DNA from: Paraburkholderia sp. IMGN_8
GTDB lineage: Bacteria > Pseudomonadota > Gammaproteobacteria > Burkholderiales > Burkholderiaceae
DNA length: 64,000 bases
Direction of reading: 5' to 3'
Assembly (NCBI RefSeq): GCF_038050405.1
Contig: NZ_CP150900.1
Coordinates: 558,001 to 622,000 of the forward strand
Shown: positions 1 through 64,000 of the stretch, piece by piece
Layout: each line of letters starts with the position of its first letter
Numbering within the stretch: position 1 is the stretch's first letter
Position numbers and translations under genes: made by a program
The notes under the pieces: generated by a model
Seen by the model: only the letters and a program-made list of their open reading frames with translations
What the model was told of the DNA's origin: nothing
Database searches by the model: none

Positions 1-429
1 TTCGATGCGGGTATCGCGGTGAATATCCGCCATCAGTTTTTCGCGGCGCAAGCGGTGATGGAGGACATGAAAGCGGCCAATGCGGGGTCGATCATCAATC
101 TCGGTTCGATCAGCTGGATGCTGAAGAACGGCGGTTATCCGGTGTACGTGATGTCGAAATCGGCGGTGCAGGGTTTGACGCGTGGTTTGGCGCGCGACCT
201 CGGCCCGTTCAACATCCGCGTCAATACGCTGGTGCCGGGCTGGGTGATGACGGAGAAGCAGAAGCGTCTATGGCTCGACGACGCGGGCCGTCGCTCGATC
301 AAGGAGGGCCAGTGCATCGATGCTGAATTGCAGCCCGCCGACCTCGCGCGCATGGCGCTGTTCCTCGCCGCCGACGACAGCAAGATGATCACCGCGCAGG
401 ACATCGTCGTGGACGGAGGCTGGGCGTGA
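1..429 (+). CDS. SDR family oxidoreductase, C-terminal part (cut by window edge)
   Basis: The frame is open from the first base, so the gene begins upstream of the window. The visible part has the short-chain dehydrogenase active-site pattern YxxxK (YVMSK, bases 142-156), preceded by the usual SSIxW-like stretch, and the family motif NIRVNTLVPGWV after it. It ends with the typical C-terminal DGGWA. The NAD(P)-binding N-terminus is missing, so cofactor choice cannot be read. The stop codon overlaps the GTG start of the next gene (a lactonase), and an aldose 1-epimerase follows. That context suggests a sugar 1-dehydrogenase making a sugar lactone, for example from arabinose, galactose, fucose or xylose. 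The family call is firm; the substrate is inference. Confidence 0.9.
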   Translation, partial: FDAGIAVNIRHQFFAAQAVMEDMKAANAGSIINLGSISWMLKNGGYPVYVMSKSAVQGLTRGLARDLGPFNIRVNTLVPGWVMTEKQKRLWLDDAGRRSIKEGQCIDAELQPADLARMALFLAADDSKMITAQDIVVDGGWA

Positions 430-1328
430 GCACGACCTCGCGCTCGCATCGCGCGGCGTTGCTGATCGATGCGAAATGCACGCTCGGCGAAGGCGCGACG
501 TGGTGCGCGAAAACCGGCCGCTTCTACTGGACCGATATCGAGGGCGCGCGGCTGTGGCGCTATGACCCTCTCGATGGCCGCAGCACCTTCTGGCGCATGC
601 CTGAGCGCCTCGCGACCTTCGCGCTGTGCGCCGATCCGCATTACCTGTTGCTCGGCCTGGCCACGCATCTGGCGTTTTTCGATCTCGCGACCGGCGAGAT
701 GCAGCGTATCACCGATGTCGAGCCAGGGTTGAACACGCGCGTGAACGATGGCCGCTGCGATCGTCAGGGGCGTTTTGTGTTCGGTACGAAAGACGAAGGC
801 TCGCCGGTCAAACCGGTCGGCGGGTTTTACCGCGTGAATCACGATTTGTCGCTGGAGCGCTTGCCACTGCCCGCGCCGGCCATCTCGAACAGCATCGCGT
901 TCAGTCCGGACGGCGCGACGATGTACTACTGCGATTCGCCGGCCCGCGAAATCCGCGCCTGCGACTATCGCGTGGACGGCAGCGTCGCCAACGACCGCGT
1001 CTTCACCGCGCTGACGGACACCACCGGCGAACCCGACGGCTCGACTGTCGATCGCGACGGCGGCTTGTGGAACGCGCAATGGGGCGGAAATCGGGTCGTG
1101 CGTTATGGCCCCGACGGCGTCGAAACGGAACGCATCGACGTGCCGACGGTGCAGCCGAGCTGCGTCGCGCTCGGCGGTGCGCAGTTGGACACGCTGTACA
1201 TCACGAGCGCGCGCATCGGCCTCGATGCTACTGCACTCGCGGGCGATTCACGTGCGGGTGGTGTGTTTATCGCAACACCTGGGCGGCGGGGTTTGCCCGA
1301 ACCGGTGTTCCAAGGTGTGCCGGCATAG
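426..1328 (+). CDS. SMP-30/gluconolactonase family sugar lactonase
   Basis: This 300-residue protein has the six-bladed propeller signature of the SMP-30/regucalcin/LRE family. The expected metal ligands are visible: Glu22 (LGEG), Asn155 (SNSIAFSPDG) and Asp204 (GEPDGS), with Asn107-Asp108 (RVNDGRCD) near the substrate site. The family hydrolyses aldonolactones to the free acids using a divalent metal, in the cytoplasm. The GTG start overlaps the stop of the upstream dehydrogenase by four bases, so the two are translationally coupled. The likely job is to open the lactone that enzyme makes. The substrate sugar is not readable from sequence. Confidence 0.9.
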   Translation: MSTTSRSHRAALLIDAKCTLGEGATWCAKTGRFYWTDIEGARLWRYDPLDGRSTFWRMPERLATFALCADPHYLLLGLATHLAFFDLATGEMQRITDVEPGLNTRVNDGRCDRQGRFVFGTKDEGSPVKPVGGFYRVNHDLSLERLPLPAPAISNSIAFSPDGATMYYCDSPAREIRACDYRVDGSVANDRVFTALTDTTGEPDGSTVDRDGGLWNAQWGGNRVVRYGPDGVETERIDVPTVQPSCVALGGAQLDTLYITSARIGLDATALAGDSRAGGVFIATPGRRGLPEPVFQGVPA

Positions 1329-1539
1329 CGCAGAATGACGCTGCTTTGGTTGTTGAGGCAGCGGTGTATGGCAGAGAGCAGTGAATTTGACGGTGAATCA
1401 ACCGTTGATGTCGCAAAACTCAGTGGCAGCAAATCGGCAGCATGCAGTTCGGACCCAAAGGCGACCCATTAAAAAAAATCGCCCAACAGCACCCGTCAGC
1501 GATGACGGCAACGTCCCACGCCTCTCGATGGAGCCAGAT

Positions 1540-2592
1540 ATGACTGTTGCGAATCTAGTTTCCGCCTCTACTCAAAGCCGACGCGCGCGACTCGCCGCAG
1601 CGGCCAATCCGGTGCTTCCGGGTCCCAGTACCTCCGCAGTCGCGGTTGGCGAAACGAGCGGCGGGGAGCTCGCCTGCATTACGCTCGCCAACGCGCAACT
1701 GCGGCTCGACGTCGCGCCGACGCTCGGCGGCGGCATCACCCGTTTCGACTGGCGCAACGACGGCGCGCTTACTCCGATCTTTCGCCGTTGCCGCCACGTC
1801 GGTGCCGATACGCAGCCGAACCAGCTTGCCTGCTATCCGTTGCTGCCGTATTCGAACCGGATCGGCGGCGGCTATTTCAATGTCGCGGGACGGCGTGTCG
1901 ACGTGCCGCGCAACCGCGCCGACGAGCCGTTGCCGATTCACGGCGACGGCTGGCAATCTGCGTGGCAGGTCGCCGAGGCGGATCGCGAAAACGTGCGCCT
2001 GACGCTCGATCGCCACGACGGCAAACCGTACGCGTTTCGCGCCACGCAAACCTACACGCTGGATGGGCCCACGCTCGCCGTCACGCTGGAGATCGAGAAC
2101 GCCGGCCGTGAGGCGCTGCCTTTCGGGCTGGGCATCCATCCATTTTTCGTCCGCGACGCGGATACCGAACTCTCGGCGGCGGCCGGCGGCCTGTGGCTTG
2201 CCGGCGACGACTGGCTGCCGGTGCGCCATGTGCCGACGCCACCCGCGTGGCAATTCGGCGTTGCGTATCCGTTGCCCGAGGCCATCGTCAATCATGCGTT
2301 CACCGGTTGGAGCGGACAGGCGGCGGTGGTGTGGCCGAAGCGCCGCCTGTCGCTGACGATCGCCGCCGACACTGACTACTACGTGCTGTACACGCCGCCC
2401 GGCGAGGACTTCTTTTGCTTCGAGCCGGTCGATCATCCGATCAACGCGATGAATCTGGCCGGCGGCGCGTGCGAGAACGGCATGACGATGTTGGGACGCG
2501 GCGAGCGGCTGACGCGCTCGTTCCGCTTTACCGTCGAACGTACCGGTTTGCGCTCGATGCCGGGCGCTCGTGGTTCGCGGCGGCGGCAGTAG
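1540..2592 (+). CDS. aldose 1-epimerase (mutarotase) family protein
   Basis: From the ATG at 1540 the protein has 350 residues, normal for the GalM/aldose-epimerase fold. An in-frame GTG at 1381 would add 53 residues of non-conserved sequence; I prefer 1540, which has a purine-rich stretch (TGGAGCC) about ten bases upstream. Conserved points are PLLPYSNRI at 101-108, His134 (PIHG), the catalytic His200 (GLGIHPFF) and the catalytic Glu295 (FEPVDHP). The family interconverts alpha and beta anomers of aldoses. It follows the dehydrogenase-lactonase pair by about 210 bases and probably supplies the right anomer to that oxidative sugar route. Confidence 0.88.
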   Translation: MTVANLVSASTQSRRARLAAAANPVLPGPSTSAVAVGETSGGELACITLANAQLRLDVAPTLGGGITRFDWRNDGALTPIFRRCRHVGADTQPNQLACYPLLPYSNRIGGGYFNVAGRRVDVPRNRADEPLPIHGDGWQSAWQVAEADRENVRLTLDRHDGKPYAFRATQTYTLDGPTLAVTLEIENAGREALPFGLGIHPFFVRDADTELSAAAGGLWLAGDDWLPVRHVPTPPAWQFGVAYPLPEAIVNHAFTGWSGQAAVVWPKRRLSLTIAADTDYYVLYTPPGEDFFCFEPVDHPINAMNLAGGACENGMTMLGRGERLTRSFRFTVERTGLRSMPGARGSRRRQ

Positions 2593-2706
2593 GCGAGCAG
2601 ATCAGCACACTGCACCGCCTGGCACGGAACGACGCCGGCGCGGGCCGCCGCGCAGGACGGGTAAAATACGCGCCTCTTCCGTTATCGGCTCGCCGCGAGA
2701 CTCACC

Positions 2707-3522
2707 ATGTCCAATTTCATCCAGACACTCAACGACGCCTGGCAGCGCACGAACTCGCTGCTGTGCGTCGGCCTCGATCCCGAGCCCAGCAAATTCCCGG
2801 GCGCGCTTGCGGGCCGTCCCGAAGCGATTTACGACTTCTGCCGGGTGATCGTCGACGCGACGGCGCCGTATGCCTCATCGTTCAAGCCGCAGATTGCGTA
2901 CTTCGCCGCTCATCGCGCGGAAGACCAGCTCGAGCAGCTGATCGCGCACATTCATGCGCACCACCCGGGCCTGCCGGTGATTCTGGACGCGAAGCGTGGC
3001 GACATCGGCAGTACCGCCGAACAGTACGCGCGCGAGGCGTTCGAGCGCTATCGGGCGGACGCGGTGACGGTGAATCCGTATATGGGTTTCGACTCGATCG
3101 AGCCGTATCTGGAGCACGAAGGCAAGGGCGTGATCGTGTTGTGCCGGACTTCGAATCCCGGCGGGTCGGACCTGCAGTTTCTGGAGACGGGCGGGCGTCC
3201 GCTGTATCAGGTGGTCGCGCAACTGGCGGCTGACAAGTGGAACGCGAGCGGACAGCTGGGTCTGGTAGTCGGCGCAACCTTCCCGAAGGAAATCGAAGTG
3301 GTGCGCGGGATTGTCGGCGAAATGCCGTTGTTGATTCCGGGCATCGGCGCGCAAGGCGGCGATGTTCAAGCGACGGTGAACGCCGGCCGTACGGCGAAGG
3401 GCACAGGGATGCTGATCAACTCGTCGCGCGCGATTATCTACGCGGGTAAGGGTGAAGATTTCGCCGACGCCGCCGCCAAGGCCGCGATGCAAACGCGCGA
3501 TCGGATTAATGCGTTTCGGTGA
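2707..3522 (+). CDS. pyrF: orotidine 5'-phosphate decarboxylase
   Basis: This 271-residue protein belongs to the longer PyrF subfamily. The catalytic motif [11 protein letters not shown] is at residues 93-103 (Asp94, Lys96, Asp99). It opens with [10 protein letters not shown], which places the first active-site Asp near residue 24. It makes UMP from OMP, the last step of pyrimidine biosynthesis, in the cytoplasm. The ATG at 2707 follows a short purine-rich leader and the N-terminus starts where the family starts. It stands alone, with pyrC about 42 kb away, as is common in this group. Confidence 0.97.
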
Positions 3523-3527
3523 TGGAC

Positions 3528-3550
3528 GGCTGTCGTTGGAAAAGACAGCC
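3528..3550 (+). terminator. weak hairpin between convergent pyrF and cupin gene
   Basis: Seven-base arms GGCTGTC and GACAGCC enclose a nine-base loop just after the pyrF stop. Only TCTT follows, not a real T tract. It could help end pyrF transcription but is not a strong intrinsic terminator. Confidence 0.4.
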
Positions 3551-3597
3551 TCTTAATCCGCTTCTGGACAGGCTGCGTTGGGCGGCGCTGGGGCTAG

Positions 3598-4119
3598 TCA
3601 AGCAGCCGGCCCCAGCCGCTCGATAAACGCTGCATGCCGCGGATGCTTCGTCTTCAACGCGTCGACATCCGCGAGCTCGAATTCGCTGAATTCGAACCCC
3701 GGCGCCACCGTGCAACCCACCAACGCGAATGTGGCCGGGTCGGCGCATTCCGCGGCAAACCACAACCCTGCGGGCACAACCGCCTGAAACACGGCATCGG
3801 AATGCGTCAGCGCGTTGCCCAGCCGGTGTGTGACCAGATGGCCCGCTTCGTCGAGCACGTGCACGTTCAGCGGTTCTCCCGCATAAAAATGCCAGACCTC
3901 GTCGGACTTGATCCGATGCCACGTCGAATGCGCGCCGTCGCAGAGCAGGTAATAGATCGCGGTGGACGCAGAGCGCGTCTCAGTAGAACCGTCGTCGCGG
4001 CTCACCAGCCCGGCCGACCGGTATGTCTCGCTAAAAAACCCGCCTTCCGGATGCGGCTTCAGATCGAAGCGCCGGATCAACTCGTCTTTGGCTGCGTGCG
4101 ATGCGGGCATCCTGGGCAT
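3598..4119 (-). CDS. cupin-domain protein (DUF985-like)
   Basis: This is a small cytosolic beta-barrel protein of 173 residues. It contains DLKPHPEGGFFSETYRS near the N-terminus, TAIYYLLCDGAHSTWHRIKSDEVWHFYAGEPL in parts 1-2 of the barrel, and GCTVAPGFEFSEFELAD near the end. These are the hallmarks of the YML079w/DUF985 cupin family. The frame stays open through the pncC stop, but those upstream residues are an out-of-frame copy of pncC, so I start at the ATG at 4119; the ATG at 4110 is an alternative. It lies 11 bases downstream of pncC and is probably cotranscribed with pncC, pgpA and thiL. Catalytic function is unknown. Confidence 0.85.
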   Translation of the reverse strand: MPRMPASHAAKDELIRRFDLKPHPEGGFFSETYRSAGLVSRDDGSTETRSASTAIYYLLCDGAHSTWHRIKSDEVWHFYAGEPLNVHVLDEAGHLVTHRLGNALTHSDAVFQAVVPAGLWFAAECADPATFALVGCTVAPGFEFSEFELADVDALKTKHPRHAAFIERLGPAA

Positions 4120-4130
4120 CCAACCGGAAG

Positions 4131-4631
4131 TTAGTGTTCGCGCTCGTCGAGCATTTCCAGCAAGCCGCGCAATGCATGCGCTGCGGCCTGCACGCGGATC
4201 TTCTCGCGGTCGCCCTTGAATACCTTGGTTTCCACCGACGTATGCAGCCGGTTGCTCCAGCCGAACGACACCATCCCGACCGGCTTGGTTTCCGTGCCGC
4301 CGCCCGGGCCGGCGACGCCGGTGATCGACAGCGACACCTGCGCGCGGCTGTTGCGCAGCGCGCCCTCGGCCATCGCACGAGCCACTTGCTCGCTCACCGC
4401 GCCGTGCTTGTCGATCAGTTCGGCCGGCACGCCGATCATTTCGCACTTCGCCTGGTTCGAATACGTGACGAAGCCGCGCTCGAACCAGCCGCTGCTGCCG
4501 GAAATATCGGTGATCGCCGTTGCCACCATGCCGCCCGTGCAGGATTCGGCGGTCACGAGCATCAGGCGTTCGTCGCGCAAGCGGTTGCTCACGCGAATGG
4601 CGAGCTGGTGAACCACGGAATCGGTAGGCAT
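4131..4631 (-). CDS. pncC: nicotinamide-nucleotide amidohydrolase (CinA C-terminal domain)
   Basis: This 166-residue stand-alone CinA C-terminal domain carries AESCTGG at residues 28-34 and the loop GVAGPGGGTETKPVG. The family deamidates nicotinamide mononucleotide to nicotinate mononucleotide, recycling the NMN left by DNA ligase. It has no N-terminal MoCF-like pyrophosphatase domain, unlike full-length CinA. It sits 60 bases downstream of pgpA on the same strand, an arrangement (thiL-pgpA-pncC) often seen in proteobacteria. Confidence 0.94.
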   Translation of the reverse strand: MPTDSVVHQLAIRVSNRLRDERLMLVTAESCTGGMVATAITDISGSSGWFERGFVTYSNQAKCEMIGVPAELIDKHGAVSEQVARAMAEGALRNSRAQVSLSITGVAGPGGGTETKPVGMVSFGWSNRLHTSVETKVFKGDREKIRVQAAAHALRGLLEMLDEREH

Positions 4632-4691
4632 GGCGTCAATCCGGAAGCGGGCGACCGGCTGCGGGCAACCGGCTACGGGGGCTGGTGGCGG

Positions 4692-5252
4692 TTAAACCGA
4701 CATGCGCCAGAGCGCAATCACGAGCAGCGTGAAAAACGCGGCGACCAGGTCATCGAACATGATGCCAAAGCCACCTTTCAGTCTGCGATCGAAGTAGCCA
4801 ATCGGCGGCGGTTTCACCATGTCGAAGAAGCGGAACACGATGAACGCGGCGAATTGCCCGGTTAGCGTGACCGGCGTGACCATCAGCAACACCAGCCAGA
4901 ACGCAATGATTTCATCCCACACAACCGGCGACGGATCGTCGATGCCGAGCTTCTTCGCGGTGAAGCCGCAGATCGCAATGCCGCCGACAAACCCGACGGC
5001 GATCAGCAGGCCCCATTCGATCACCGTCAAATAACGGCTCAACACGGCGAACGACGCCCACGCGAACAGCGTGCCGACCGTACCCGGCGCAACCGGCGAC
5101 AAGCCGCTGCCGAATCCCAGCGACAAGATGTGCAGCGGATGCGACAGCATGAAGCGCGCGGTGGCGCGGCGCGGTGGGCGCGGCTCGGGCGCTTTGGGCG
5201 GCGGGCTGCCGGTGAGATCGTCGGCAGGGCCGAGCGAGGGATCAGTCTGCAT
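4692..5252 (-). CDS. pgpA: phosphatidylglycerophosphatase A
   Basis: This is a 186-residue inner-membrane protein. After a proline-rich cytosolic N-terminus (about residues 15-35) come the conserved segments SGLSPVAPGTVGTL (49-62), DEIIAFW (113-119) and GGFGIMFDDLVAA (160-172), separated by hydrophobic stretches. It removes the terminal phosphate of phosphatidylglycerophosphate to give phosphatidylglycerol. Its ATG lies inside the end of thiL, an 11-base overlap, so translation is probably coupled. Confidence 0.95.
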   Translation of the reverse strand: MQTDPSLGPADDLTGSPPPKAPEPRPPRRATARFMLSHPLHILSLGFGSGLSPVAPGTVGTLFAWASFAVLSRYLTVIEWGLLIAVGFVGGIAICGFTAKKLGIDDPSPVVWDEIIAFWLVLLMVTPVTLTGQFAAFIVFRFFDMVKPPPIGYFDRRLKGGFGIMFDDLVAAFFTLLVIALWRMSV

Positions 5253-6240
5253 GGAAATGGTCGAAGCCTTGCAACGTCAGAGTGAGCGGCGCGCCGGCGG
5301 CATCGCGCCAGTTGATCGCCGGGCGGTCGGCCGCCGTTTGAAGAGCGCTTATTGTACCGATGCGCGTGACCGGCAGATTCACCTCGCGGCCGGCCGCTTC
5401 AACCGATGCGCGCGCAGCCACGGGCGCCGTGAAGCACAGTTCGTAGTCGTCGCCCCCGGCAAGCGTGCAGCGCTGCTGGATTTCGGGCGATAAGCGGCGT
5501 AAGGCTGCCGAACGCGGCACGGCGTCGACATCGACGCTCGCCTGCATTTTCGAGCGTTCGAGGATGTGCAGCAGGTCGCCGGCGAGCCCATCCGACAGAT
5601 CGAGCGCCGCATGCGCGATGCCGCGCAGCGCCAGACCAAGCGCGATGCGTGGCTCCGGGCGCTCGAGGGCGCGACGAAACGTCGCAGTGTCCGCCAGGTC
5701 CGCCGACCACTCGCCGCGTTGCACGCCAAGCCCGGCGCGTGCGTCGCCGAGGGCGCCGGAGATCCAGATGTCATCACCCGGTTGCGCAGCGTCGCGGCGC
5801 AGCGCCATCCGCGGCGGCACGCTACCGAATACAGTGATGCAGAGATTCAGCGGGCCGCCGGTCGTATCGCCGCCGATCAACTCGCAGCCGTAGCGCCCGG
5901 CAATCGCAAAGAGGCCCTCGCTGAATGCGGTGAGCCATGCTTCGTCTGCTTTCGGCAAGGAGAACGCCAGCGTGAACGCCTGTGGCTTCGCGCCCATCGC
6001 GGCGAGGTCCGATAAATTCACCGCGAGCGCCTTGTGACCGAGCGCTTCGGGATCGATATCGGCGAAGAAGTGGCGGCCTTCGACCAGCATGTCCGTCGAT
6101 ATCGCCAGTATCTCGCCGGCGCGCGGCGCGAGCAGCGCGCAGTCGTCACCGATGCCGAGCGTGCCGTCGACGGTATTGGGCGGCAGAGCGGCGGCGCGGC
6201 GCGCGAAGAAACGATCGATCAGTGAAAACTCGGAGAGCAT
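5242..6240 (-). CDS. thiL: thiamine-monophosphate kinase
   Basis: This 332-residue protein is of the AIR-synthase/ThiL fold. Visible motifs are TLGIGDDCALL at 27-37, the magnesium and ATP segment STDMLVEGRHF, NLSDLAAMGAKP, and GGDTTGGP in the middle. It phosphorylates thiamine monophosphate to thiamine pyrophosphate. It overlaps pgpA and appears to lead the leftward thiL-pgpA-pncC-cupin block. No TPP riboswitch is evident upstream. Confidence 0.96.
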   Translation of the reverse strand: MLSEFSLIDRFFARRAAALPPNTVDGTLGIGDDCALLAPRAGEILAISTDMLVEGRHFFADIDPEALGHKALAVNLSDLAAMGAKPQAFTLAFSLPKADEAWLTAFSEGLFAIAGRYGCELIGGDTTGGPLNLCITVFGSVPPRMALRRDAAQPGDDIWISGALGDARAGLGVQRGEWSADLADTATFRRALERPEPRIALGLALRGIAHAALDLSDGLAGDLLHILERSKMQASVDVDAVPRSAALRRLSPEIQQRCTLAGGDDYELCFTAPVAARASVEAAGREVNLPVTRIGTISALQTAADRPAINWRDAAGAPLTLTLQGFDHFHAD

Positions 6241-6454
6241 GGTGGCGATGAGTGAATGGGTAAGGGCGATGAAAAGCCGCTAACGGCGCGCATTGTACGA
6301 AGAAGGCGGCGGGTAAACACCTGATCCGCACTCAAGCCGCACTCAACCCGCATTCGATTCGCGTTCCGCCCGAAGCGCGCCTCGCGCACCTTTCGCTGTA
6401 TTTCAGTCGCGGCAGTTGTACCCGTATTGAAGGAATTGGGGCGGCGATTGGGGC

Positions 6455-6460
6455 TACAAT
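6455..6460 (+). promoter_or_regulatory. possible -10 element of maeB
   Basis: TACAAT lies 44 bases before the preferred maeB ATG. No good -35 is at normal spacing: TTGAAG is 22 bases upstream. It overlaps an in-frame ATG at 6459, which argues that the earlier ATG is not the start codon. Confidence 0.35.
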
Positions 6461-6503
6461 GCCGTCGAACATCTATTCTAATCCGCACTTCGAAGCCCGC
6501 CTT

Positions 6504-8798
6504 ATGTCGACTCCCGTCAATAGCAAACTCCGCGAAGCCGCTCTCGATTATCACGAGTTCCCCACCCCCGGGAAGATCGCGATCGCCCCGACCAAGCAGA
6601 TGATCAACCAGCGCGACCTCGCGTTGGCGTACTCGCCGGGCGTCGCGTTCGCGTGCGAGGAAATCGTCGAAAACCCGCTGAACGCGGCGCGTTTCACCGC
6701 GCGCAGCAACCTCGTCGGCGTGGTCACGAACGGCACCGCGGTGCTGGGTCTGGGCAACATCGGGCCGCTCGCGTCGAAGCCGGTCATGGAAGGCAAGGCC
6801 GTCCTGTTCAAGAAGTTCGCCGGCATCGACGTGTTCGATATCGAGCTGAACGAGTCCGATCCGCACAAGCTGGTCGACGTGATTGCCGCGCTGGAGCCGA
6901 CCTTCGGCGGCATCAACCTCGAAGACATCAAGGCGCCGGACTGCTTCATCGTCGAACGCGAATGCCGCAAGCGTATGAAGATTCCGGTCTTCCACGACGA
7001 CCAGCACGGCACGGCCATCGTCGTCGCGGCGGCGATCACCAACGGTTTGAAGGTGGTCGGCAAGGACATCAAGAAGGTCAAGCTGGTCTCCTCCGGCGCG
7101 GGCGCTGCGGCGCTGGCCTGTCTGGATTTGCTGGTCGACATCGGTTTGCCGCTCGAAAACATCACCGTTACCGACCTGGCCGGCGTGGTCTACAAGGGCC
7201 GCGTCGAACTGATGGACCCGGACAAGGAACGCTTCGCACGCGAAACCGAAGCCCGCACGCTCGCCGAAGCGATTGGCGGCGCGGACATTTTCCTCGGCCT
7301 GTCGGCCGGCGGCGTGCTCAAGCAGGAGATTGTCAAGCAGATGGCGGATAAGCCGCTGATTCTGGCGCTGGCCAACCCGACGCCGGAAATCCTGCCGGAG
7401 CTGGCGCTCGAAGTGCGTCCGGACGCCGTGCTCTGCACAGGCCGCACCGACTATCCGAACCAGGTGAACAACGTTCTGGTGTTCCCGTTCCTGTTCCGCG
7501 GCGCGCTGGATGTAGGTGCGACGACGGTGACGCGTGAAATGGAAATCGCGGCGGTCAATGCGATCGCCGAACTGGCGCGCCAGGAGCAGAGCGACATCGT
7601 CGCAGCCGCTTATGGCATCCAGGATCTCTCGTTCGGTCCGGCATACCTGATTCCGAAGCCGTTCGACCCGCGCCTGATCGTCAAGGTCGCGCCCGCAGTG
7701 GCGAAGGCGGCGATGGATTCGGGCGTCGCGACCCGTCCGATCGAGGACATGGACGCGTACGAACAGCATCTGCAGCAATTCGTCTACCACAGCGGCACGA
7801 CGATGAAGCCGATCTTCCAGTTGGCGCGCAGCGTCGAGCCGGAGAAGAAGCGCATCGTGTTCGCGGAAGGCGAGGAAGAGCGCGTGCTGCGCGCCATGCA
7901 GATCATCGTCGACGAAAAGCTCGCCAAGCCGATCCTGATCGGCCGTCCGGCGGTGATCGAGCAGCGTATCGCGCGCTACGGTCTGCGTCTGGTTGCGGGT
8001 CACGACTACACGGTCGTCAACACCGACCACGACGAGCGCTACCGCGACTTCTGGCAGGAATATCACAAGATGATGTCGCGCAAGGGCATCACCGAGCAGA
8101 TGGCGAAGCTTGAAATGCGCCGCCGCACCACGCTGATCGGCTCGATGCTGGTGAAAAAGGGCGAGGCGGACGGCATGATCTGCGGCACGATCAGCACGAC
8201 GCATCGTCATTTGCACTTCATCGATCAGGTGATCGGCAAGCGCGAAGGTTGCGCTGTCTACGCGGCAATGAACGCGCTGGTGTTGCCGAACCGGCAGATT
8301 TTCCTGGTCGATACGCACGTGAACGTCGATCCGACGCCGGAACAGCTCGCCGAGATCACGATCATGGCTGCCGAAGAAGTGCGCCGTTTCGGTATCGAAC
8401 CGAAGATCGCGCTGGTGTCGCATTCGAACTTCGGCTCGAGCAACGCGCCGACCGCGCAGAAGATGCGCGACACGCTGGCGATCCTGCGCGAGCGCGCCCC
8501 GGACCTGCAAGTGGACGGCGAAATGCACGGCGACGTTGCGCTCGACGCGAATCTGCGGCGCGAAGTGCTGCCCGACTCGACGCTGGAAGGCGACGCGAAC
8601 CTGCTGGTGCTGCCGAATATCGACGCGGCCAACATCTCGTACAACCTGCTGAAAACCGCCGCGGGCAACAACATCGCGATCGGCCCGATGCTGCTGGGCG
8701 CGGCCAAGCCGGTGCACGTGCTGACCCCATCGGCCACGGTTCGCCGCATCGTCAACATGACGGCGCTGCTGGTTGCTGACGTGATTGCTGCCCGCTAA
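6504..8798 (+). CDS. maeB: NADP-dependent malic enzyme with C-terminal phosphotransacetylase-like domain
   Basis: The protein has 764 residues from the ATG at 6504. An earlier in-frame ATG at 6459 lies on a probable -10 box, and the MSTPVNSKLREAALDYHEFP start fits the family. The N-terminal malic domain (DLALAYSPGVA, then HDDQHGTA) and the NAD(P)-binding domain (SSGAGAAALAC) are followed from about residue 434 by a PTA_PTB domain (KKRIVFAEGEEERVLRA onward). The enzyme decarboxylates malate to pyruvate with NADPH. The PTA-like part in MaeB enzymes is usually regulatory, responding to acetyl-CoA, and is generally reported without transacetylase activity. Confidence 0.96.
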   Translation: MSTPVNSKLREAALDYHEFPTPGKIAIAPTKQMINQRDLALAYSPGVAFACEEIVENPLNAARFTARSNLVGVVTNGTAVLGLGNIGPLASKPVMEGKAVLFKKFAGIDVFDIELNESDPHKLVDVIAALEPTFGGINLEDIKAPDCFIVERECRKRMKIPVFHDDQHGTAIVVAAAITNGLKVVGKDIKKVKLVSSGAGAAALACLDLLVDIGLPLENITVTDLAGVVYKGRVELMDPDKERFARETEARTLAEAIGGADIFLGLSAGGVLKQEIVKQMADKPLILALANPTPEILPELALEVRPDAVLCTGRTDYPNQVNNVLVFPFLFRGALDVGATTVTREMEIAAVNAIAELARQEQSDIVAAAYGIQDLSFGPAYLIPKPFDPRLIVKVAPAVAKAAMDSGVATRPIEDMDAYEQHLQQFVYHSGTTMKPIFQLARSVEPEKKRIVFAEGEEERVLRAMQIIVDEKLAKPILIGRPAVIEQRIARYGLRLVAGHDYTVVNTDHDERYRDFWQEYHKMMSRKGITEQMAKLEMRRRTTLIGSMLVKKGEADGMICGTISTTHRHLHFIDQVIGKREGCAVYAAMNALVLPNRQIFLVDTHVNVDPTPEQLAEITIMAAEEVRRFGIEPKIALVSHSNFGSSNAPTAQKMRDTLAILRERAPDLQVDGEMHGDVALDANLRREVLPDSTLEGDANLLVLPNIDAANISYNLLKTAAGNNIAIGPMLLGAAKPVHVLTPSATVRRIVNMTALLVADVIAAR

Positions 8799-8861
8799 TC
8801 GGGAAGTTGAGTCGGTACTGAAGCTCGAGGGCTCGAGCGCATCGGTTCTCAGACGAAAAAG

Positions 8862-8886
8862 AGGCGTGCCCGCAATGGGCACGCCT
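8862..8886 (-). terminator. hairpin with T run on the minus strand
   Basis: Ten-base perfect arms AGGCGTGCCC and GGGCACGCCT enclose a five-base loop. On the minus strand it is followed by CTTTTTCG; on the plus strand by TTCGGG only. It may still end maeB transcription weakly, but it reads better as a second terminator for leftward transcription. Confidence 0.5.
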
Positions 8887-8911
8887 TCGGGTGAACAGGG
8901 GATAGCCACCC

Positions 8912-8939
8912 AAAAAAAAGCTGAATGAAGCCATTCAGC
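8912..8939 (-). terminator. intrinsic terminator on the minus strand
   Basis: The perfect eight-base stem GCTGAATG/CATTCAGC has a four-base loop and, read leftward, is followed directly by eight T residues. This is a textbook Rho-independent terminator for a minus-strand transcript, yet no minus-strand gene lies to its right before 10.3 kb. Confidence 0.7.
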
Positions 8940-9026
8940 CTCTGCGAGATCGCAAGGATAAGAGAGATTGAAAAGGGGCCGAGCCACAGCAGGCCGGTTC
9001 TCAATGACACCCTTCATTGCATCATC
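8912..9026 (-). ncRNA. candidate small RNA, leftward, unassigned family
   Basis: No gene explains the strong leftward terminator at 8912-8939. The roughly 85 bases upstream of it on the minus strand can fold: ATTGAGAA pairs with TTTTCAAT (one G-U) and encloses a GGCC/GGCC inner stem, and a short GCG/CGC hairpin precedes the terminator. A -10-like TAAAAT at 9038-9033 would give a start near 9026 and a transcript of about 115 nt. There is no open frame with coding character here. I do not recognise a known RNA family. Expression is inference. Confidence 0.4.
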
Positions 9027-9032
9027 GGGCTA

Positions 9033-9065
9033 ATTTTAGCTTGTGTAAGCTAAATATTCTGTCAA
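9033..9065 (-). promoter_or_regulatory. candidate leftward promoter containing a dyad
   Basis: Read leftward, TTGACA (9065-9060) and TAAAAT (9038-9033) flank a 21-base spacer. That spacer largely holds a perfect inverted repeat, TTTAGCTT-GTGT-AAGCTAAA (9035-9054). The spacing is too long for ordinary sigma-70 use, as in promoters that need DNA-twisting activators. The rest of the 416-base gap between maeB and the RNase gene shows no other signal on the plus strand that I can support. Confidence 0.35.
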
Positions 9066-9214
9066 AAGTCGTCAAAGCCTGCTCCGTGGCGCTTTACCGC
9101 GCGATTGGAACCTTTTGCCTGCCGAACGAACGTTGATTCCGGGGGCCATTAGCGATACCCTTACGACTTTCATGGTCGTCAAACTCGTGATCTAACAGCG
9201 GGGAACCCTGATTC

Positions 9215-9631
9215 ATGGCACGCAAGTGGCAGCGCATTAAAGGCGTGCTGATCGGTGCTTTGATGCTCGGCGGATTGTTCGGCTCCGTGCCTGGCGCGTT
9301 TGCGCGCGACTACACGGCACCCGCCGATACAGACGCACAGGTGCAAGGCACCATCGCCGCGGCGCAGTTGCCGCGCGAAGCGGTCAATACATTGAACTTG
9401 ATTGCCGCAGGCGGGCCTTACCCGTATGAGAAGGACGGCATCGTATTCGGCAATCGCGAACGGTTGCTGCCGTCGCATCGGCGCGGCTATTACCACGAAT
9501 ACACCGTTCCCACGCCTCGCGCACATAATCGCGGCGCGCGTCGCATCGTCTGCGGAGGTCCGCTAAAGCGAACCGATAACTGCTACTACTCGGACGACCA
9601 CTACACCAGTTTTAATCGTATTGTTGAATGA
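9215..9631 (+). CDS. secreted barnase-like (N1/T1 family) ribonuclease
   Basis: This 138-residue protein starts with a lysine/arginine-rich n-region and a hydrophobic core, with a signal-peptidase site after AFA (residue 30), so it is exported. The C-terminal half matches the microbial RNase fold: Glu95 (YYHEYTVPTP), Arg109/110 (RGARRIV) and His129 (DDHYTSF) correspond to the barnase catalytic Glu, Arg and His. Cys113 and Cys123 could form a disulfide, fitting a periplasmic or external location. The next gene encodes a barstar-like inhibitor, as expected for protection of the cytoplasm. Role in competition, nutrition or RNA scavenging is unknown. Confidence 0.87.
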   Translation: MARKWQRIKGVLIGALMLGGLFGSVPGAFARDYTAPADTDAQVQGTIAAAQLPREAVNTLNLIAAGGPYPYEKDGIVFGNRERLLPSHRRGYYHEYTVPTPRAHNRGARRIVCGGPLKRTDNCYYSDDHYTSFNRIVE

Positions 9632-9638
9632 CATCGGG

Positions 9639-10208
9639 ATGAACGGCATGAGCGACAACGTCTACGCGCACGACTCCGGAGTCGCGACGGATCTTTTCGC
9701 GGCCGGCGACGGCAATTTGTTCCAGCGCGTCATGAAGATGCGCGTCGGCGGTCAAGGCCGGGATAACCAGAGCGAAGCTAGCACTGTGCTTTCATCGAAC
9801 GAGGAGCCCATGAGCCTTTTCAAGACCGTACGACCGAACATCGTACAGTCGATCCGCGCGTTTCGCGTGCAGGATCTAGCCGACGAAGCCAATCAGCTCG
9901 GGCAGCATTTTCTGTATGCGTATTGCGCGAATGCGCAAAGCAAACAGGAAGTGCTTGAGACTATCGCTACATCGTTCCTGTTTCCGAAACACTTCGGCAA
10001 GAATTACGATGCGCTCTACGATTGTCTGACCGATCTGGTTCAGAAAGCGGGCGCACAGCCCGGCTTCGTGATCGTGCTCGAGCAACTGCCGGTTGCACAG
10101 AAATTCGACAAGGAAGGGCGCGAGACGCTATTGGACGTGTTCCGCGAAGCGGCCGAGTTCTGGGCCGAGCGCAAGGTTGCGTTCCGGGTGTTTTATTCGT
10201 TTGCCTGA
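9639..10208 (+). CDS. barstar-like ribonuclease inhibitor
   Basis: The last 130 residues match the barstar (RNase inhibitor) fold, with the typical segment FLFPKHFGKNYDALYDCLTDL near the middle. It should bind and block the upstream barnase-like RNase in the cytoplasm. Two starts are possible. ATG 9639, seven bases after the RNase stop, gives 189 residues with a 57-residue non-barstar leader. ATG 9810 gives 132 residues and has a clear GAGGAG just upstream. I keep the longer form because the leader looks coding, but the inhibitor domain alone may also be made. Confidence 0.83.
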   Translation: MNGMSDNVYAHDSGVATDLFAAGDGNLFQRVMKMRVGGQGRDNQSEASTVLSSNEEPMSLFKTVRPNIVQSIRAFRVQDLADEANQLGQHFLYAYCANAQSKQEVLETIATSFLFPKHFGKNYDALYDCLTDLVQKAGAQPGFVIVLEQLPVAQKFDKEGRETLLDVFREAAEFWAERKVAFRVFYSFA

Positions 10209-10236
10209 ACGCCGCTTGTCGCAGCAAAAGAAAGAG

Positions 10237-10262
10237 AAAGGCCCGCCAATTGGCGGGCCTTT
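10237..10262 (+). terminator. bidirectional terminator between barstar gene and rsmE
   Basis: AAAGGCCCGCC and GGCGGGCCTTT form an 11-base stem around AATT. It is symmetric, with A/T runs on both sides, and lies between convergent genes. Confidence 0.8.
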
Positions 10263-10341
10263 GCTTTGGTGCTCGTTTTTTGCGCTGACTGTGGGGCCGG
10301 CCGGGCCAAATCGGCTGTCGGGCGCGGTGCGTCAGAGTGGC

Positions 10342-11082
10342 TTACCAGCCGCCCCAGCGAGCCGCCAGCGCCGAGAGCACCGCGATGCCGGCTGTTTCCG
10401 TGCGCAATACACGTGGGCCGAGGCCGACGGCGGTAAATCCGTGATCGGTCGCAGCTGCTTCTTCAGCGGCCGAAAAGCCGCCTTCCGGGCCGACCAGCAC
10501 GGTCACGCGGCCGTACGGCGGATTAGCGGGCAAAGCTGAAAAGCTGATGCTGGCGCGTGGCGACAGCAAGATTCGCAGCTCGCCATCTTCAGGCGCGCGC
10601 GGCAGCGCGCCGAGCCAGGTGGCGATCTCGCGCACCGGCATGACTTCCGGCAAGCGGTTGCGTCCGCACTGTTCGCACGACGCGCGCACGATACCTTGCC
10701 AGTGCACATGCCGCCGTTGCGCGCGGTCGCCGGAAAGACGCACGACGCTGCGCGTGGTGGTGAGCGGCACGAAACTGGACGCGCCCAGTTCGACCGCCTT
10801 CTCGATCAGCCAGTCCATCTTGTCGCCGCCGGCAATACCTTGAGCGAGTGTCAGGTGATACGGTGCTTCGACTTCGATAGTGCGGAATTCGCGAATCCTT
10901 ACCTTGGCCGAGCGGCGTTCGACTTCGACGAGTTCGGCGCTGTACTCGCCGCCTGCGCCGTTGAAAAGCACGATCGAATCGCCGGGCTGCAATCTCAGCA
11001 CGAGAATGTGGCGCGTGACGTCATCGGGAAGCTGCATGATGTCGTCGGGCTGGAGAGGCGTATCGACGAAGAAGCGAGGCAT
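10342..11082 (-). CDS. rsmE: 16S rRNA (uracil-1498-N3)-methyltransferase
   Basis: This is a 246-residue SPOUT-class methyltransferase. The N-terminal PUA-like part begins MPRFFVDTPL; the C-terminal trefoil knot shows VGPEGGFSAAEE and LGPRVLRTETAGIAVLSAL, the SAM-binding signature. It methylates U1498 of 16S rRNA in assembled small subunits. I start at the ATG at 11082, matching the usual MPRFF opening; the ATG at 11097 would add five residues. It lies just downstream of the VOC gene on the same strand. Confidence 0.95.
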   Translation of the reverse strand: MPRFFVDTPLQPDDIMQLPDDVTRHILVLRLQPGDSIVLFNGAGGEYSAELVEVERRSAKVRIREFRTIEVEAPYHLTLAQGIAGGDKMDWLIEKAVELGASSFVPLTTTRSVVRLSGDRAQRRHVHWQGIVRASCEQCGRNRLPEVMPVREIATWLGALPRAPEDGELRILLSPRASISFSALPANPPYGRVTVLVGPEGGFSAAEEAAATDHGFTAVGLGPRVLRTETAGIAVLSALAARWGGW

Positions 11083-11101
11083 CAGAAAAATACTCATTGG
11101 T

Positions 11102-11515
11102 TCAGGAAAGGTGGCGAGCGAGCGCCCAGCGGTAGCCGTCCAGATCTTCGACCTGGGCAAACCGGTCTCCCCAGAATTGATCCTGTGGCTCGCTCAGCGA
11201 TTTTGCGCCGGCGGCCAGCGCCCGCGTGTAAACCGCGTCGACATCGTCGACATAGATATAGAACGATTGCGGCGCTATCGCGCCCGCGCTTCTGGGTGTC
11301 TTCGCAGCCGAGCCGAACGCGCCTTCCGGCGCGAACATCACGATCAACTGGCCCTGATAGATCATCTCGACATGCATGACAACACCGTCGTCCTGGACAC
11401 TGTCACGTACTTCGAAGCCGAATGCCGCTTCGAAGAACGAGGTCGTGGCACGCGCGTCGCGTACCGTCAGATAGGGGGTCAACCAGGGCACACCGGCTGG
11501 ACGGGGGGCGGTCAT
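11102..11515 (-). CDS. VOC (glyoxalase/bleomycin-resistance) family protein
   Basis: This 137-residue protein has the paired beta-alpha-beta-beta-beta modules of the vicinal-oxygen-chelate fold: TPYLTVRDARATTSFFEAAFGFEV at the start and SFYIYVDDVDAVYTRALAAGAKSL in the second half, ending QVEDLDGYRWALARH. It resembles the PhnB/YaeR-like group of small metal-binding or ligand-binding proteins. Substrate cannot be told. It probably shares a transcript with rsmE, whose ATG follows its stop by about 20 bases. Confidence 0.85.
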   Translation of the reverse strand: MTAPRPAGVPWLTPYLTVRDARATTSFFEAAFGFEVRDSVQDDGVVMHVEMIYQGQLIVMFAPEGAFGSAAKTPRSAGAIAPQSFYIYVDDVDAVYTRALAAGAKSLSEPQDQFWGDRFAQVEDLDGYRWALARHLS

Positions 11516-11631
11516 GGATTTCTCCGGATCTTTTGGGTTTTGCGGGACGCATGCTACGAAGCCAGGCGGGCGGCGGACCTATCGATATATCGATAGCGCG
11601 CACCGACCGAACCGTGCATTTTGCCCCTGCG

Positions 11632-12515
11632 TTACCGTGATGGCTTTAAGAATTGACTTAGTTTATCGCGCACAGACTGAGAATCCGAGAACAGTCCGGC
11701 GTGCGTAGCCGCGTCGTACTGCTTGAGCGCGTCGATTCGGCGCGCGGCGAGGCGGCTGGCGAGGTCGTCCACGGTGAGGGCGGCGGGGTCGAGCGTGTCG
11801 CTGGCGGTCGCCATCATCCAGAGCGAGCCGTATAGCGGGATGAAGGTGCTCATCGTGCGTACGACGGCGAACGCCTGGCGCAGATCGTCGAGCAGGCCGG
11901 CGACGCGTTCGGCATGAAAGTACGGCGAGCCGAGGTGCAGGGAGAGTGCGGAGGCCGGGCTCATCACCTGTTTGAGCTGCGCGTAGAACGCCGGTGTGTA
12001 GAGGCCGGCGAATCCGGTGGCGTCAGGTCGAACACGACGAGATCGAACTGCGCCGCTGTCGTCCTTGTTGTCGCTGCGGCCGCTGCTACGTAATGTGTGG
12101 CATCGCCGATCACGAGTTCGACGCGTGGATCGTCGAAGGCGCCGCCGTGCACGTCCGGCAAATGCTCGCGCGTCAGACGCACGACGTCGGCATCGAGCTC
12201 CGCCACCACGATTCGTTCGATGCCCGGGTGCCTCAGCAGTTGCCGTGCGGCGCCGCCGTCGCCGCCGCCCAGCACCAGCGCCGCTTTAGGCGACGGATGA
12301 GCCAAAGCGGCTGGATGCACCATGCATTCGTGATAGATGAACTCGTCGTCGGTGGAGGTCATCGGGCGGCCGTCGAGTGTGAACAGGCGTCCGAGCTGCG
12401 GGGTGTCCCATACCTCGATGCGCTGATAAGGCGAATCGACGCGCGCGAGCCGGCGCGCGTTCGGAAAGCCGTAGACGGCGTCGGTGCTCGGGTGGAACAG
12501 CAGAGGTGCGCTCAC
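11632..12515 (-). pseudogene. speE: spermidine synthase, frameshifted into two overlapping frames
   Basis: The first frame (12515 to 11964) codes the N-terminal strand domain and the Rossmann part: YHECMVHPA, then LVLGGGDGGAARQLL for aminopropyl-donor binding, and the catalytic region DLVVFDLTPPDSPA. It then runs out of frame into an arginine/serine-rich tail and stops. The correct continuation LYTPAFYAQLKQVMSPASALSL lies in another frame and runs to 11632. The switch is at about 12004-12012. Restoring the frame needs one base, and spacing to E. coli SpeE (Asp to Leu-Phe-Thr) would fit loss of seven bases. The second frame has a GTG overlapping the first stop, so a reinitiated second polypeptide is possible. 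A true mutation and a sequencing error cannot be told apart here. Confidence 0.8.
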
Positions 12516-12795
12516 GGATGGCAGGGCTCGGTACGGAACATGGTGGGTTGAGGTTGCCCAATTGTAAAGGCGCCGCCGCGGCGCGGCTTCGGATCGCGCG
12601 CGGCCGGACAGCCAGGCGGCTTTCCGAGCGGGGAGCAGGTCAACGTTCTGTTAGAATGTCACGCTTTCAGCCTTGTCCGTTTGCTCTGCCCGTCTCGCGT
12701 CTCCTGGCGCCGCACCGTGCGCCGAAGTGGACTGGCCGCCGAGCTTCCGGGCCTCAAGCGCGCACCGCTTTTTGGACTCTGTCTCCGGACTCGAC

Positions 12796-14817
12796 ATGAC
12801 GACCTCGTCTCCCGCAACCACCTCCCTGATGGCCAACGCAATCCGTGCGTTGTCCATGGATGCCGTTCAACAAGCGAATTCCGGTCACCCCGGCATGCCG
12901 ATGGGCATGGCCGAAATCGGCGTGGCTTTGTGGTCGCGCCATCTGCGTCACAACCCGAAGAACCCGCACTGGGCCGATCGCGACCGTTTCGTTCTGTCGA
13001 ACGGGCACGGCTCGATGCTGCTGTACTCGCTGCTGCATCTGACAGGCTACGATCTGCCGATGGAAGAGCTGAAGAACTTCCGCCAGATGCATTCGAAGAC
13101 GCCGGGTCACCCGGAATACGGCATCACGCCGGGCGTCGAAACCACCACCGGCCCGCTCGGCCAGGGTCTGGCCAATGCAGTCGGCATGGCGCTCGCCGAG
13201 TCGCTCCTCGCCACCGAATTCAACAAGCCTGACGCGAAGATCGTCGATCACCACACGTACGTGTTCGTCGGCGACGGCTGCCTGATGGAAGGCATCTCCC
13301 ACGAGGCCTGCTCGCTCGCCGGTGTGCTGAAGCTGAACAAGCTGATCGCGTTCTACGACGACAACGGCATCTCGATCGACGGCGAAGTGGTCCACTGGTT
13401 CCACGACGACACGCCGAAGCGCTTCGAAGCGTACGGCTGGAACGTGATTCCGAACGTGGTCGGCCATGACGTCGACGCGGTCGACGCCGCGATCAAGCAA
13501 GCCAAACAATCTGACAAGCCGACGCTGATCTGCTGCAAGACCGTGATCGGCGAAGGCGCGCCGACCAAGGCCGGCAGCCACGATTCGCACGGCTCGCCGC
13601 TCGGCGACAAGGAAATCGCGGCGACCCGCGCAGCCATCGGCTGGAAGTGGGAGCCGTTCGTGATCCCGCAAGAAGTCTACGCAGCGTGGGACGCGAAGGA
13701 AGGCGGCGCGCGCCTCGAGTCCGACTGGGACAAGGCATTCGCGCAATACGCGGCGAAATATCCGCAGGAAGCGGCTGAATTCACGCGCCGCAACGCAAAG
13801 CAACTGCCCGCCGACTGGAAGGAAAAGGCGCAGGCGATCATCGCCGGCGCGAACGAACGCGCGGAAACCGTCGCTACGCGTAAGGCATCGCAGCAAGCGA
13901 TCGAAGGTTTGTCGGCCGTGCTGCCGGAACTGCTCGGCGGCTCCGCTGACCTGACCGGTTCGAACCTGACCAACTGGAAGGCCGCCAAGCCGGTGCGTGT
14001 GAACGCCGAAGGCAAAGCAGCCGGCAACTACGTGAACTACGGTGTGCGCGAGTTCGGCATGAGCGCGGCGATCAACGGCGTCGCGCTGCACGGCGGCTTC
14101 AAGGCGTTCGGCGGCACGTTCCTGACGTTCTCCGACTACAGCCGCAACGCGCTGCGCGTGGCCGCGCTGATGAAAGCGCCGTCGATCTTCGTGTTCACGC
14201 ACGATTCGATCGGCCTCGGCGAAGACGGCCCGACTCACCAGTCGATCGAACACGTCGCGAGCCTGCGTCTGATCCCGAATCTGCAAGTGTGGCGCCCGGC
14301 CGATACGGTCGAAACGGCGGTGGCCTGGACTCACGCGGTCGAGCATCAAGGCCCGTCGTGCCTGATTTTCAGCCGTCAGAACCTGCCGTTCTCGGAGCGC
14401 ACCGACGCGCAGATCGCCAACATCGAGAAGGGCGGTTATGTGCTGCGCGACTGGAACGACGAGATCGTCGCGCGCAAGATCATCCTGATTGCCACGGGTT
14501 CGGAAATCGAACTGGCGTTGAAGGCTGTCGAACCGTTGGCTCGTGAAGGCATTGCAGCGCGTGTCGTGTCGATGCCGTCGACCACCGTGTTCGACAAGCA
14601 GGACGCCGCATACCGCGAACGCGTGTTGCCGCACGGTGTGCGCCGCGTCGCGATCGAAGCGGGTGTCACGGATTTCTGGCGCAAGTACGTGGGTCTGGAA
14701 GGCGGCGTGGTCGGGATCGACACGTTCGGCGAATCGGCCCCGGCTGGCGTGCTGTTCAAGCATTTCGGCTTCACCGTCGAGCACGTCGTAGAGACGGCTA
14801 AAACCGCGCTCGGCTGA
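12796..14817 (+). CDS. tkt: transketolase
   Basis: The protein has 673 residues from the ATG at 12796, the usual length. An in-frame upstream extension to 12673 has no conserved residues. Motifs: [10 protein letters not shown] near the N-terminus, the thiamine-pyrophosphate segment [21 protein letters not shown] with Mg-binding DDNGISIDG, and the pyrimidine domain [16 protein letters not shown]. It transfers two-carbon units between pentose, tetrose and hexose phosphates (pentose phosphate pathway; Calvin cycle where present). It is followed by gap after about 95 bases on the same strand, a common pairing in this group. Confidence 0.97.
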
Positions 14818-14826
14818 TCTTCGGCA

Positions 14827-14862
14827 AGCGTTGCCGCATGCGTGCGAACGCGCGGCAACGCT
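14827..14862 (+). other. hairpin between tkt and gap
   Basis: Perfect 11-base arms AGCGTTGCCGC and GCGGCAACGCT are separated by 14 bases, with no T tract after. It is not a clear terminator; it may stabilise or separate the two messages. Confidence 0.55.
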
Positions 14863-14912
14863 GCCAGTCAGACGAACCTGGACGTATTTTTTCAGCCATC
14901 AGGAGATAGACC

Positions 14913-15923
14913 ATGACGATTCGCGTCGCAATCAACGGCTACGGCCGGATCGGCCGCAACACGCTGCGCGCCTTCTATGAAAACGGCAAGAAGCACGATA
15001 TCGAAATCGTCGCCATCAACGATCTTGGCGATGCCAGGACCAACGCTCACCTTACGCAATACGACACCGCGCACGGCAAGTTCCCGGGCGAAGTGTCGGT
15101 GGACGGCGACTACCTCGTTGTCAACGGCGACAAGATCCGCGTGCTGGCTAACCGCAACCCGGCAGAACTGCCGTGGGGCGAGCTGAACGTCGACGTCGTG
15201 ATGGAATGCACGGGCTTTTTCACGACCAAGGAGAAGGCTAGCGCGCACATCAAGGGCGGCGCGAAGAAGGTGATCATCTCGGCGCCTGGCGGTAAAGATG
15301 TCGACGCAACGATCGTCTACGGCGTGAACCACAACGTGCTGAAGGCATCGGACACGGTGATCTCGAACGCATCGTGCACGACCAACTGCCTGGCACCGCT
15401 CGTCAAGCCGCTGAACGACAAGATCGGCCTGGTCAACGGCCTGATGACGACGATCCACGCGTACACGAACGACCAGGTTCTGACGGACGTGTACCACGAA
15501 GACCTGCGCCGCGCGCGCTCGGCCACGCATAGCCAGATCCCGACCAAGACTGGTGCTGCATCGGCAGTCGGCCTCGTGCTGCCGGAACTGAACGGCAAGC
15601 TGGACGGCTACGCGATCCGCGTCCCGACGATCAACGTGTCGGTCGTCGACCTGTCGTTCATCGCCGCGCGTGACACGACGGTCGAAGAAGTGAACGCGAT
15701 CATGAAGGAAGCATCGGAAGGCGCGCTGAAGGGCATCCTCGGCTACAACGACGCGCCGCTGGTCTCGATCGACTTCAACCACAACCCGGCTTCGTCGACG
15801 TTCGATGCAACGCTGACCAAGGTGTCGGGCCGTCTGGTGAAGGTGTCGAGCTGGTACGACAACGAGTGGGGCTTCTCGAACCGCATGCTGGACACGGCTG
15901 TGGCGCTCGCTAACGCGAAGTAA
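14913..15923 (+). CDS. gap: glyceraldehyde-3-phosphate dehydrogenase, type I
   Basis: This 336-residue protein has the NAD-binding motif NGYGRIGRN at 8-16 and the catalytic Cys155 in [12 protein letters not shown], plus [11 protein letters not shown] near the end. It interconverts glyceraldehyde 3-phosphate and 1,3-bisphosphoglycerate. A purine-rich ribosome site (CAGGAGATAG) is nine or so bases before the ATG. The short leader after tkt suggests the two may be read together, with the hairpin between them allowing different levels. A strong terminator follows. Confidence 0.98.
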
Positions 15924-15967
15924 GCTGTCTGCTTCGGGGTCCCTCCGCTCTAGCCGAAGGGACAAAA

Positions 15968-15994
15968 AAGCCGCTCTTCGAAGCGGCTTTTTTT
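15968..15994 (+). terminator. intrinsic terminator after gap, usable from both sides
   Basis: AAGCCGCT/AGCGGCTT arms enclose a six-base loop, with an A run before and a T run after. It sits between gap and the convergent regulator gene, whose stop codon overlaps its T run. Confidence 0.85.
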
Positions 15995-16685
15995 ACGCCT
16001 GCGGGATGGGGAAGTAGACGCCGGCGCGCTGCGCGGCATTGGAGATATGCGTTTCGATCGCTTTGCCGGCCGCGGTGGAGTCGCGCGCCGTGAGCGCGTC
16101 GAGAATCGCACGATGCTCGTGGTAGGTGGACAGCACAAGCTCGCGCCGGTAGAACGGCAGCCGTTGGCTTTCCTTCATGATGTCCGCGCTGCTGCTCAGA
16201 ATCGATTCGATCGCCGCATTGCCGGCGATGCTCACGATCCGCATGTGGAAGTCGTAGTCGAGTTGGGCGGCTTCGTCGAGTTCTTCGCAGGTGAGCGCCG
16301 TCTGCATCGCCGCGATATTGTCTTCGAACCATACGAGGTCGGCGTCGCTGACAGCCTGCGCCGCCATTCGCGCGGCAAAACCCTCGAGCGCGAAACGCAT
16401 CTGGTACGTATCCGGCAGCGACGACTGTTCAGCGAAGCGCCACGATTTCGCCGCCGTAGCCTGTGCGCTTTCCACATACACGCCCTTACCGGGGCGTATC
16501 ACCAGCAAACCGAGCGCTTCGAGGGTGGACAGCGCCTCGCGCAGCGACGCGCGGCTGATCGCCAGTTCTTCGGAAAGCTGGCGCTGCGCCGGCAGCAGAC
16601 TGCCCACCGGATAGGCGCCCGCTTCGATCCGTTCGCGGATGGTCGCGATGGCGGCATCAGTAACGGTATGCGGAACGTTTTTCAT
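15993..16685 (-). CDS. GntR-family (FadR/FCD subfamily) transcriptional regulator
   Basis: The 230-residue protein has an N-terminal winged helix (IRERIEAGAYPVGSLLPAQRQLSEELAISRASLREAL, then GKGVYVE) and an all-helical FCD ligand domain (FALEGFAARMAAQ, DYDFHMRIVSIAGN, HRAILDALTARD). The conserved FCD metal residues Asp and His are present. It is divergent from the dctA-alc-allA genes. Two palindromes of the FadR type lie between, at 16706 and 16865. It most likely represses the ureide module and itself, with a ureide or its breakdown product as inducer; the ligand is inference. Confidence 0.9.
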   Translation of the reverse strand: MKNVPHTVTDAAIATIRERIEAGAYPVGSLLPAQRQLSEELAISRASLREALSTLEALGLLVIRPGKGVYVESAQATAAKSWRFAEQSSLPDTYQMRFALEGFAARMAAQAVSDADLVWFEDNIAAMQTALTCEELDEAAQLDYDFHMRIVSIAGNAAIESILSSSADIMKESQRLPFYRRELVLSTYHEHRAILDALTARDSTAAGKAIETHISNAAQRAGVYFPIPQA

Positions 16686-16705
16686 CCTGGCTCACTTGTG
16701 TGACG

Positions 16706-16716
16706 TGGTCTGACCA
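16706..16716. promoter_or_regulatory. FadR/GntR-type operator, proximal to the regulator gene
   Basis: TGGTCTGACCA is a perfect inverted repeat around one base and fits the family pattern TNGTNNNACNA. It lies 20 bases upstream of the regulator ATG, well placed for autorepression. Confidence 0.72.
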
Positions 16717-16864
16717 GCATTGTAGTACGCGTTCTGAACGCTCGTACGGATAGCCGCTCAACATGAGAATCCGGCCCTGAAACACGAAGAAAAGAACGGG
16801 TAAACACCGTGCTTTGAATCCTTGACGCCAGTATATCGGCTTCCTACTATTCGAGATAACAGAA

Positions 16865-16877
16865 CTGGTCGGACCAG
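16865..16877. promoter_or_regulatory. FadR/GntR-type operator, proximal to dctA
   Basis: CTGGTCGGACCAG is a six-plus-six inverted repeat around one base, sharing its arms with the palindrome at 16706. It lies 35 bases upstream of the dctA GTG start, where a bound repressor would block the promoter or early elongation. Confidence 0.72.
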
Positions 16878-16912
16878 TCTGAACAGATGTGAATCGTAAC
16901 CAGGAGAAAGCC

Positions 16913-18241
16913 GTGTTGAAGTTTTTCAATTCACTGTTTGGCCGGGTCGTCATAGCGCTGGTGGCGGGCATCGTGATCGGCGCCGTGTTCCCGCATTTCG
17001 CCCAATCGCTGCGCCCGCTCGGCGACGGCTTTCTCAAACTGATCAAGATGGTGATCGGCCCGATCGTCTTTTGCGTCGTCGTGAGCGGCATGGCGCATGC
17101 CGGCGATCTGCGCAAAGTGGGGCGTGTCGGCTTGAAGGCGGTGATCTACTTCGAAATCATGACCACGATTGCGCTCGTGATCGGCGCGGTGCTGGCCTAT
17201 GCGACGCGGCCCGGCGTCGGCATGAATATCGACCTGCATTCGCTCGATCCCGCTTCGCTGTCCACGTACACCGAGCACGCGAAGAGCCTGAAGGACACAG
17301 CCGGCTTTCTGCTGAAGATCATTCCCGACACGGCGATCAACGCGTTCGCGACCGGTGACATCCTGCAAATCCTCGTGTTTTCGGTGCTGTTCGGCTCGGC
17401 GCTGTCGTTGCTCGGCAATAAGGCGCAGCGTGTCAGCAGCCTGATCGACGAGCTGGCGCAGGTGTTCTTCCGCGTGATGAGTTTCATCATCAAACTCGCG
17501 CCGCTCGGCGTGCTTGGCGCGATCGCTTTCACCACCGGCACCTACGGCGTGGAATCGCTCAAGCAACTCGGCATGCTGGTGCTGGTGTTCTACGCGAGCT
17601 GCATCGTGTTCGTGGTGGTCGTGCTCGGCGTCGTGATGCGGCTGTCCGGCTTCAGCATCTTCAAACTGATCCGCTACCTGCGCGAAGAACTGTCGATTGT
17701 GCTCGGCACGGCTTCGTCCGATGCGGTGCTGCCGCAGATCATGCGCAAGCTCGAATGGATGGGCGTCAAGGATTCGACCGTCGGCCTCGTGATTCCGACC
17801 GGCTACTCGTTCAATCTCGACGGCTTCTCGATCTATCTGACGCTCGCGGTGATCTTCATCGCGCAGGCCACCAATACGCCGCTCTCGATGCACGATCTGA
17901 TCGTGGTGGTGCTGGTCTCGCTGGTGACGTCGAAGGGCGCGCACGGTATTCCCGGCTCGGCGATCGTGATTCTGGCCGCGACGCTGTCCGCGATTCCGGC
18001 GATTCCCGTGCTCGGTCTCGTGCTGATCCTGCCGGTCGACTGGTTCGTCGGCATCGCCCGCGCGCTCACTAACCTGATCGGCAACTGCGTCGCTACGGTG
18101 GTGGTCGCGGTGTGGGAAAACGATATCGACCGGAGCCGCGCCCATCGCGTGCTGAACCGCGACGCTGCGCTGCGCTACGTTCCTGCCGGTGAAGAAACAG
18201 GTATCGAGTCCACCGCCGGTGATCACGCGCCCGCGGTCTGA
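16913..18241 (+). CDS. dctA: DctA-type dicarboxylate/cation symporter (SLC1 family)
   Basis: The protein has 442 residues from the GTG at 16913. AGGAGA lies five bases upstream and the sequence then begins MLKFFNSLFGR like DctA; the GTG at 16889 would add eight residues. Several membrane helices, the re-entrant segment GTASSDAVLPQIM and the substrate segment VIPTGYSFNLDGFSIYLT are the SLC1 signature. The family couples uptake of C4-dicarboxylates to protons or sodium. The neighbours are ureide-catabolic genes, so its real cargo here may be a ureide or a related organic acid. That reassignment is inference. Confidence 0.88.
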   Translation: MLKFFNSLFGRVVIALVAGIVIGAVFPHFAQSLRPLGDGFLKLIKMVIGPIVFCVVVSGMAHAGDLRKVGRVGLKAVIYFEIMTTIALVIGAVLAYATRPGVGMNIDLHSLDPASLSTYTEHAKSLKDTAGFLLKIIPDTAINAFATGDILQILVFSVLFGSALSLLGNKAQRVSSLIDELAQVFFRVMSFIIKLAPLGVLGAIAFTTGTYGVESLKQLGMLVLVFYASCIVFVVVVLGVVMRLSGFSIFKLIRYLREELSIVLGTASSDAVLPQIMRKLEWMGVKDSTVGLVIPTGYSFNLDGFSIYLTLAVIFIAQATNTPLSMHDLIVVVLVSLVTSKGAHGIPGSAIVILAATLSAIPAIPVLGLVLILPVDWFVGIARALTNLIGNCVATVVVAVWENDIDRSRAHRVLNRDAALRYVPAGEETGIESTAGDHAPAV

Positions 18242-18346
18242 TTTCATCCGATTTCGCGCGAGCCGACGCTCTGCGCTTTCTGGCCGGCGGATGCCGTGAA
18301 TCCGCCGGCTGTCACCTACATAACTCACTGTTGCCTGACCGAGACT

Positions 18347-19357
18347 ATGGCTAATCCGATCCTCGACCCCAACGCTCCCGCTTTCACCCGCCGCTACATG
18401 AACCTCGCCGACCCGCGTCTGGGTGCGAAGGCGCTCTACGCAAGCGATGAATTCTTCGCGCCGAAAGAACGCATGCTCGAGCCGCAACCGGCGGTGTTCA
18501 TCCCCGGCAAGTACGACGACCACGGCAAGTGGATGGACGGCTGGGAGACCCGCCGCAAGCGCACCACCGGCCACGACTATTGCGTGATCAAGCTCGCGCG
18601 GCCGGGCGTCGTGCACGGCGTCGATCTGGACACGAGCCACTTCACCGGCAATTTTCCGCCGGCCGCCTCGATCGACGCGTGTCACGTGGACGGCGACGTC
18701 CCGCCGGACAACGTCGATTGGCAAACCCTCGTGCCGGCGACCACGTTGCAGGGCAACCAGCATCACTACGTCGAAGTGAACGACGCGCGCGCCTTCACGC
18801 ATCTGCGCGTGAATCTGTATCCGGATGGCGGTCTCGCGCGCCTGCGCGTGTACGGCCAGCCGCAGCGCGACTGGGCGCGGGTCGAACGCGGCACGCTGCT
18901 GGACCTCGCCGCGATCGAAAACGGCGCGTACCTCGTCGCCGCGAACAACCAGCATTTCGGCCCTGCCTCGCAGATGCTGATGCCGGGGCGCGGCGTCAAC
19001 ATGGGCGACGGCTGGGAAACCCGGCGCCGTCGCGAGCCCGGTAACGACTGGGCAATCGTCGCGCTCGCGCGGCCGGGCGTGATTCGCAAGATCGAAGTCG
19101 ATACGGCGCACTTCAAGGGCAATTTCCCCGACCGCTGCTCGCTGCAGGCAGCCTCGGTCACGGGCGGCACCGACGATTCGCTGGTCACGCAGGCGATGTT
19201 CTGGCCGGTGCTGCTCGGCGATCAGAAACTGCAGATGGACCACGTGCATACGTTCGCCGCGGAACTCGCGTCGCACGGGCCGGTGACGCATGTGCGTTTC
19301 AATATCTTCCCGGACGGCGGCGTGTCGCGCCTGCGGTTGTGGGGCGAAATCGCGTAA
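18347..19357 (+). CDS. alc: allantoicase
   Basis: This 336-residue protein is built of two repeats of about 160 residues, each with a [16 protein letters not shown] motif ([28 protein letters not shown] in the first, [27 protein letters not shown] in the second) and a DTxHFxGNFP motif. This duplication is diagnostic of allantoicase. It hydrolyses allantoate to ureidoglycolate and urea. I start at the ATG at 18347; an upstream in-frame GTG adds 17 unconserved residues. It precedes allA by 13 bases. Confidence 0.95.
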
Positions 19358-19370
19358 CGGAGTGGCGTCG

Positions 19371-19883
19371 ATGAAGACTTTGCAGATGGAGCGGCTGACG
19401 CGCGCGGCCTTCGCGCCGTTCGGCGACGTAATCGAGCTGGACGGCGCGCGCCATTTCGCGATCAACGGTGGCACGACCGAGCGCTATCACGACCTCGCCA
19501 AGGTCGACGTCACTGAAAACGGCGGGCGGCCGCTGATCAGCGTGTTTCGCGCGCAACCCCGGACGCTGCCGGTCGAAATCGCGATGATGGAGCGGCATCC
19601 GCTGGGCAGTCAGGCTTTCATTCCCTTAACGGCACGTCGATATCTGGTGGTCGTCGCCCCGGCGGGCGAGTTCGACCCGGCACAGATGCGGGGCTTCTGG
19701 AGCGACGGTTGGCAGGGCGTGAACTATGCGAAAGGCGTCTGGCATCATCCGCTGCTCGCGCTCGAGCAGGTGAGCGATTTTGTCGTGGTGGATCGGGGCG
19801 GCGAACAACCCAACTGCGACGAATTGTCGTTGTCCGAGCCGTACCGGCTCGTGTACGAAGCGAGCTTCGAAATGGTGGAATAG
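19371..19883 (+). CDS. allA: ureidoglycolate lyase
   Basis: This 170-residue AllA-family protein shows [10 protein letters not shown] near the N-terminus, the metal-binding [14 protein letters not shown] in the middle, and [25 protein letters not shown] towards the end. It splits ureidoglycolate into glyoxylate and urea. The ATG at 19371 has GGAG eight bases upstream; longer frames to the left are an out-of-frame copy of alc. With allantoicase upstream it completes conversion of allantoate to glyoxylate plus two urea. Confidence 0.95.
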
Positions 19884-19934
19884 GGCCGGGATCGCAGCAC
19901 GGCTACAGCACTGAGCATGCTGTAATCGCACGCA

Positions 19935-19972
19935 AAAAAGACCCGGCCGATTTTCACCGGCCGGGTCTTTTT
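19935..19972 (+). terminator. strong bidirectional terminator between allA and fur
   Basis: AAAAAGACCCGGCCG and CGGCCGGGTCTTTTT are perfect 15-base arms around an eight-base loop. It serves both allA and the convergent fur. Confidence 0.9.
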
Positions 19973-20018
19973 GCGTTTTGTCTGCTCGACCGCGTACCCC
20001 GACGCGGCCTGCATCACG

Positions 20019-20447
20019 TCAATGCTTGCGATGCGGGCAATTCTCCTTGGTGCACGCGCCGTACAGTGCCAACGCGTGCTCCTGCAGCTTGAAGCCGCGT
20101 TCCTTTGCGATGGACTGCTGGCGGCTTTCGATTTCGGAGTCGAAAAACTCTTCGACGAGCCCGCAATCGAGGCATACGAGGTGATCGTGATGCGACCCTT
20201 CGTTCAGCTCGAATACCGCCTTGCCTGATTCGAAGTTGCTGCGCGACAGCAGGCCGGCCTGCTCGAACTGCGTCAGCACGCGATACACGGTTGCCAGGCC
20301 GATATCGAGTTCTTCATGCAGCAGGTTGCGGTAGACGTCTTCTGCGGTTAGGTGGCGCACCGGGCTATGCTGGAATATCTCAAGGATTTTGAGGCGCGGT
20401 AGGGTCGCCTTGAGCCCGATATTCTTGAGATCGGTTGGATTGGTCAT
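20019..20447 (-). CDS. fur: ferric uptake regulator Fur
   Basis: This 142-residue protein has the N-terminal winged helix ([35 protein letters not shown]) and the metal motif [11 protein letters not shown] at residues 86-96, then a C-terminal CTKENCPH zinc site. With Fe(II) it represses iron-acquisition genes. It is divergent from bamE, the usual arrangement in Burkholderia and relatives. I see no clear Fur box in the short shared region. Confidence 0.97.
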
Positions 20448-20605
20448 GACAAGGGATCCCTAGAGTACAATGCTGGGCTCTCATAGTAATGTGTTTTTGC
20501 CGTTCTGGTCATCTTCGATGGAATGAAACTCGCGCGGCTCGTCCTCGGGCCCGCACGGTGAGTGAAATGATTTCAAAATCTCAATTGATCTACCGGGGGA
20601 GCCGC

Positions 20606-21436
20606 ATGCGGGGTACCTTGATCGCTGCTGTGACTGTCGCGGTTCTTGCCGGATGTTCCACCTACGACAGCCTGACGCAGCGCGTTGCACAAAGCATCAC
20701 GCCGTACCGGATTACCGTGGTGCAGGGCAATTTCGTCTCGAAAGAAGCGGCTTCGCAGATGCAGGTCGGCCTGTCGCGCGCGCAGGTGCGCCAGCTGCTC
20801 GGCACGCCGTTGCTTACCGACATGTTCCACGCGGATCGCTGGGACTACGTGTTCTATTTCAAGCGCGGCTCGACTAGCGTCGTGCAACAACGCGACTTCG
20901 TGGTGATCTTCGCGGGCGACCGCGTCGCCAGTTGGTCGGGCGGCGACGATCTGCCGTCCAACCTCGAGCTGCTAGCCGAAATCGACGGCGACAGGCGCGG
21001 CAGGAAGGCCGCCGTGCCGGTCGCGGCGAGCGGCGCAAGCGGCGCCAGCGCGCCGGTGGCCGCGGCGCCGGTTGCGGTGGACACCACGCGCTCGCCGTCC
21101 GCCGACGCCGCCGCAGTGGCTGCGCCGTCCACGGACGCGAACGCCGAAGCTGCACAGGCCGCCAATCGTGCGACCAATGCGGTGCAGTCGCCGTCGGGCA
21201 GAACGCGGTCATCGGTGCGCTCGACCGCCCCGACCGCCAACGGTGGCGGGGTGCCGCCGCAAGGCCCAACGTCCGCGGGTCAGCCGCAGTTCCAGTTCCA
21301 TCGTCCGCCGCCGCCACAGGTTCCGGGCACGCAGGAAAATCCGGTGGGACCAACGGGCCCGCAAAGCAGCAACGGCGGCCCGACGTATAACGCGCCGCTG
21401 ACTTCTTCTCCCGCAACTTCGGGAACGGGCGGCTAA
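20606..21436 (+). CDS. bamE: outer-membrane assembly lipoprotein BamE with long C-terminal extension
   Basis: From the ATG at 20606 the protein has 276 residues. GGGGGAG lies four bases upstream; the ATG at 20567 is the alternative. A short signal ends in the lipobox LAGC, giving a lipid-anchored Cys17. The BamE domain (VVQGNFVSKEAASQMQVGLSRAQVRQLLGTPLL, FHADRWDYVFYF) ends near residue 120. The rest is Ala/Pro/Ser-rich low-complexity sequence, so the protein is over twice the length of E. coli BamE. It stabilises the BAM beta-barrel insertion machine in the outer membrane. Confidence 0.92.
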   Translation: MRGTLIAAVTVAVLAGCSTYDSLTQRVAQSITPYRITVVQGNFVSKEAASQMQVGLSRAQVRQLLGTPLLTDMFHADRWDYVFYFKRGSTSVVQQRDFVVIFAGDRVASWSGGDDLPSNLELLAEIDGDRRGRKAAVPVAASGASGASAPVAAAPVAVDTTRSPSADAAAVAAPSTDANAEAAQAANRATNAVQSPSGRTRSSVRSTAPTANGGGVPPQGPTSAGQPQFQFHRPPPPQVPGTQENPVGPTGPQSSNGGPTYNAPLTSSPATSGTGG

Positions 21437-21621
21437 TCGGGCTGTCCGTGTCTTAAGAAGGGCACTGCGAACGGGCACTGCACACGGGCTACACGCCGTG
21501 CGTGGCGCCCGTCGGACTTTTTGCTTTTCCTGTTACGCGCGGCGCTTGCGCAAGATTTCGGCCGCCGCCGCTTTTGCCCGGTTTTTTGCCGGCTTTTTTG
21601 CTTTCGCCAAGCCTCGTAGCC

Positions 21622-22419
21622 ATGAAAATTGCCATTGCTGGCGCATCGGGCCGTATGGGCCGGATGCTCATCGAAACCGTCCTTAACGATTCCGGCGCCA
21701 CGTTGTCCGGCGCGCTTGACCGTGCAGGCTCCCCGCAACTCGGCCAGGACGCCGGTACGTTTCTCGGCAAACAAACGGGCGTCGCGCTGACCGACGACAT
21801 CGAGCGCGTGTTCGCCGAGTCGGACTACCTGATCGACTTCACGCGCCCCGAAGGCACGCTGATGCATCTGGAAGCCGCGCAGCGCCACAACGTGAAAATG
21901 GTGATCGGCACGACCGGTTTCGACAACGAGCAGAAAGCGCAATTGCACGCCGCCGCGGACAAGATCGCCATCATGTTCTCGTCGAACATGAGCGTCGGCG
22001 TCAATGTGACGCTGAAGCTGCTCGAATTCGCCGCGAAGCACTTCGCGACCGGCTACGACATCGAAATCATCGAGGCGCATCACCGTCACAAGGTCGACGC
22101 GCCGTCCGGCACCGCGCTGACGATGGGTGAAGTGATCGCCAACGCGCTCGGCCGCAATCTCGACGATTGCGCCGTCTACAGCCGCGAAGGCGTGACCGGC
22201 GAACGCGATCCGTCCACCATCGGTTTTTCGGCGATTCGCGGCGGCGACATCGTCGGCGACCATACAGTGCTGTTCGCGGGCATCGGCGAGCGCATCGAAA
22301 TCACGCACAAATCGGCGAGCCGCCTGTCGTACGCGCAAGGCGCGCTGCGCGCGGTGCGTTTCCTCGAAGGCCACGCAAACGGCTTGTTCGACATGCAGGA
22401 CGTGCTCGGCCTGCGCTGA
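21622..22419 (+). CDS. dapB: 4-hydroxy-tetrahydrodipicolinate reductase
   Basis: This 265-residue protein begins [18 protein letters not shown] (Rossmann GxxGxxG). It contains [16 protein letters not shown] and the catalytic [15 protein letters not shown]. It reduces the dihydrodipicolinate precursor to tetrahydrodipicolinate in lysine and peptidoglycan biosynthesis. The start at 21622 places the Rossmann motif at the N-terminus as in the family; 40 extra upstream residues in the same frame are not conserved. exbB follows 64 bases later. Confidence 0.97.
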
Positions 22420-22483
22420 GCGTGTCGCGGGGTCTTTCGCAGACTCTGTGCGCCCCCTGAATCACTTCCGAAGGCGAGGTCAG

Positions 22484-23200
22484 ATGGCAGGCAACGGCAT
22501 TACCCATTACCTGCAAACCAGCGATGCGATCACGCATGCCGTCGCCTATGTGCTGCTGGCTATGTCGATTGCGAGCTGGTGCTTTCTGATCGTCAAAAGC
22601 TGGATTTTGGGGCGCGCGAAACATCAGGCCACGCGCGCGATCGCGCAGTTCTGGCAGGCGCCCACGCTTTCCGAGGGCGTCGCGGCACTCAAGCGTGTGG
22701 ATCGCGAGCGCGTCTTTACGCCGCTCGCCGAAGCCGCGCTGCATGCGGTCGAAGTGGACATTCCGGGTGCGCTGCTCGCCCGCGTGGAGCGCAGCGAGCG
22801 GGTATTGCGGGCGCTGCGTCAGGCGCTCAGCGCGACGCAGCGGCGGCTCGAATTCGGCCAGGTGCTGCTGGCCTCGGTGGGCAGCACGGCGCCGTTCGTC
22901 GGCTTGCTCGGCACCGTTTGGGGCATCTATCACGCGCTCAGCAGCATCGCGGCGAGCGGTGATGCGATGATCGAGAATGTCGCCGGCCCGGTCGGCGAGG
23001 CGCTCATCATGACGGCCTTCGGTCTCGTGGTCGCGATTCCGGCGGTGCTCGCCTATAACGTGCTCGGGCGTCTGGTGCGGCAGTTATCAGAAGAACTCGA
23101 CGGTTTCGCGCACGATCTGCACGCCTACGTGTGCGCGCCGGCCGATCAGGCCCAAGCCAAAACCCACGAACAGGCGCCAGCCCCGGTCCGGGCCCGTTAA
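22484..23200 (+). CDS. exbB: MotA/TolQ/ExbB proton-channel family protein
   Basis: This 238-residue inner-membrane protein has three hydrophobic helices: about residues 17-38, 125-150 (GSTAPFVGLLGTVWGIYHAL) and 165-190 (GEALIMTAFGLVVAIPAVLAYNVL). The last two are the signature pair of the ExbB/TolQ channel. It couples proton flow to TonB or TolA. It pairs with the exbD-like gene 29 bases downstream. No tonB or tolA is adjacent, so ExbB and TolQ roles cannot be fully separated; ExbB is the closer fit. Confidence 0.88.
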   Translation: MAGNGITHYLQTSDAITHAVAYVLLAMSIASWCFLIVKSWILGRAKHQATRAIAQFWQAPTLSEGVAALKRVDRERVFTPLAEAALHAVEVDIPGALLARVERSERVLRALRQALSATQRRLEFGQVLLASVGSTAPFVGLLGTVWGIYHALSSIAASGDAMIENVAGPVGEALIMTAFGLVVAIPAVLAYNVLGRLVRQLSEELDGFAHDLHAYVCAPADQAQAKTHEQAPAPVRAR

Positions 23201-23229
23201 GCGCACCGCTCAAGGCAGAAGGAGGCGAC

Positions 23230-23661
23230 ATGGCATTCGGCGGACTGGAAAAAAAGCAGACGGCCGCGCCGATGGCCGAGATCAACATGACGCCGCTGAT
23301 CGACGTGATGTTGGTGCTGCTGGTGATCTTCATCATTACCGCGCCTTTATTCACGCACGCGATCCGGCTCGATCTGCCCAAGGTCGCTTCAGCGGCGGCG
23401 CGGCAAACGCCGCAAACCATTTCCCTTTCAATCGATGCCGCCGGCAAGCTGTACTGGAACGGCAACGTCATCACGCTTCAGCAGATGCGCGCGCGGTTCG
23501 CGCAAGCGGGCAAAGAGGCCGAGCAGCCCGAGATCCACCTGCGCGCCGAGCGCTCGACGCGTTACGAGGTGATCGCACAGGTAATGGGCGCGGCGCAGCA
23601 GGCGGGGCTGGAACGGATCGGCTTCGTGACGGACCCGCCGCCGCCGGGCGCCAGCCAATAG
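23230..23661 (+). CDS. exbD: ExbD/TolR family protein
   Basis: This 143-residue protein has a short cytosolic N-terminus (AEINMTPLIDVMLVLLVIFIIT, with the conserved proton-relay Asp in the single membrane helix, about residues 22-42) and a periplasmic domain. It forms the energising complex with the upstream ExbB-type channel. AAGGAGG about eight bases before the ATG at 23230 fixes the start. Confidence 0.9.
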   Translation: MAFGGLEKKQTAAPMAEINMTPLIDVMLVLLVIFIITAPLFTHAIRLDLPKVASAAARQTPQTISLSIDAAGKLYWNGNVITLQQMRARFAQAGKEAEQPEIHLRAERSTRYEVIAQVMGAAQQAGLERIGFVTDPPPPGASQ

Positions 23662-26496
<2,835 letters not shown>

Positions 26497-26587
26497 CGGC
26501 GCACGAAAACATGACAGCAGGCAGGACGCCGCTGCGCGCGGCGGCGCTTGCCTGCGCTGCGCAATCTACTGCGAACCAGGAGCCAAT

Positions 26588-27139
26588 GTGACTCGCAGAT
26601 CGTTTTTGACGCTGGCTTGCAGCGTGCTGATGTTGTCCGCCTGCGGCTTCCAGCTGCGCGGCCAGCAGGACTACGCATTCAAACGCCTCTATATCTCCGG
26701 CGGGTCGGCAGCGGCCGGTGCGCGCCTGACGCGTCTGGTGCAAGGCGGTAGCGATACGGTGGTGGTCAGTTCGGTTTCGAACGCCGACGCGACGCTGCAG
26801 ATTACCGAAGGCCGCGGCATCAGCACGCTGACCTTGAACTCGCTCGGCGTGGTCGAGGAGTATCAAATGAATCTTTCGATGAACTACACGCTGGTCGGTA
26901 AGGACGGCACTGTGCTGATTCCGTCGAGCGTGATCGCGTTGAACCGCGCGATGACCTATAGCGACCAGTACTCGCAGGCCAAGAGCGCGGAATCCGATAT
27001 CCTGTTCGCCGACATGGAAAACGACGCGATCGACCAGCTCACGCGCCGTCTGGCTATCGTGAAGTCGCTGCATCCGGCGCCTGGCCAGGAAGTGCCGGCA
27101 GTCGCGCCGCGCGCGCCTCTGCCGCCGCCGCCGCTGTGA
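26588..27139 (+). CDS. lptE: LPS-assembly lipoprotein LptE
   Basis: This 183-residue protein has a short signal peptide with lipobox LSAC and mature Cys19, followed by GFQLRG, the usual first residues of mature LptE. It plugs the LptD barrel in the outer membrane and helps place lipopolysaccharide at the surface. Translation begins at GTG 26588, 14 bases after an AGGAG. It ends in a proline/alanine-rich tail. leuS-lptE-holA is a conserved block. Confidence 0.93.
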   Translation: MTRRSFLTLACSVLMLSACGFQLRGQQDYAFKRLYISGGSAAAGARLTRLVQGGSDTVVVSSVSNADATLQITEGRGISTLTLNSLGVVEEYQMNLSMNYTLVGKDGTVLIPSSVIALNRAMTYSDQYSQAKSAESDILFADMENDAIDQLTRRLAIVKSLHPAPGQEVPAVAPRAPLPPPPL

Positions 27140-27202
27140 GCGTGGTGCTTTGCTTACATTGTTTCTTTTGCCGCACTTGTTCAACCTCGCCGATCGGTAG
27201 CC

Positions 27203-28324
27203 ATGCAACTGCGACTTGACGCGCTCGAAGCGCATCTCGCCAAGGGACTCGCCGGACTGTACGTCGTGTACGGCGACGAGCACCTGCTCGCGCAGGAAGC
27301 GTGCGACCGGATTCGCGCGACGGCGCGCGCGGCCGGCTTCACCGACCGCTCGGTGTTTACTGTCGAACGCGGCTTCGACTGGAGTTCGCTGCTTGGCGCG
27401 AGTCAGTCGATGTCGCTGTTCGGCGATCGCCAACTGGTCGAGTTGCGCATTCCGTCGGGTAAGCCGGGCAAAGAAGGCGCGGACGCGCTGAAAGCGCTCG
27501 CCGCCGCCGTCAATGACGACGTGCTGACGCTGATCACGTTGCCGAGGCTGGACGCCGCCACGCAGAAAGCCGCATGGTTTACCGCGCTGGCTGATGCCGG
27601 TGTCGCGTTGAAGATCGATCCGGTCGAGCGCGCGCAGTTGCCGAATTGGGTCGCCCAGCGGCTTGCTGCCCAGGGCCAGCGGGTCGCCGCGGGTGAAGAA
27701 GGGCGGCGCGCGTTGGAATTTATCGCCGAGCGCGTGGAAGGCAATCTGCTCGCCGCGCACCAGGAAATCCAGAAGCTCGGGCTGCTGTATCCGGCCGGTT
27801 CGCTAAGCTTCGAGCAGGTTCAGGACGCTGTGCTGAATGTCGCCCGTTACGACGTTTTCAAGCTGAACGAGGCGATGCTGGCAGGCGATGTCGGCCGTTT
27901 GTCACGCATGCTCGACGGCCTGCGCGGCGAAGGCGAAGCTGCTGTGCTGGTGCTGTGGGCGGTTGTCGAAGAAGTGCGCACGCTATTGCGGATCAAGCGC
28001 GGCGTAGCGGCGGGTAAGCCGCTCGCGATGCTGGTGCGCGAGAATCGTGTGTGGGGTCCGCGCGAACGGCTGATCGGGCCGGCGCTTTCGCGCGTCACTG
28101 AGGGCGCGCTGGAGAAGGCGCTCGCTTTGGCGGCGCGGCTGGATCGTCAGGTGAAGGGATTGTCCGGCGGCACGCCGGGCAATCATCGCAACGATCCGCC
28201 GCCTGATCCGTGGGACGGCTTGTTCGAACTGGCGATGACGGTGGCCTCGCCCGCAAAAGCGGCACCCGTGCCGCCACCGCGACCTCGCTCGGCGGCAACT
28301 GCACCGGCGCGAAGGCCAGTTTGA
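27203..28324 (+). CDS. holA: DNA polymerase III subunit delta
   Basis: This 373-residue clamp-loader subunit has GLYVVYGDEHLLAQEACDRIR near the N-terminus, then FDWSSLLGASQSMSLFGDRQLVELR, and the helical NLLAAHQEIQKLGLLYP typical of HolA. It opens the beta clamp in the tau/gamma complex. The last 50 residues, after GNHRNDPPPDPWDGLFEL, are a proline/alanine-rich tail outside the usual domain. Confidence 0.95.
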   Translation: MQLRLDALEAHLAKGLAGLYVVYGDEHLLAQEACDRIRATARAAGFTDRSVFTVERGFDWSSLLGASQSMSLFGDRQLVELRIPSGKPGKEGADALKALAAAVNDDVLTLITLPRLDAATQKAAWFTALADAGVALKIDPVERAQLPNWVAQRLAAQGQRVAAGEEGRRALEFIAERVEGNLLAAHQEIQKLGLLYPAGSLSFEQVQDAVLNVARYDVFKLNEAMLAGDVGRLSRMLDGLRGEGEAAVLVLWAVVEEVRTLLRIKRGVAAGKPLAMLVRENRVWGPRERLIGPALSRVTEGALEKALALAARLDRQVKGLSGGTPGNHRNDPPPDPWDGLFELAMTVASPAKAAPVPPPRPRSAATAPARRPV

Positions 28325-28589
28325 TCTGCCTGGTTGAGCTTGGCTGAGCCAGGTTGACGCGGCGGCTTGGCGCGGCTCGATGCGCAAGAGTGGTAAGGCG
28401 TGAGCCGCACTGCCAGTGTCTCGAAGACGTCTCGCACCACCGACGTTCAGTATCCAGAGGATCAAGCCCCTCGCGCCCTCCAGCCGCCGCGGCGAGCAAA
28501 GCGCCGCCACCCGACTTACAATCGTTTCATCTTTCGCTAATTCTGCCTGCCCGCCGCACGTGAACGTGCGCGGCACCACGAGAATCAAC

Positions 28590-29861
28590 ATGGATATCGA
28601 CCAGTACATGACCGACCTGGGCCGCCGCGCCCGCCACGCTTCGCGTGCGATGGCGCGTGCGTCGACGGCGGCGAAGAATGCCGCGCTCGCAGCCGTTGCT
28701 CAGGCGATCGAACGCGATGCCGCGCTGCTGAAGGAAGCCAACGCGCGCGACGTCGCGCGCGCACGCGACAAAGGTCTCGACGCTGCGTTCATCGACCGTC
28801 TGACGCTGTCGGACAAGGCGTTGAGGACGATGGTCGAAGGTTTGCGGCAAGTCGCCGCGCTGGCCGATCCGATTGGTGAAATCAGCAATCTGAAGTACCG
28901 GCCAAGCGGGATTCAGGTCGGTCAGATGCGCGTGCCGCTCGGTGTGATCGGCATCATCTACGAATCGCGTCCGAACGTGACGATCGATGCCGCCGCGCTG
29001 TGCCTGAAGTCGGGCAATGCGACAATCCTGCGTGGCGGGTCCGAAGCGCTGGAGTGCAACACGGCGCTGGCGAAGCTGATCGGCGAAGGGCTGGAAGCCG
29101 CCGGTTTGCCGCAGGACGCTGTGCAAGTGGTGGCCACCTCGGACCGTGCCGCGGTCGGCAAGCTGATCACGATGACCGAATACGTCGACGTGATCGTGCC
29201 GCGCGGCGGCAAGAGCCTGATCGAGCGGCTGATGAACGAAGCGCGCGTGCCGATGATCAAGCACCTCGACGGCATCTGCCATGTGTATGTCGACGATCGC
29301 GCGGATCTGACTAAGGCGCTGACCGTCTGCGACAACGCCAAGACGCATCGCTACGGCACCTGCAACACGATGGAAACGCTGCTGGTGGCGCGCGGCATTG
29401 CGGCTGAAGTGCTGCCGCCTTTGGGCAAGCTGTACCGCGGCAAGGAAGTCGAACTGCGTGTGGACGCTGCCGCGCGCGCGGTGCTGTCGGCGGCCGGCGT
29501 CGGCCCGCTAGTCGATGCGACCGAGGAAGACTGGCGCACCGAATATCTCGCGCCGGTGCTGGCGATCAAGGTGGTCGACGGCCTCGATGCGGCCATCGAG
29601 CACATCAACACCTACAGCTCCGCGCACACGGACGCGATCGTCACCGAAGATCACGACCGCGCGATGCGCTTCCTGCGGGAAGTCGATTCGGCGAGCGTGA
29701 TGGTCAACGCGTCGACACGCTTTGCCGATGGCTTCGAGTTTGGCCTTGGCGCGGAAATCGGCATTTCGAACGACAAGCTGCATGCGCGTGGGCCGGTGGG
29801 GCTGGAAGGGCTGACGTCGCTGAAATACGTTGTGCTCGGGCACGGCGAAGGCCGGCAATAA
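28590..29861 (+). CDS. proA: glutamate-5-semialdehyde dehydrogenase
   Basis: This 423-residue aldehyde-dehydrogenase-fold enzyme has the active Cys258 in [11 protein letters not shown]. It also has [24 protein letters not shown] and [11 protein letters not shown]. It reduces glutamyl 5-phosphate to glutamate semialdehyde, the second step of proline synthesis. The frame is open far upstream, but the conserved sequence starts at the ATG at 28590. proB is not nearby. Confidence 0.97.
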
Positions 29862-29973
29862 CGGTTCGCTTCCGGCGCGCTATCGCCATCGCTGGGATCG
29901 ACACGAGCCTTCCGTTCAGTGCGCTGGCAGCCCCCGCTCATTTCGACGCTGACAAGCAGTACAAGGACCGCTG

Positions 29974-30390
29974 ATGCTTTGGGTAAAAACGTTTCACATC
30001 GTTCTGATTGCTTCCTGGTTTGCCGGCCTGTTCTATCTGCCGCGCATCTTCGTCAATCTGGCGATGGAGACGGAACCCGCCGCCACGGCGCGGCTTTTGA
30101 CGATGGCGCGTAAGCTGTTCCGCTTCATGACGTTTATCGCGGTGCCGGCGCTCGCATGCGGTCTGTGGCTGTGGCTCGCGGTCGGCATCGGACGCGGGCA
30201 GGGCTGGATTCACGCGAAGGTGGGCGTGGTGGTGTTGCTGATCGTCTATCACGCGTACTGCGGCGTGCTGCTGCGGACTTTCGAGCGTGGCGAGAACCGC
30301 CGGACGGATAAGTGGTATCGGTTGTTCAATGAACTGCCCGTGCTGGGCATGCTGGCGGCCGTGGCATTGGTTGTTTTGAAGCCGTTCTAA
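29974..30390 (+). CDS. hemJ: HemJ-like protoporphyrinogen oxidase (often annotated CopD family membrane protein)
   Basis: This 138-residue integral membrane protein has four hydrophobic helices. It carries the HemJ pattern: an early His in KTFHIVLIASWFAGLFYLPRIFV, the conserved Lys in GWIHAKVGVVVLLIVYHAYCG, and the closing FNELPVLGMLAAVALVVLKPF. HemJ oxidises protoporphyrinogen IX in heme synthesis. Automatic annotation often labels it CopD. Identity as HemJ rests on motif pattern only. It is 113 bases after proA and convergent with hexR. Confidence 0.8.
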   Translation: MLWVKTFHIVLIASWFAGLFYLPRIFVNLAMETEPAATARLLTMARKLFRFMTFIAVPALACGLWLWLAVGIGRGQGWIHAKVGVVVLLIVYHAYCGVLLRTFERGENRRTDKWYRLFNELPVLGMLAAVALVVLKPF

Positions 30391-30451
30391 GACGAAGCGC
30401 GGACCGGCCCCGGTCCGCGTGTCACGTCATCTTCGTAGCGTGCTCGATGCG

Positions 30452-31306
30452 CTACGTACCCGTGGCCGGCCCCTGAATCCGGCGCCGCAACAATACTTCC
30501 TTCGCCTGCGCAAGTTTCTCGACCAGTTCCGGTCCCCGGCTTAGCGCCACGCCCACCGCGAGAATATCGCCGATCGCCAGATGCGAGACGCGCGAGGTCA
30601 TCGGCGAAAAGATATCCGTGTCTTCGTCCACGTTCGCAAACAGGCCCACCGTCGCGAGCCGAGCGAGCGGCGAATTGCCGTGCGTGATTGCAATCACCTT
30701 CGCGCCCGCCGCCAGAGCGGACTTCGCCGCATCGACGATATCGCGCGTACGTCCGGTATTCGAAATCGCCACAACCACATCGCCTTCACCCAGCAGCGCC
30801 GCAGACATCAAAAACGTATGCGGATCCGAATACGCGACGCTCGGCATACCCAGGCGAAAAAACTTGTGCTGCACATCCAGCGCAGCAATACCCGAGCCTC
30901 CCGCACCGTAAAACTCGATGCGCCGCGCCTGCGCCAAAAGTGTGATCGCCGCCGCCACGCTGTCCGACGACAGATTGTTGCGCACCTGGATCAGCGCGCC
31001 GATGGTCCGGTCGAGCACCTTCGCGGCGACGCCTGGCGTCGGCTCGTCCGGCCGCACGTCGCGGTAGACGGCGGGCACTTCCGCGGCAATGCCTTGCGCC
31101 AGCCGGATCTTGAACTCGCGAAAGCCCGAAAAGCCGAGCGCATGGCAGAACCGCGCAATGGTCGGCTGGCTGACGCCGGCGCGTGCAGCCACCTCGGTCA
31201 TCGACAGATCGAGCACCTCGCGCGGCGCTTCGATCACGTAATCGGCCAGCTTGCGCTCGGACGGGCGCAGCTGCTCGCGCATCTCTTCCACCTGGGACAG
31301 CATCAT
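30452..31306 (-). CDS. hexR: RpiR/MurR-family regulator, HexR type
   Basis: This 284-residue protein has an N-terminal helix-turn-helix (LRPSERKLADYVIEAPREVLDLSMTEVAARAGVSQPTIARFCHALG) and a C-terminal SIS sugar-phosphate domain (IEFYGAGGSGIAALDVQHKFFRLG, VVAISNTGRTRDIVDAAK). The family senses 2-keto-3-deoxy-6-phosphogluconate when it is HexR. It is divergent from edd-eda, and two TGTA-N7-TACA-like boxes lie between, so repression of the Entner-Doudoroff genes and of itself is likely. The frame continues to the right as an artefact of edd; I start at the ATG at 31306. Confidence 0.92.
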   Translation of the reverse strand: MMLSQVEEMREQLRPSERKLADYVIEAPREVLDLSMTEVAARAGVSQPTIARFCHALGFSGFREFKIRLAQGIAAEVPAVYRDVRPDEPTPGVAAKVLDRTIGALIQVRNNLSSDSVAAAITLLAQARRIEFYGAGGSGIAALDVQHKFFRLGMPSVAYSDPHTFLMSAALLGEGDVVVAISNTGRTRDIVDAAKSALAAGAKVIAITHGNSPLARLATVGLFANVDEDTDIFSPMTSRVSHLAIGDILAVGVALSRGPELVEKLAQAKEVLLRRRIQGPATGT

Positions 31307-31361
31307 TTGAAAACTCGCACTATGCTGAAGAATGCGGGGACTATATCTGATTGCCAGTGAG

Positions 31362-31376
31362 TGTACAAAAACTACA
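31362..31376. promoter_or_regulatory. HexR-type box 1
   Basis: TGTACAAAAACTACA fits the TGTA-N7-TACA pattern known for HexR operators. It lies 56 bases upstream of the hexR start, where binding would control hexR itself. Confidence 0.65.
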
Positions 31377-31493
31377 TTTAGCGCTGTAGGTGTAATCCCC
31401 AGGCTTCGCGCGTTCATCACTGATTGGCCGCCAGTAAAGCGATGCGGGCAGTTCCGAGATGCGGCGGTGCAGCAGGAATCGTCGTTGCGATCG

Positions 31494-31508
31494 TGTAGTT
31501 TTTCTACT
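31494..31508. promoter_or_regulatory. HexR-type box 2
   Basis: TGTAGTTTTTCTACT matches the HexR pattern in all but its last base. It lies about 90 bases before the edd ATG and could overlap the edd promoter. Confidence 0.6.
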
Positions 31509-31597
31509 AAGATTGCGGCGTCGACTGTTTCGACATCCCCGCGATACCTGCCTGGCATAGTGCGCGTACACCTCACGCCAGCGACGAAGGAGCTCCG

Positions 31598-33514
31598 ATG
31601 GTTTCCCCGCATTCGCAATTGTTGAAGGTCACGCAACGCGTGGTCGAGCGCAGCAAGCCCACTCGCGAGGCGTACCTGGCCCGCATCGCACACGCGCAGG
31701 GCAAATTCCCGGCGCGCGGCGCGCTCTCGTGCGCCAATCTGGCCCACGGCTTTGCCGGGCTCGAAGGCAACGACAAGCTCGTCATCAAGCAGATCCGCCA
31801 GCCGAACATCGGCATCGTTTCGTCGTACAACGAGATGCTGTCCGCGCACGCGCCGTACAAAAACTACCCGGATATCATCAAGGAAGCCGCGCGTGAAAAT
31901 GGCGGCGTCGCGCAATTCGCCGGCGGCGTGCCGGCCATGTGCGATGGCGTCACGCAAGGCAACGCGGGCATGGAACTGTCGTTGTTCTCGCGCGAAGTGA
32001 TCGCGATGAGCACCGCAGTCGCCCTGACGCACAATATGTTCGACGCGGCGCTGTGCCTCGGCATCTGCGACAAGATCGTGCCGGGTTTGCTGATCGGCGC
32101 GCTGCAATTCGGCCATCTGCCGACGATTTTCGTGCCGGCCGGCCCGATGGGAAGCGGCCTCTCGAACGACGACAAAGCCAAGACCCGGCAGCTGTTCGCC
32201 ACCGGCCAGTGCGGCCGCGACGCGCTGCTCGAAGCGGAGGCCGCCGCGTATCACAGCCACGGCACCTGCACGTTCTACGGCACCGCGAACAGCAATCAGA
32301 TGCTGATGGAAGTCATGGGCCTGCACCTGCCGGGTTCCGCATTTGTGCATCCGCATACGCCGCTGCGCGACGCGCTGACCGCGCAGGCCGCGCGTCGCGT
32401 GCTCGATCTGACGGTGGAACGTGGCAACTACATGCCGATCGGCCATGTGGTCGACGAGAAAGCCATCGTCAACGGCATCGTCGCGTTGCTGGCCACGGGC
32501 GGTTCGACCAATCACACGCTGCATCTGGTTGCGATTGCGCGGGCGGCCGGCATCGTGATCGATTGGGACGACTTCGACACGTTGTCGCAAGCCGTGCCGC
32601 TGCTCGCGAAGATTTACCCGAACGGCAAGGCCGATGTGAATCACTTCCACGCGGCCGGCGGCGTGGCGTTCCTGGTCCGCAATCTGCTGGAAGGCGGCTT
32701 GCTGCATGAAGACGTGAACACCGTCGCGGGGAAGGGGCTCAAGCACTACACGGAAGAGCCGAAGCTGCTCGACGGCAAGCTGCAATGGGTGCCGGGCGCG
32801 CAGGTAAGCGAAGACACAGCGGTGCTGCGCGGCATCAAGGAGCCGTTCCAGCCGGACGGCGGCTTGCGTCTGATGCAAGGCAAGCTCGGTCGCGGCGTGA
32901 TCAAGATTTCCGCCGTGGCGGCGCAGCATCGCAAGGTGAAGGCGCCGGCCATCGTGTTCGATTCGCAGGAAGCCGTGCAGGAAGCTTTCGACAACGGCGA
33001 ACTGAAACGCGACTTCATCGCCGTGGTGCGCTTCCAGGGCGCCCGCGCAAACGGCATGCCCGAGCTGCATCGTTTGACGCCGTTGCTCGGTGTGTTGCAG
33101 GATCAAGGTTTCCACGTTGCACTGGTCACCGACGGCCGCATGTCCGGTGCCTCGGGCAAGGTGCCGGCGGTGATTCACCTGTCGCCGGAAGCGTTGCTGC
33201 AAGGCCCGATCGGCAAAGTCCGCACCGGCGACATGCTGGTGATCGATGCGGAAGCTGGCGTGCTGGACATTGAAATCGATGCAGCCGCATGGGCTGCGCG
33301 ACCGGAAGCGGTGCCGCAGCACCAGGCGGAAAACGAAGTCGGCTTCGGCCGCGAATTGTTCGGCGTGTTCCGTGCGGCGGCAGCGCCCGCGGAGCAGGGC
33401 GCCTCGGTGTTCGGCCCGATGGTCGGCGAGCGCCACGCGCACCACGGCGCGCAGGGCAAAGCACACACAAGCACCACTCAAGCCAGCCACGCGCTGCAGA
33501 AACAAGGAGTCTGA
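31598..33514 (+). CDS. edd: phosphogluconate dehydratase
   Basis: This 638-residue IlvD/Edd-family enzyme has the [4Fe-4S] cysteine segments [13 protein letters not shown] and [11 protein letters not shown]. It also has [26 protein letters not shown] and [14 protein letters not shown]. It dehydrates 6-phosphogluconate to 2-keto-3-deoxy-6-phosphogluconate. AAGGAG precedes the ATG by six bases. The last 30 residues are His/Ala/Gln-rich and not conserved. eda follows after two bases. Confidence 0.97.
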
Positions 33515-33516
33515 CT

Positions 33517-34158
33517 ATGACGTCGAAAACAGTAAGCGATATCGTGCGCCTCGGCCCGGTGATTCCGGTGCTCGCATTCGACTCGGCCGAACAGGGCGAA
33601 CATGTGTCGCGCGCGCTGCATGCGGGCGGCGTGAAAGTGCTGGAAATCACGCTGCGCACGGCGGCCGGTCTGGAAGCGATCCAACGCGCGAGCCAGTTGG
33701 CCGAAGACATCGTGGTCGGCGTCGGCACGATCACGAAACCCGAACATTGCGCTCAGGCGAAGAAGGCGGGCGCACAGTTCGGTGTGTCGCCGGGTCTGAC
33801 GAAAGACATGCACAAAGCCGCGCAGGATGCGGGTTTGCCGCTGCTGCCGGGCGTGATGACACCAAGCGACATCATCGCAGCGCTGGAACTCGGCTACGAA
33901 ATCGTCAAGTTTTTCCCGGCCCAACAGGCCGGCGGCGTGCCGATGCTGCAAGCCTTTTATGGCCCGTTCCCGACGTTGAAGTTTTGCCCGACCGGCGGCA
34001 TTACTGCCGAAAGCGCCATCAATTTCCTCGCACAACCGAACGTCGTGTGCGTGGGCGGATCGTGGTTGACGCCGAAGGCTGCAGTTGCCGCGCAGAATTG
34101 GGACGAAGTGACGCGTCTTGCGCGCGCCGCCAGCGAGCTCGCCGCGCCTGCGCATTGA
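33517..34158 (+). CDS. eda: KDPG/KHG aldolase
   Basis: This 213-residue class I aldolase has Glu43 (KVLEITLRT) and the Schiff-base Lys131 (EIVKFFPAQ), with GVGTI and CPTGGI phosphate-binding segments. It cleaves 2-keto-3-deoxy-6-phosphogluconate to pyruvate and glyceraldehyde 3-phosphate. ACAAGGAG lies 6-7 bases before the ATG at 33517. It is translated right after edd and closed by a hairpin terminator. Confidence 0.97.
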   Translation: MTSKTVSDIVRLGPVIPVLAFDSAEQGEHVSRALHAGGVKVLEITLRTAAGLEAIQRASQLAEDIVVGVGTITKPEHCAQAKKAGAQFGVSPGLTKDMHKAAQDAGLPLLPGVMTPSDIIAALELGYEIVKFFPAQQAGGVPMLQAFYGPFPTLKFCPTGGITAESAINFLAQPNVVCVGGSWLTPKAAVAAQNWDEVTRLARAASELAAPAH

Positions 34159-34200
34159 ACTGACCAGCGCGTACGTTCGCCAGTTCAGCAGGTTCAGGCC

Positions 34201-34251
34201 AAGGAGCCTCGTCGAAGCAGCCCGTCAGGCTGTCGCGGCGAGGCTCCTTTT
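34201..34251 (+). terminator. intrinsic terminator after eda
   Basis: AAGGAGCCTCG pairs with CGAGGCTCCTT across a 27-base loop region and ends in TTTT. It separates edd-eda from the gluconate uptake genes. Confidence 0.78.
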
Positions 34252-34408
34252 AATATGCGGCGCTGCCCTTTTGGCGCGCCTTGAAACAAAACAGACAGTA
34301 AAATTCAGCGTCCGCACGACTGCCTGGTACCGGCAGCGTCACAGGCTGCGAGACACACTGTGCCAGCTTCGTCGGCACCGAGAATCAACAACACAAAGGA
34401 GGAGCTTC

Positions 34409-35770
34409 ATGGAAGCTGTCCACGGCAGCATGCTGCTGGTTTACGGGGTGATCGCCATCGCAGCGCTGATCTTGCTGATCACGCGCTTCAAGGTTTATCC
34501 GTTTCTCGTCCTGATCATCGTCTCGCTACTGCTTGGGCTCGCGGCCGGCATGCCGATGAGCACGATCGTCAAATCGTTCGAAACCGGCAATGGCAATACG
34601 CTCGGTCACATCGCGGTGGTGGTCGGTCTCGGCACGATGCTCGGCAAGATGATGGCCGAATCGGGCGGCGCGGAGCGCGTCGCGACCACGCTGATCGACT
34701 GGTTCGGTGAGAAGAACATTCACTGGGCGATGATGTTCGTCGCGATCATCGTCGGTTTGCCGGTGTTCTTCGAAGTCGGCTTCGTGCTGCTGATTCCGAT
34801 TGCCTTCAACGTCGCCAAGCGCACCGGCAAGTCGCTGCTGCTGATCGGCCTGCCGATGGTCGCAGGACTGTCTGTCGTGCACGGGCTGATTCCGCCGCAC
34901 CCGGCCGCGATGCTCGCGGTGCAGGCGTATCACGCCGATATCGGCAAGACGATTGCGTATGGACTGCTGGTCGGCGTGCCGACCGCGATCGTCGCCGGTC
35001 CGCTGTTCGCGCTGCTGATTCATCGCCAGATCAAGCTGCCGGCGAACAATCCGCTCGCCGCGCAATTCACCGAGTCTCACGCGGAAGGGGTGAAGCGTGA
35101 GCTCCCCGGGTTCGGCATTACGCTGTTCACGATCCTGCTGCCGGTCATCCTGATGCTGGTCGGCAGTTGGGCCGATCTGGTGTTCACGCCGAAAACCCTG
35201 CCGAACGATCTGCTGCATTTTGTCGGCAACTCGGACGTGGCGCTGCTGATTGCGGTGCTGGTCAGCTTCTGGACCTTCGGGGCGAAGCGCGGCTTCAATC
35301 GTGAGCAGATCCAGAAGTTCTGCGGCGAGTGTCTTGCGCCGATCGCGGGCATCACGCTGATCGTCGGCGCGGGCGGCGGCTTCGGACGTGTGCTGATGGA
35401 TAGCGGCATCTCGAAGGAAATCGTCGGTGCGGCGACCTCGGCGCATCTGTCGCCGCTGCTGCTTGGTTGGATCGTCGCGGCGATGATCCGTCTTGCGACC
35501 GGCTCGGCCACGGTGGCGATGACGACCGCGTGCGGCATCGTCGCGCCGATCGCCTCGGCCAGCGGCGTGCAGGTCACGCCGGAATTGCTGGTGCTCGCCA
35601 CGGGTTCCGGTTCGCTGATCTTCTCGCACGTCAACGACGGCGGCTTCTGGCTGATCAAGGAATATTTCGGCATGACGGTGGGGCAGACGTTCAAGACGTG
35701 GTCGCTCTGCGAAACCATCATTTCCGTGTTGGGTTTGGCTTTAACCTTCGCACTCGCGACGGTCGTGTAA
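34409..35770 (+). CDS. GntP-family gluconate:H+ symporter
   Basis: This 453-residue membrane carrier has about 12 hydrophobic segments. GntP family markers include GLGTMLGKMMAESGGAERVATTLI, LPVFFEVGFVLLIPIAF and LATGSGSLIFSHVNDGGFWLIKEYF. The ATG at 34409 has AAAGGAGGAG upstream. It brings gluconate (or a related aldonate) in with protons. It is followed by gntK after ten bases and preceded by edd-eda, which makes gluconate the most likely substrate. Confidence 0.93.
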   Translation: MEAVHGSMLLVYGVIAIAALILLITRFKVYPFLVLIIVSLLLGLAAGMPMSTIVKSFETGNGNTLGHIAVVVGLGTMLGKMMAESGGAERVATTLIDWFGEKNIHWAMMFVAIIVGLPVFFEVGFVLLIPIAFNVAKRTGKSLLLIGLPMVAGLSVVHGLIPPHPAAMLAVQAYHADIGKTIAYGLLVGVPTAIVAGPLFALLIHRQIKLPANNPLAAQFTESHAEGVKRELPGFGITLFTILLPVILMLVGSWADLVFTPKTLPNDLLHFVGNSDVALLIAVLVSFWTFGAKRGFNREQIQKFCGECLAPIAGITLIVGAGGGFGRVLMDSGISKEIVGAATSAHLSPLLLGWIVAAMIRLATGSATVAMTTACGIVAPIASASGVQVTPELLVLATGSGSLIFSHVNDGGFWLIKEYFGMTVGQTFKTWSLCETIISVLGLALTFALATVV

Positions 35771-35780
35771 GGAGTAATTG

Positions 35781-36284
35781 ATGATTCTGATCGCAATGGG
35801 CGTGTCGGGCGCCGGCAAAACGAGGATTGGCGAAATGCTGGCCGAGTGCCTGCACTGCGCATTCACCGACGGCGACGCGTTTCACAGCGCTGCTAACAAA
35901 GAGAAAATGCACCACGGCATTCCCCTCACCGACGAAGACCGCTGGCCGTGGTTGCAAACCATCCGTGCAGCGATTGAAGAGAAGCAGAAGGCGGGCGAGA
36001 ACGCGGTGTTCACGTGTTCGTCGCTCAAGCGCTCGTACCGCGACGTTCTGCGTGGCGGCAGCAACGGTGACAAGGACGTGTGCTTCGTCTATCTGAAGGG
36101 GTCGTACGAGATGCTGCACGACCGGCTGACCACGCGTACCGGCCATTTCTTCGATCCGTCGCTGCTGCAAAGCCAGCTCGATACGCTCGAAGAACCGGGC
36201 GCTGATGAGGCGATTACCGTGAGCATCGAGTTGTCGCCGGAAGAGATCGTCGATGAGGTGTTGAAGCAGATGAAGGCGCGTTGA
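35781..36284 (+). CDS. gntK: gluconokinase
   Basis: This 167-residue P-loop kinase has GVSGAGKT at residues 7-14, DGDAFHSAANKEKMHHGIPLTDEDRWPWL and CSSLKRSYRDVLR, all typical of GntK. It makes 6-phosphogluconate for Edd. The ATG at 35781 follows GGAG seven bases upstream; a TTG one codon earlier is in frame. It forms a unit with the upstream symporter. Confidence 0.96.
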   Translation: MILIAMGVSGAGKTRIGEMLAECLHCAFTDGDAFHSAANKEKMHHGIPLTDEDRWPWLQTIRAAIEEKQKAGENAVFTCSSLKRSYRDVLRGGSNGDKDVCFVYLKGSYEMLHDRLTTRTGHFFDPSLLQSQLDTLEEPGADEAITVSIELSPEEIVDEVLKQMKAR

Positions 36285-36312
36285 GCGTTTTCGTCGCTCA
36301 CGCGGCAGGATG

Positions 36313-36343
36313 AAAAAAGGCGCTCCGAGTGAGCGCCTTTTTT
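36313..36343 (+). terminator. strong terminator between gntK and purB
   Basis: AAAAAAGGCGCTC and GAGCGCCTTTTTT are perfect 13-base arms around CGAGT. It can act for both convergent genes. Confidence 0.9.
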
Positions 36344-36384
36344 GGCTGATTTTTATGCCTGAGGCAACGAGGCAATGACTGAGC

Positions 36385-37839
<1,455 letters not shown>

Positions 37840-38006
37840 TTACCACCGCGCGGCTGTTTGCCCGATCTTGGGATCGATCTGGCGACGAACCCGGCCTGCG
37901 CCACGCTCGCTTCGAGTTCTCGCTCAAGCCGTGCTAACGCCCTGGCTCCTTGGCCGCGCCGCTAGAATGCTGACTTCTTCTCTCTCCGCTGGCAGCAGGT
38001 TTTCGC

Positions 38007-38963
38007 ATGGAACTGAAATGGCTCGAGGACTTCGTTTCGCTCGCGGAAACGCGTAGTTTCAGCCGCTCGGCCGAATTGCGGCACGTCACGCAGCCGGCGT
38101 TTTCGCGGCGGATCCAGGCCTTGGAAGCATGGCTCGGCACCGAATTGATCGACCGTTCGGTCTACCCGACGCGGCTGACCGCGGCCGGCCAGGTGTTCAA
38201 CGAGCAGGCGCTCGCGATGCTGTCGCAGTTCCACGAGGCGCGCGCGCTGCTGCGCGGACACACGGCGACACCCCAGGCGACCATCGAGTTCGCGGTGCCG
38301 CACACGCTGTCGCTGACTTACTTCCCGCGCTGGCTGCAACGCATCGAAGCGCAGATGGGGCCGATCCATACGCGGCTGCGCGCGCTGAACGTGCACGACG
38401 CGGCTTTGTCGCTGGTGGAAGGCGGCTGCGATCTGATGATGGGCTATCACCATCCCAGCCACCCGGTCGCGCTCGATCCGGCGCGCTACGACATGCTGAC
38501 GCTCGGCAACGAGCCGATCAGCCCGTTCTCGGCGCCGGGCCGCGCGAGCCGGCCGCGTCACACGCTGCCCGGCGGCGCCGACGCGCCGACGCCGTATCTG
38601 TCATACACGCCGAACGCGTACCTCGGCCGCATGACCGAGGTGATCCTCGCCAACGCGCCCGAGCGCCTTTACCTCGACCGGCTGTACGAGACCGACATGG
38701 CCGAGGGGCTCAAGGCGATGGCGCTGGCCGGTCACGGTATCGCGTTCCTGCCGCACAGCGCAGTGGAAGACGCGGTCGCCGACGGCAAGCTGATCCGGCT
38801 GGATCGCGCGACACGCGGCACGCCCGAAGGACAGCTTACGCTGACCATGGAAATCCGCCTGTATCGCGACAAGCTGGCGGCGAAAAGCGATGATGCGCGG
38901 CAGATACTCGTGCGTCAGTTGTGGGACCTGGTGTCGGAGGAGCTGGCGCAGCGCGCTGTCTGA
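38007..38963 (+). CDS. LysR-family transcriptional regulator
   Basis: This 318-residue protein has an N-terminal helix-turn-helix (MELKWLEDFVSLAETRSFSRSAELRHVTQPAFSRRIQALEAWLG) and a periplasmic-binding-like effector domain. It lies 136 bases upstream of gdhA on the same strand, with a perfect palindrome in between at 39001-39025. It may control gdhA or the glutamate transport genes; this is position-based inference. No match to a named regulator is evident. Confidence 0.88.
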   Translation: MELKWLEDFVSLAETRSFSRSAELRHVTQPAFSRRIQALEAWLGTELIDRSVYPTRLTAAGQVFNEQALAMLSQFHEARALLRGHTATPQATIEFAVPHTLSLTYFPRWLQRIEAQMGPIHTRLRALNVHDAALSLVEGGCDLMMGYHHPSHPVALDPARYDMLTLGNEPISPFSAPGRASRPRHTLPGGADAPTPYLSYTPNAYLGRMTEVILANAPERLYLDRLYETDMAEGLKAMALAGHGIAFLPHSAVEDAVADGKLIRLDRATRGTPEGQLTLTMEIRLYRDKLAAKSDDARQILVRQLWDLVSEELAQRAV

Positions 38964-39000
38964 AACTGCCCGCGTACGACGTCAAATTGCGAGTTCTCGA

Positions 39001-39025
39001 CGATTATGCAAAAAAAACATAATCG
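39001..39025. repeat. inverted repeat upstream of gdhA, possible operator
   Basis: CGATTATG and CATAATCG are perfect eight-base arms around an A-rich nine-base centre. The A tract is in the loop, so it is not an intrinsic terminator. It lies 75 bases before the gdhA start. Confidence 0.55.
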
Positions 39026-39099
39026 GATAAGGAAACGGCATTGGATTTCAAATCGGCGTTTTTCGACAATGGCGGCATTCGATCAACGCCGGAGCGTTC

Positions 39100-40413
39100 A
39101 TGTCTTCCCAGCAGCCAGTCGCACAATCCGCATCATCGTTGCAGTCCGTCCCGTCCTACCTCAATATCGAAGACCTCGGCCCGTGGGGCAACTACCTGCG
39201 TCAGGTCGACCGCGTCGCGCCGTACCTCGGCTCGCTGTCCCGCTGGCTCGAAACCCTGAAGCGCCCGAAGCGCATTCTGATCGTCGATGTGCCTATCGAA
39301 CTCGATAACGGCACGGTCGCGCACTTCGAAGGCTATCGCGTGCAGCACAACGTGTCGCGTGGTCCGGGCAAGGGCGGCGTGCGCTATCACCAGGACGTGA
39401 CGCTGTCGGAAGTGATGGCGCTGTCGGCGTGGATGTCGGTCAAGAACGCGGCTGTGAACGTGCCGTACGGCGGCGCGAAGGGCGGTATCCGCGTCGATCC
39501 GCGTACCTTGTCGCGTGGTGAGTTGGAGCGCGTGACGCGCCGCTACACGAGCGAAATCGGCATCATCATCGGACCGAACACCGACATCCCCGCGCCGGAC
39601 GTGAACACGAACGAGCAGATCATGGCGTGGATGATGGACACGTACTCGATGAACCAGGGCCAAACGGCCACGGGCGTCGTGACCGGCAAGCCGATTGCGC
39701 TTGGCGGTTCGCTGGGCCGCCGCGAAGCGACGGGCCGCGGCGTGTTCGTGGTCGGTTGCGAAGCGGCGCGCCGCATCGGCTTCGACATCGAAGGTGCGCG
39801 CATTGCCGTGCAAGGCTTCGGTAACGTCGGCGGGATTGCTGCACGTCTGTTCCAGGAAGCGGGCGCTAAAGTGGTCGCGGTGCAGGATCACACCGGTTCG
39901 CTGTACAAGTCGAGCGGTATCGATGCGGGCGCATTGCTCGAGCACGTCGCGAAGACGGGCGGTGTCGGCGGTTTCCCGGAAGCCGACGCGATCGCGAATG
40001 AAGACTTCTGGACCGTCGAATCGGACATCCTGATTCCGGCCGCGCTGGAAAACCAGATCACCGAAAAGAACGCCGGAAAGATCAAGACGAAGATCATCGT
40101 GGAAGGCGCTAACGGCCCGACCACCACCGCAGCGGACGACATTCTGCATGACCGCGGCATTCTCGTGATTCCGGACGTGGTCGCCAACGCGGGCGGCGTG
40201 ACGGTGTCGTACTTCGAATGGGTGCAGGACTTCTCGAGCTTCTTCTGGACCGAAGACGAGATCAACCAGCGCCTCGAGCGCGTGATGCGTGAAGCATTCG
40301 CCGCGGTGTGGCAAGTGTCGAGCGAGCAGAATGTGTCGGTGCGGACCGCGGCGTTTATCGTGGCCTGTAAGCGCATCCTGCAAGCGCGCGAAATGCGCGG
40401 CCTGTATCCCTGA
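39100..40413 (+). CDS. gdhA: glutamate dehydrogenase
   Basis: This 437-residue Glu/Leu/Phe/Val dehydrogenase has [14 protein letters not shown], the catalytic lysine segment [14 protein letters not shown] and [23 protein letters not shown] (dinucleotide fold). It interconverts glutamate and 2-oxoglutarate plus ammonium. Cofactor preference cannot be called with certainty; the sequence resembles the NAD-type homohexamers. It lies between a LysR regulator and the glutamate uptake genes. Confidence 0.95.
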
Positions 40414-40501
40414 TCTGTTTGCGTGAAACGGCCGGTCCGCCACCCTGCGGGCCGCAGCCCATTCTTGCTTTGACGCGGTTCACAAGACCGCGTGTATGAC
40501 C

Positions 40502-40535
40502 GGCGGGCGGCATCGTATCGATGCCGCCCGCCTTT
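40502..40535 (+). terminator. hairpin after gdhA
   Basis: GGCGGGCGGCATCG and CGATGCCGCCCGCC are perfect 14-base arms around TAT, followed by TTTG. The hairpin is very stable but its T tract is short. Confidence 0.7.
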
Positions 40536-40676
40536 GTATATCCGGAAAGGTTGACCGATCGGCCGGAAGCGCTGTAAACCTGTAGCGGCGTAGACGCAAC
40601 AAACATGGTTTATAGCCATACTTTCAGAATAATTACTTTGCTAAACTGGCGCCGGTTCTTGCCAAGGAGATCACAA

Positions 40677-41570
40677 ATGAAGGTTAAAAAAGCTGCGCTG
40701 CTGCTCGCGACTCTCGGACTGTTTACGGTTGGCGCGCATGCGCAAGACGCTGGTACGCTGAAAAAGATCAAGGACACGGGCGTGATTTCGCTGGGTCATC
40801 GTGAATCGTCGATCCCGTTTTCGTACTACGACGACAAGCAGAACGTCATCGGTTACTCGCAGGAATTCGCGCTGAAGGTGGTGGACGCGGTCAAGGCCAA
40901 GCTGAACATGCCTAACCTGAAGGTCAAGCTCACGCCTGTCACGTCGCAAAACCGTATTCCGCTGGTGCAGAACGGCACCGTCGACATGGAATGCGGCTCG
41001 ACCACCAACAACGCAGAGCGCCAGCAACAAGCTGCGTTCTCGAACACGATCTTCGTGATCGGCACGCGTTTGATGACCAAGAAGGATTCGGGCGTCAAGG
41101 ACTGGGCCGACCTGAAGGGCAAGACGGTCGTGACGACCGCCGGCACCACGTCCGAGCGTATCCTGCGCAAGATGAACCAGGACAAGAGCATGGGCATGAA
41201 CATCATCAGCGCGAAGGACCACGGCGAGTCGTTCCTGACGCTCTCCACCGGCCGCGCTGCCGCGTTCATGATGGATGATGCGCTGCTGGCAGGCGAACGC
41301 GCCAAGTCGAACAACCCGGGCGATTTCGTGATCGTCGGTACGCCGCAATCGCATGAAGCGTACGGCTGCATGATTCGCAAGAACGATCCGGAGTTCAAGA
41401 AGGTGGTGGACGACGCGATTGCGAAGGTCGAAACCTCGGGCGAAGCCAGCCAGATCTACAAGAAGTGGTTCGAATCGCCGATTCCGCCGAAGGGCCTGAA
41501 CCTGAACTTCCCGGAAAGCGACGACATGAAGGCGCTCTACAAGAGCCCGAATGACAAGGCGATCGACTAA
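40677..41570 (+). CDS. gltI: glutamate/aspartate ABC transporter, periplasmic binding protein
   Basis: This 297-residue protein has a signal peptide (MKVKKAALLLATLGLFTVGAHA, cleavage about residue 22) and a bilobed amino-acid binding domain (GVISLGHRESSIPFSYYDDKQNVIGYS, DMECGSTTNNAERQQQAAFS). It captures glutamate or aspartate in the periplasm. AAGGAGATCACAA precedes the ATG at 40677. It starts the gltIJKL unit. Confidence 0.95.
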   Translation: MKVKKAALLLATLGLFTVGAHAQDAGTLKKIKDTGVISLGHRESSIPFSYYDDKQNVIGYSQEFALKVVDAVKAKLNMPNLKVKLTPVTSQNRIPLVQNGTVDMECGSTTNNAERQQQAAFSNTIFVIGTRLMTKKDSGVKDWADLKGKTVVTTAGTTSERILRKMNQDKSMGMNIISAKDHGESFLTLSTGRAAAFMMDDALLAGERAKSNNPGDFVIVGTPQSHEAYGCMIRKNDPEFKKVVDDAIAKVETSGEASQIYKKWFESPIPPKGLNLNFPESDDMKALYKSPNDKAID

Positions 41571-41652
41571 ACCTTAGCTGTCTTTTTGAAACGCTGAACG
41601 AAACGGAAGGGGCCACGCGCTTCTTCCGTTTCTTTTTGCAGGAGTCTTCGTC

Positions 41653-42393
41653 ATGTCATATCACTGGAACTGGGGCATTCTGCTGAGTCCGGTCTCCACC
41701 GGCGAGCCGACCACCTATCTGGGCTGGCTGATGTCCGGCTTCTGGGTGACGATCACCGTGTCGCTGTCGGCATGGGTGATCGCGCTGATCGTCGGATCGC
41801 TCTTCGGTGTGCTGCGTACGGTGCCGAACAAATGGGCCTCCGGCATCGGCACACTCTACGTCGCGATTTTCCGTAACATCCCGCTGATCGTGCAGTTCTT
41901 CATCTGGTATCTGGTGATACCGGAGTTGCTGCCGGTGTCGATCGGTACCTGGTACAAGCAATTGCCGCCGAGTGCGCAGTTCTTCTCGTCGTCGATTGTG
42001 TGTCTCGGGCTCTTCACCGCCGCGCGGGTGTGCGAGCAGGTGCGCTCGGGCATCAACGCGTTGCCGCGCGGCCAGCGCGCCGCGGGTCTGGCGATGGGTT
42101 TCACGCAGTGGCAGACGTACCGTTATGTGCTGCTGCCGGTCGCGTACCGGATCATCGTGCCGCCGCTCACGTCCGAGTTTTTGAATATCTTCAAGAACTC
42201 GGCGGTCGCGTCGACCATCGGTCTGCTGGATCTGTCCGCACAGGCGCGCCAACTGGTCGACTACACGTCGCAGGCGTATGAGTCGTTTATCGCTGTCACG
42301 CTGGCGTATGTGCTGATCAATCTGATCGTGATGCAACTGATGCGCTGGGTCGAACACAAGACCCGGTTGCCCGGCTATATCGGAGGCAAGTGA
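41653..42393 (+). CDS. gltJ: glutamate/aspartate ABC transporter permease GltJ
   Basis: This 246-residue His/Glu-family permease has five or so membrane helices and the EAA motif [27 protein letters not shown]. It forms the inner-membrane channel with GltK. TGCAGGAG precedes the ATG. It starts 82 bases after gltI and overlaps gltK by one base. Confidence 0.95.
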
Positions 42394-43070
42394 TGCACCA
42401 TTTCGACTGGAGCGGTATTCCGGGCGCACTGCCTACGCTGTGGACCGGCGCCATCGTCACTATCAAGATCACGTTGATCGCGATCGTGATCGGCATTATC
42501 TGGGGCACCATTCTTGCAATCATGCGGCTGTCGCCGTTCAAGCCGTTCGAATGGTTCGCGAAGGGCTACGTGACGGTGTTCCGCTCGATCCCGCTGGTGA
42601 TGGTCCTGCTGTGGTTTTTCCTGATCGTGCCGCAGGTGCTGCAGAACGTGCTTGGGCTTTCGCCGGATATCGACATCCGGCTCGCATCGGCGATGGTCGC
42701 GTTTTCGCTGTTCGAGGCGGCGTACTATTCGGAGATTATCCGGGCTGGTATCCAGGCGGTGCCGCGCGGGCAGGTCAACGCGGCGTTTGCGCTCGGCATG
42801 AGCTACCCGCAGGCGATGCGCCTCATTGTGCTGCCGCAGGCGTTCCGCGCGATGGTGCCGCTGCTGCTTACGCAAGGTATCGTGCTGTTTCAGGATACGT
42901 CGCTCGTCTACGTGATCAGCCTCGCCGACTTCTTTCGCACCGCCACGAATATTGGCGACCGTGACGGTACGAATGTTGAAATGGTACTGTTCGCGGGCGC
43001 GTGTTATTTCGTGATCTGCGTGATCGCGTCGAACCTCGTCAAAGGTCTCCAGAAAAAGGTCGCAAGATGA
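42393..43070 (+). CDS. gltK: glutamate/aspartate ABC transporter permease GltK
   Basis: This 225-residue permease is paired with GltJ. The EAA loop is [28 protein letters not shown]. The ATG shares a base with the gltJ stop (TGATG), and its own stop overlaps the gltL ATG, so translation of the three is coupled. A GTG one codon upstream is in frame but less likely. Confidence 0.94.
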
Positions 43071-43792
43071 TCTCTATCAAGAATGTTTCGAAGTGGTACG
43101 GCCAGTTTCAAGTACTGACCGACTGCACGACGGAAGTCAAAAAAGGTGAAGTGGTGGTGGTGTGCGGCCCGTCGGGCTCGGGCAAGTCCACGCTGATCAA
43201 AACCGTGAACGGCCTCGAGCCGTTCCAGAAGGGCGAGATCGTCATCAACGGTCAATCGCTGACCGACAAGAAAACCAATCTGTCGAAGTTGCGTGCGAAA
43301 GTCGGCATGGTGTTCCAGCACTTCGAACTCTTCCCGCATTTGTCGATCGTGCAGAACCTGACGCTCGCGCAGGTGAAGGTGCTCGGCCGCACGAATGACG
43401 AAGCCACGACCAAGGGCTACAAGCTGCTCGATCGCGTCGGTCTGCGTGCGCATGCGGATAAGTTTCCGGGGCAGTTGTCGGGCGGTCAGCAGCAGCGTGT
43501 GGCGATTGCACGCGCGCTGTCGATGGATCCGATCGCGATGCTGTTCGACGAGCCGACCTCCGCGCTCGATCCGGAAATGATCAACGAAGTGCTCGACGTG
43601 ATGGTCGAACTCGCGCAGGAAGGCATGACGATGATGTGTGTCACGCACGAAATGGGCTTTGCCAAGAAGGTCGCGCACCGCGTGATCTTCATGGACAAGG
43701 GCTTGATCGTGGAAGACGACCGCAAGGAAGACTTCTTCGCGAACCCGAAGTCGGATCGCGCGAAGGATTTTCTGGCGAAGATCCTGCACTGA
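43067..43792 (+). CDS. gltL: glutamate/aspartate ABC transporter ATP-binding protein
   Basis: This 241-residue ABC ATPase has Walker [10 protein letters not shown], the signature [15 protein letters not shown] and Walker [14 protein letters not shown], followed by the switch His (CVTHEMG). It powers GltIJK. The start at 43067 gives the usual [12 protein letters not shown]; upstream residues in this frame belong to gltK read out of frame. A terminator follows within 80 bases. Confidence 0.96.
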
Positions 43793-43834
43793 GGTTTGTT
43801 CGCGGCACGTTATGCCGCCTTCGTCCTTTTGCAG

Positions 43835-43866
43835 AAAAAAGCCGCTTCGGAAGAAGCGGCTTTTTT
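43835..43866 (+). terminator. strong terminator after gltL
   Basis: AAAAAAGCCGCTTC and GAAGCGGCTTTTTT are perfect 14-base arms around GGAA, between gltL and the convergent amidotransferase gene. Confidence 0.92.
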
Positions 43867-43910
43867 ATTTGTTGCGTGCTTCCGCGAGTTCGGGGTTTAG
43901 CGCACCGGGA

Positions 43911-44831
43911 TCAGGATTCGAACGCCGCAGCGTCGTCCGCCGCTTCCAGATCGACTTCCGACTCTGTCAACGCTGACGCCGCGATCGTGGTTGCCGAAGC
44001 CGATGCATCCAGCGCCGGGTTGCGCAGTTTCTCTAGCACAGAAGGCGGTACCGGCACATTGACGCGGCCGATCACTTCGCCGTGCTGGAACATCATCAGA
44101 TCGCCGGGTTTGAACGCGGTCCACACTTCGTTATCGGTGAGCGGTTGCGTCGCAATCACGGCGACGCGGTCTTCCGGCGTCGTGTACTTCGCGAAATCGA
44201 TCGACACGTCTGCATCGACGAGATGCGCGGTCGAGAACGGCCAGCGTCGCACGATGAAGTGCAGATGTGTCGAGCAGTGCGCGAACAACGCCTGGCCGTT
44301 CGACATCAGGAAGTTGAATACGCCGAATTGCGTGATCTCGCGCGTGAGCGTTTCCAGTGCCGCGAACAGTTCGTCGAGCGGCGGCTGGCAGCCGGGGAAA
44401 GCCTTGCGCAAACCTTGCAGCAGCGCGCAGAACGCGAGTTCGCTATCGGTCGTGCCGACCGGTTGATAGACGCCCGTCAGCGTTGGCGAATAATTTTTCA
44501 GGTCGCCGTTGTGCGCGAAGATCCAGTGACGCCCCCACAACTCACGCATGAACGGATGGCAGTTCTCCAGCAGGATGTGCCCTTGCGTCGCCTTGCGGAT
44601 ATGCGCAATCGTGTTCTTCGATTTGATTGGGTAGCGCTTGACCATCTCGGCGATCGGCGAGGTGGCCGACGATTGATGGTCGATGAACAGGCGGCAGGCC
44701 TTGTCTTCGAAGAAGGCGATGCCCCAGCCGTCCGCATGGTGATCGGTGACGCCGCCGCGCTCCGCAAAGCCGGTGAACGAGAACGTGACGTCCGTCGGCG
44801 CGGCGCAGTTCATTCCGAGAAGTTGGCACAT
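43911..44831 (-). CDS. class II glutamine amidotransferase (YafJ-like)
   Basis: This 306-residue protein begins MCQLLGMNC, so Cys2 becomes the N-terminal nucleophile after Met removal. It has DGWGIAFFED, HIRKATQG and the oxyanion region WIFAHNGDL. These are the Ntn-type glutaminase elements. There is no synthetase domain attached, so the acceptor for the ammonia is unknown. The last 50 residues are alanine/glutamate-rich. It is divergent from pyrC across about 175 bases. Confidence 0.88.
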   Translation of the reverse strand: MCQLLGMNCAAPTDVTFSFTGFAERGGVTDHHADGWGIAFFEDKACRLFIDHQSSATSPIAEMVKRYPIKSKNTIAHIRKATQGHILLENCHPFMRELWGRHWIFAHNGDLKNYSPTLTGVYQPVGTTDSELAFCALLQGLRKAFPGCQPPLDELFAALETLTREITQFGVFNFLMSNGQALFAHCSTHLHFIVRRWPFSTAHLVDADVSIDFAKYTTPEDRVAVIATQPLTDNEVWTAFKPGDLMMFQHGEVIGRVNVPVPPSVLEKLRNPALDASASATTIAASALTESEVDLEAADDAAAFES

Positions 44832-45007
44832 GTTGCGGGTGAGCCTGTGAACGGGGCGAGCCGTTACAATGATGATTTCCCAAGCATATCACCGAGCCAG
44901 AACCGCCAAATAGCAAAATTGACGTGTGTTTAGCCCGCAACACCGCGGTTTGCTGCGGTTTGCAGCCGTCGATTGGCTTTGTCGCCGAGGTTCGTTCCCC
45001 TCTCGCC

Positions 45008-46069
45008 ATGACTGCTTCCAACGCTTCCCTCGATTCCCTCACGCTCGCACGCCCGGACGATTGGCACCTGCACGTCCGCGACGGCGAGATGCTTGCCGCC
45101 GTGCTGCCGGACACCGCGCGCCAGTTCGGCCGCGCGATCATCATGCCGAACCTGAAACCGCCGGTCACCACCACCGCGATGGCGCAGGCGTACCGCGAGC
45201 GCGTCGTCGCCGCGATTCCGGCCGGCGTGAAGTTCGAACCGCTGATGACGCTGTATCTCACCGACAACACGCCGCCTGACGAAATCCGCCGCGCACGCGA
45301 AAGCGGCTTCGTGCATGGCATAAAGCTGTACCCCGCGGGCGCGACGACCAATTCGGACGCGGGCGTCACCGACATCATGAAGTGCGCGAAAACGCTCGAA
45401 GCGATGCAGGAAACCGGCATGCCGCTGCTGGTGCACGGCGAAGTGACGGATTCGTCGATCGATCTGTTCGACCGCGAGAAAGTGTTTATCGATCGTGTGA
45501 TGACGCCGCTGCGCCGCGAGTTTCCAGCCCTGAAAGTGGTGTTCGAGCACATCACCACGAAAGACGCAGTCGACTACATCCGTGAGGCCGGCGTGGCTCC
45601 GGGGCTGCTGGGCGCGACGATCACCGCGCACCATCTGCTGTACAACCGCAATGCGATCTTCCAGGGCGGCATCCGCCCGCATTACTACTGTCTGCCGGTG
45701 CTCAAGCGCGAGACGCATCGCGTGGCGCTGGTCGAGGCGGCGACCTCGGGCAATCCGCGTTTCTTCCTCGGCACGGATAGCGCGCCGCATCCGAAGGGTT
45801 TGAAGGAGCACGCGTGCGGCTGCGCGGGCTGCTACACGGCGCTGCACGCGCTCGAACTGTATGCGGAAGCGTTCGACAAAGCGGGTGCGCTGGATAAGCT
45901 CGAAGGCTTTGCGAGCTTCTTCGGGGCGGATTTCTACGGCCTGCCGCGCAGCGCGGAAAAGGTCACGTTGCGTCGCGAGGAATGGACGCTGCCCGCCGAG
46001 TTGCCGGTCGGCGATACGCCGGTCGTGCCGTTGCGTGGCGGTGAGTCGATTGGTTGGCGGCTGGTCTGA
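45008..46069 (+). CDS. pyrC: dihydroorotase
   Basis: This 353-residue type II dihydroorotase resembles the E. coli form. Metal-binding His20 and His22 are in [10 protein letters not shown]. The lysine expected to be carbamylated is Lys106 ([18 protein letters not shown]), and FLGTDSAPH is near the end. It closes N-carbamoyl-aspartate to dihydroorotate in pyrimidine synthesis. The ATG at 45008 places the metal motif at the family's position. The next gene follows within 12 bases. Confidence 0.97.
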
Positions 46070-46080
46070 GCTTGGACCAG

Positions 46081-46917
46081 ATGCAGGTGATGCAGGTGCA
46101 GGAGGCGGCGCGCGTGGGTTTCGCCGATATTGACTGGTCGAAGCCGTGGTTCGCGCAGTTTGCCGTGCGCGGCGCCCGCTGGCAGGAGGCCGCGCTGACG
46201 AGCTACGCGGCTTTGCTCGATGAAATGAACGCGGATGCTGGCGCGATGCAGCAGCGCACCGGGCGCGGTCAGCGCCTGGCGTTCATCGCGCAGGACGATT
46301 TGCCGCCGGGCGCGGCTTACGAGGCGCACATCGCGTCGACCGGCTGCGTGCCGACTCGTCACAATCTGCATGACTTCTTCAACGCGTCGATGTGGTTTGC
46401 GTTTCCGCGCATCAAGGCGGCGCTGAACGCGCGTCAGTCTGCGGCAATCGACGTCTTAGGCGTCGGCCCGACCCGCGGCGGCGTGCGCGATGCGTTGACT
46501 CTGTTCGACGAAAACGCGTTGCTGTTCACCTGCGCGGATCCGGCATTGAGTGCCGCCTTGCGTGGATTCGACTGGCAGACGCTGCTGGTTTCGCGGCGTG
46601 ATGCGTGGGGCATGTATTGTGAAGTGCGCTGCTTCGGGCATGCGTTGCTGGAAAAACTGATCGCGCCGTTCAAGGCTTGCACGGGTCACGCCTGGATCGT
46701 CGACGTACCCACCGAGTACTTTGGGTGGCCCGCCTTGGCGCGCGACGCGTGGCTAGATGAAGCGGTCGGCACCGCGCTGCTGAATACCGAAGCGTTGACG
46801 AGCCGCCTGTTCGCGCCGCTCCCCGTGCTGGGCATTCCGGGCTGGTGGCCGGACAACGAATCGCCCGCGTTTTACGACGACGTCTCGGTGTTCCGCGCCG
46901 GCCGCCGCTCGCGCTGA
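46081..46917 (+). CDS. DUF3025-like conserved protein
   Basis: This 278-residue protein of unknown function includes RHNLHDFFNASMWFAFPRIKAALNARQ in the first half and FGHALLEKLIAPFKACTGHAWIV in the second. Both resemble the DUF3025 family of cytosolic proteins. I start at ATG 46081, twelve bases after the pyrC stop; a TTG at 46054 inside pyrC would add nine residues. It is probably cotranscribed with pyrC. It precedes rnpB. Confidence 0.75.
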   Translation: MQVMQVQEAARVGFADIDWSKPWFAQFAVRGARWQEAALTSYAALLDEMNADAGAMQQRTGRGQRLAFIAQDDLPPGAAYEAHIASTGCVPTRHNLHDFFNASMWFAFPRIKAALNARQSAAIDVLGVGPTRGGVRDALTLFDENALLFTCADPALSAALRGFDWQTLLVSRRDAWGMYCEVRCFGHALLEKLIAPFKACTGHAWIVDVPTEYFGWPALARDAWLDEAVGTALLNTEALTSRLFAPLPVLGIPGWWPDNESPAFYDDVSVFRAGRRSR

Positions 46918-47020
46918 AACGCCAGCGGGCCAAGCGCGGCTCCGTACGCGACGACACCCATTCGGCTATTTCCACTGCGCGAGCGGCTTCCCGCCCGTCG
47001 CAGTGGTAAAATCCGCCCCA

Positions 47021-47434
<414 letters not shown>

Positions 47435-47444
47435 CACCCAATGA

Positions 47445-47484
47445 AAAATGCCGGCGTCCGTGTGGACGCCGGCATTTTCTTTTT
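47445..47484 (+). terminator. terminator after rnpB
   Basis: AAAATGCCGGCGTCC and GGACGCCGGCATTTT are perfect 15-base arms around GTGT, followed by CTTTTT. Confidence 0.92.
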
Positions 47485-47526
47485 GTGCGCTCCTTCGGCT
47501 ACCGGAGCCGACGAGCCGCGCCGCGC

Positions 47527-47949
47527 TTAGCTCGCGACGATATCGAACGAGTGCGACAGTTCGGCGGTTTTTGCGATCATGATCGACGCCGAGCAGTATT
47601 TGTCGTGCGACAGATTGATCGCCCGTTCCACGGTAGCCGGATTCAGATTCTTGCCGGTCACGGTGAAGTGGAAGTGGATCTTGGTGAACACCTTCGGATC
47701 TTCGCTCGCGCGTTCCGCCTTCAGCGTTACCGAGCAGCCGGCAATTTCCTGACGGCTCTTCTTCAGGATCATCACGACGTCGTACGCCGTGCAGCCGCCC
47801 GTGCCGAGCAGAACCATTTCCATCGGACGCGGCGCAAGATTGCGGCCGCCGCCTTCCGGCGCGCCGTCCATCGTGACCAAATGGCCGCTGCCCGTCTCGG
47901 CGGCGAACGCCATCCCGTCTTGCCCCATCCAGCTAACTTTGCATTCCAT
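47527..47949 (-). CDS. OsmC-family protein (YhfA-like)
   Basis: This 140-residue protein begins MECKVSWMGQDGMAFAAETGSG. It contains GRNLAPRPMEMVLLGTGGCTAYDVVMILKKSRQE with the conserved redox Cys, and a second Cys in LSHDKYCSASIMIAK. The fold is that of OsmC/Ohr peroxide-reactive proteins, YhfA branch. Its physiological substrate is not established. The frame extends upstream to 48072 but conserved sequence begins at 47949. Confidence 0.88.
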   Translation of the reverse strand: MECKVSWMGQDGMAFAAETGSGHLVTMDGAPEGGGRNLAPRPMEMVLLGTGGCTAYDVVMILKKSRQEIAGCSVTLKAERASEDPKVFTKIHFHFTVTGKNLNPATVERAINLSHDKYCSASIMIAKTAELSHSFDIVAS

Positions 47950-48231
47950 GCTGTGCTCCACCGCGCTTCGCTTATTCGAGACGGCATTGTAGCCCGGCGT
48001 TTGCGTGTCCGCCCGGAGGGACTTCGGCGGGAAATTATGCACAATGACGGCTTGCGTGTTGCGGTGCGGCATGTTCAGCCGGTTCGGGAATGCCCTGAAG
48101 GGTTTAGGGGTTTTACTCTAGTCGATGTCTGCCGTCGAGGCCGCTCTTGGAAGGTTTAGTGTTTGATTTAAAAGAGAATTTCCAGCGTGGTGGCCAGCTT
48201 TTGTGTTTCCCATATAATGAAATCACATTTC

Positions 48232-48255
48232 GCAATGCAAATGTTCTTGCATCGC
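48232..48255. promoter_or_regulatory. near-perfect palindrome over the -35 of a small-RNA promoter
   Basis: ATGCAA and TTGCAT are perfect arms around six bases, extended on each side by a mismatch and a GC pair. The right arm is itself the -35 hexamer of the promoter at 48247. A protein binding here would block or recruit polymerase. The preceding bases (47950-48231) hold the OsmC leader and another TATAAT at 48213-48218 without a good -35; nothing else is supportable there. Confidence 0.55.
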
Positions 48256-48275
48256 ACAAGGGTGCCTCATATAAT
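48247..48275 (+). promoter_or_regulatory. sigma-70 type promoter of the candidate small RNA
   Basis: TTGCAT, a 17-base spacer and TATAAT form a near-consensus promoter. It predicts a start at about 48282. No coding gene starts until 48633, while a terminator lies 60-90 bases downstream. Confidence 0.72.
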
Positions 48276-48281
48276 CGATCC

Positions 48282-48372
48282 CATCGGTTGCCAGTAGTCC
48301 TGCAACCTCCGCTGTCTCCTCCACCTCCTCCTTTGGTGGATTAAACCCGAACCGCTCGTTCGGGTTTTTTTT
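48282..48372 (+). ncRNA. candidate small RNA with anti-Shine-Dalgarno loop
   Basis: Promoter and terminator bound an RNA of about 90 nt. It can fold into three hairpins. The first is GGTTGC/GCAACC (48286-48307). The second is TCCACC/GGTGGA (48320-48340) with the nine-base loop TCCTCCTTT. The third is the terminator. CCTCC-type motifs recur at 48306-48310, 48318-48322 and 48324-48331, all complementary to ribosome-binding sites (GGAGG). RNAs with exposed CCUCC loops are known from alphaproteobacteria as translation-regulating sRNAs. This one's existence and role are inference. A 65-codon frame crossing it has a proline run from the same repeat and starts upstream of the promoter. Confidence 0.6.
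48344..48372 (+). terminator. terminator of the candidate small RNA
   Basis: AACCCGAAC and GTTCGGGTT are perfect nine-base arms around CGCTC, followed by an eight-T run. Confidence 0.88.
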
Positions 48373-48483
48373 CGTCTTCGCTTTTGCCTTCAAGGCACGG
48401 TTTCACGACCCGGCACGAAGGCCGGATGACTACTGTCCTGGCCACCTGCGCAACACGCCTGCCAGTCCAAGCAGCCGCAGATT

Positions 48484-48513
48484 TTGACTTGACGTCACAA
48501 ATTCCTTTATAAT
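48484..48513 (+). promoter_or_regulatory. promoter of rplM-rpsI
   Basis: TTGACT and a perfect TATAAT are separated by 18 bases, about 120 bases before the rplM start. It is a strong match for a ribosomal-protein promoter, with a long leader. Confidence 0.78.
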
Positions 48514-48632
48514 CCAAGGCTTTTCCGCATCCGCGCCCGCGGAGGAAGAACAGGGAGAGCCTGCACGCGCCTCGATGCGCACACTACAAGCAGGAAAAAA
48601 ACATTGGGCGCAGCAATTTTTTTGGATCGATC

Positions 48633-49061
48633 ATGAAGACGTTTTCCGCAAAAGCCCATGAGGTGACGCGCGAATGGTACGTGATTGACGCGACGGATAA
48701 GGTTCTCGGGCGTGTCGCCAGCGAAGTGGCACACCGTCTTCGCGGCAAGCACAAGCCTGAATTCACTCCCCACGTCGACACCGGTGATTTCATCATCGTT
48801 ATCAACGCAGGCAAGCTGAAAGTCACGGGCAACAAGGCTACTGACAAGAAGTACTATCGCCACTCGGGTTACCCGGGCGGTATCTATGAAACGACGTTCG
48901 GCAAAATGCAAGAACGCTTCCCGGGCCGTGCGCTCGAGAAAGCGGTCAAGGGCATGCTGCCGAAGGGCCCGCTCGGCTACGCGATGATCAAGAAGCTGAA
49001 GGTCTACGCCGAAGCAACGCATCCGCATTCGGCGCAACAGCCGAAAGCGCTCGAGATCTAA
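48633..49061 (+). CDS. rplM: 50S ribosomal protein L13
   Basis: This 142-residue protein begins [47 protein letters not shown] in family style and contains [18 protein letters not shown] and [12 protein letters not shown]13 is an early-assembly protein of the large subunit. rpsI follows after 11 bases, the near-universal L13-S9 operon. The roughly 120-base leader upstream may carry autoregulation but I see no defined element. Confidence 0.98.
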
Positions 49062-49072
49062 GGGGAGCCCAC

Positions 49073-49465
49073 ATGATCGGTAACTGGAATTACGGCACGG
49101 GCCGCCGCAAGAGCGCCGTCGCACGTGTGTTCATCAAGGCAGGCAAGGGCGATATCGTTGTGAACGGCAAGCCTATCGCCGATTACTTCTCGCGCGAAAC
49201 GTCGCTGATGATCGTGCGTCAGCCGCTGGAACTCACGAACCACGGCGTTACGTTCGACATCAAAGTCAACGTAACGGGTGGCGGTGAAACGGGTCAAGCC
49301 GGTGCGGTTCGCCACGGCATCACCCGCGCGCTGATGGACTATGATGCAACGCTGAAGCCGACGCTGTCGAACGCCGGCTTCGTGACGCGTGATGCTCGTG
49401 AAGTCGAACGTAAGAAGGTCGGCTTCCACAAGGCACGCCGCAGGAAGCAATTCTCGAAGCGTTAA
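49073..49465 (+). CDS. rpsI: 30S ribosomal protein S9
   Basis: This 130-residue protein begins [20 protein letters not shown] and ends [11 protein letters not shown]; the basic tail reaches the decoding centre. It has [19 protein letters not shown] in the middle. AGGGGAGC precedes the ATG. It is the second gene of the rplM-rpsI operon and is followed by a terminator. Confidence 0.98.
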
Positions 49466-49505
49466 TCGCTTTGGGTGCGATCCGGCTCTTGGGCCGGAGC
49501 GCTGC

Positions 49506-49541
49506 AAAAGCCGCCGACGCTTTCGCGAAGGCGGCTTTTTT
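49506..49541 (+). terminator. terminator after rpsI
   Basis: AAAAGCCGCC pairs with GGCGGCTTTT across a 14-base loop and runs into a T-rich stretch. A -10-like TACAAT at 49705-49710 then precedes erpA. Confidence 0.82.
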
Positions 49542-49739
49542 ATTTTTTCTCCCGTTTTTGCATTGGCCATTTCGTTGCTGCGGCGGCTGTTTGGCACGCG
49601 CGGACGCGCGCGGACAGGCTGGGAGCGGCTATGGCGTCGTCAAACGATTTTCCTGGAAGAACCCATTGATTTTGTGGGCTTCAGCACGATATCGAGATCA
49701 GCCCTACAATAGCGGTTAGAAGCTTTTTGGAGAGTTCGA

Positions 49740-50105
49740 ATGAACGCAGTCACCGATACACCCGTGACCGAGATGCCCGCCCCCTTCGTTTTCACCGACG
49801 CAGCGGCTGACAAGGTCAAGCAACTGATCGAAGAAGAAGGCAACGCGGACCTCAAACTGCGCGTTTTCGTGCAGGGCGGCGGCTGCTCGGGCTTTCAGTA
49901 CGGTTTTACGTTCGACGAAGCCGTCAACGAAGACGACACCGTCATGAACAAGAGCGGCGTCCAGCTGCTGATCGATTCGATGAGCTACCAGTATCTGGTC
50001 GGCGCTGAGATCGACTACAAGGACGACATCAACGGCGCGCAGTTCGTCATCAAGAACCCGAATGCCACGACCACCTGCGGCTGCGGTTCGTCGTTCTCGG
50101 TTTGA
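49740..50105 (+). CDS. erpA: iron-sulfur cluster insertion protein ErpA
   Basis: This 121-residue A-type carrier has the three conserved cysteines Cys49 ([10 protein letters not shown]), Cys113 and Cys115 ([11 protein letters not shown]). It hands [4Fe-4S] or [2Fe-2S] clusters to apo-proteins, including isoprenoid enzymes. TTTGGAGAG precedes the ATG. Its original terminator hairpin, 40-80 bases downstream, is now split by an insertion sequence. Confidence 0.96.
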
Positions 50106-50143
50106 TGGCAGCGGTTTGATGGCCCTTTGGGCGACAGGTTGTA

Positions 50144-50163
50144 AAAAAACGGGGCGTTGGCCC
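50144..50163 (+). other. left half of the former erpA terminator
   Basis: AAAAAACGGGGCGTTGGCCC lies before the insertion sequence. After removing the element and one duplicated 12-mer, it joins CGTTTTTT at 51607 to give a perfect hairpin of AAAAAACGGGGC, GTTG and GCCCCGTTTTTT. In the present state it lacks its T tract. Confidence 0.8.
50152..50163 (+). repeat. 12-bp target-site duplication, left copy
   Basis: GGGCGTTGGCCC directly precedes the insertion sequence and is repeated exactly at 51595-51606. Confidence 0.88.
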
Positions 50164-50181
50164 TAATGCCGTTCAGTTAAG
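50164..50181 (+). repeat. IS left terminal inverted repeat
   Basis: TAATGCCGTTCAGTTAAG is identical, in reverse complement, to 51577-51594. Confidence 0.93.
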
Positions 50182-50238
50182 CGACTGAACGGCATTTTCA
50201 TTTGGGGCACACAAACTGGTTGTAAACGGCCGCTGGCG

Positions 50239-51585
50239 ATGTTAACCTGCATCGCCATGCTGGCCGATGACCTCATCTGTCTTGTCGAATCGCAGCCGCC
50301 TGTCGATCTGAACCGGCTGGGCGAGCATCTGCCTTACGACTGGATCGAGAACACGGTTCAAGCCACGGGCGTGGCCAGCATCCGTCGGCGACGTTTGCCC
50401 GCGCAGCAGGTCGTGTGGCTGGTCATCGCGCTGGCGCTGTACCGTCATCAATCGATCAGCGAGGTCGTGGACGAGCTTGATCTCGCCTTACCTGCACGCG
50501 ATGCGTCATTTGTCAGTAAAAGCGCGGTGACGCAGGCGCGGCAGCGCACCGGCGCCGCGCCGCTGGCGTGGCTGCTTCGCGAGTCGGCCAGCAACTGGGC
50601 CGCCCAGGATCAGGCGCAATATCAGTTCAAAGGCTTCTCGCTGTACGCCATGGACGGCACGACGTTGCGCACGGCCGACAGTGCGGCCAATCGAGATCAT
50701 TCCGGTGCGCCGGCGTGCGTACACGGGCGGGTGGGAAGTTATCCCCAGTTGCGCGCCGTGACGCTCACCGCCATTCCCACGCACCTGGTGCGCGACGTCG
50801 AGTTCGGCCCGTACGACATCAACGAGATGCCATCGGCTGGCAAGCTCATCCCACGTGTACCTGAGAACTCCATCACAGTGTTCGACAGAGGATTCCTGTC
50901 GGCGCAGATCCTGTGCAACCTGGTTGCAGGCGGCCAGAACCGGCATTTCATCATTCCCGCCAAATCCAATACGTGCTGGGACGTGGTGACAGGTCAACCC
51001 GGCGACCAGATGGTACGGATGCGCGTGTCGCCTCAGGCCCGCAGGAAATGCCCCGGGTTACCCGAGTTCTGGCAGGCGCGTGCGGTTCTGAGCGTCGATG
51101 CACGCGGGCGTCAACGCACCCTGCTGACCTCGCTGACCGACCGAAGACGCTTCAAACCGGCAGATATCGTTGCGTGCTACGAGCGTCGCTGGCAGATCGA
51201 GACCAGCTATCACGAGTTGAAGCAGTCCATGCTGGGCATGGAGCTGACCCTTCGCAGCCAGACCGTCGAAGGGGTCTACCAGGAAGTGTGGGGCACCCTG
51301 ATCGCCTACAACCTGATCCGACTGGAAATAGCAAAAGCCGCACTGGAAGCCCGGTGTGCGCCAGAAGCGTTGAGCTTCATCCGTGCATTCCACACCATCC
51401 AGTACGAAATGACATGGGCCGCCGCAACACGCTCGTACGGCAAGCTGCCCGCCTTGCTCACGCGTCTGCGCGAACGCCTCAAGCAACTTCCCAACGAAAA
51501 ACGGCCCGGGCGCTGTTGCGCTCGGGCCGTTAAATCCAGACCTTTCCGTTACACCGTTCGATACCTCAAAAGAGACCTTAACTGA
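50239..51585 (+). CDS. IS4-family transposase
   Basis: This 448-residue DDE transposase has Asp139 (YAMDGTTLRT), Asp216 (TVFDRGF) and Glu321. The last sits in the IS4 YREK signature: Tyr314, Arg317, Glu321 and Lys328 at the exact Y-2-R-3-E-6-K spacing. SPQARRKCPGLP and LLTSLTDRRRF also match IS4-type proteins. It should cut and paste the element. It ends nine bases before the right end, with its stop next to the terminal repeat. No frameshift or internal stop is present. Confidence 0.95.
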   Translation: MLTCIAMLADDLICLVESQPPVDLNRLGEHLPYDWIENTVQATGVASIRRRRLPAQQVVWLVIALALYRHQSISEVVDELDLALPARDASFVSKSAVTQARQRTGAAPLAWLLRESASNWAAQDQAQYQFKGFSLYAMDGTTLRTADSAANRDHSGAPACVHGRVGSYPQLRAVTLTAIPTHLVRDVEFGPYDINEMPSAGKLIPRVPENSITVFDRGFLSAQILCNLVAGGQNRHFIIPAKSNTCWDVVTGQPGDQMVRMRVSPQARRKCPGLPEFWQARAVLSVDARGRQRTLLTSLTDRRRFKPADIVACYERRWQIETSYHELKQSMLGMELTLRSQTVEGVYQEVWGTLIAYNLIRLEIAKAALEARCAPEALSFIRAFHTIQYEMTWAAATRSYGKLPALLTRLRERLKQLPNEKRPGRCCARAVKSRPFRYTVRYLKRDLN

Positions 51586-51594
51586 ACGGCATTA
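51577..51594 (-). repeat. IS right terminal inverted repeat
   Basis: This is the reverse complement of the left end, 18 of 18 bases. Confidence 0.93.
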
Positions 51595-51606
51595 GGGCGT
51601 TGGCCC
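51595..51606 (+). repeat. 12-bp target-site duplication, right copy
   Basis: GGGCGTTGGCCC follows the element and continues into CGTTTTTT, the T tract of the interrupted erpA terminator. Confidence 0.88.
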
Positions 51607-51638
51607 CGTTTTTTATTGCCTGAACCAGAAGCGCGCGG

Positions 51639-52769
51639 TCAACGCGGATAAATCGCCCCCAGCACGCGCTCGGCGGCGGCGCCGGTGACGGCCGGCAAAT
51701 TGCCCGGCAGGCGCGCCACGCAACGCATCGCCAGCCACGCGAACGCCAGAGGCTCAACCTGGCTTGGCGGCACGCCGAGGGCGTCGGTGGTCAGCACCGG
51801 CACGCCGCTCACGCCGCTTTCCTCCAGCGCTGCCTGCAGCGCCTTCATCAGTTCCGGGTTGCGCGCGCCGCCGCCACAAACATAAACCGCCCTGGCATCC
51901 GACGCATGCCGCTCGATCTCGCGCGCGACTGTCACCGCGGTCAGCGCGACCAGCGTTGCTTGCACGTCGGCGGGAGAAAGCGTGGCGAACGGCTGGAGCT
52001 TAGCGTCGAGCCATTCGGGATTGAACAGGTCGCGGCCGGTGCTTTTCGGCGGTTGTTGCGCGAAAAAGGGTTCGTCGAGCAATGCGCAAAGCAGCATGCG
52101 ATCGACTTGACCGCTCGCCGCGAAATGGCCGTTTTCGTCGAACGGTTTGCCAAGATGGCGCTGCGCCCACTCGTCCAGCAGCGCGTTGGCCGGACCGCAG
52201 TCGAAGCCGCGTACGCTGCCCGTCGCGTTCAGGATCGTGATGTTGCTGATGCCGCCAAGATTGCAGACCACCCGCGTTTCGTTTTTTGCGCCAAATACCG
52301 TGGCGTGAAACGCCGGTACGAGCGGCGCGCCCTGACCGCCGGCTGCGACATCGCGACTGCGGAAGTCGGCGACCACGTCGATGTGCGTCATTTCCGCGAG
52401 CAGCGCCGGGTTGTTGATTTGCCGCGTATAGCCTTTCTCCGGCCGATGCCGCACCGTCTGGCCATGCACGCCGATCGCGCGGACCTCGGCGGCGGACAAT
52501 CTGCCGCTGCGCAGCAGTTCGTGGCAGCACACCGTATAGCGGGTGGCGAGCGCATTGGCCGCCAGCGCCTCGCGTTCAATCTCGTTGTCGCCCGGCTGTT
52601 GCAGCGCGAACAGCGCCTCGCGCAAGCCTGCCGCGAAGCCGACGAACGCCTCGGCCCGTACAACCGGCGGTTTCCCTTTGGCAAATTCGACGGCCACGCC
52701 GTCCACGCCGTCCATGCTCGTGCCGGACATCAGTCCGAAGTAGACGCCGTCTGCGGGGTCTTGCGCCAC
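51639..52769 (-). CDS. anmK: anhydro-N-acetylmuramic acid kinase
   Basis: This 376-residue ASKHA-fold kinase has [18 protein letters not shown] at the N-terminus, [35 protein letters not shown] and the adenine loop [12 protein letters not shown]. It converts anhydro-MurNAc to MurNAc 6-phosphate in cell-wall recycling. It starts with GTG at 52769, which has GAGAGGAG about eight bases upstream; a longer frame to 52838 adds no conserved sequence. The insertion sequence lies 45 bases beyond its stop. Confidence 0.95.
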
Positions 52770-52985
52770 GTTGCTGCTCCTCTCGATGGTTCGTTGCGAC
52801 CGTTTTAGCAGATTATCAGCGCAAGCGAGGCGGAACATAAAGCTTTGCGACGCCGGCCCTGCGCCTGATTTGCGCTTGAATCAGCGGAAATCGGCCGGCG
52901 CAGGGTGCGTTGTGGCTGAGTCAGTGGGTGCGGCGGCGCGCATCTATGGGACAATCTCCTTTTTTCGCGACTTCACGTTTCCAGC

Positions 52986-54230
52986 ATGAGCACCGAGTCC
53001 ATCAAGCCCAGCCCCGCCTTCCCGATCACCGACGAAGTCCGTCACGCGCTCGCCGTCACCAAACGCGGTGTCGACGAACTGCTGATCGAAGACGAATTCG
53101 CGCAAAAACTCGCGAAGAGCCAAGCGACCGGCACGCCGCTGCGCATCAAGCTGGGCCTCGATCCGACCGCGCCGGATATCCACATCGGCCACACGGTCGT
53201 GCTGAACAAAATGCGTCAGTTGCAGGACCTCGGCCACACCGTGATTTTCCTGATCGGCGATTTCACCTCGCTGATCGGCGATCCGTCGGGCCGTAACGCC
53301 ACGCGCCCGCCGCTCACGCGCGAGCAGATCGAATCGAACGCAAAGACCTATTTCGAGCAGGCCGCGCTGGTGCTCGACCGCGACAGGACGGAAATCCGCT
53401 ACAACAGCGAATGGTCCATGCCGCTCGGCGCCGACGGCATGATCAAGCTCGCGTCGCGCTACACGGTGGCGCGCATTCTTGAGCGCGAAGATTTCACCAA
53501 GCGTTTCCAGGGCGGCGTGCCGATCTCGATCCACGAGTTCCTGTACCCGCTGATGCAAGGCTACGACTCTGTCGCGCTAAATGCCGACCTCGAGCTCGGG
53601 GGCACGGACCAGAAGTTCAACCTGCTGGTGGGCCGTGAACTGCAGAAGCAATACGGCCAGGAACAGCAGTGCATCTTGACGATGCCGCTGCTCGAAGGGC
53701 TCGACGGCGTCGAAAAAATGTCGAAGTCGAAGAACAACTACATTGGCATCAGCGAAAAACCGAACGACATGTTCGGCAAGCTGATGAGCATTTCCGACGT
53801 GCTGATGTGGCGTTACTTCGAACTGCTGTCGTTCCGCCCGATGGAAGAGATCGCCGGCTTCAAGCGTGAGATCGAAGCGGGTCGCAATCCGCGCGATTTC
53901 AAGGTGATGCTCGGCCAGGAAATCGTCGCGCGCTTCCACTCGCAAGCCGATGCCGAGCGTGCGCTCGAAGACTTCAACCACCGCGCGAAGGGCGGCGTGC
54001 CGGACGATATTCCCGCCGTGACGCTCGCGGGCGCGCCGCTCGCGATCGGCCAGTTGCTCAAGCAGGCCAACCTCGTGCCGTCGACCAGCGAAGCGCTGCG
54101 CAACATCGAGCAGGGCGGCGTGAAGATCGACGGCGCGACCGTGTCCGACAAGGGCCTCAAGGTCGAAGCCGGCGAGTTCATCGTGCAGGTCGGCAAGCGC
54201 CGTTTTGCGCGCGTCACGCTGACGGCTTGA
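52986..54230 (+). CDS. tyrS: tyrosyl-tRNA synthetase
   Basis: This 414-residue class I synthetase of the TyrZ type has HIGH at 66-69 and KMSKS at 244-248. The tyrosine site shows [14 protein letters not shown], and the C-terminal S4 domain is [19 protein letters not shown]. It charges tRNA-Tyr. It is divergent from anmK and is followed by dtd 37 bases later. Confidence 0.97.
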
Positions 54231-54267
54231 TGCCCGCGTTTTTGCCGATGCATCCGGAGTCGAGCCG

Positions 54268-54726
54268 TTGATCGCGCTGATCCAACGCGTGCGGCGCGCG
54301 GAAGTGCGCGTCGGCGAACGTGTGACCGGCGCGATCGATGCGGGCCTGCTCGCGCTCGTGTGCGCCGAACGCGGCGACACCGACGCGGTAGCCGACCGGC
54401 TGCTGGCGAAGGTGCTCGGCTACCGCGTATTCAGCGACGCGGCCGGCAAGATGAATCTGTCCGTACAGAATCTCGATGGCGCCGGGCGCGCAGGCGGTCT
54501 GCTGCTCGTTTCGCAGTTCACGTTGGCCGCGGACACCAACAGCGGCCTGCGCCCGAGCTTCACGCCGGCGGCGCCGCCTGACGAAGGCAAGCGTCTGTTC
54601 GATTACTTCGTATCGTCCGCACGTGCGAAGCATCCGATCGTCGAGACCGGTGAATTCGGCGCCGATATGCAAGTGTCGCTCGTCAACGACGGACCGGTCA
54701 CGTTCTGGTTGCAGACACACGCCTGA
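54268..54726 (+). CDS. dtd: D-aminoacyl-tRNA deacylase
   Basis: This 152-residue protein begins [17 protein letters not shown] and has the active-site motifs [20 protein letters not shown] and NDGPVTFWL (the Gly-cisPro motif). It removes D-amino acids, and glycine from tRNA-Ala. The start is a TTG at 54268, preceded by GGAG ten bases upstream. It lies between tyrS and a phosphatase gene, and the tyrS neighbourhood suits its tRNA role. Confidence 0.95.
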
Positions 54727-54832
54727 ACTGCCGCTGACGCTTCTCGCCCAACGGCGCGCATCAACTTCACCTACCGCTTTTTGCGACAATAGCGGCTCGG
54801 CATAACCGGCTACTGGCGCCCACGCTCATCCC

Positions 54833-55504
54833 ATGACCACGCAGATTCTGTTTATCCGGCACGGCGAGACCGACTGGAACCGCATCAAGCGCATTCAAGG
54901 GCACATCGACATTCCGCTCGCGACAACCGGCCTGGCACAAGCGCAACGGCTCGCGCGCCGCATCGCGGACGATGCAAAGCAGGGCGCGCGGCTCGATGCG
55001 ATCTATTCGAGCGATTTGCAACGCGCACAGCAAACGGCGCAACCGATCGCGGATGCGCTCGGCTTGCCGCTGCAACTGCGCGAAGGCCTGCGTGAGCGTT
55101 CGTATGGTGCGTTCCAAGGGCATGACAGCGACGAGATCGCCGCCCGTTTTCCCGACGAGTATGCGCACTGGCAAACCCGTGATCCGGGTTTCGCGCCGCC
55201 GGACGGCGAATCACAACGCGCGTTTTACCATCGCGTGCTGCACGCGATCGAGCCGGTCGTTGCCGCGCATCCGGGCGGCCGGATCGCGTGTGTCGCGCAT
55301 GGCGGCGTGCTGGATTGTGTGCGCCGGTTTGCTAGCGCTTTGCCGCTCGACGCGCCGCGCAATTACGCGTTGCTGAACACAAGCGTCAACGTGGTGGATT
55401 TCGATGCTGGAAAGGCAACGATCGTTTCGTGGGCAGACGTCGCGCATCTCGATGCAGCCAGCGAGGACGACAGCTTCAGGAAAGTGCAGGAGCCGGGGCG
55501 TTAA
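54833..55504 (+). CDS. gpmB: histidine-phosphatase superfamily protein (GpmB-like)
   Basis: This 223-residue protein has the phosphohistidine motif FIRHGETDWN with His10. It also has SDLQRAQQTAQPIA, GLRERSYGAFQG and a second His in VAHGGVLDCV. It resembles GpmB/cofactor-dependent phosphoglycerate mutase-like phosphatases. Members range from mutases to general phosphatases, so the substrate is uncertain. It is convergent with ruvB. Confidence 0.85.
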   Translation: MTTQILFIRHGETDWNRIKRIQGHIDIPLATTGLAQAQRLARRIADDAKQGARLDAIYSSDLQRAQQTAQPIADALGLPLQLREGLRERSYGAFQGHDSDEIAARFPDEYAHWQTRDPGFAPPDGESQRAFYHRVLHAIEPVVAAHPGGRIACVAHGGVLDCVRRFASALPLDAPRNYALLNTSVNVVDFDAGKATIVSWADVAHLDAASEDDSFRKVQEPGR

Positions 55505-55677
55505 TCTGTACGAGTCGGTTGGCGCGGGTCAGTTCGATTTTCGCGCGGCGGCAACGCGCCGGCCGCGAGCTTCGAGCGGATCCTTGCAGCGAGCAATTGC
55601 GCGAGACCGCCGCGAGAGGTGGGCTGCCTGGCTTGATCGGAAATCGCTAGATCGGCCTCACGCGAGGGATAACCGGC

Positions 55678-56742
55678 TCAGGACGCGGCCGAATCCCACA
55701 GTCCGGGCACAGGGCTCGAAGCATCAGGCGCTGCGAGACCGAAATGGCGATACGTCAGCAACGTGGCAACCCGGCCGCGCGGCGTGCGCTGCAAGAAGCC
55801 TTGCTGGATCAGATACGGTTCGAGCACGTCTTCGATCGTGTCGCGCTCTTCGCCGATCGCTGCCGCCAGATTGTCGACGCCGACCGGGCCGCCGTCGAAC
55901 TTGTGCAGGATCGCTTCGAGCAGCTTGCGGTCCATCAGGTCAAAGCCGACCGCGTCGACGTCGAGCATTCTTAGCGCAGCGTCAGCGACCTGCGCGGTGA
56001 TGTTGCCGTCGGCTTTCACTTCGGCGAAATCGCGCACGCGGCGCAGCAGCCGGTTCGCGATCCGCGGCGTGCCGCGTGCGCGCCTGGCGATTTCAAACGC
56101 GCCGTCAGGATGGATCTGCGCATGCAGCAGCGACGCCGAACGCGTGACGATACGCGCCAGTTCCTCGGCGTTATAAAACTCGAGCCGCGCGACGATGCCG
56201 AAACGGTCGCGCAGCGGATTGGTCAGCATGCCCGCGCGGGTGGTCGCGCCGACCAGCGTGAACGGCTGCAGATCCAGCTTCACGCTGCGCGCGGCCGGCC
56301 CTTCGCCGATCATGATGTCGATCTGATAATCCTCCAACGCCGGGTACAGAATTTCCTCGACGACCGGCGAAAGCCGGTGGATTTCGTCGATGAATAAAAC
56401 GTCGTTGGCTTCGAGATTGGTGAGCAGTGCGGCGAGGTCGCCTGCGCGCTCAAGCACCGGGCCGGACGTTTGCCGCAGATTGACGCCCATTTCCCGCGCA
56501 ATGATGTGCGCGAGCGTGGTCTTGCCGAGACCCGGCGGGCCGAACAGCAAGACGTGGTCGAGCGATTCGGAACGGCGTTTGGCAGCCTCGATGAAAATTT
56601 CCAGCTGACCGCGCACTTTTTCCTGCCCGACATATTCTTCGAGCTGGCGCGGGCGCAACGCGCGCTCGAACGCTTCTTCGTTCGGCGAGACGGGCGTGGC
56701 CGCGATGATGCGCTCGGCGGCGAGTTTGTCGGTTTCGATCAT
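55678..56742 (-). CDS. ruvB: Holliday-junction branch-migration helicase RuvB
   Basis: This 354-residue AAA+ ATPase has Walker [10 protein letters not shown] and Walker B LFIDEIHR, followed by the sensor region GATTRAGML and a winged-helix C-terminus ([23 protein letters not shown]). It drives branch migration with RuvA during recombinational repair. It lies 160 bases downstream of ruvA on the same strand. Confidence 0.98.
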
Positions 56743-56902
56743 GCGGCCATTGTACCGCGCGCGCCCCGAAGGAAGCCCCCTTGGAGGGCCGCCCGTTGCA
56801 GAACCCGGCCGAATGGCCAGGGTGAGCGGCGAAGGGCCGTATGCGAAGCTTTACCCATCGGCTGGGGGGGCTAACCGCCGAGGCTCGAGGTTCAGCCTTC
56901 GT

Positions 56903-57484
56903 TCAGCCCTTGGATAGCGCCTTCAACGCGAGTTTGATGCCCTCGGAAACGCCAGTGCCGGCCGGCACGTTCTTGATGGCCGCCAACGCTTCTTTTTCGG
57001 AGTAACCCAATGCGATCAGTGCGTTCAGGATATCGGAGGCATGGTCGGATGCCGACGCCGCGCCCGCCATCGCGCCGAGGTCGGCGCCGATCTTGCCCTT
57101 CAGTTCGAGGAGCAGCCGCTCCGCCGTCTTCTTGCCGATGCCCGGCACGCGCGTCAGACGCGCCGCGTCCTGCATCGTGACGGTCTGCGCCAGTTCGTGC
57201 ACGCTCATGCCCGACAGCACCGCGAGCGCCATGCGCGCGCCGATGCCGGTGATCTTCAGCAGTTCGCGGAAGGTCGAGCGCTCCTCGGCGGTGCCGAAAC
57301 CGTACAGCAGATGCGCGTCTTCGCGCACGATCATTTGCGTGAGCAGCACGACGCGTTCGCCGTTCGACGGCAGGTTGTAGAACGTGCTCATCGGCACATC
57401 GACTTCGTAGCCGACGCCGTTGCAGTCGACGAGCAGATGCGGCGGGTTTTTTTCCAGCAGAACGCCGGCAATGCGACCGATCAT
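56903..57484 (-). CDS. ruvA: Holliday-junction DNA-binding protein RuvA
   Basis: This 193-residue protein begins [28 protein letters not shown]. Two helix-hairpin-helix motifs are visible, [19 protein letters not shown] and [20 protein letters not shown]. The C-terminal domain III ([19 protein letters not shown]) contacts RuvB. The ATG at 57484 is the family start; upstream residues in the frame are not conserved. Confidence 0.97.
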
Positions 57485-57624
57485 GGCGGATTCAATCTTG
57501 AGAGAAAGGGCGAGTGTAGCGCAGCGGGTGCGCCGCAGGCGCGGCGGCACGCTGCAAAAGCACGGCGAGAAATAATGACGGCGAATCGGGCCAGCGACGC
57601 GTGGTGTGTTATGCGCAATCGCGG

Positions 57625-57653
57625 TTGACCGGCGCGAGGCGGCCCCCTAGACT
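57625..57653 (+). promoter_or_regulatory. sigma-70 type promoter of the LysE gene
   Basis: TTGACC and TAGACT are separated by exactly 17 bases, about 50 bases before the ATG at 57703. Confidence 0.6.
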
Positions 57654-57702
57654 GAGATCCCTTTTGGCGGGTTCTCGCCCCAACGAACCAAAAGGAGCTT
57701 CC

Positions 57703-58335
57703 ATGCTGAGCCTCACCACGCTCGCGCTGTTTGCCGGCGCGTGTCTCGCGTTGACCGCCACGCCCGGCCCCGACATGTTGCTGATCGCTTCACGCAGCGT
57801 GAGTCAGGGACGTCCTGCGGGTTTTGCATCGTTGGCGGGCATTCTGGCCGGCACCTACTGTCACGCGCTGGCCGCCGCGTTCGGTCTGTCGCAGCTGTTT
57901 CTGGCGGTGCCGCTGGCTTATGACGTGGTGCGGTTCGCCGGCGCCGCGTATCTGCTGTATCTCGCATGGAAAACGTTCCGCACGCAAGGCACCGCGCTGT
58001 CGCCGGATGCGTCGATGAGCCGTTATCCGGTCGGTCGTATTTTCCGGCAAGGTCTCTTCACCAATCTGCTGAATCCGAAAGTCGCGTTGTTCGTGCTCGC
58101 ACTGTTTCCGCAATTCGTGCGGCCCGAGGCTGGCTCGGTGGCGTTGCAGATCATGGTTCTGGCAACCGTGTTGAATGTGATCGGTTTCTGCGTGAACGGG
58201 GCGGTGATTCTGATGGCGAGCAAATTGAGCCGCAAGCTGTCGGCGGGGCGCCGGCCGTCGCGGGTGCCGCAATATCTGCTGGGGACCGTGTTTGCCGGGC
58301 TTGCCTGCCGGTTGGCGCTGGCGAGCCGGAGCTGA
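57703..58335 (+). CDS. LysE-family amino-acid exporter
   Basis: This 210-residue inner-membrane protein has about six hydrophobic helices and the family opening ALTATPGPDMLLIASRSVSQGRPAGFASLAGILAG, plus GLFTNLLNPKVALFVLALFPQFV. LysE/RhtB transporters export amino acids such as lysine, threonine or homoserine. The specific cargo is not known. AAAGGAG precedes the ATG. It is inserted in opposite orientation between ruvC and ruvA. Confidence 0.9.
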   Translation: MLSLTTLALFAGACLALTATPGPDMLLIASRSVSQGRPAGFASLAGILAGTYCHALAAAFGLSQLFLAVPLAYDVVRFAGAAYLLYLAWKTFRTQGTALSPDASMSRYPVGRIFRQGLFTNLLNPKVALFVLALFPQFVRPEAGSVALQIMVLATVLNVIGFCVNGAVILMASKLSRKLSAGRRPSRVPQYLLGTVFAGLACRLALASRS

Positions 58336-58347
58336 GCGCGACTTCGA

Positions 58348-58890
58348 CTATCCCACCAGGCGCCCGCGCCGCACCCGCAAACCCTTCTTCGCCAGCGACG
58401 GCGCAATGCCGCCCAGCGTGCTGAGCGTGCTGCCGCCATGCGCATGGCAGATCGCCATGCCGAGCGCGTCGGCGGCGTCGGTGCTGGGCACGCCGGAGAG
58501 GTTCAGCAAGCGCACCACCATCTGCTGCATCTGCTCCTTGGTCGCGCGGCCATAGCCAACCACCGCCTGCTTCAATTGCAGGGCCGTATATTCGGCGACC
58601 GGCACACCGCCCGCCACTAGCCCGCAGATCGCGGCGCCGCGCGCCTGACCGAGCAGCAAAGTGGATTGCGGGTTGACGTTGACGAACACCTTTTCGATCG
58701 CCGACTGATCGGGCGAATGCTGACGGATCAACGTCGAAATGCCCTCGAAAATGGTGCCGAGGCGCGACGGCAGGTCGGCGTCGGCGGTCTTGATGACGCC
58801 GCTCGCGACGTAGCTGAGCGTGTGTCCGCTTTGATCGATCACACCAAAGCCGGTCACGCGCAAGCCGGGGTCGATGCCGAGAATTCTCAT
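58348..58890 (-). CDS. ruvC: Holliday-junction resolvase RuvC
   Basis: This 180-residue RNase H-fold endonuclease has Asp7 (ILGIDPGL), Glu66 (AIEKVFVN) and the C-terminal acidic pair in [14 protein letters not shown]. It cuts Holliday junctions symmetrically with RuvAB. The ATG at 58890 is the family start. Its stop is 13 bases from the convergent LysE gene stop. Confidence 0.97.
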
Positions 58891-59050
58891 GAGGTGCCGC
58901 ACGTGCGGTAAGGACGAAGTGCTTGCGATACTACAACGAACCCGGCGCATGGCGGCCGGTGTGCTGTGATGTAGCCGGAATAACGGCCGCCGGATGTGCT
59001 GAAAGGGGGTAATCGCACATGGAGCGCCGCCGGAATCTCAGGGGCAAAGG

Positions 59051-59082
59051 AAAACGGCCCGGCAGAAAACTCCGCCGGGCCG
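59051..59082 (-). terminator. hairpin after purH, read leftward
   Basis: On the minus strand CGGCCCGGC and GCCGGGCCG form nine-base arms and TTTT follows. It lies between purH and ruvC. Confidence 0.7.
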
Positions 59083-59152
59083 CCTCGCTCAAACTAGGCC
59101 AGCGACCGTCGCTTCACCAGGAAGCCGGCACCGTCTGCCAAGCCTTCATCCA

Positions 59153-60718
59153 TCAATGCCGGAAGTGACGCACGCCGGTCACCACCATCGCGATATTGTG
59201 CTCGTCAGCCGCGGCGATCACTTCGTCGTCGCGCATCGAGCCGCCCGGCTGGATCACGCAGGTTGCGCCCGCTGCCACCACCACGTCGAGGCCGTCGCGG
59301 AACGGGAAGAATGCATCCGACGCCACTGCCGAACCGGTCAGCGTCAAACCTGCGTTCTGCGCCTTGATGCTGGCGATGCGCGCCGAGTCCACGCGGCTCA
59401 TCTGACCTGCACCGACGCCGAGCGTCATGCCATTGCCGCAGAACACGATCGCGTTCGACTTCACGTACTTCGCAACACGCCATGCGAACAGCAGATCGTC
59501 CATTTCCTTCGGCGTCGGGTGACGCTTCGTGACGACGCGCAATTCGCGCGGTTGCACGTTCTTCGAATCGAGCGATTGCACCAGCAGACCGCCGCCGACG
59601 CGCTTCAGATCGAACGCGTTATGGCCCTCGCCCAAGGCGATTTCCAGCAAACGCACGTTCTGCTTGGCCGCGAACACCTGGCGAGCCGCCGCACTGAACG
59701 AAGGGGCGGTCAGCACTTCGACGAACTGCTTGACCACCGCTTGGGCCGCCGCTTCGTCGACTTCGCGGTTGAACGCGATGATGCCGCCGAACGCCGAGGT
59801 CGGGTCGGTCTGGAACGCCTTCGAATACGCTTCGTTCGCGTCCGCGCCCACTGCCACGCCGCACGGATTCGCGTGTTTGACGATCACGCAGGCCGGCACA
59901 TCGAAGGTCTTCACGCATTCCCACGCCGCATCGGAATCGGCGATGTTGTTGTACGACAGTTCCTTGCCTTGCAACTGGTTGTAGTTCGCCAGTGCGCCGG
60001 CCGGCACCGACAGGTCGCGATAGAACGCAGCGCTCTGGTGCGGGTTCTCGCCGTAGCGCAGATCCTGCACCTTGTCGAAAGCCAGGTTGAAGGTGGCTGG
60101 GTAAGTGTTGCGCGACGAGTGTTGCAGTTCGTCGGTCAGGCTCGTCAGGTAGTTCGTGATCGCGCCGTCGTACTGCGCGGTGTGCGCGAACACCTTGGTC
60201 GCCAGACGGAAGTTGGTCTTGTACGCAACCGTGTTGCCGTTCGCGCGCATTTCGTCGAGCACCGTCGCGTAATCGGCCGGATCGACCACCACCGTCACGT
60301 CGCGATGATTCTTCGCCGCCGAACGCAACATGGTCGGGCCGCCGATATCGATGTTCTCGATCGCGTCTTCGAGCGAGCACTCTTCCTTCGATACGGTCTG
60401 CACGAACGGGTACAGATTCACGACCAGCAGGTCGATCGTCGGGATGTCGTGCTTTTCAAGCGCCGCCATGTGTTCCGGCAGATCGCGGCGCGCGAGAATC
60501 CCGCCATGCACCTTCGGATGCAGCGTTTTCACGCGCCCGTCCAGCATTTCCGGGAAGCCCGTGTAATCGGCGACTTCGGTGACGGAGAGGCCCGCGTCCG
60601 CGAGCAGTTTCGCGGTGCCGCCGGTCGACAGGATCTTGACGCCGAGGTCCGACAGCGACTTGGCGAAGTCGACGATGCCGGACTTGTCGGAAACGGAGAT
60701 GAGCGCTTGCTTGATCAT
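59153..60718 (-). CDS. purH: bifunctional AICAR formyltransferase/IMP cyclohydrolase
   Basis: This 521-residue protein's N-terminal MGS-like cyclohydrolase domain begins [22 protein letters not shown] and has [21 protein letters not shown]. The formyltransferase domain includes [13 protein letters not shown] and [13 protein letters not shown]. It carries out the last two steps of IMP synthesis. It follows fis by 46 bases on the same strand, so the fis operon may extend into it. Confidence 0.98.
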
Positions 60719-60764
60719 GATGAAGACGAAAAGCCGAAGGGAAACGTGGCGGGGCGCCGGGAAA

Positions 60765-60998
60765 CTACAACAAACCGTGCTGTTGCAGCTTCTTGCGCAG
60801 CGTATTGCGGTTGATGCCGAGATACTCGGCGGCCAGCGACTGATTACCGCCGGCCTGCTCGAGCACCACCTCGAGCAACGGTTTTTCTACGCACGAAATA
60901 ACCATGTCGTAGACGTCGTGCGGATTGGAGCCGTCGAGGTCCTGGAAATACATTCCCAGGCTGTCGCGGACAGATTGTTCGATATTGTTCTTGCTCAT
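60765..60998 (-). CDS. fis: Fis-family DNA-binding protein
   Basis: This 77-residue protein has a C-terminal helix-turn-helix ([37 protein letters not shown]) like E. coli Fis. Fis bends DNA and activates rRNA and recombination sites. It is shorter at the N-terminus than the enterobacterial 98-residue protein. Its ATG overlaps the dusB stop by four bases, keeping the dusB-fis operon known from enterobacteria. Confidence 0.95.
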
Positions 60999-62062
60999 GC
61001 TGCTAGTCGGTCGGTTTGGTCCGGCTCGCCGTCGTTCTTGTTGAGCGTTTCTTCGACGTAGACGAGGCGGTCGGAAATCGCCTTTTGTGCGTCGAAGAAC
61101 TCGTTGACGGCGAGGAGTTGTTCGCGCGTGGTGTCCAGCGTATTCATGCGATGCCGGAACACGTTGGCGCCAGAAAGGCCGCGAGTGTACCAGCCGATGT
61201 GCTTGCGCGCAGTGCGCACACCCGTAAATTCGCCGTAGAACGCATAGTGATCCTCGAGATGCTCGTTCATCACCTGCTGGATTTCGTCGATGCGCGGCGG
61301 CGGCAGCAACTCGCCCGTTTGCAGGAAATGCTCGATCTCGCGGAACAGCCACGGGCGCCCCTGTGCCGCGCGGCCGATCATGATTGCATCGGCACCGGTG
61401 GCGGCGAGCACCTCGCGCGCTTTTTGCGGCGACGTTATGTCGCCGTTGGCGACCACCGGAATGCGCACCGCCGCCTTCACCGCGGCGATGGTCTCGTATT
61501 CGGCGTCGCCGTGATACAGGTCGGCGCGCGTGCGGCCGTGCACGGTCAGCATTGAAATGCCGGCGGCTTCGGCCAGACGCGCAACGGTCAAGGCATTTTT
61601 GTTGTCGCGGTCCCAGCCGGTGCGGATTTTCAGCGTGACGGGCACCGCATCGGGTCCCGCGCCCACCGCGCCGACCACCGCCTCGACGATGCGTTGCACC
61701 AGCGGTTCGTTCTGCAGCAGCGCCGAACCGGCCGCGACGTTGCAGACTTTTTTGGCCGGGCAACCCATGTTGATGTCGATGATCTGCGCGCCGTTGGCGA
61801 CGTTGTAGCGGGCCGCTTCGGCCATCATGGCCGGATCGGCGCCGGCGATCTGCACGGCGATCGGCTCGACCTCGCCCGCGTGGTTGGCGCGGCGCATGGT
61901 CTTCTCGCTTTTCCACAACTGCGCGTTCGACGCGACCATTTCCGACACCGCATAGCCTGCGCCCAGCCGCTTGCAAAGCTGCCGGAATGGCCGGTCGGTC
62001 ACGCCCGCCATCGGGGCGACGAACAGGTTATTACGCAGATTGTGGGGGCCGAGAGTAGGCAT
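60995..62062 (-). CDS. dusB: tRNA-dihydrouridine synthase B
   Basis: This 355-residue FMN-dependent TIM-barrel enzyme begins with NNLFVAPMAGVTDRPFRQL. It has the catalytic Cys in INMGCPAKKVCN, then TLKIRTGWD, TVHGRTRAD and MIGRAAQGRPWLF. It reduces uridines in tRNA D-loops. It is the first gene of dusB-fis. The N-terminus starts at the ATG at 62062. Confidence 0.97.
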   Translation of the reverse strand: MPTLGPHNLRNNLFVAPMAGVTDRPFRQLCKRLGAGYAVSEMVASNAQLWKSEKTMRRANHAGEVEPIAVQIAGADPAMMAEAARYNVANGAQIIDINMGCPAKKVCNVAAGSALLQNEPLVQRIVEAVVGAVGAGPDAVPVTLKIRTGWDRDNKNALTVARLAEAAGISMLTVHGRTRADLYHGDAEYETIAAVKAAVRIPVVANGDITSPQKAREVLAATGADAIMIGRAAQGRPWLFREIEHFLQTGELLPPPRIDEIQQVMNEHLEDHYAFYGEFTGVRTARKHIGWYTRGLSGANVFRHRMNTLDTTREQLLAVNEFFDAQKAISDRLVYVEETLNKNDGEPDQTDRLAA

Positions 62063-62109
62063 GACGTGGTCGCGCGCGCAGCCGATTGTTTCAGTTTCTT
62101 TTCAGATTT

Positions 62110-62115
62110 TGTCAA
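62110..62115 (-). promoter_or_regulatory. candidate -35 of the dusB-fis promoter
   Basis: Read leftward, TTGACA (62115-62110) is followed by an A-rich stretch and, 17 bases on, by the weak -10 GAAACA. It lies about 50 bases before dusB. Confidence 0.4.
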
Positions 62116-62222
62116 TCGGAGCGTTCGCGAAATGCGAGGGAAAACCGCTATTTTAGCGTTAACGGATAGCCGGCACCTGACTTGAGCCTGTTGTAACTCA
62201 TTAAATCTTCTATGAAAGTGCT

Positions 62223-62239
62223 CCGGTTCATAGAACCGG
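62223..62239 (-). other. hairpin between dusB promoter and the hydroxylase gene end
   Basis: CCGGTTC and GAACCGG form a perfect seven-base stem around ATA. It has no T tract. A longer GC-rich inverted repeat follows up to the hydroxylase stop. Together they may mark the end of the pepP-hydroxylase transcript. Confidence 0.45.
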
Positions 62240-62292
62240 CACCGCTCGCGCGCTGCGTCGAGATGACAGCACAGCGCGAGCGGGCTGCGCGC

Positions 62293-63519
62293 TCAGCGGC
62301 GCTGGCCGAACATCATTTGCCGTGCCAGCGCGGTTTTCACCGGCGGCACGAATTCGAGCGCGATGAGGGCGAGTCCGCGCACGATCGCCAGAGGCGGGAA
62401 GTCGACGGTGAAGAGGCGCGCGAGCGTGTCGGTGGCGCCGATCGTCAGACGCCGGTCCAGCGCGCGGCGCTGGGCGAACTCGGCCAGCGCGAGCGGCGTG
62501 GCACCTTCTGCCGACAGCGCGTCGGCGAGCGCGTGCGCGTCACGCAGGCCGAGATTCAGACCTTGACCCGCCACCGGATGCAGTGTCTGCGCCGCGTTGC
62601 CGATCGCGACCACGCGGCCTTTCACCAGCGTATCGACCGTGTTCAGCCCCAAGGGAAACGACGCGCGCCCTTTGATCTGCGTAAAGCGGCCCATGCGGTC
62701 GCCGAAGGCGGCGCCGAGTTCGCGCAGGAATACCTCGTCGGAGAGCTGCGTGCGGCGCGCGGCTTCGCCGGGCGCGCAGCACCAGACCAGCGCGTAGTCC
62801 GCGCCGCGCACGCCGCCCATCGGCAGCAACGCGATCGGCCCTTGCGACGTGAAGCGCTCCCACGCAACGTGCGGTTGCGGTGCCGACACGCTGACCGTGC
62901 CGACCAGCGCGGTTTGCCCGTAATCGCGCGTGCCGCCGTTGCCGGCGCCTTTGCCGGTTTTCTGGTCGCCGAACAAACCGCCCTCGGCGTTCACCAGAAT
63001 GCGCGTGCGCAGATGGCGCGTGACGCCCGCGGTTTCGACCGGCAGCGTGACGCCGTCATGCTCCTGAACCGGCGCTGACGCGGAAGTCGAGCGGAACCAG
63101 TGCACCGGACTTGCGTGGACCGCTTCGGCGAGCCCATGCACGATCGAGCCGTAGCGCAGCACGTAACCGAGCGCCGGCAGGCCGTGTTCGCTGTGATCGA
63201 TCAGCGTGCGGCCGAAATGGCCGCGCTGGGATACGTGGATGCGCTGGATCGCGGTGGCGTCGGCGGGCCAGCGCAGCGGTTCGAGAATCATCCGGCTGCC
63301 GTGCGACACGGCAATCGCGCGCGGATCGGCGATCGAGTCTTCCGGTTCGCGCGCGTCGATCAGCGCGATTTTCAGCGCCTGCGTCGCGCTGCGGCGCGTC
63401 AGCCATCCGGCCAGCGCGAGCCCCACCGGGCCGGCGCCGACGATCGTCACGTCGAAATCGAATGAGGCGTCGGACGCGGCGGGTTTCAGAATGACAGCCG
63501 GCTGGGAAACGTCGTTCAT
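62293..63519 (-). CDS. UbiH/UbiF/VisC/COQ6-family FAD monooxygenase
   Basis: This 408-residue flavoprotein hydroxylase has the FAD motif VTIVGAGPVGLALAGWLTRR near the N-terminus. The second FAD motif is VVAIGNAAQTLHPVAGQGLNLGLRDAHALADAL near the C-terminal third. The family hydroxylates the aromatic ring in ubiquinone synthesis. Which ring position (UbiH, UbiI or UbiF type) cannot be decided by eye. It begins six bases after the pepP stop; pepP-ubiH is a common operon. Confidence 0.9.
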   Translation of the reverse strand: MNDVSQPAVILKPAASDASFDFDVTIVGAGPVGLALAGWLTRRSATQALKIALIDAREPEDSIADPRAIAVSHGSRMILEPLRWPADATAIQRIHVSQRGHFGRTLIDHSEHGLPALGYVLRYGSIVHGLAEAVHASPVHWFRSTSASAPVQEHDGVTLPVETAGVTRHLRTRILVNAEGGLFGDQKTGKGAGNGGTRDYGQTALVGTVSVSAPQPHVAWERFTSQGPIALLPMGGVRGADYALVWCCAPGEAARRTQLSDEVFLRELGAAFGDRMGRFTQIKGRASFPLGLNTVDTLVKGRVVAIGNAAQTLHPVAGQGLNLGLRDAHALADALSAEGATPLALAEFAQRRALDRRLTIGATDTLARLFTVDFPPLAIVRGLALIALEFVPPVKTALARQMMFGQRR

Positions 63520-63525
63520 TGCGGG

Positions 63526-64000
63526 TTACTTCCTTGCTTCATGGGCCGCGCGGGCTTCCTGCATCAGCGCTTCGATCTCGTGGACGGCCACCGGCACGTC
63601 GCGCGTGATCAACTCGCAGCCTGTCGCGGTGACGATCGCGTCGTCTTCGATGCGGATGCCGATGTTCCAGTAGCGCTGCGGCACGCCTTCGGCCGGACGG
63701 ATGTATAGACCGGGCTCGATGGTCAGCGTCATCGACGCTTGCAGCGTGCGCCACGGCAGCGCGCCCGCTTCGTCGCGCGGCGCGCCGCGCTCGCGATAGT
63801 CGCCGCAATCGTGCACATCCATGCCGATCCAGTGGCCGGTGCGGTGCATATAGAACGGCGCATAGGCGCGCTCGGCGATCACGTCGTCGACCGACTTGAA
63901 TTTCGTGCGGTCGACGATGCCCGTGTCGAGCAGGCCCTGCGACAGCACACGCACGGCGGCCTGGTGCGGATCGTCGAAGCTGGCGCCGGCGTGGGTGGCG
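63526..64000 (-). CDS. pepP: Xaa-Pro aminopeptidase, C-terminal part (cut by window edge)
   Basis: The frame is open to the right edge, so the start is outside. The visible 157 residues contain metal-binding elements of the M24 pita-bread fold: MHRTGHWIGMDVHDCGDY (His), TIEPGLYI (Glu) and GIRIEDDAIVT (Glu). The enzyme removes N-terminal residues ahead of proline. Length and position next to a ubiquinone hydroxylase match PepP of proteobacteria. Confidence 0.92.
   Translation of the reverse strand, partial: ATHAGASFDDPHQAAVRVLSQGLLDTGIVDRTKFKSVDDVIAERAYAPFYMHRTGHWIGMDVHDCGDYRERGAPRDEAGALPWRTLQASMTLTIEPGLYIRPAEGVPQRYWNIGIRIEDDAIVTATGCELITRDVPVAVHEIEALMQEARAAHEARK

Follow-up and report, generated by a model that had tools for sequence, protein, structure and literature searches.

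NcS27 (BdhR1) of Burkholderia cenocepacia is a 92-nt RNA encoded on the complement strand between BCAL3348a and the divergent BCAL3349 (PMC4603805). According to the accessible text of PMC5688073, ncS27 is one of four homologues, of which the other three are very short, and processing can bring it to a form of that kind; 55–80% of the interactions predicted for these double-hairpin RNAs fall at gene starts, planktonic growth is attenuated when NcS27 is overexpressed and raised by an antisense construct. A review, in its accessible part, states that NcS27 alters growth on some substrates and not on others, and ncS03 and ncS27 are counted among the "core detrimental fitness genes" (PMC12013268). 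The Rfam family RF02278 (Betaproteobacteria toxic sRNA) takes its name from growth inhibition in E. coli (PMC5688073).

S17 of Bordetella pertussis resembles the RNA described here in its 27-nt conserved seed region, its RNase E-trimmed short form and its targets, which include transporters and paa genes; complementary sites lie in 70 of the 92 derepressed genes, and the effect extends to nearly all of the paa genes. It differs in lying beside coq7, in being raised by BvgA~P, in its ~190-nt precursor and in leaving exponential growth of E. coli unimpaired (all from the accessible text of PMC11722255). Hsnc059/063/086/107 of Herbaspirillum seropedicae are likewise RF02278 RNAs in four copies, for which the accessible part of PMC7011215 reports no function. 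NmsR of Neisseria (RF02877) also has two CU-rich stretches that face the ribosome sites of metabolic genes (PMC5688073), but the NmsRs are in tandem, whereas the four copies in the genome studied here are dispersed, and our RNA missed the RF02877 cut-off (25.3 bits against a gathering score of 52). Anti-hemB (RF02837) is alike in its CU-rich hairpin and terminator and unlike in score, our RNA again missing the cut-off (27.9 bits against a gathering score of 49.5).

Identity and architecture of the RNA gene

The window analyzed here is a 64,000-nucleotide stretch of the Paraburkholderia sp. IMGN_8 genome, and its relevant features are collected in Table 1. Comparison with Rfam, named as a check in the original prediction, found RF02278 above its cut-off of 50, covering 48313-48373 at 71.7 bits (E 1.6e-12). 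The RNA has the layout of the family, namely two hairpins of which the second is an intrinsic terminator, with the CU-rich seeds unpaired, and it shares the family's distribution, with copies dispersed over several sites of a genome and restricted to a single order-level group. Four copies exceed the cut-off in the Paraburkholderia sp. IMGN_8 genome. A fifth RF02278-like copy, L005 (G000:C2:1644524-1644591), is sub-threshold at 38.6 bits and differs in its second pyrimidine stretch, and is either a diverged or a decaying paralogue. At least one copy was found in each of the 77 genomes searched in the genus; among 120 genomes of the order, 80 had a match at E ≤ 1e-3 and 49 had one over the cut-off. 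Phylum-wide, matches occurred in 11 of 150 genomes, and the three over the cut-off were all of the same order as the window. We take the searched order to be the betaproteobacterial one because Burkholderiaceae loci were identified among the OsmC matches.

The parallel first drawn with alphaproteobacterial sRNAs gives way to beta-proteobacterial RNAs, which supply the best Rfam matches, and where no named member had been known at this locus, the RNA falls in the Rfam family RF02278 and very probably already has a name, NcS27. The RNA is already known, being present in Rfam and in the Burkholderia literature; as a known growth-slowing regulator, the lead is therefore no new element. We consider it highly probable that the window RNA is the orthologue of NcS27/BdhR1, on the basis of length, orientation and processing. 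Of 15 Burkholderia-clade loci, 14 have a predicted transcript of 92 nt, and the fifteenth, like the copy in the window, has one of 91 nt; the orientation in the window fits the flanking layout given for J2315 ncS27 in the accessible text of PMC4603805. The two are alike in their double hairpin, unpaired CU-rich seeds and divergent upstream-side gene, and would share a processed 92-nt primary form (PMC5688073, PMC4603805); in addition, the gluconate permease BCAL3365 is a predicted double-hairpin target (PMC5688073), and a GntP gene lies ~13 kb from the sRNA in the window. They differ in species and in the core, which reads CCACCUCC in the window and CCACCCUCC in 13 of the 15 Burkholderia-clade loci.

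The -35 element TTGCAT (48247-48252), a 17-nt spacer and the -10 box TATAAT (48270-48275) precede a predicted transcript that we placed from the 7th nt past the -10 box to the T run (T8 at 48365-48372). Of the promoter originally described as near-consensus, the TATAAT is perfect, but TTGCAT has only three of the six bases of TTGACA, and the pair was absent from the promoter scan. The promoter region is kept in relatives, with TTGC.TCGCACAA well conserved across 114 loci. The T8 terminator enclosing ~91 transcribed bases was borne out, the terminator scan giving 48343-48367, and folding returned the expected six-pair stem UCCACC/GGUGGA exposing the UCCUCCUUU loop, together with a 5' hairpin and the terminator. 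The 92-nt fold has an energy of -32.2 kcal/mol (z -5.39), equalled by 0 of 200 shuffles, and CCUCC occurs four times within the 92 nt, a count reached by 3 of 5000 mononucleotide shuffles.

Exact matches to TTGCRTCGCACMA number six in the 9.1-Mb genome, three of them at RF02278 copies. The idea that the shared promoter motif is a regulator site, perhaps one for PhaR, was considered and rejected; a transporter-like ORF contains one of the three other matches. The conserved TTTCCCATATAATGAAATCACATTTCGCAATGCAAA block, which precedes the promoter of the sRNA, has two TTTC starts 22 bp apart and could be an operator.

Table 1. Features of the window, with the evidence on which each assignment is based
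Feature	Position	Strand	Basis
CAAAGGAGGAG ribosome site, predicted target, of the GntP gluconate permease gene (34409-35770; PF02447)	34394..34404	+	loop duplex rank
OsmC-like gene, divergent neighbour	47527..47949	-	Pfam PF02566
Conserved element TTTCCCATATAATGAAATCACATTTCGCAATGCAAA, possible regulator site	48207..48242	+	column conservation, 114 loci
-35 region, motif TTGCATCGCACAA common to two paralogous copies	48247..48259	+	exact TTGCRTCGCACMA matches
-10 box TATAAT	48270..48275	+	sequence; conserved
Predicted primary transcript, ~91 nt	48282..48372	+	fold z -5.39
5' leader hairpin GGUUGC..GCAACC, dispensable	48286..48307	+	covarying pairs; absent in 12/79 loci
RF02278 double-hairpin core, predicted mature RNA	48313..48373	+	71.7 bits, E 1.6e-12
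Seed 1, UGUCUCCUCC, 5' part single-stranded, complementary to GGAGGAGACA	48313..48322	+	column invariance, fold
Hairpin 1, stem UCCACC/GGUGGA, loop UCCUCCUUU = seed 2 (48326-48334)	48320..48340	+	fold, alignment
Intrinsic terminator with T8	48343..48372	+	terminator scan; covarying pairs
rplM (ribosomal protein L13), downstream neighbour	48633..49061	+	Pfam PF00572
rpsI (ribosomal protein S9)	49073..49465	+	Pfam PF00380

Core conservation and leader variation

Loci at rplM were those of the 30 best matches, some of them shared, in each of three sets with 74, 59 and 60 matching genomes; further loci came from the 80 best OsmC matches. The core was present at 144 of 166 loci, some of which come from the same genomes and one of which, L080, is counted on an Rfam match below the cut-off. 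By best-match set, these were 29 of 30 in the genus, 25 of 27 in the further family, 11 of 29 in the further order and 79 of 80 for OsmC. Rfam found copies upstream of rplM in L084 and L102 that the first search pattern had missed and the second caught, and an RF02278 match upstream of rplM in L080 that both patterns missed; for L130, just 231 nt of sequence were available for the core search.

In 80 distinct cores, alignment columns 2-11 were invariant, an invariance that is built in over GTCTCCTCC, which the search pattern for these cores required. The anti-Shine-Dalgarno loop of the original prediction was correct but incomplete, as it is one of two seeds, and the 5' UGUCUCCUCC is the less variable. 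In L084, from a 1.7-Mb genome of the same family, UGUCUCCUCC is kept and the loop region reads CCCAAACAUC, its pyrimidines gone, which suggests that the 5' seed could serve alone. Stem 1 was paired in 99.2% of cells with no covariation, and gives no covariation support because it hardly varies. Seven of the 10 terminator pairs change on both sides, as do four of the seven pairs of the leader hairpin (61 sequences).

Of 79 loci, 12 are leader-less, and in each of these the -10 box and the core are exactly 6 nt apart; in the other 67 the distance is 31-47 nt. On a tree built from OsmC and the DNA beyond it, the leader state changed four times. Well-supported branches force at least three of these changes, and this OsmC-region tree rejects the grouping of all leader-less loci in one clade. 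The tree alone leaves the direction unfixed, and we read the changes as losses because all Burkholderia and Trinickia rows have the leader. Two paralogues in the same genome show the identical 6-nt layout. In the leader-less loci, the missing part spans from about the start site to about the S17 cut (GU^GU) and the reported NcS27 processing point, and the primary transcript should therefore begin at the seed. We take these loci as natural evidence, at the level of sequence, that the ~60-nt form would be the working RNA. The repeated absence of the leader with a constant 6-nt spacing points to an RNA end held by selection.

GGAGACA ribosome sites and candidate targets

We think it very likely that the window encodes an RF02278 member, very probably the NcS27 orthologue, as a ~91-nt RNA whose leader is removed and whose two seeds block the Shine-Dalgarno sites of selected uptake and catabolic mRNAs. 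Of this reading, the present data show family membership, fold, conservation, leader-less relatives and the target signature. Transcription would start at the RNA's own promoter, and removal of the 5' leader hairpin from the ~91-nt RNA would leave a ~60-nt double hairpin, a cleavage that we infer, processing having been reported for NcS27 and for S17 (RNase E) in the accessible texts of PMC5688073 and PMC11722255. Seed 1 (UGUCUCCUCC) and the seed 2 loop (UCCUCCUUU, with CCUCCUUU) would pair, probably aided by Hfq, with the Shine-Dalgarno sites of a selected group of uptake and catabolic mRNAs, from CoA-ester, aromatic, sugar and gluconate pathways, and we infer that translation of these mRNAs in Paraburkholderia sp. 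IMGN_8 would be lowered when nutrients fail. The predicted conserved sRNA gene with a loop complementary to Shine-Dalgarno sites is upheld, and a growth effect has been published for its probable orthologue (PMC5688073).

The target sample comprised 1.664 Mb of genome in 81 stretches with 1133 called genes, from a crude gene caller that chose starts by ribosome-site strength. GGAGACA, complementary to the UGUCUCC of the RNA 5' end, was the commonest of the 64 GGAGNNN ribosome sites (32 of 408). This compares with 14.1 expected from independent positions (p 2e-5) and is 4.7 times the genomic background, although under a first-order Markov expectation the contrast is only 32 against 23.3. The Pfam scan left out two of the 32 GGAGACA genes (one of the near-duplicate pair at L295, and L297) and two of the 32 drawn controls. 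Genes for CoA-ester and storage-polymer breakdown, a category defined post hoc, made up 11 of 30 GGAGACA genes versus 0 of 30 controls (p 3e-4), or 10 of 30 versus 0 of 30 without the PHB depolymerase (p 8e-4). Catabolism plus uptake, assigned from Pfam names after the list had been seen, accounted for 26 of 30 versus 16 of 30 (p 0.01). This lean to catabolic genes agrees with the Bordetella S17 data. As a separate observation, L295 (G000:C2:2900001-2920000) carries two NMT1-type binding-protein genes ~10 kb apart, both among the 32, with the same 30-nt leader, equal length and nearly the same but non-identical sequences, a local duplication.

A family test used enoyl-CoA hydratases and acyl-CoA dehydrogenases, both picked from the same GGAGACA list, with loci obtained for 30 of 31 and 27 of 27 matches. 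GGAGACA preceded 10 of these 57 genes; outside the sampled stretches, the figure was 5 of 40 versus 32 of 1133 (p 0.007; p 0.035 among GGAG genes). We also scored the GGAGACA-to-ATG pattern relative to composition-matched heptamers in 120 order genomes. Genomes that have strong RF02278 copies gave a higher ratio (median 0.95, pooled 1.29, n=49) than genomes without any match (0.65 and 0.67, n=40), at a p of 0.001 that is too good because the genomes are related; the ratio was not raised in genomes with weak matches only (median 0.51, pooled 0.56, n=31). Within the 49 strong-copy genomes, a higher family score goes with a higher ratio (rho 0.49). A search of an open-access paper collection found no paper joining GGAGACA with Shine-Dalgarno.

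The RNA might instead inhibit translation in general: as a copy of the anti-Shine-Dalgarno tail of 16S RNA, it would mask GGAGG wherever this occurs and have no selected regulon. The family name, given for growth inhibition in E. coli, and the four CCUCC motifs favor this, as does the loop CCUCCUUU, which we take to resemble the 16S tail. We nevertheless regard it as unlikely, given that seed 1 reaches past the Shine-Dalgarno core by UGU and the same extension is over-represented at the 32 of 408 sites; the CoA-ester and storage-polymer contrast and the out-of-sample enrichment also argue against it, and so does the substrate dependence of the NcS27 growth effect in the accessible literature.

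For the favored reading, a blocker of selected mRNAs, the gluconate permease gene of the window is a candidate target. Its CAAAGGAGGAG is the exact 11-nt complement of RNA positions 48325-48335, and the gene ranks first of 1133 for the loop duplex. Of 20 genomes, 14 had a gntP orthologue no more than 20 kb away, with the exact 11-mer in four of the 14 and GGAGGAG in 10, which is weak evidence because an ordinary strong ribosome site explains this conservation equally. Duplex medians were -12.7 versus -7.0, a comparison that is partly circular because complementarity was the criterion for choosing the first set.

The position beside rplM

In 21 of 60 order genomes, representing 18 of 50 families, a same-strand copy precedes rplM by 84-265 bp. 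Of these 60 genomes, 40 have any RF02278 copy, and 19 have copies only elsewhere. In our reading, the site beside rplM is the old position of the RF02278 family; a search of an open-access paper collection yielded no paper placing an RF02278 copy there. The wider neighbourhood holds the RNase P RNA gene rnpB (RF00010, 289.3 bits) at 47023-47436 (+), beyond OsmC, and likewise in the relatives' loci L070, L080 (partly), L084 and L130. An IS4-type transposase gene (50239-51585, +; PF13006, PF01609) lies between an erpA-like Fe-S biosynthesis gene and anmK.

This recurring same-strand placement would suit a cis element of the rplM-rpsI operon, an attenuator or leader tying translation capacity to growth. 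Such an element is very improbable, as the RNA has its own promoter and a conserved terminator, a separate promoter-like TTGACT-18-TATAAT stands before rplM (48484-48513), homologous copies occur elsewhere in the same genome, and the 20 nt that immediately precede the rplM start contain no GGAG. Nor is the suggested link to rplM/rpsI and translation capacity supported, given this lack of GGAG and the fact that most of the targets, whether published or computed, belong to catabolism and transport; the link between the sRNA and rplM is positional only. A short protein-coding gene or a chance pyrimidine run is barely credible. The one listed ORF of at least 60 aa across the RNA stretch (48147-48344, 65 aa, TTG start) speaks for a coding gene, but its frame would be broken in relatives by leader and loop indels, terminator and leader pairs change together, and the Rfam E value is 1.6e-12.

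What is informative about the regulatory RNA is the combination of a recurring place beside a ribosomal gene with a matching "address" on its likely targets. We tentatively propose, as an idea somewhat more apt to fail than to hold, a Shine-Dalgarno "dialect" of the bacteria that have this RNA family, in which GGAGACA, recognized by the conserved 5' end of the RNA, marks genes for uptake and for CoA-ester and aromatic catabolism as one translationally repressible regulon, so that an old rplM-side sRNA would have shaped the spelling of ribosome sites genome-wide. This gives a testable rule, that genes with GGAGACA ribosome sites should be targets of the RNA, and the rule would make a partly defined regulon predictable from sequence alone.
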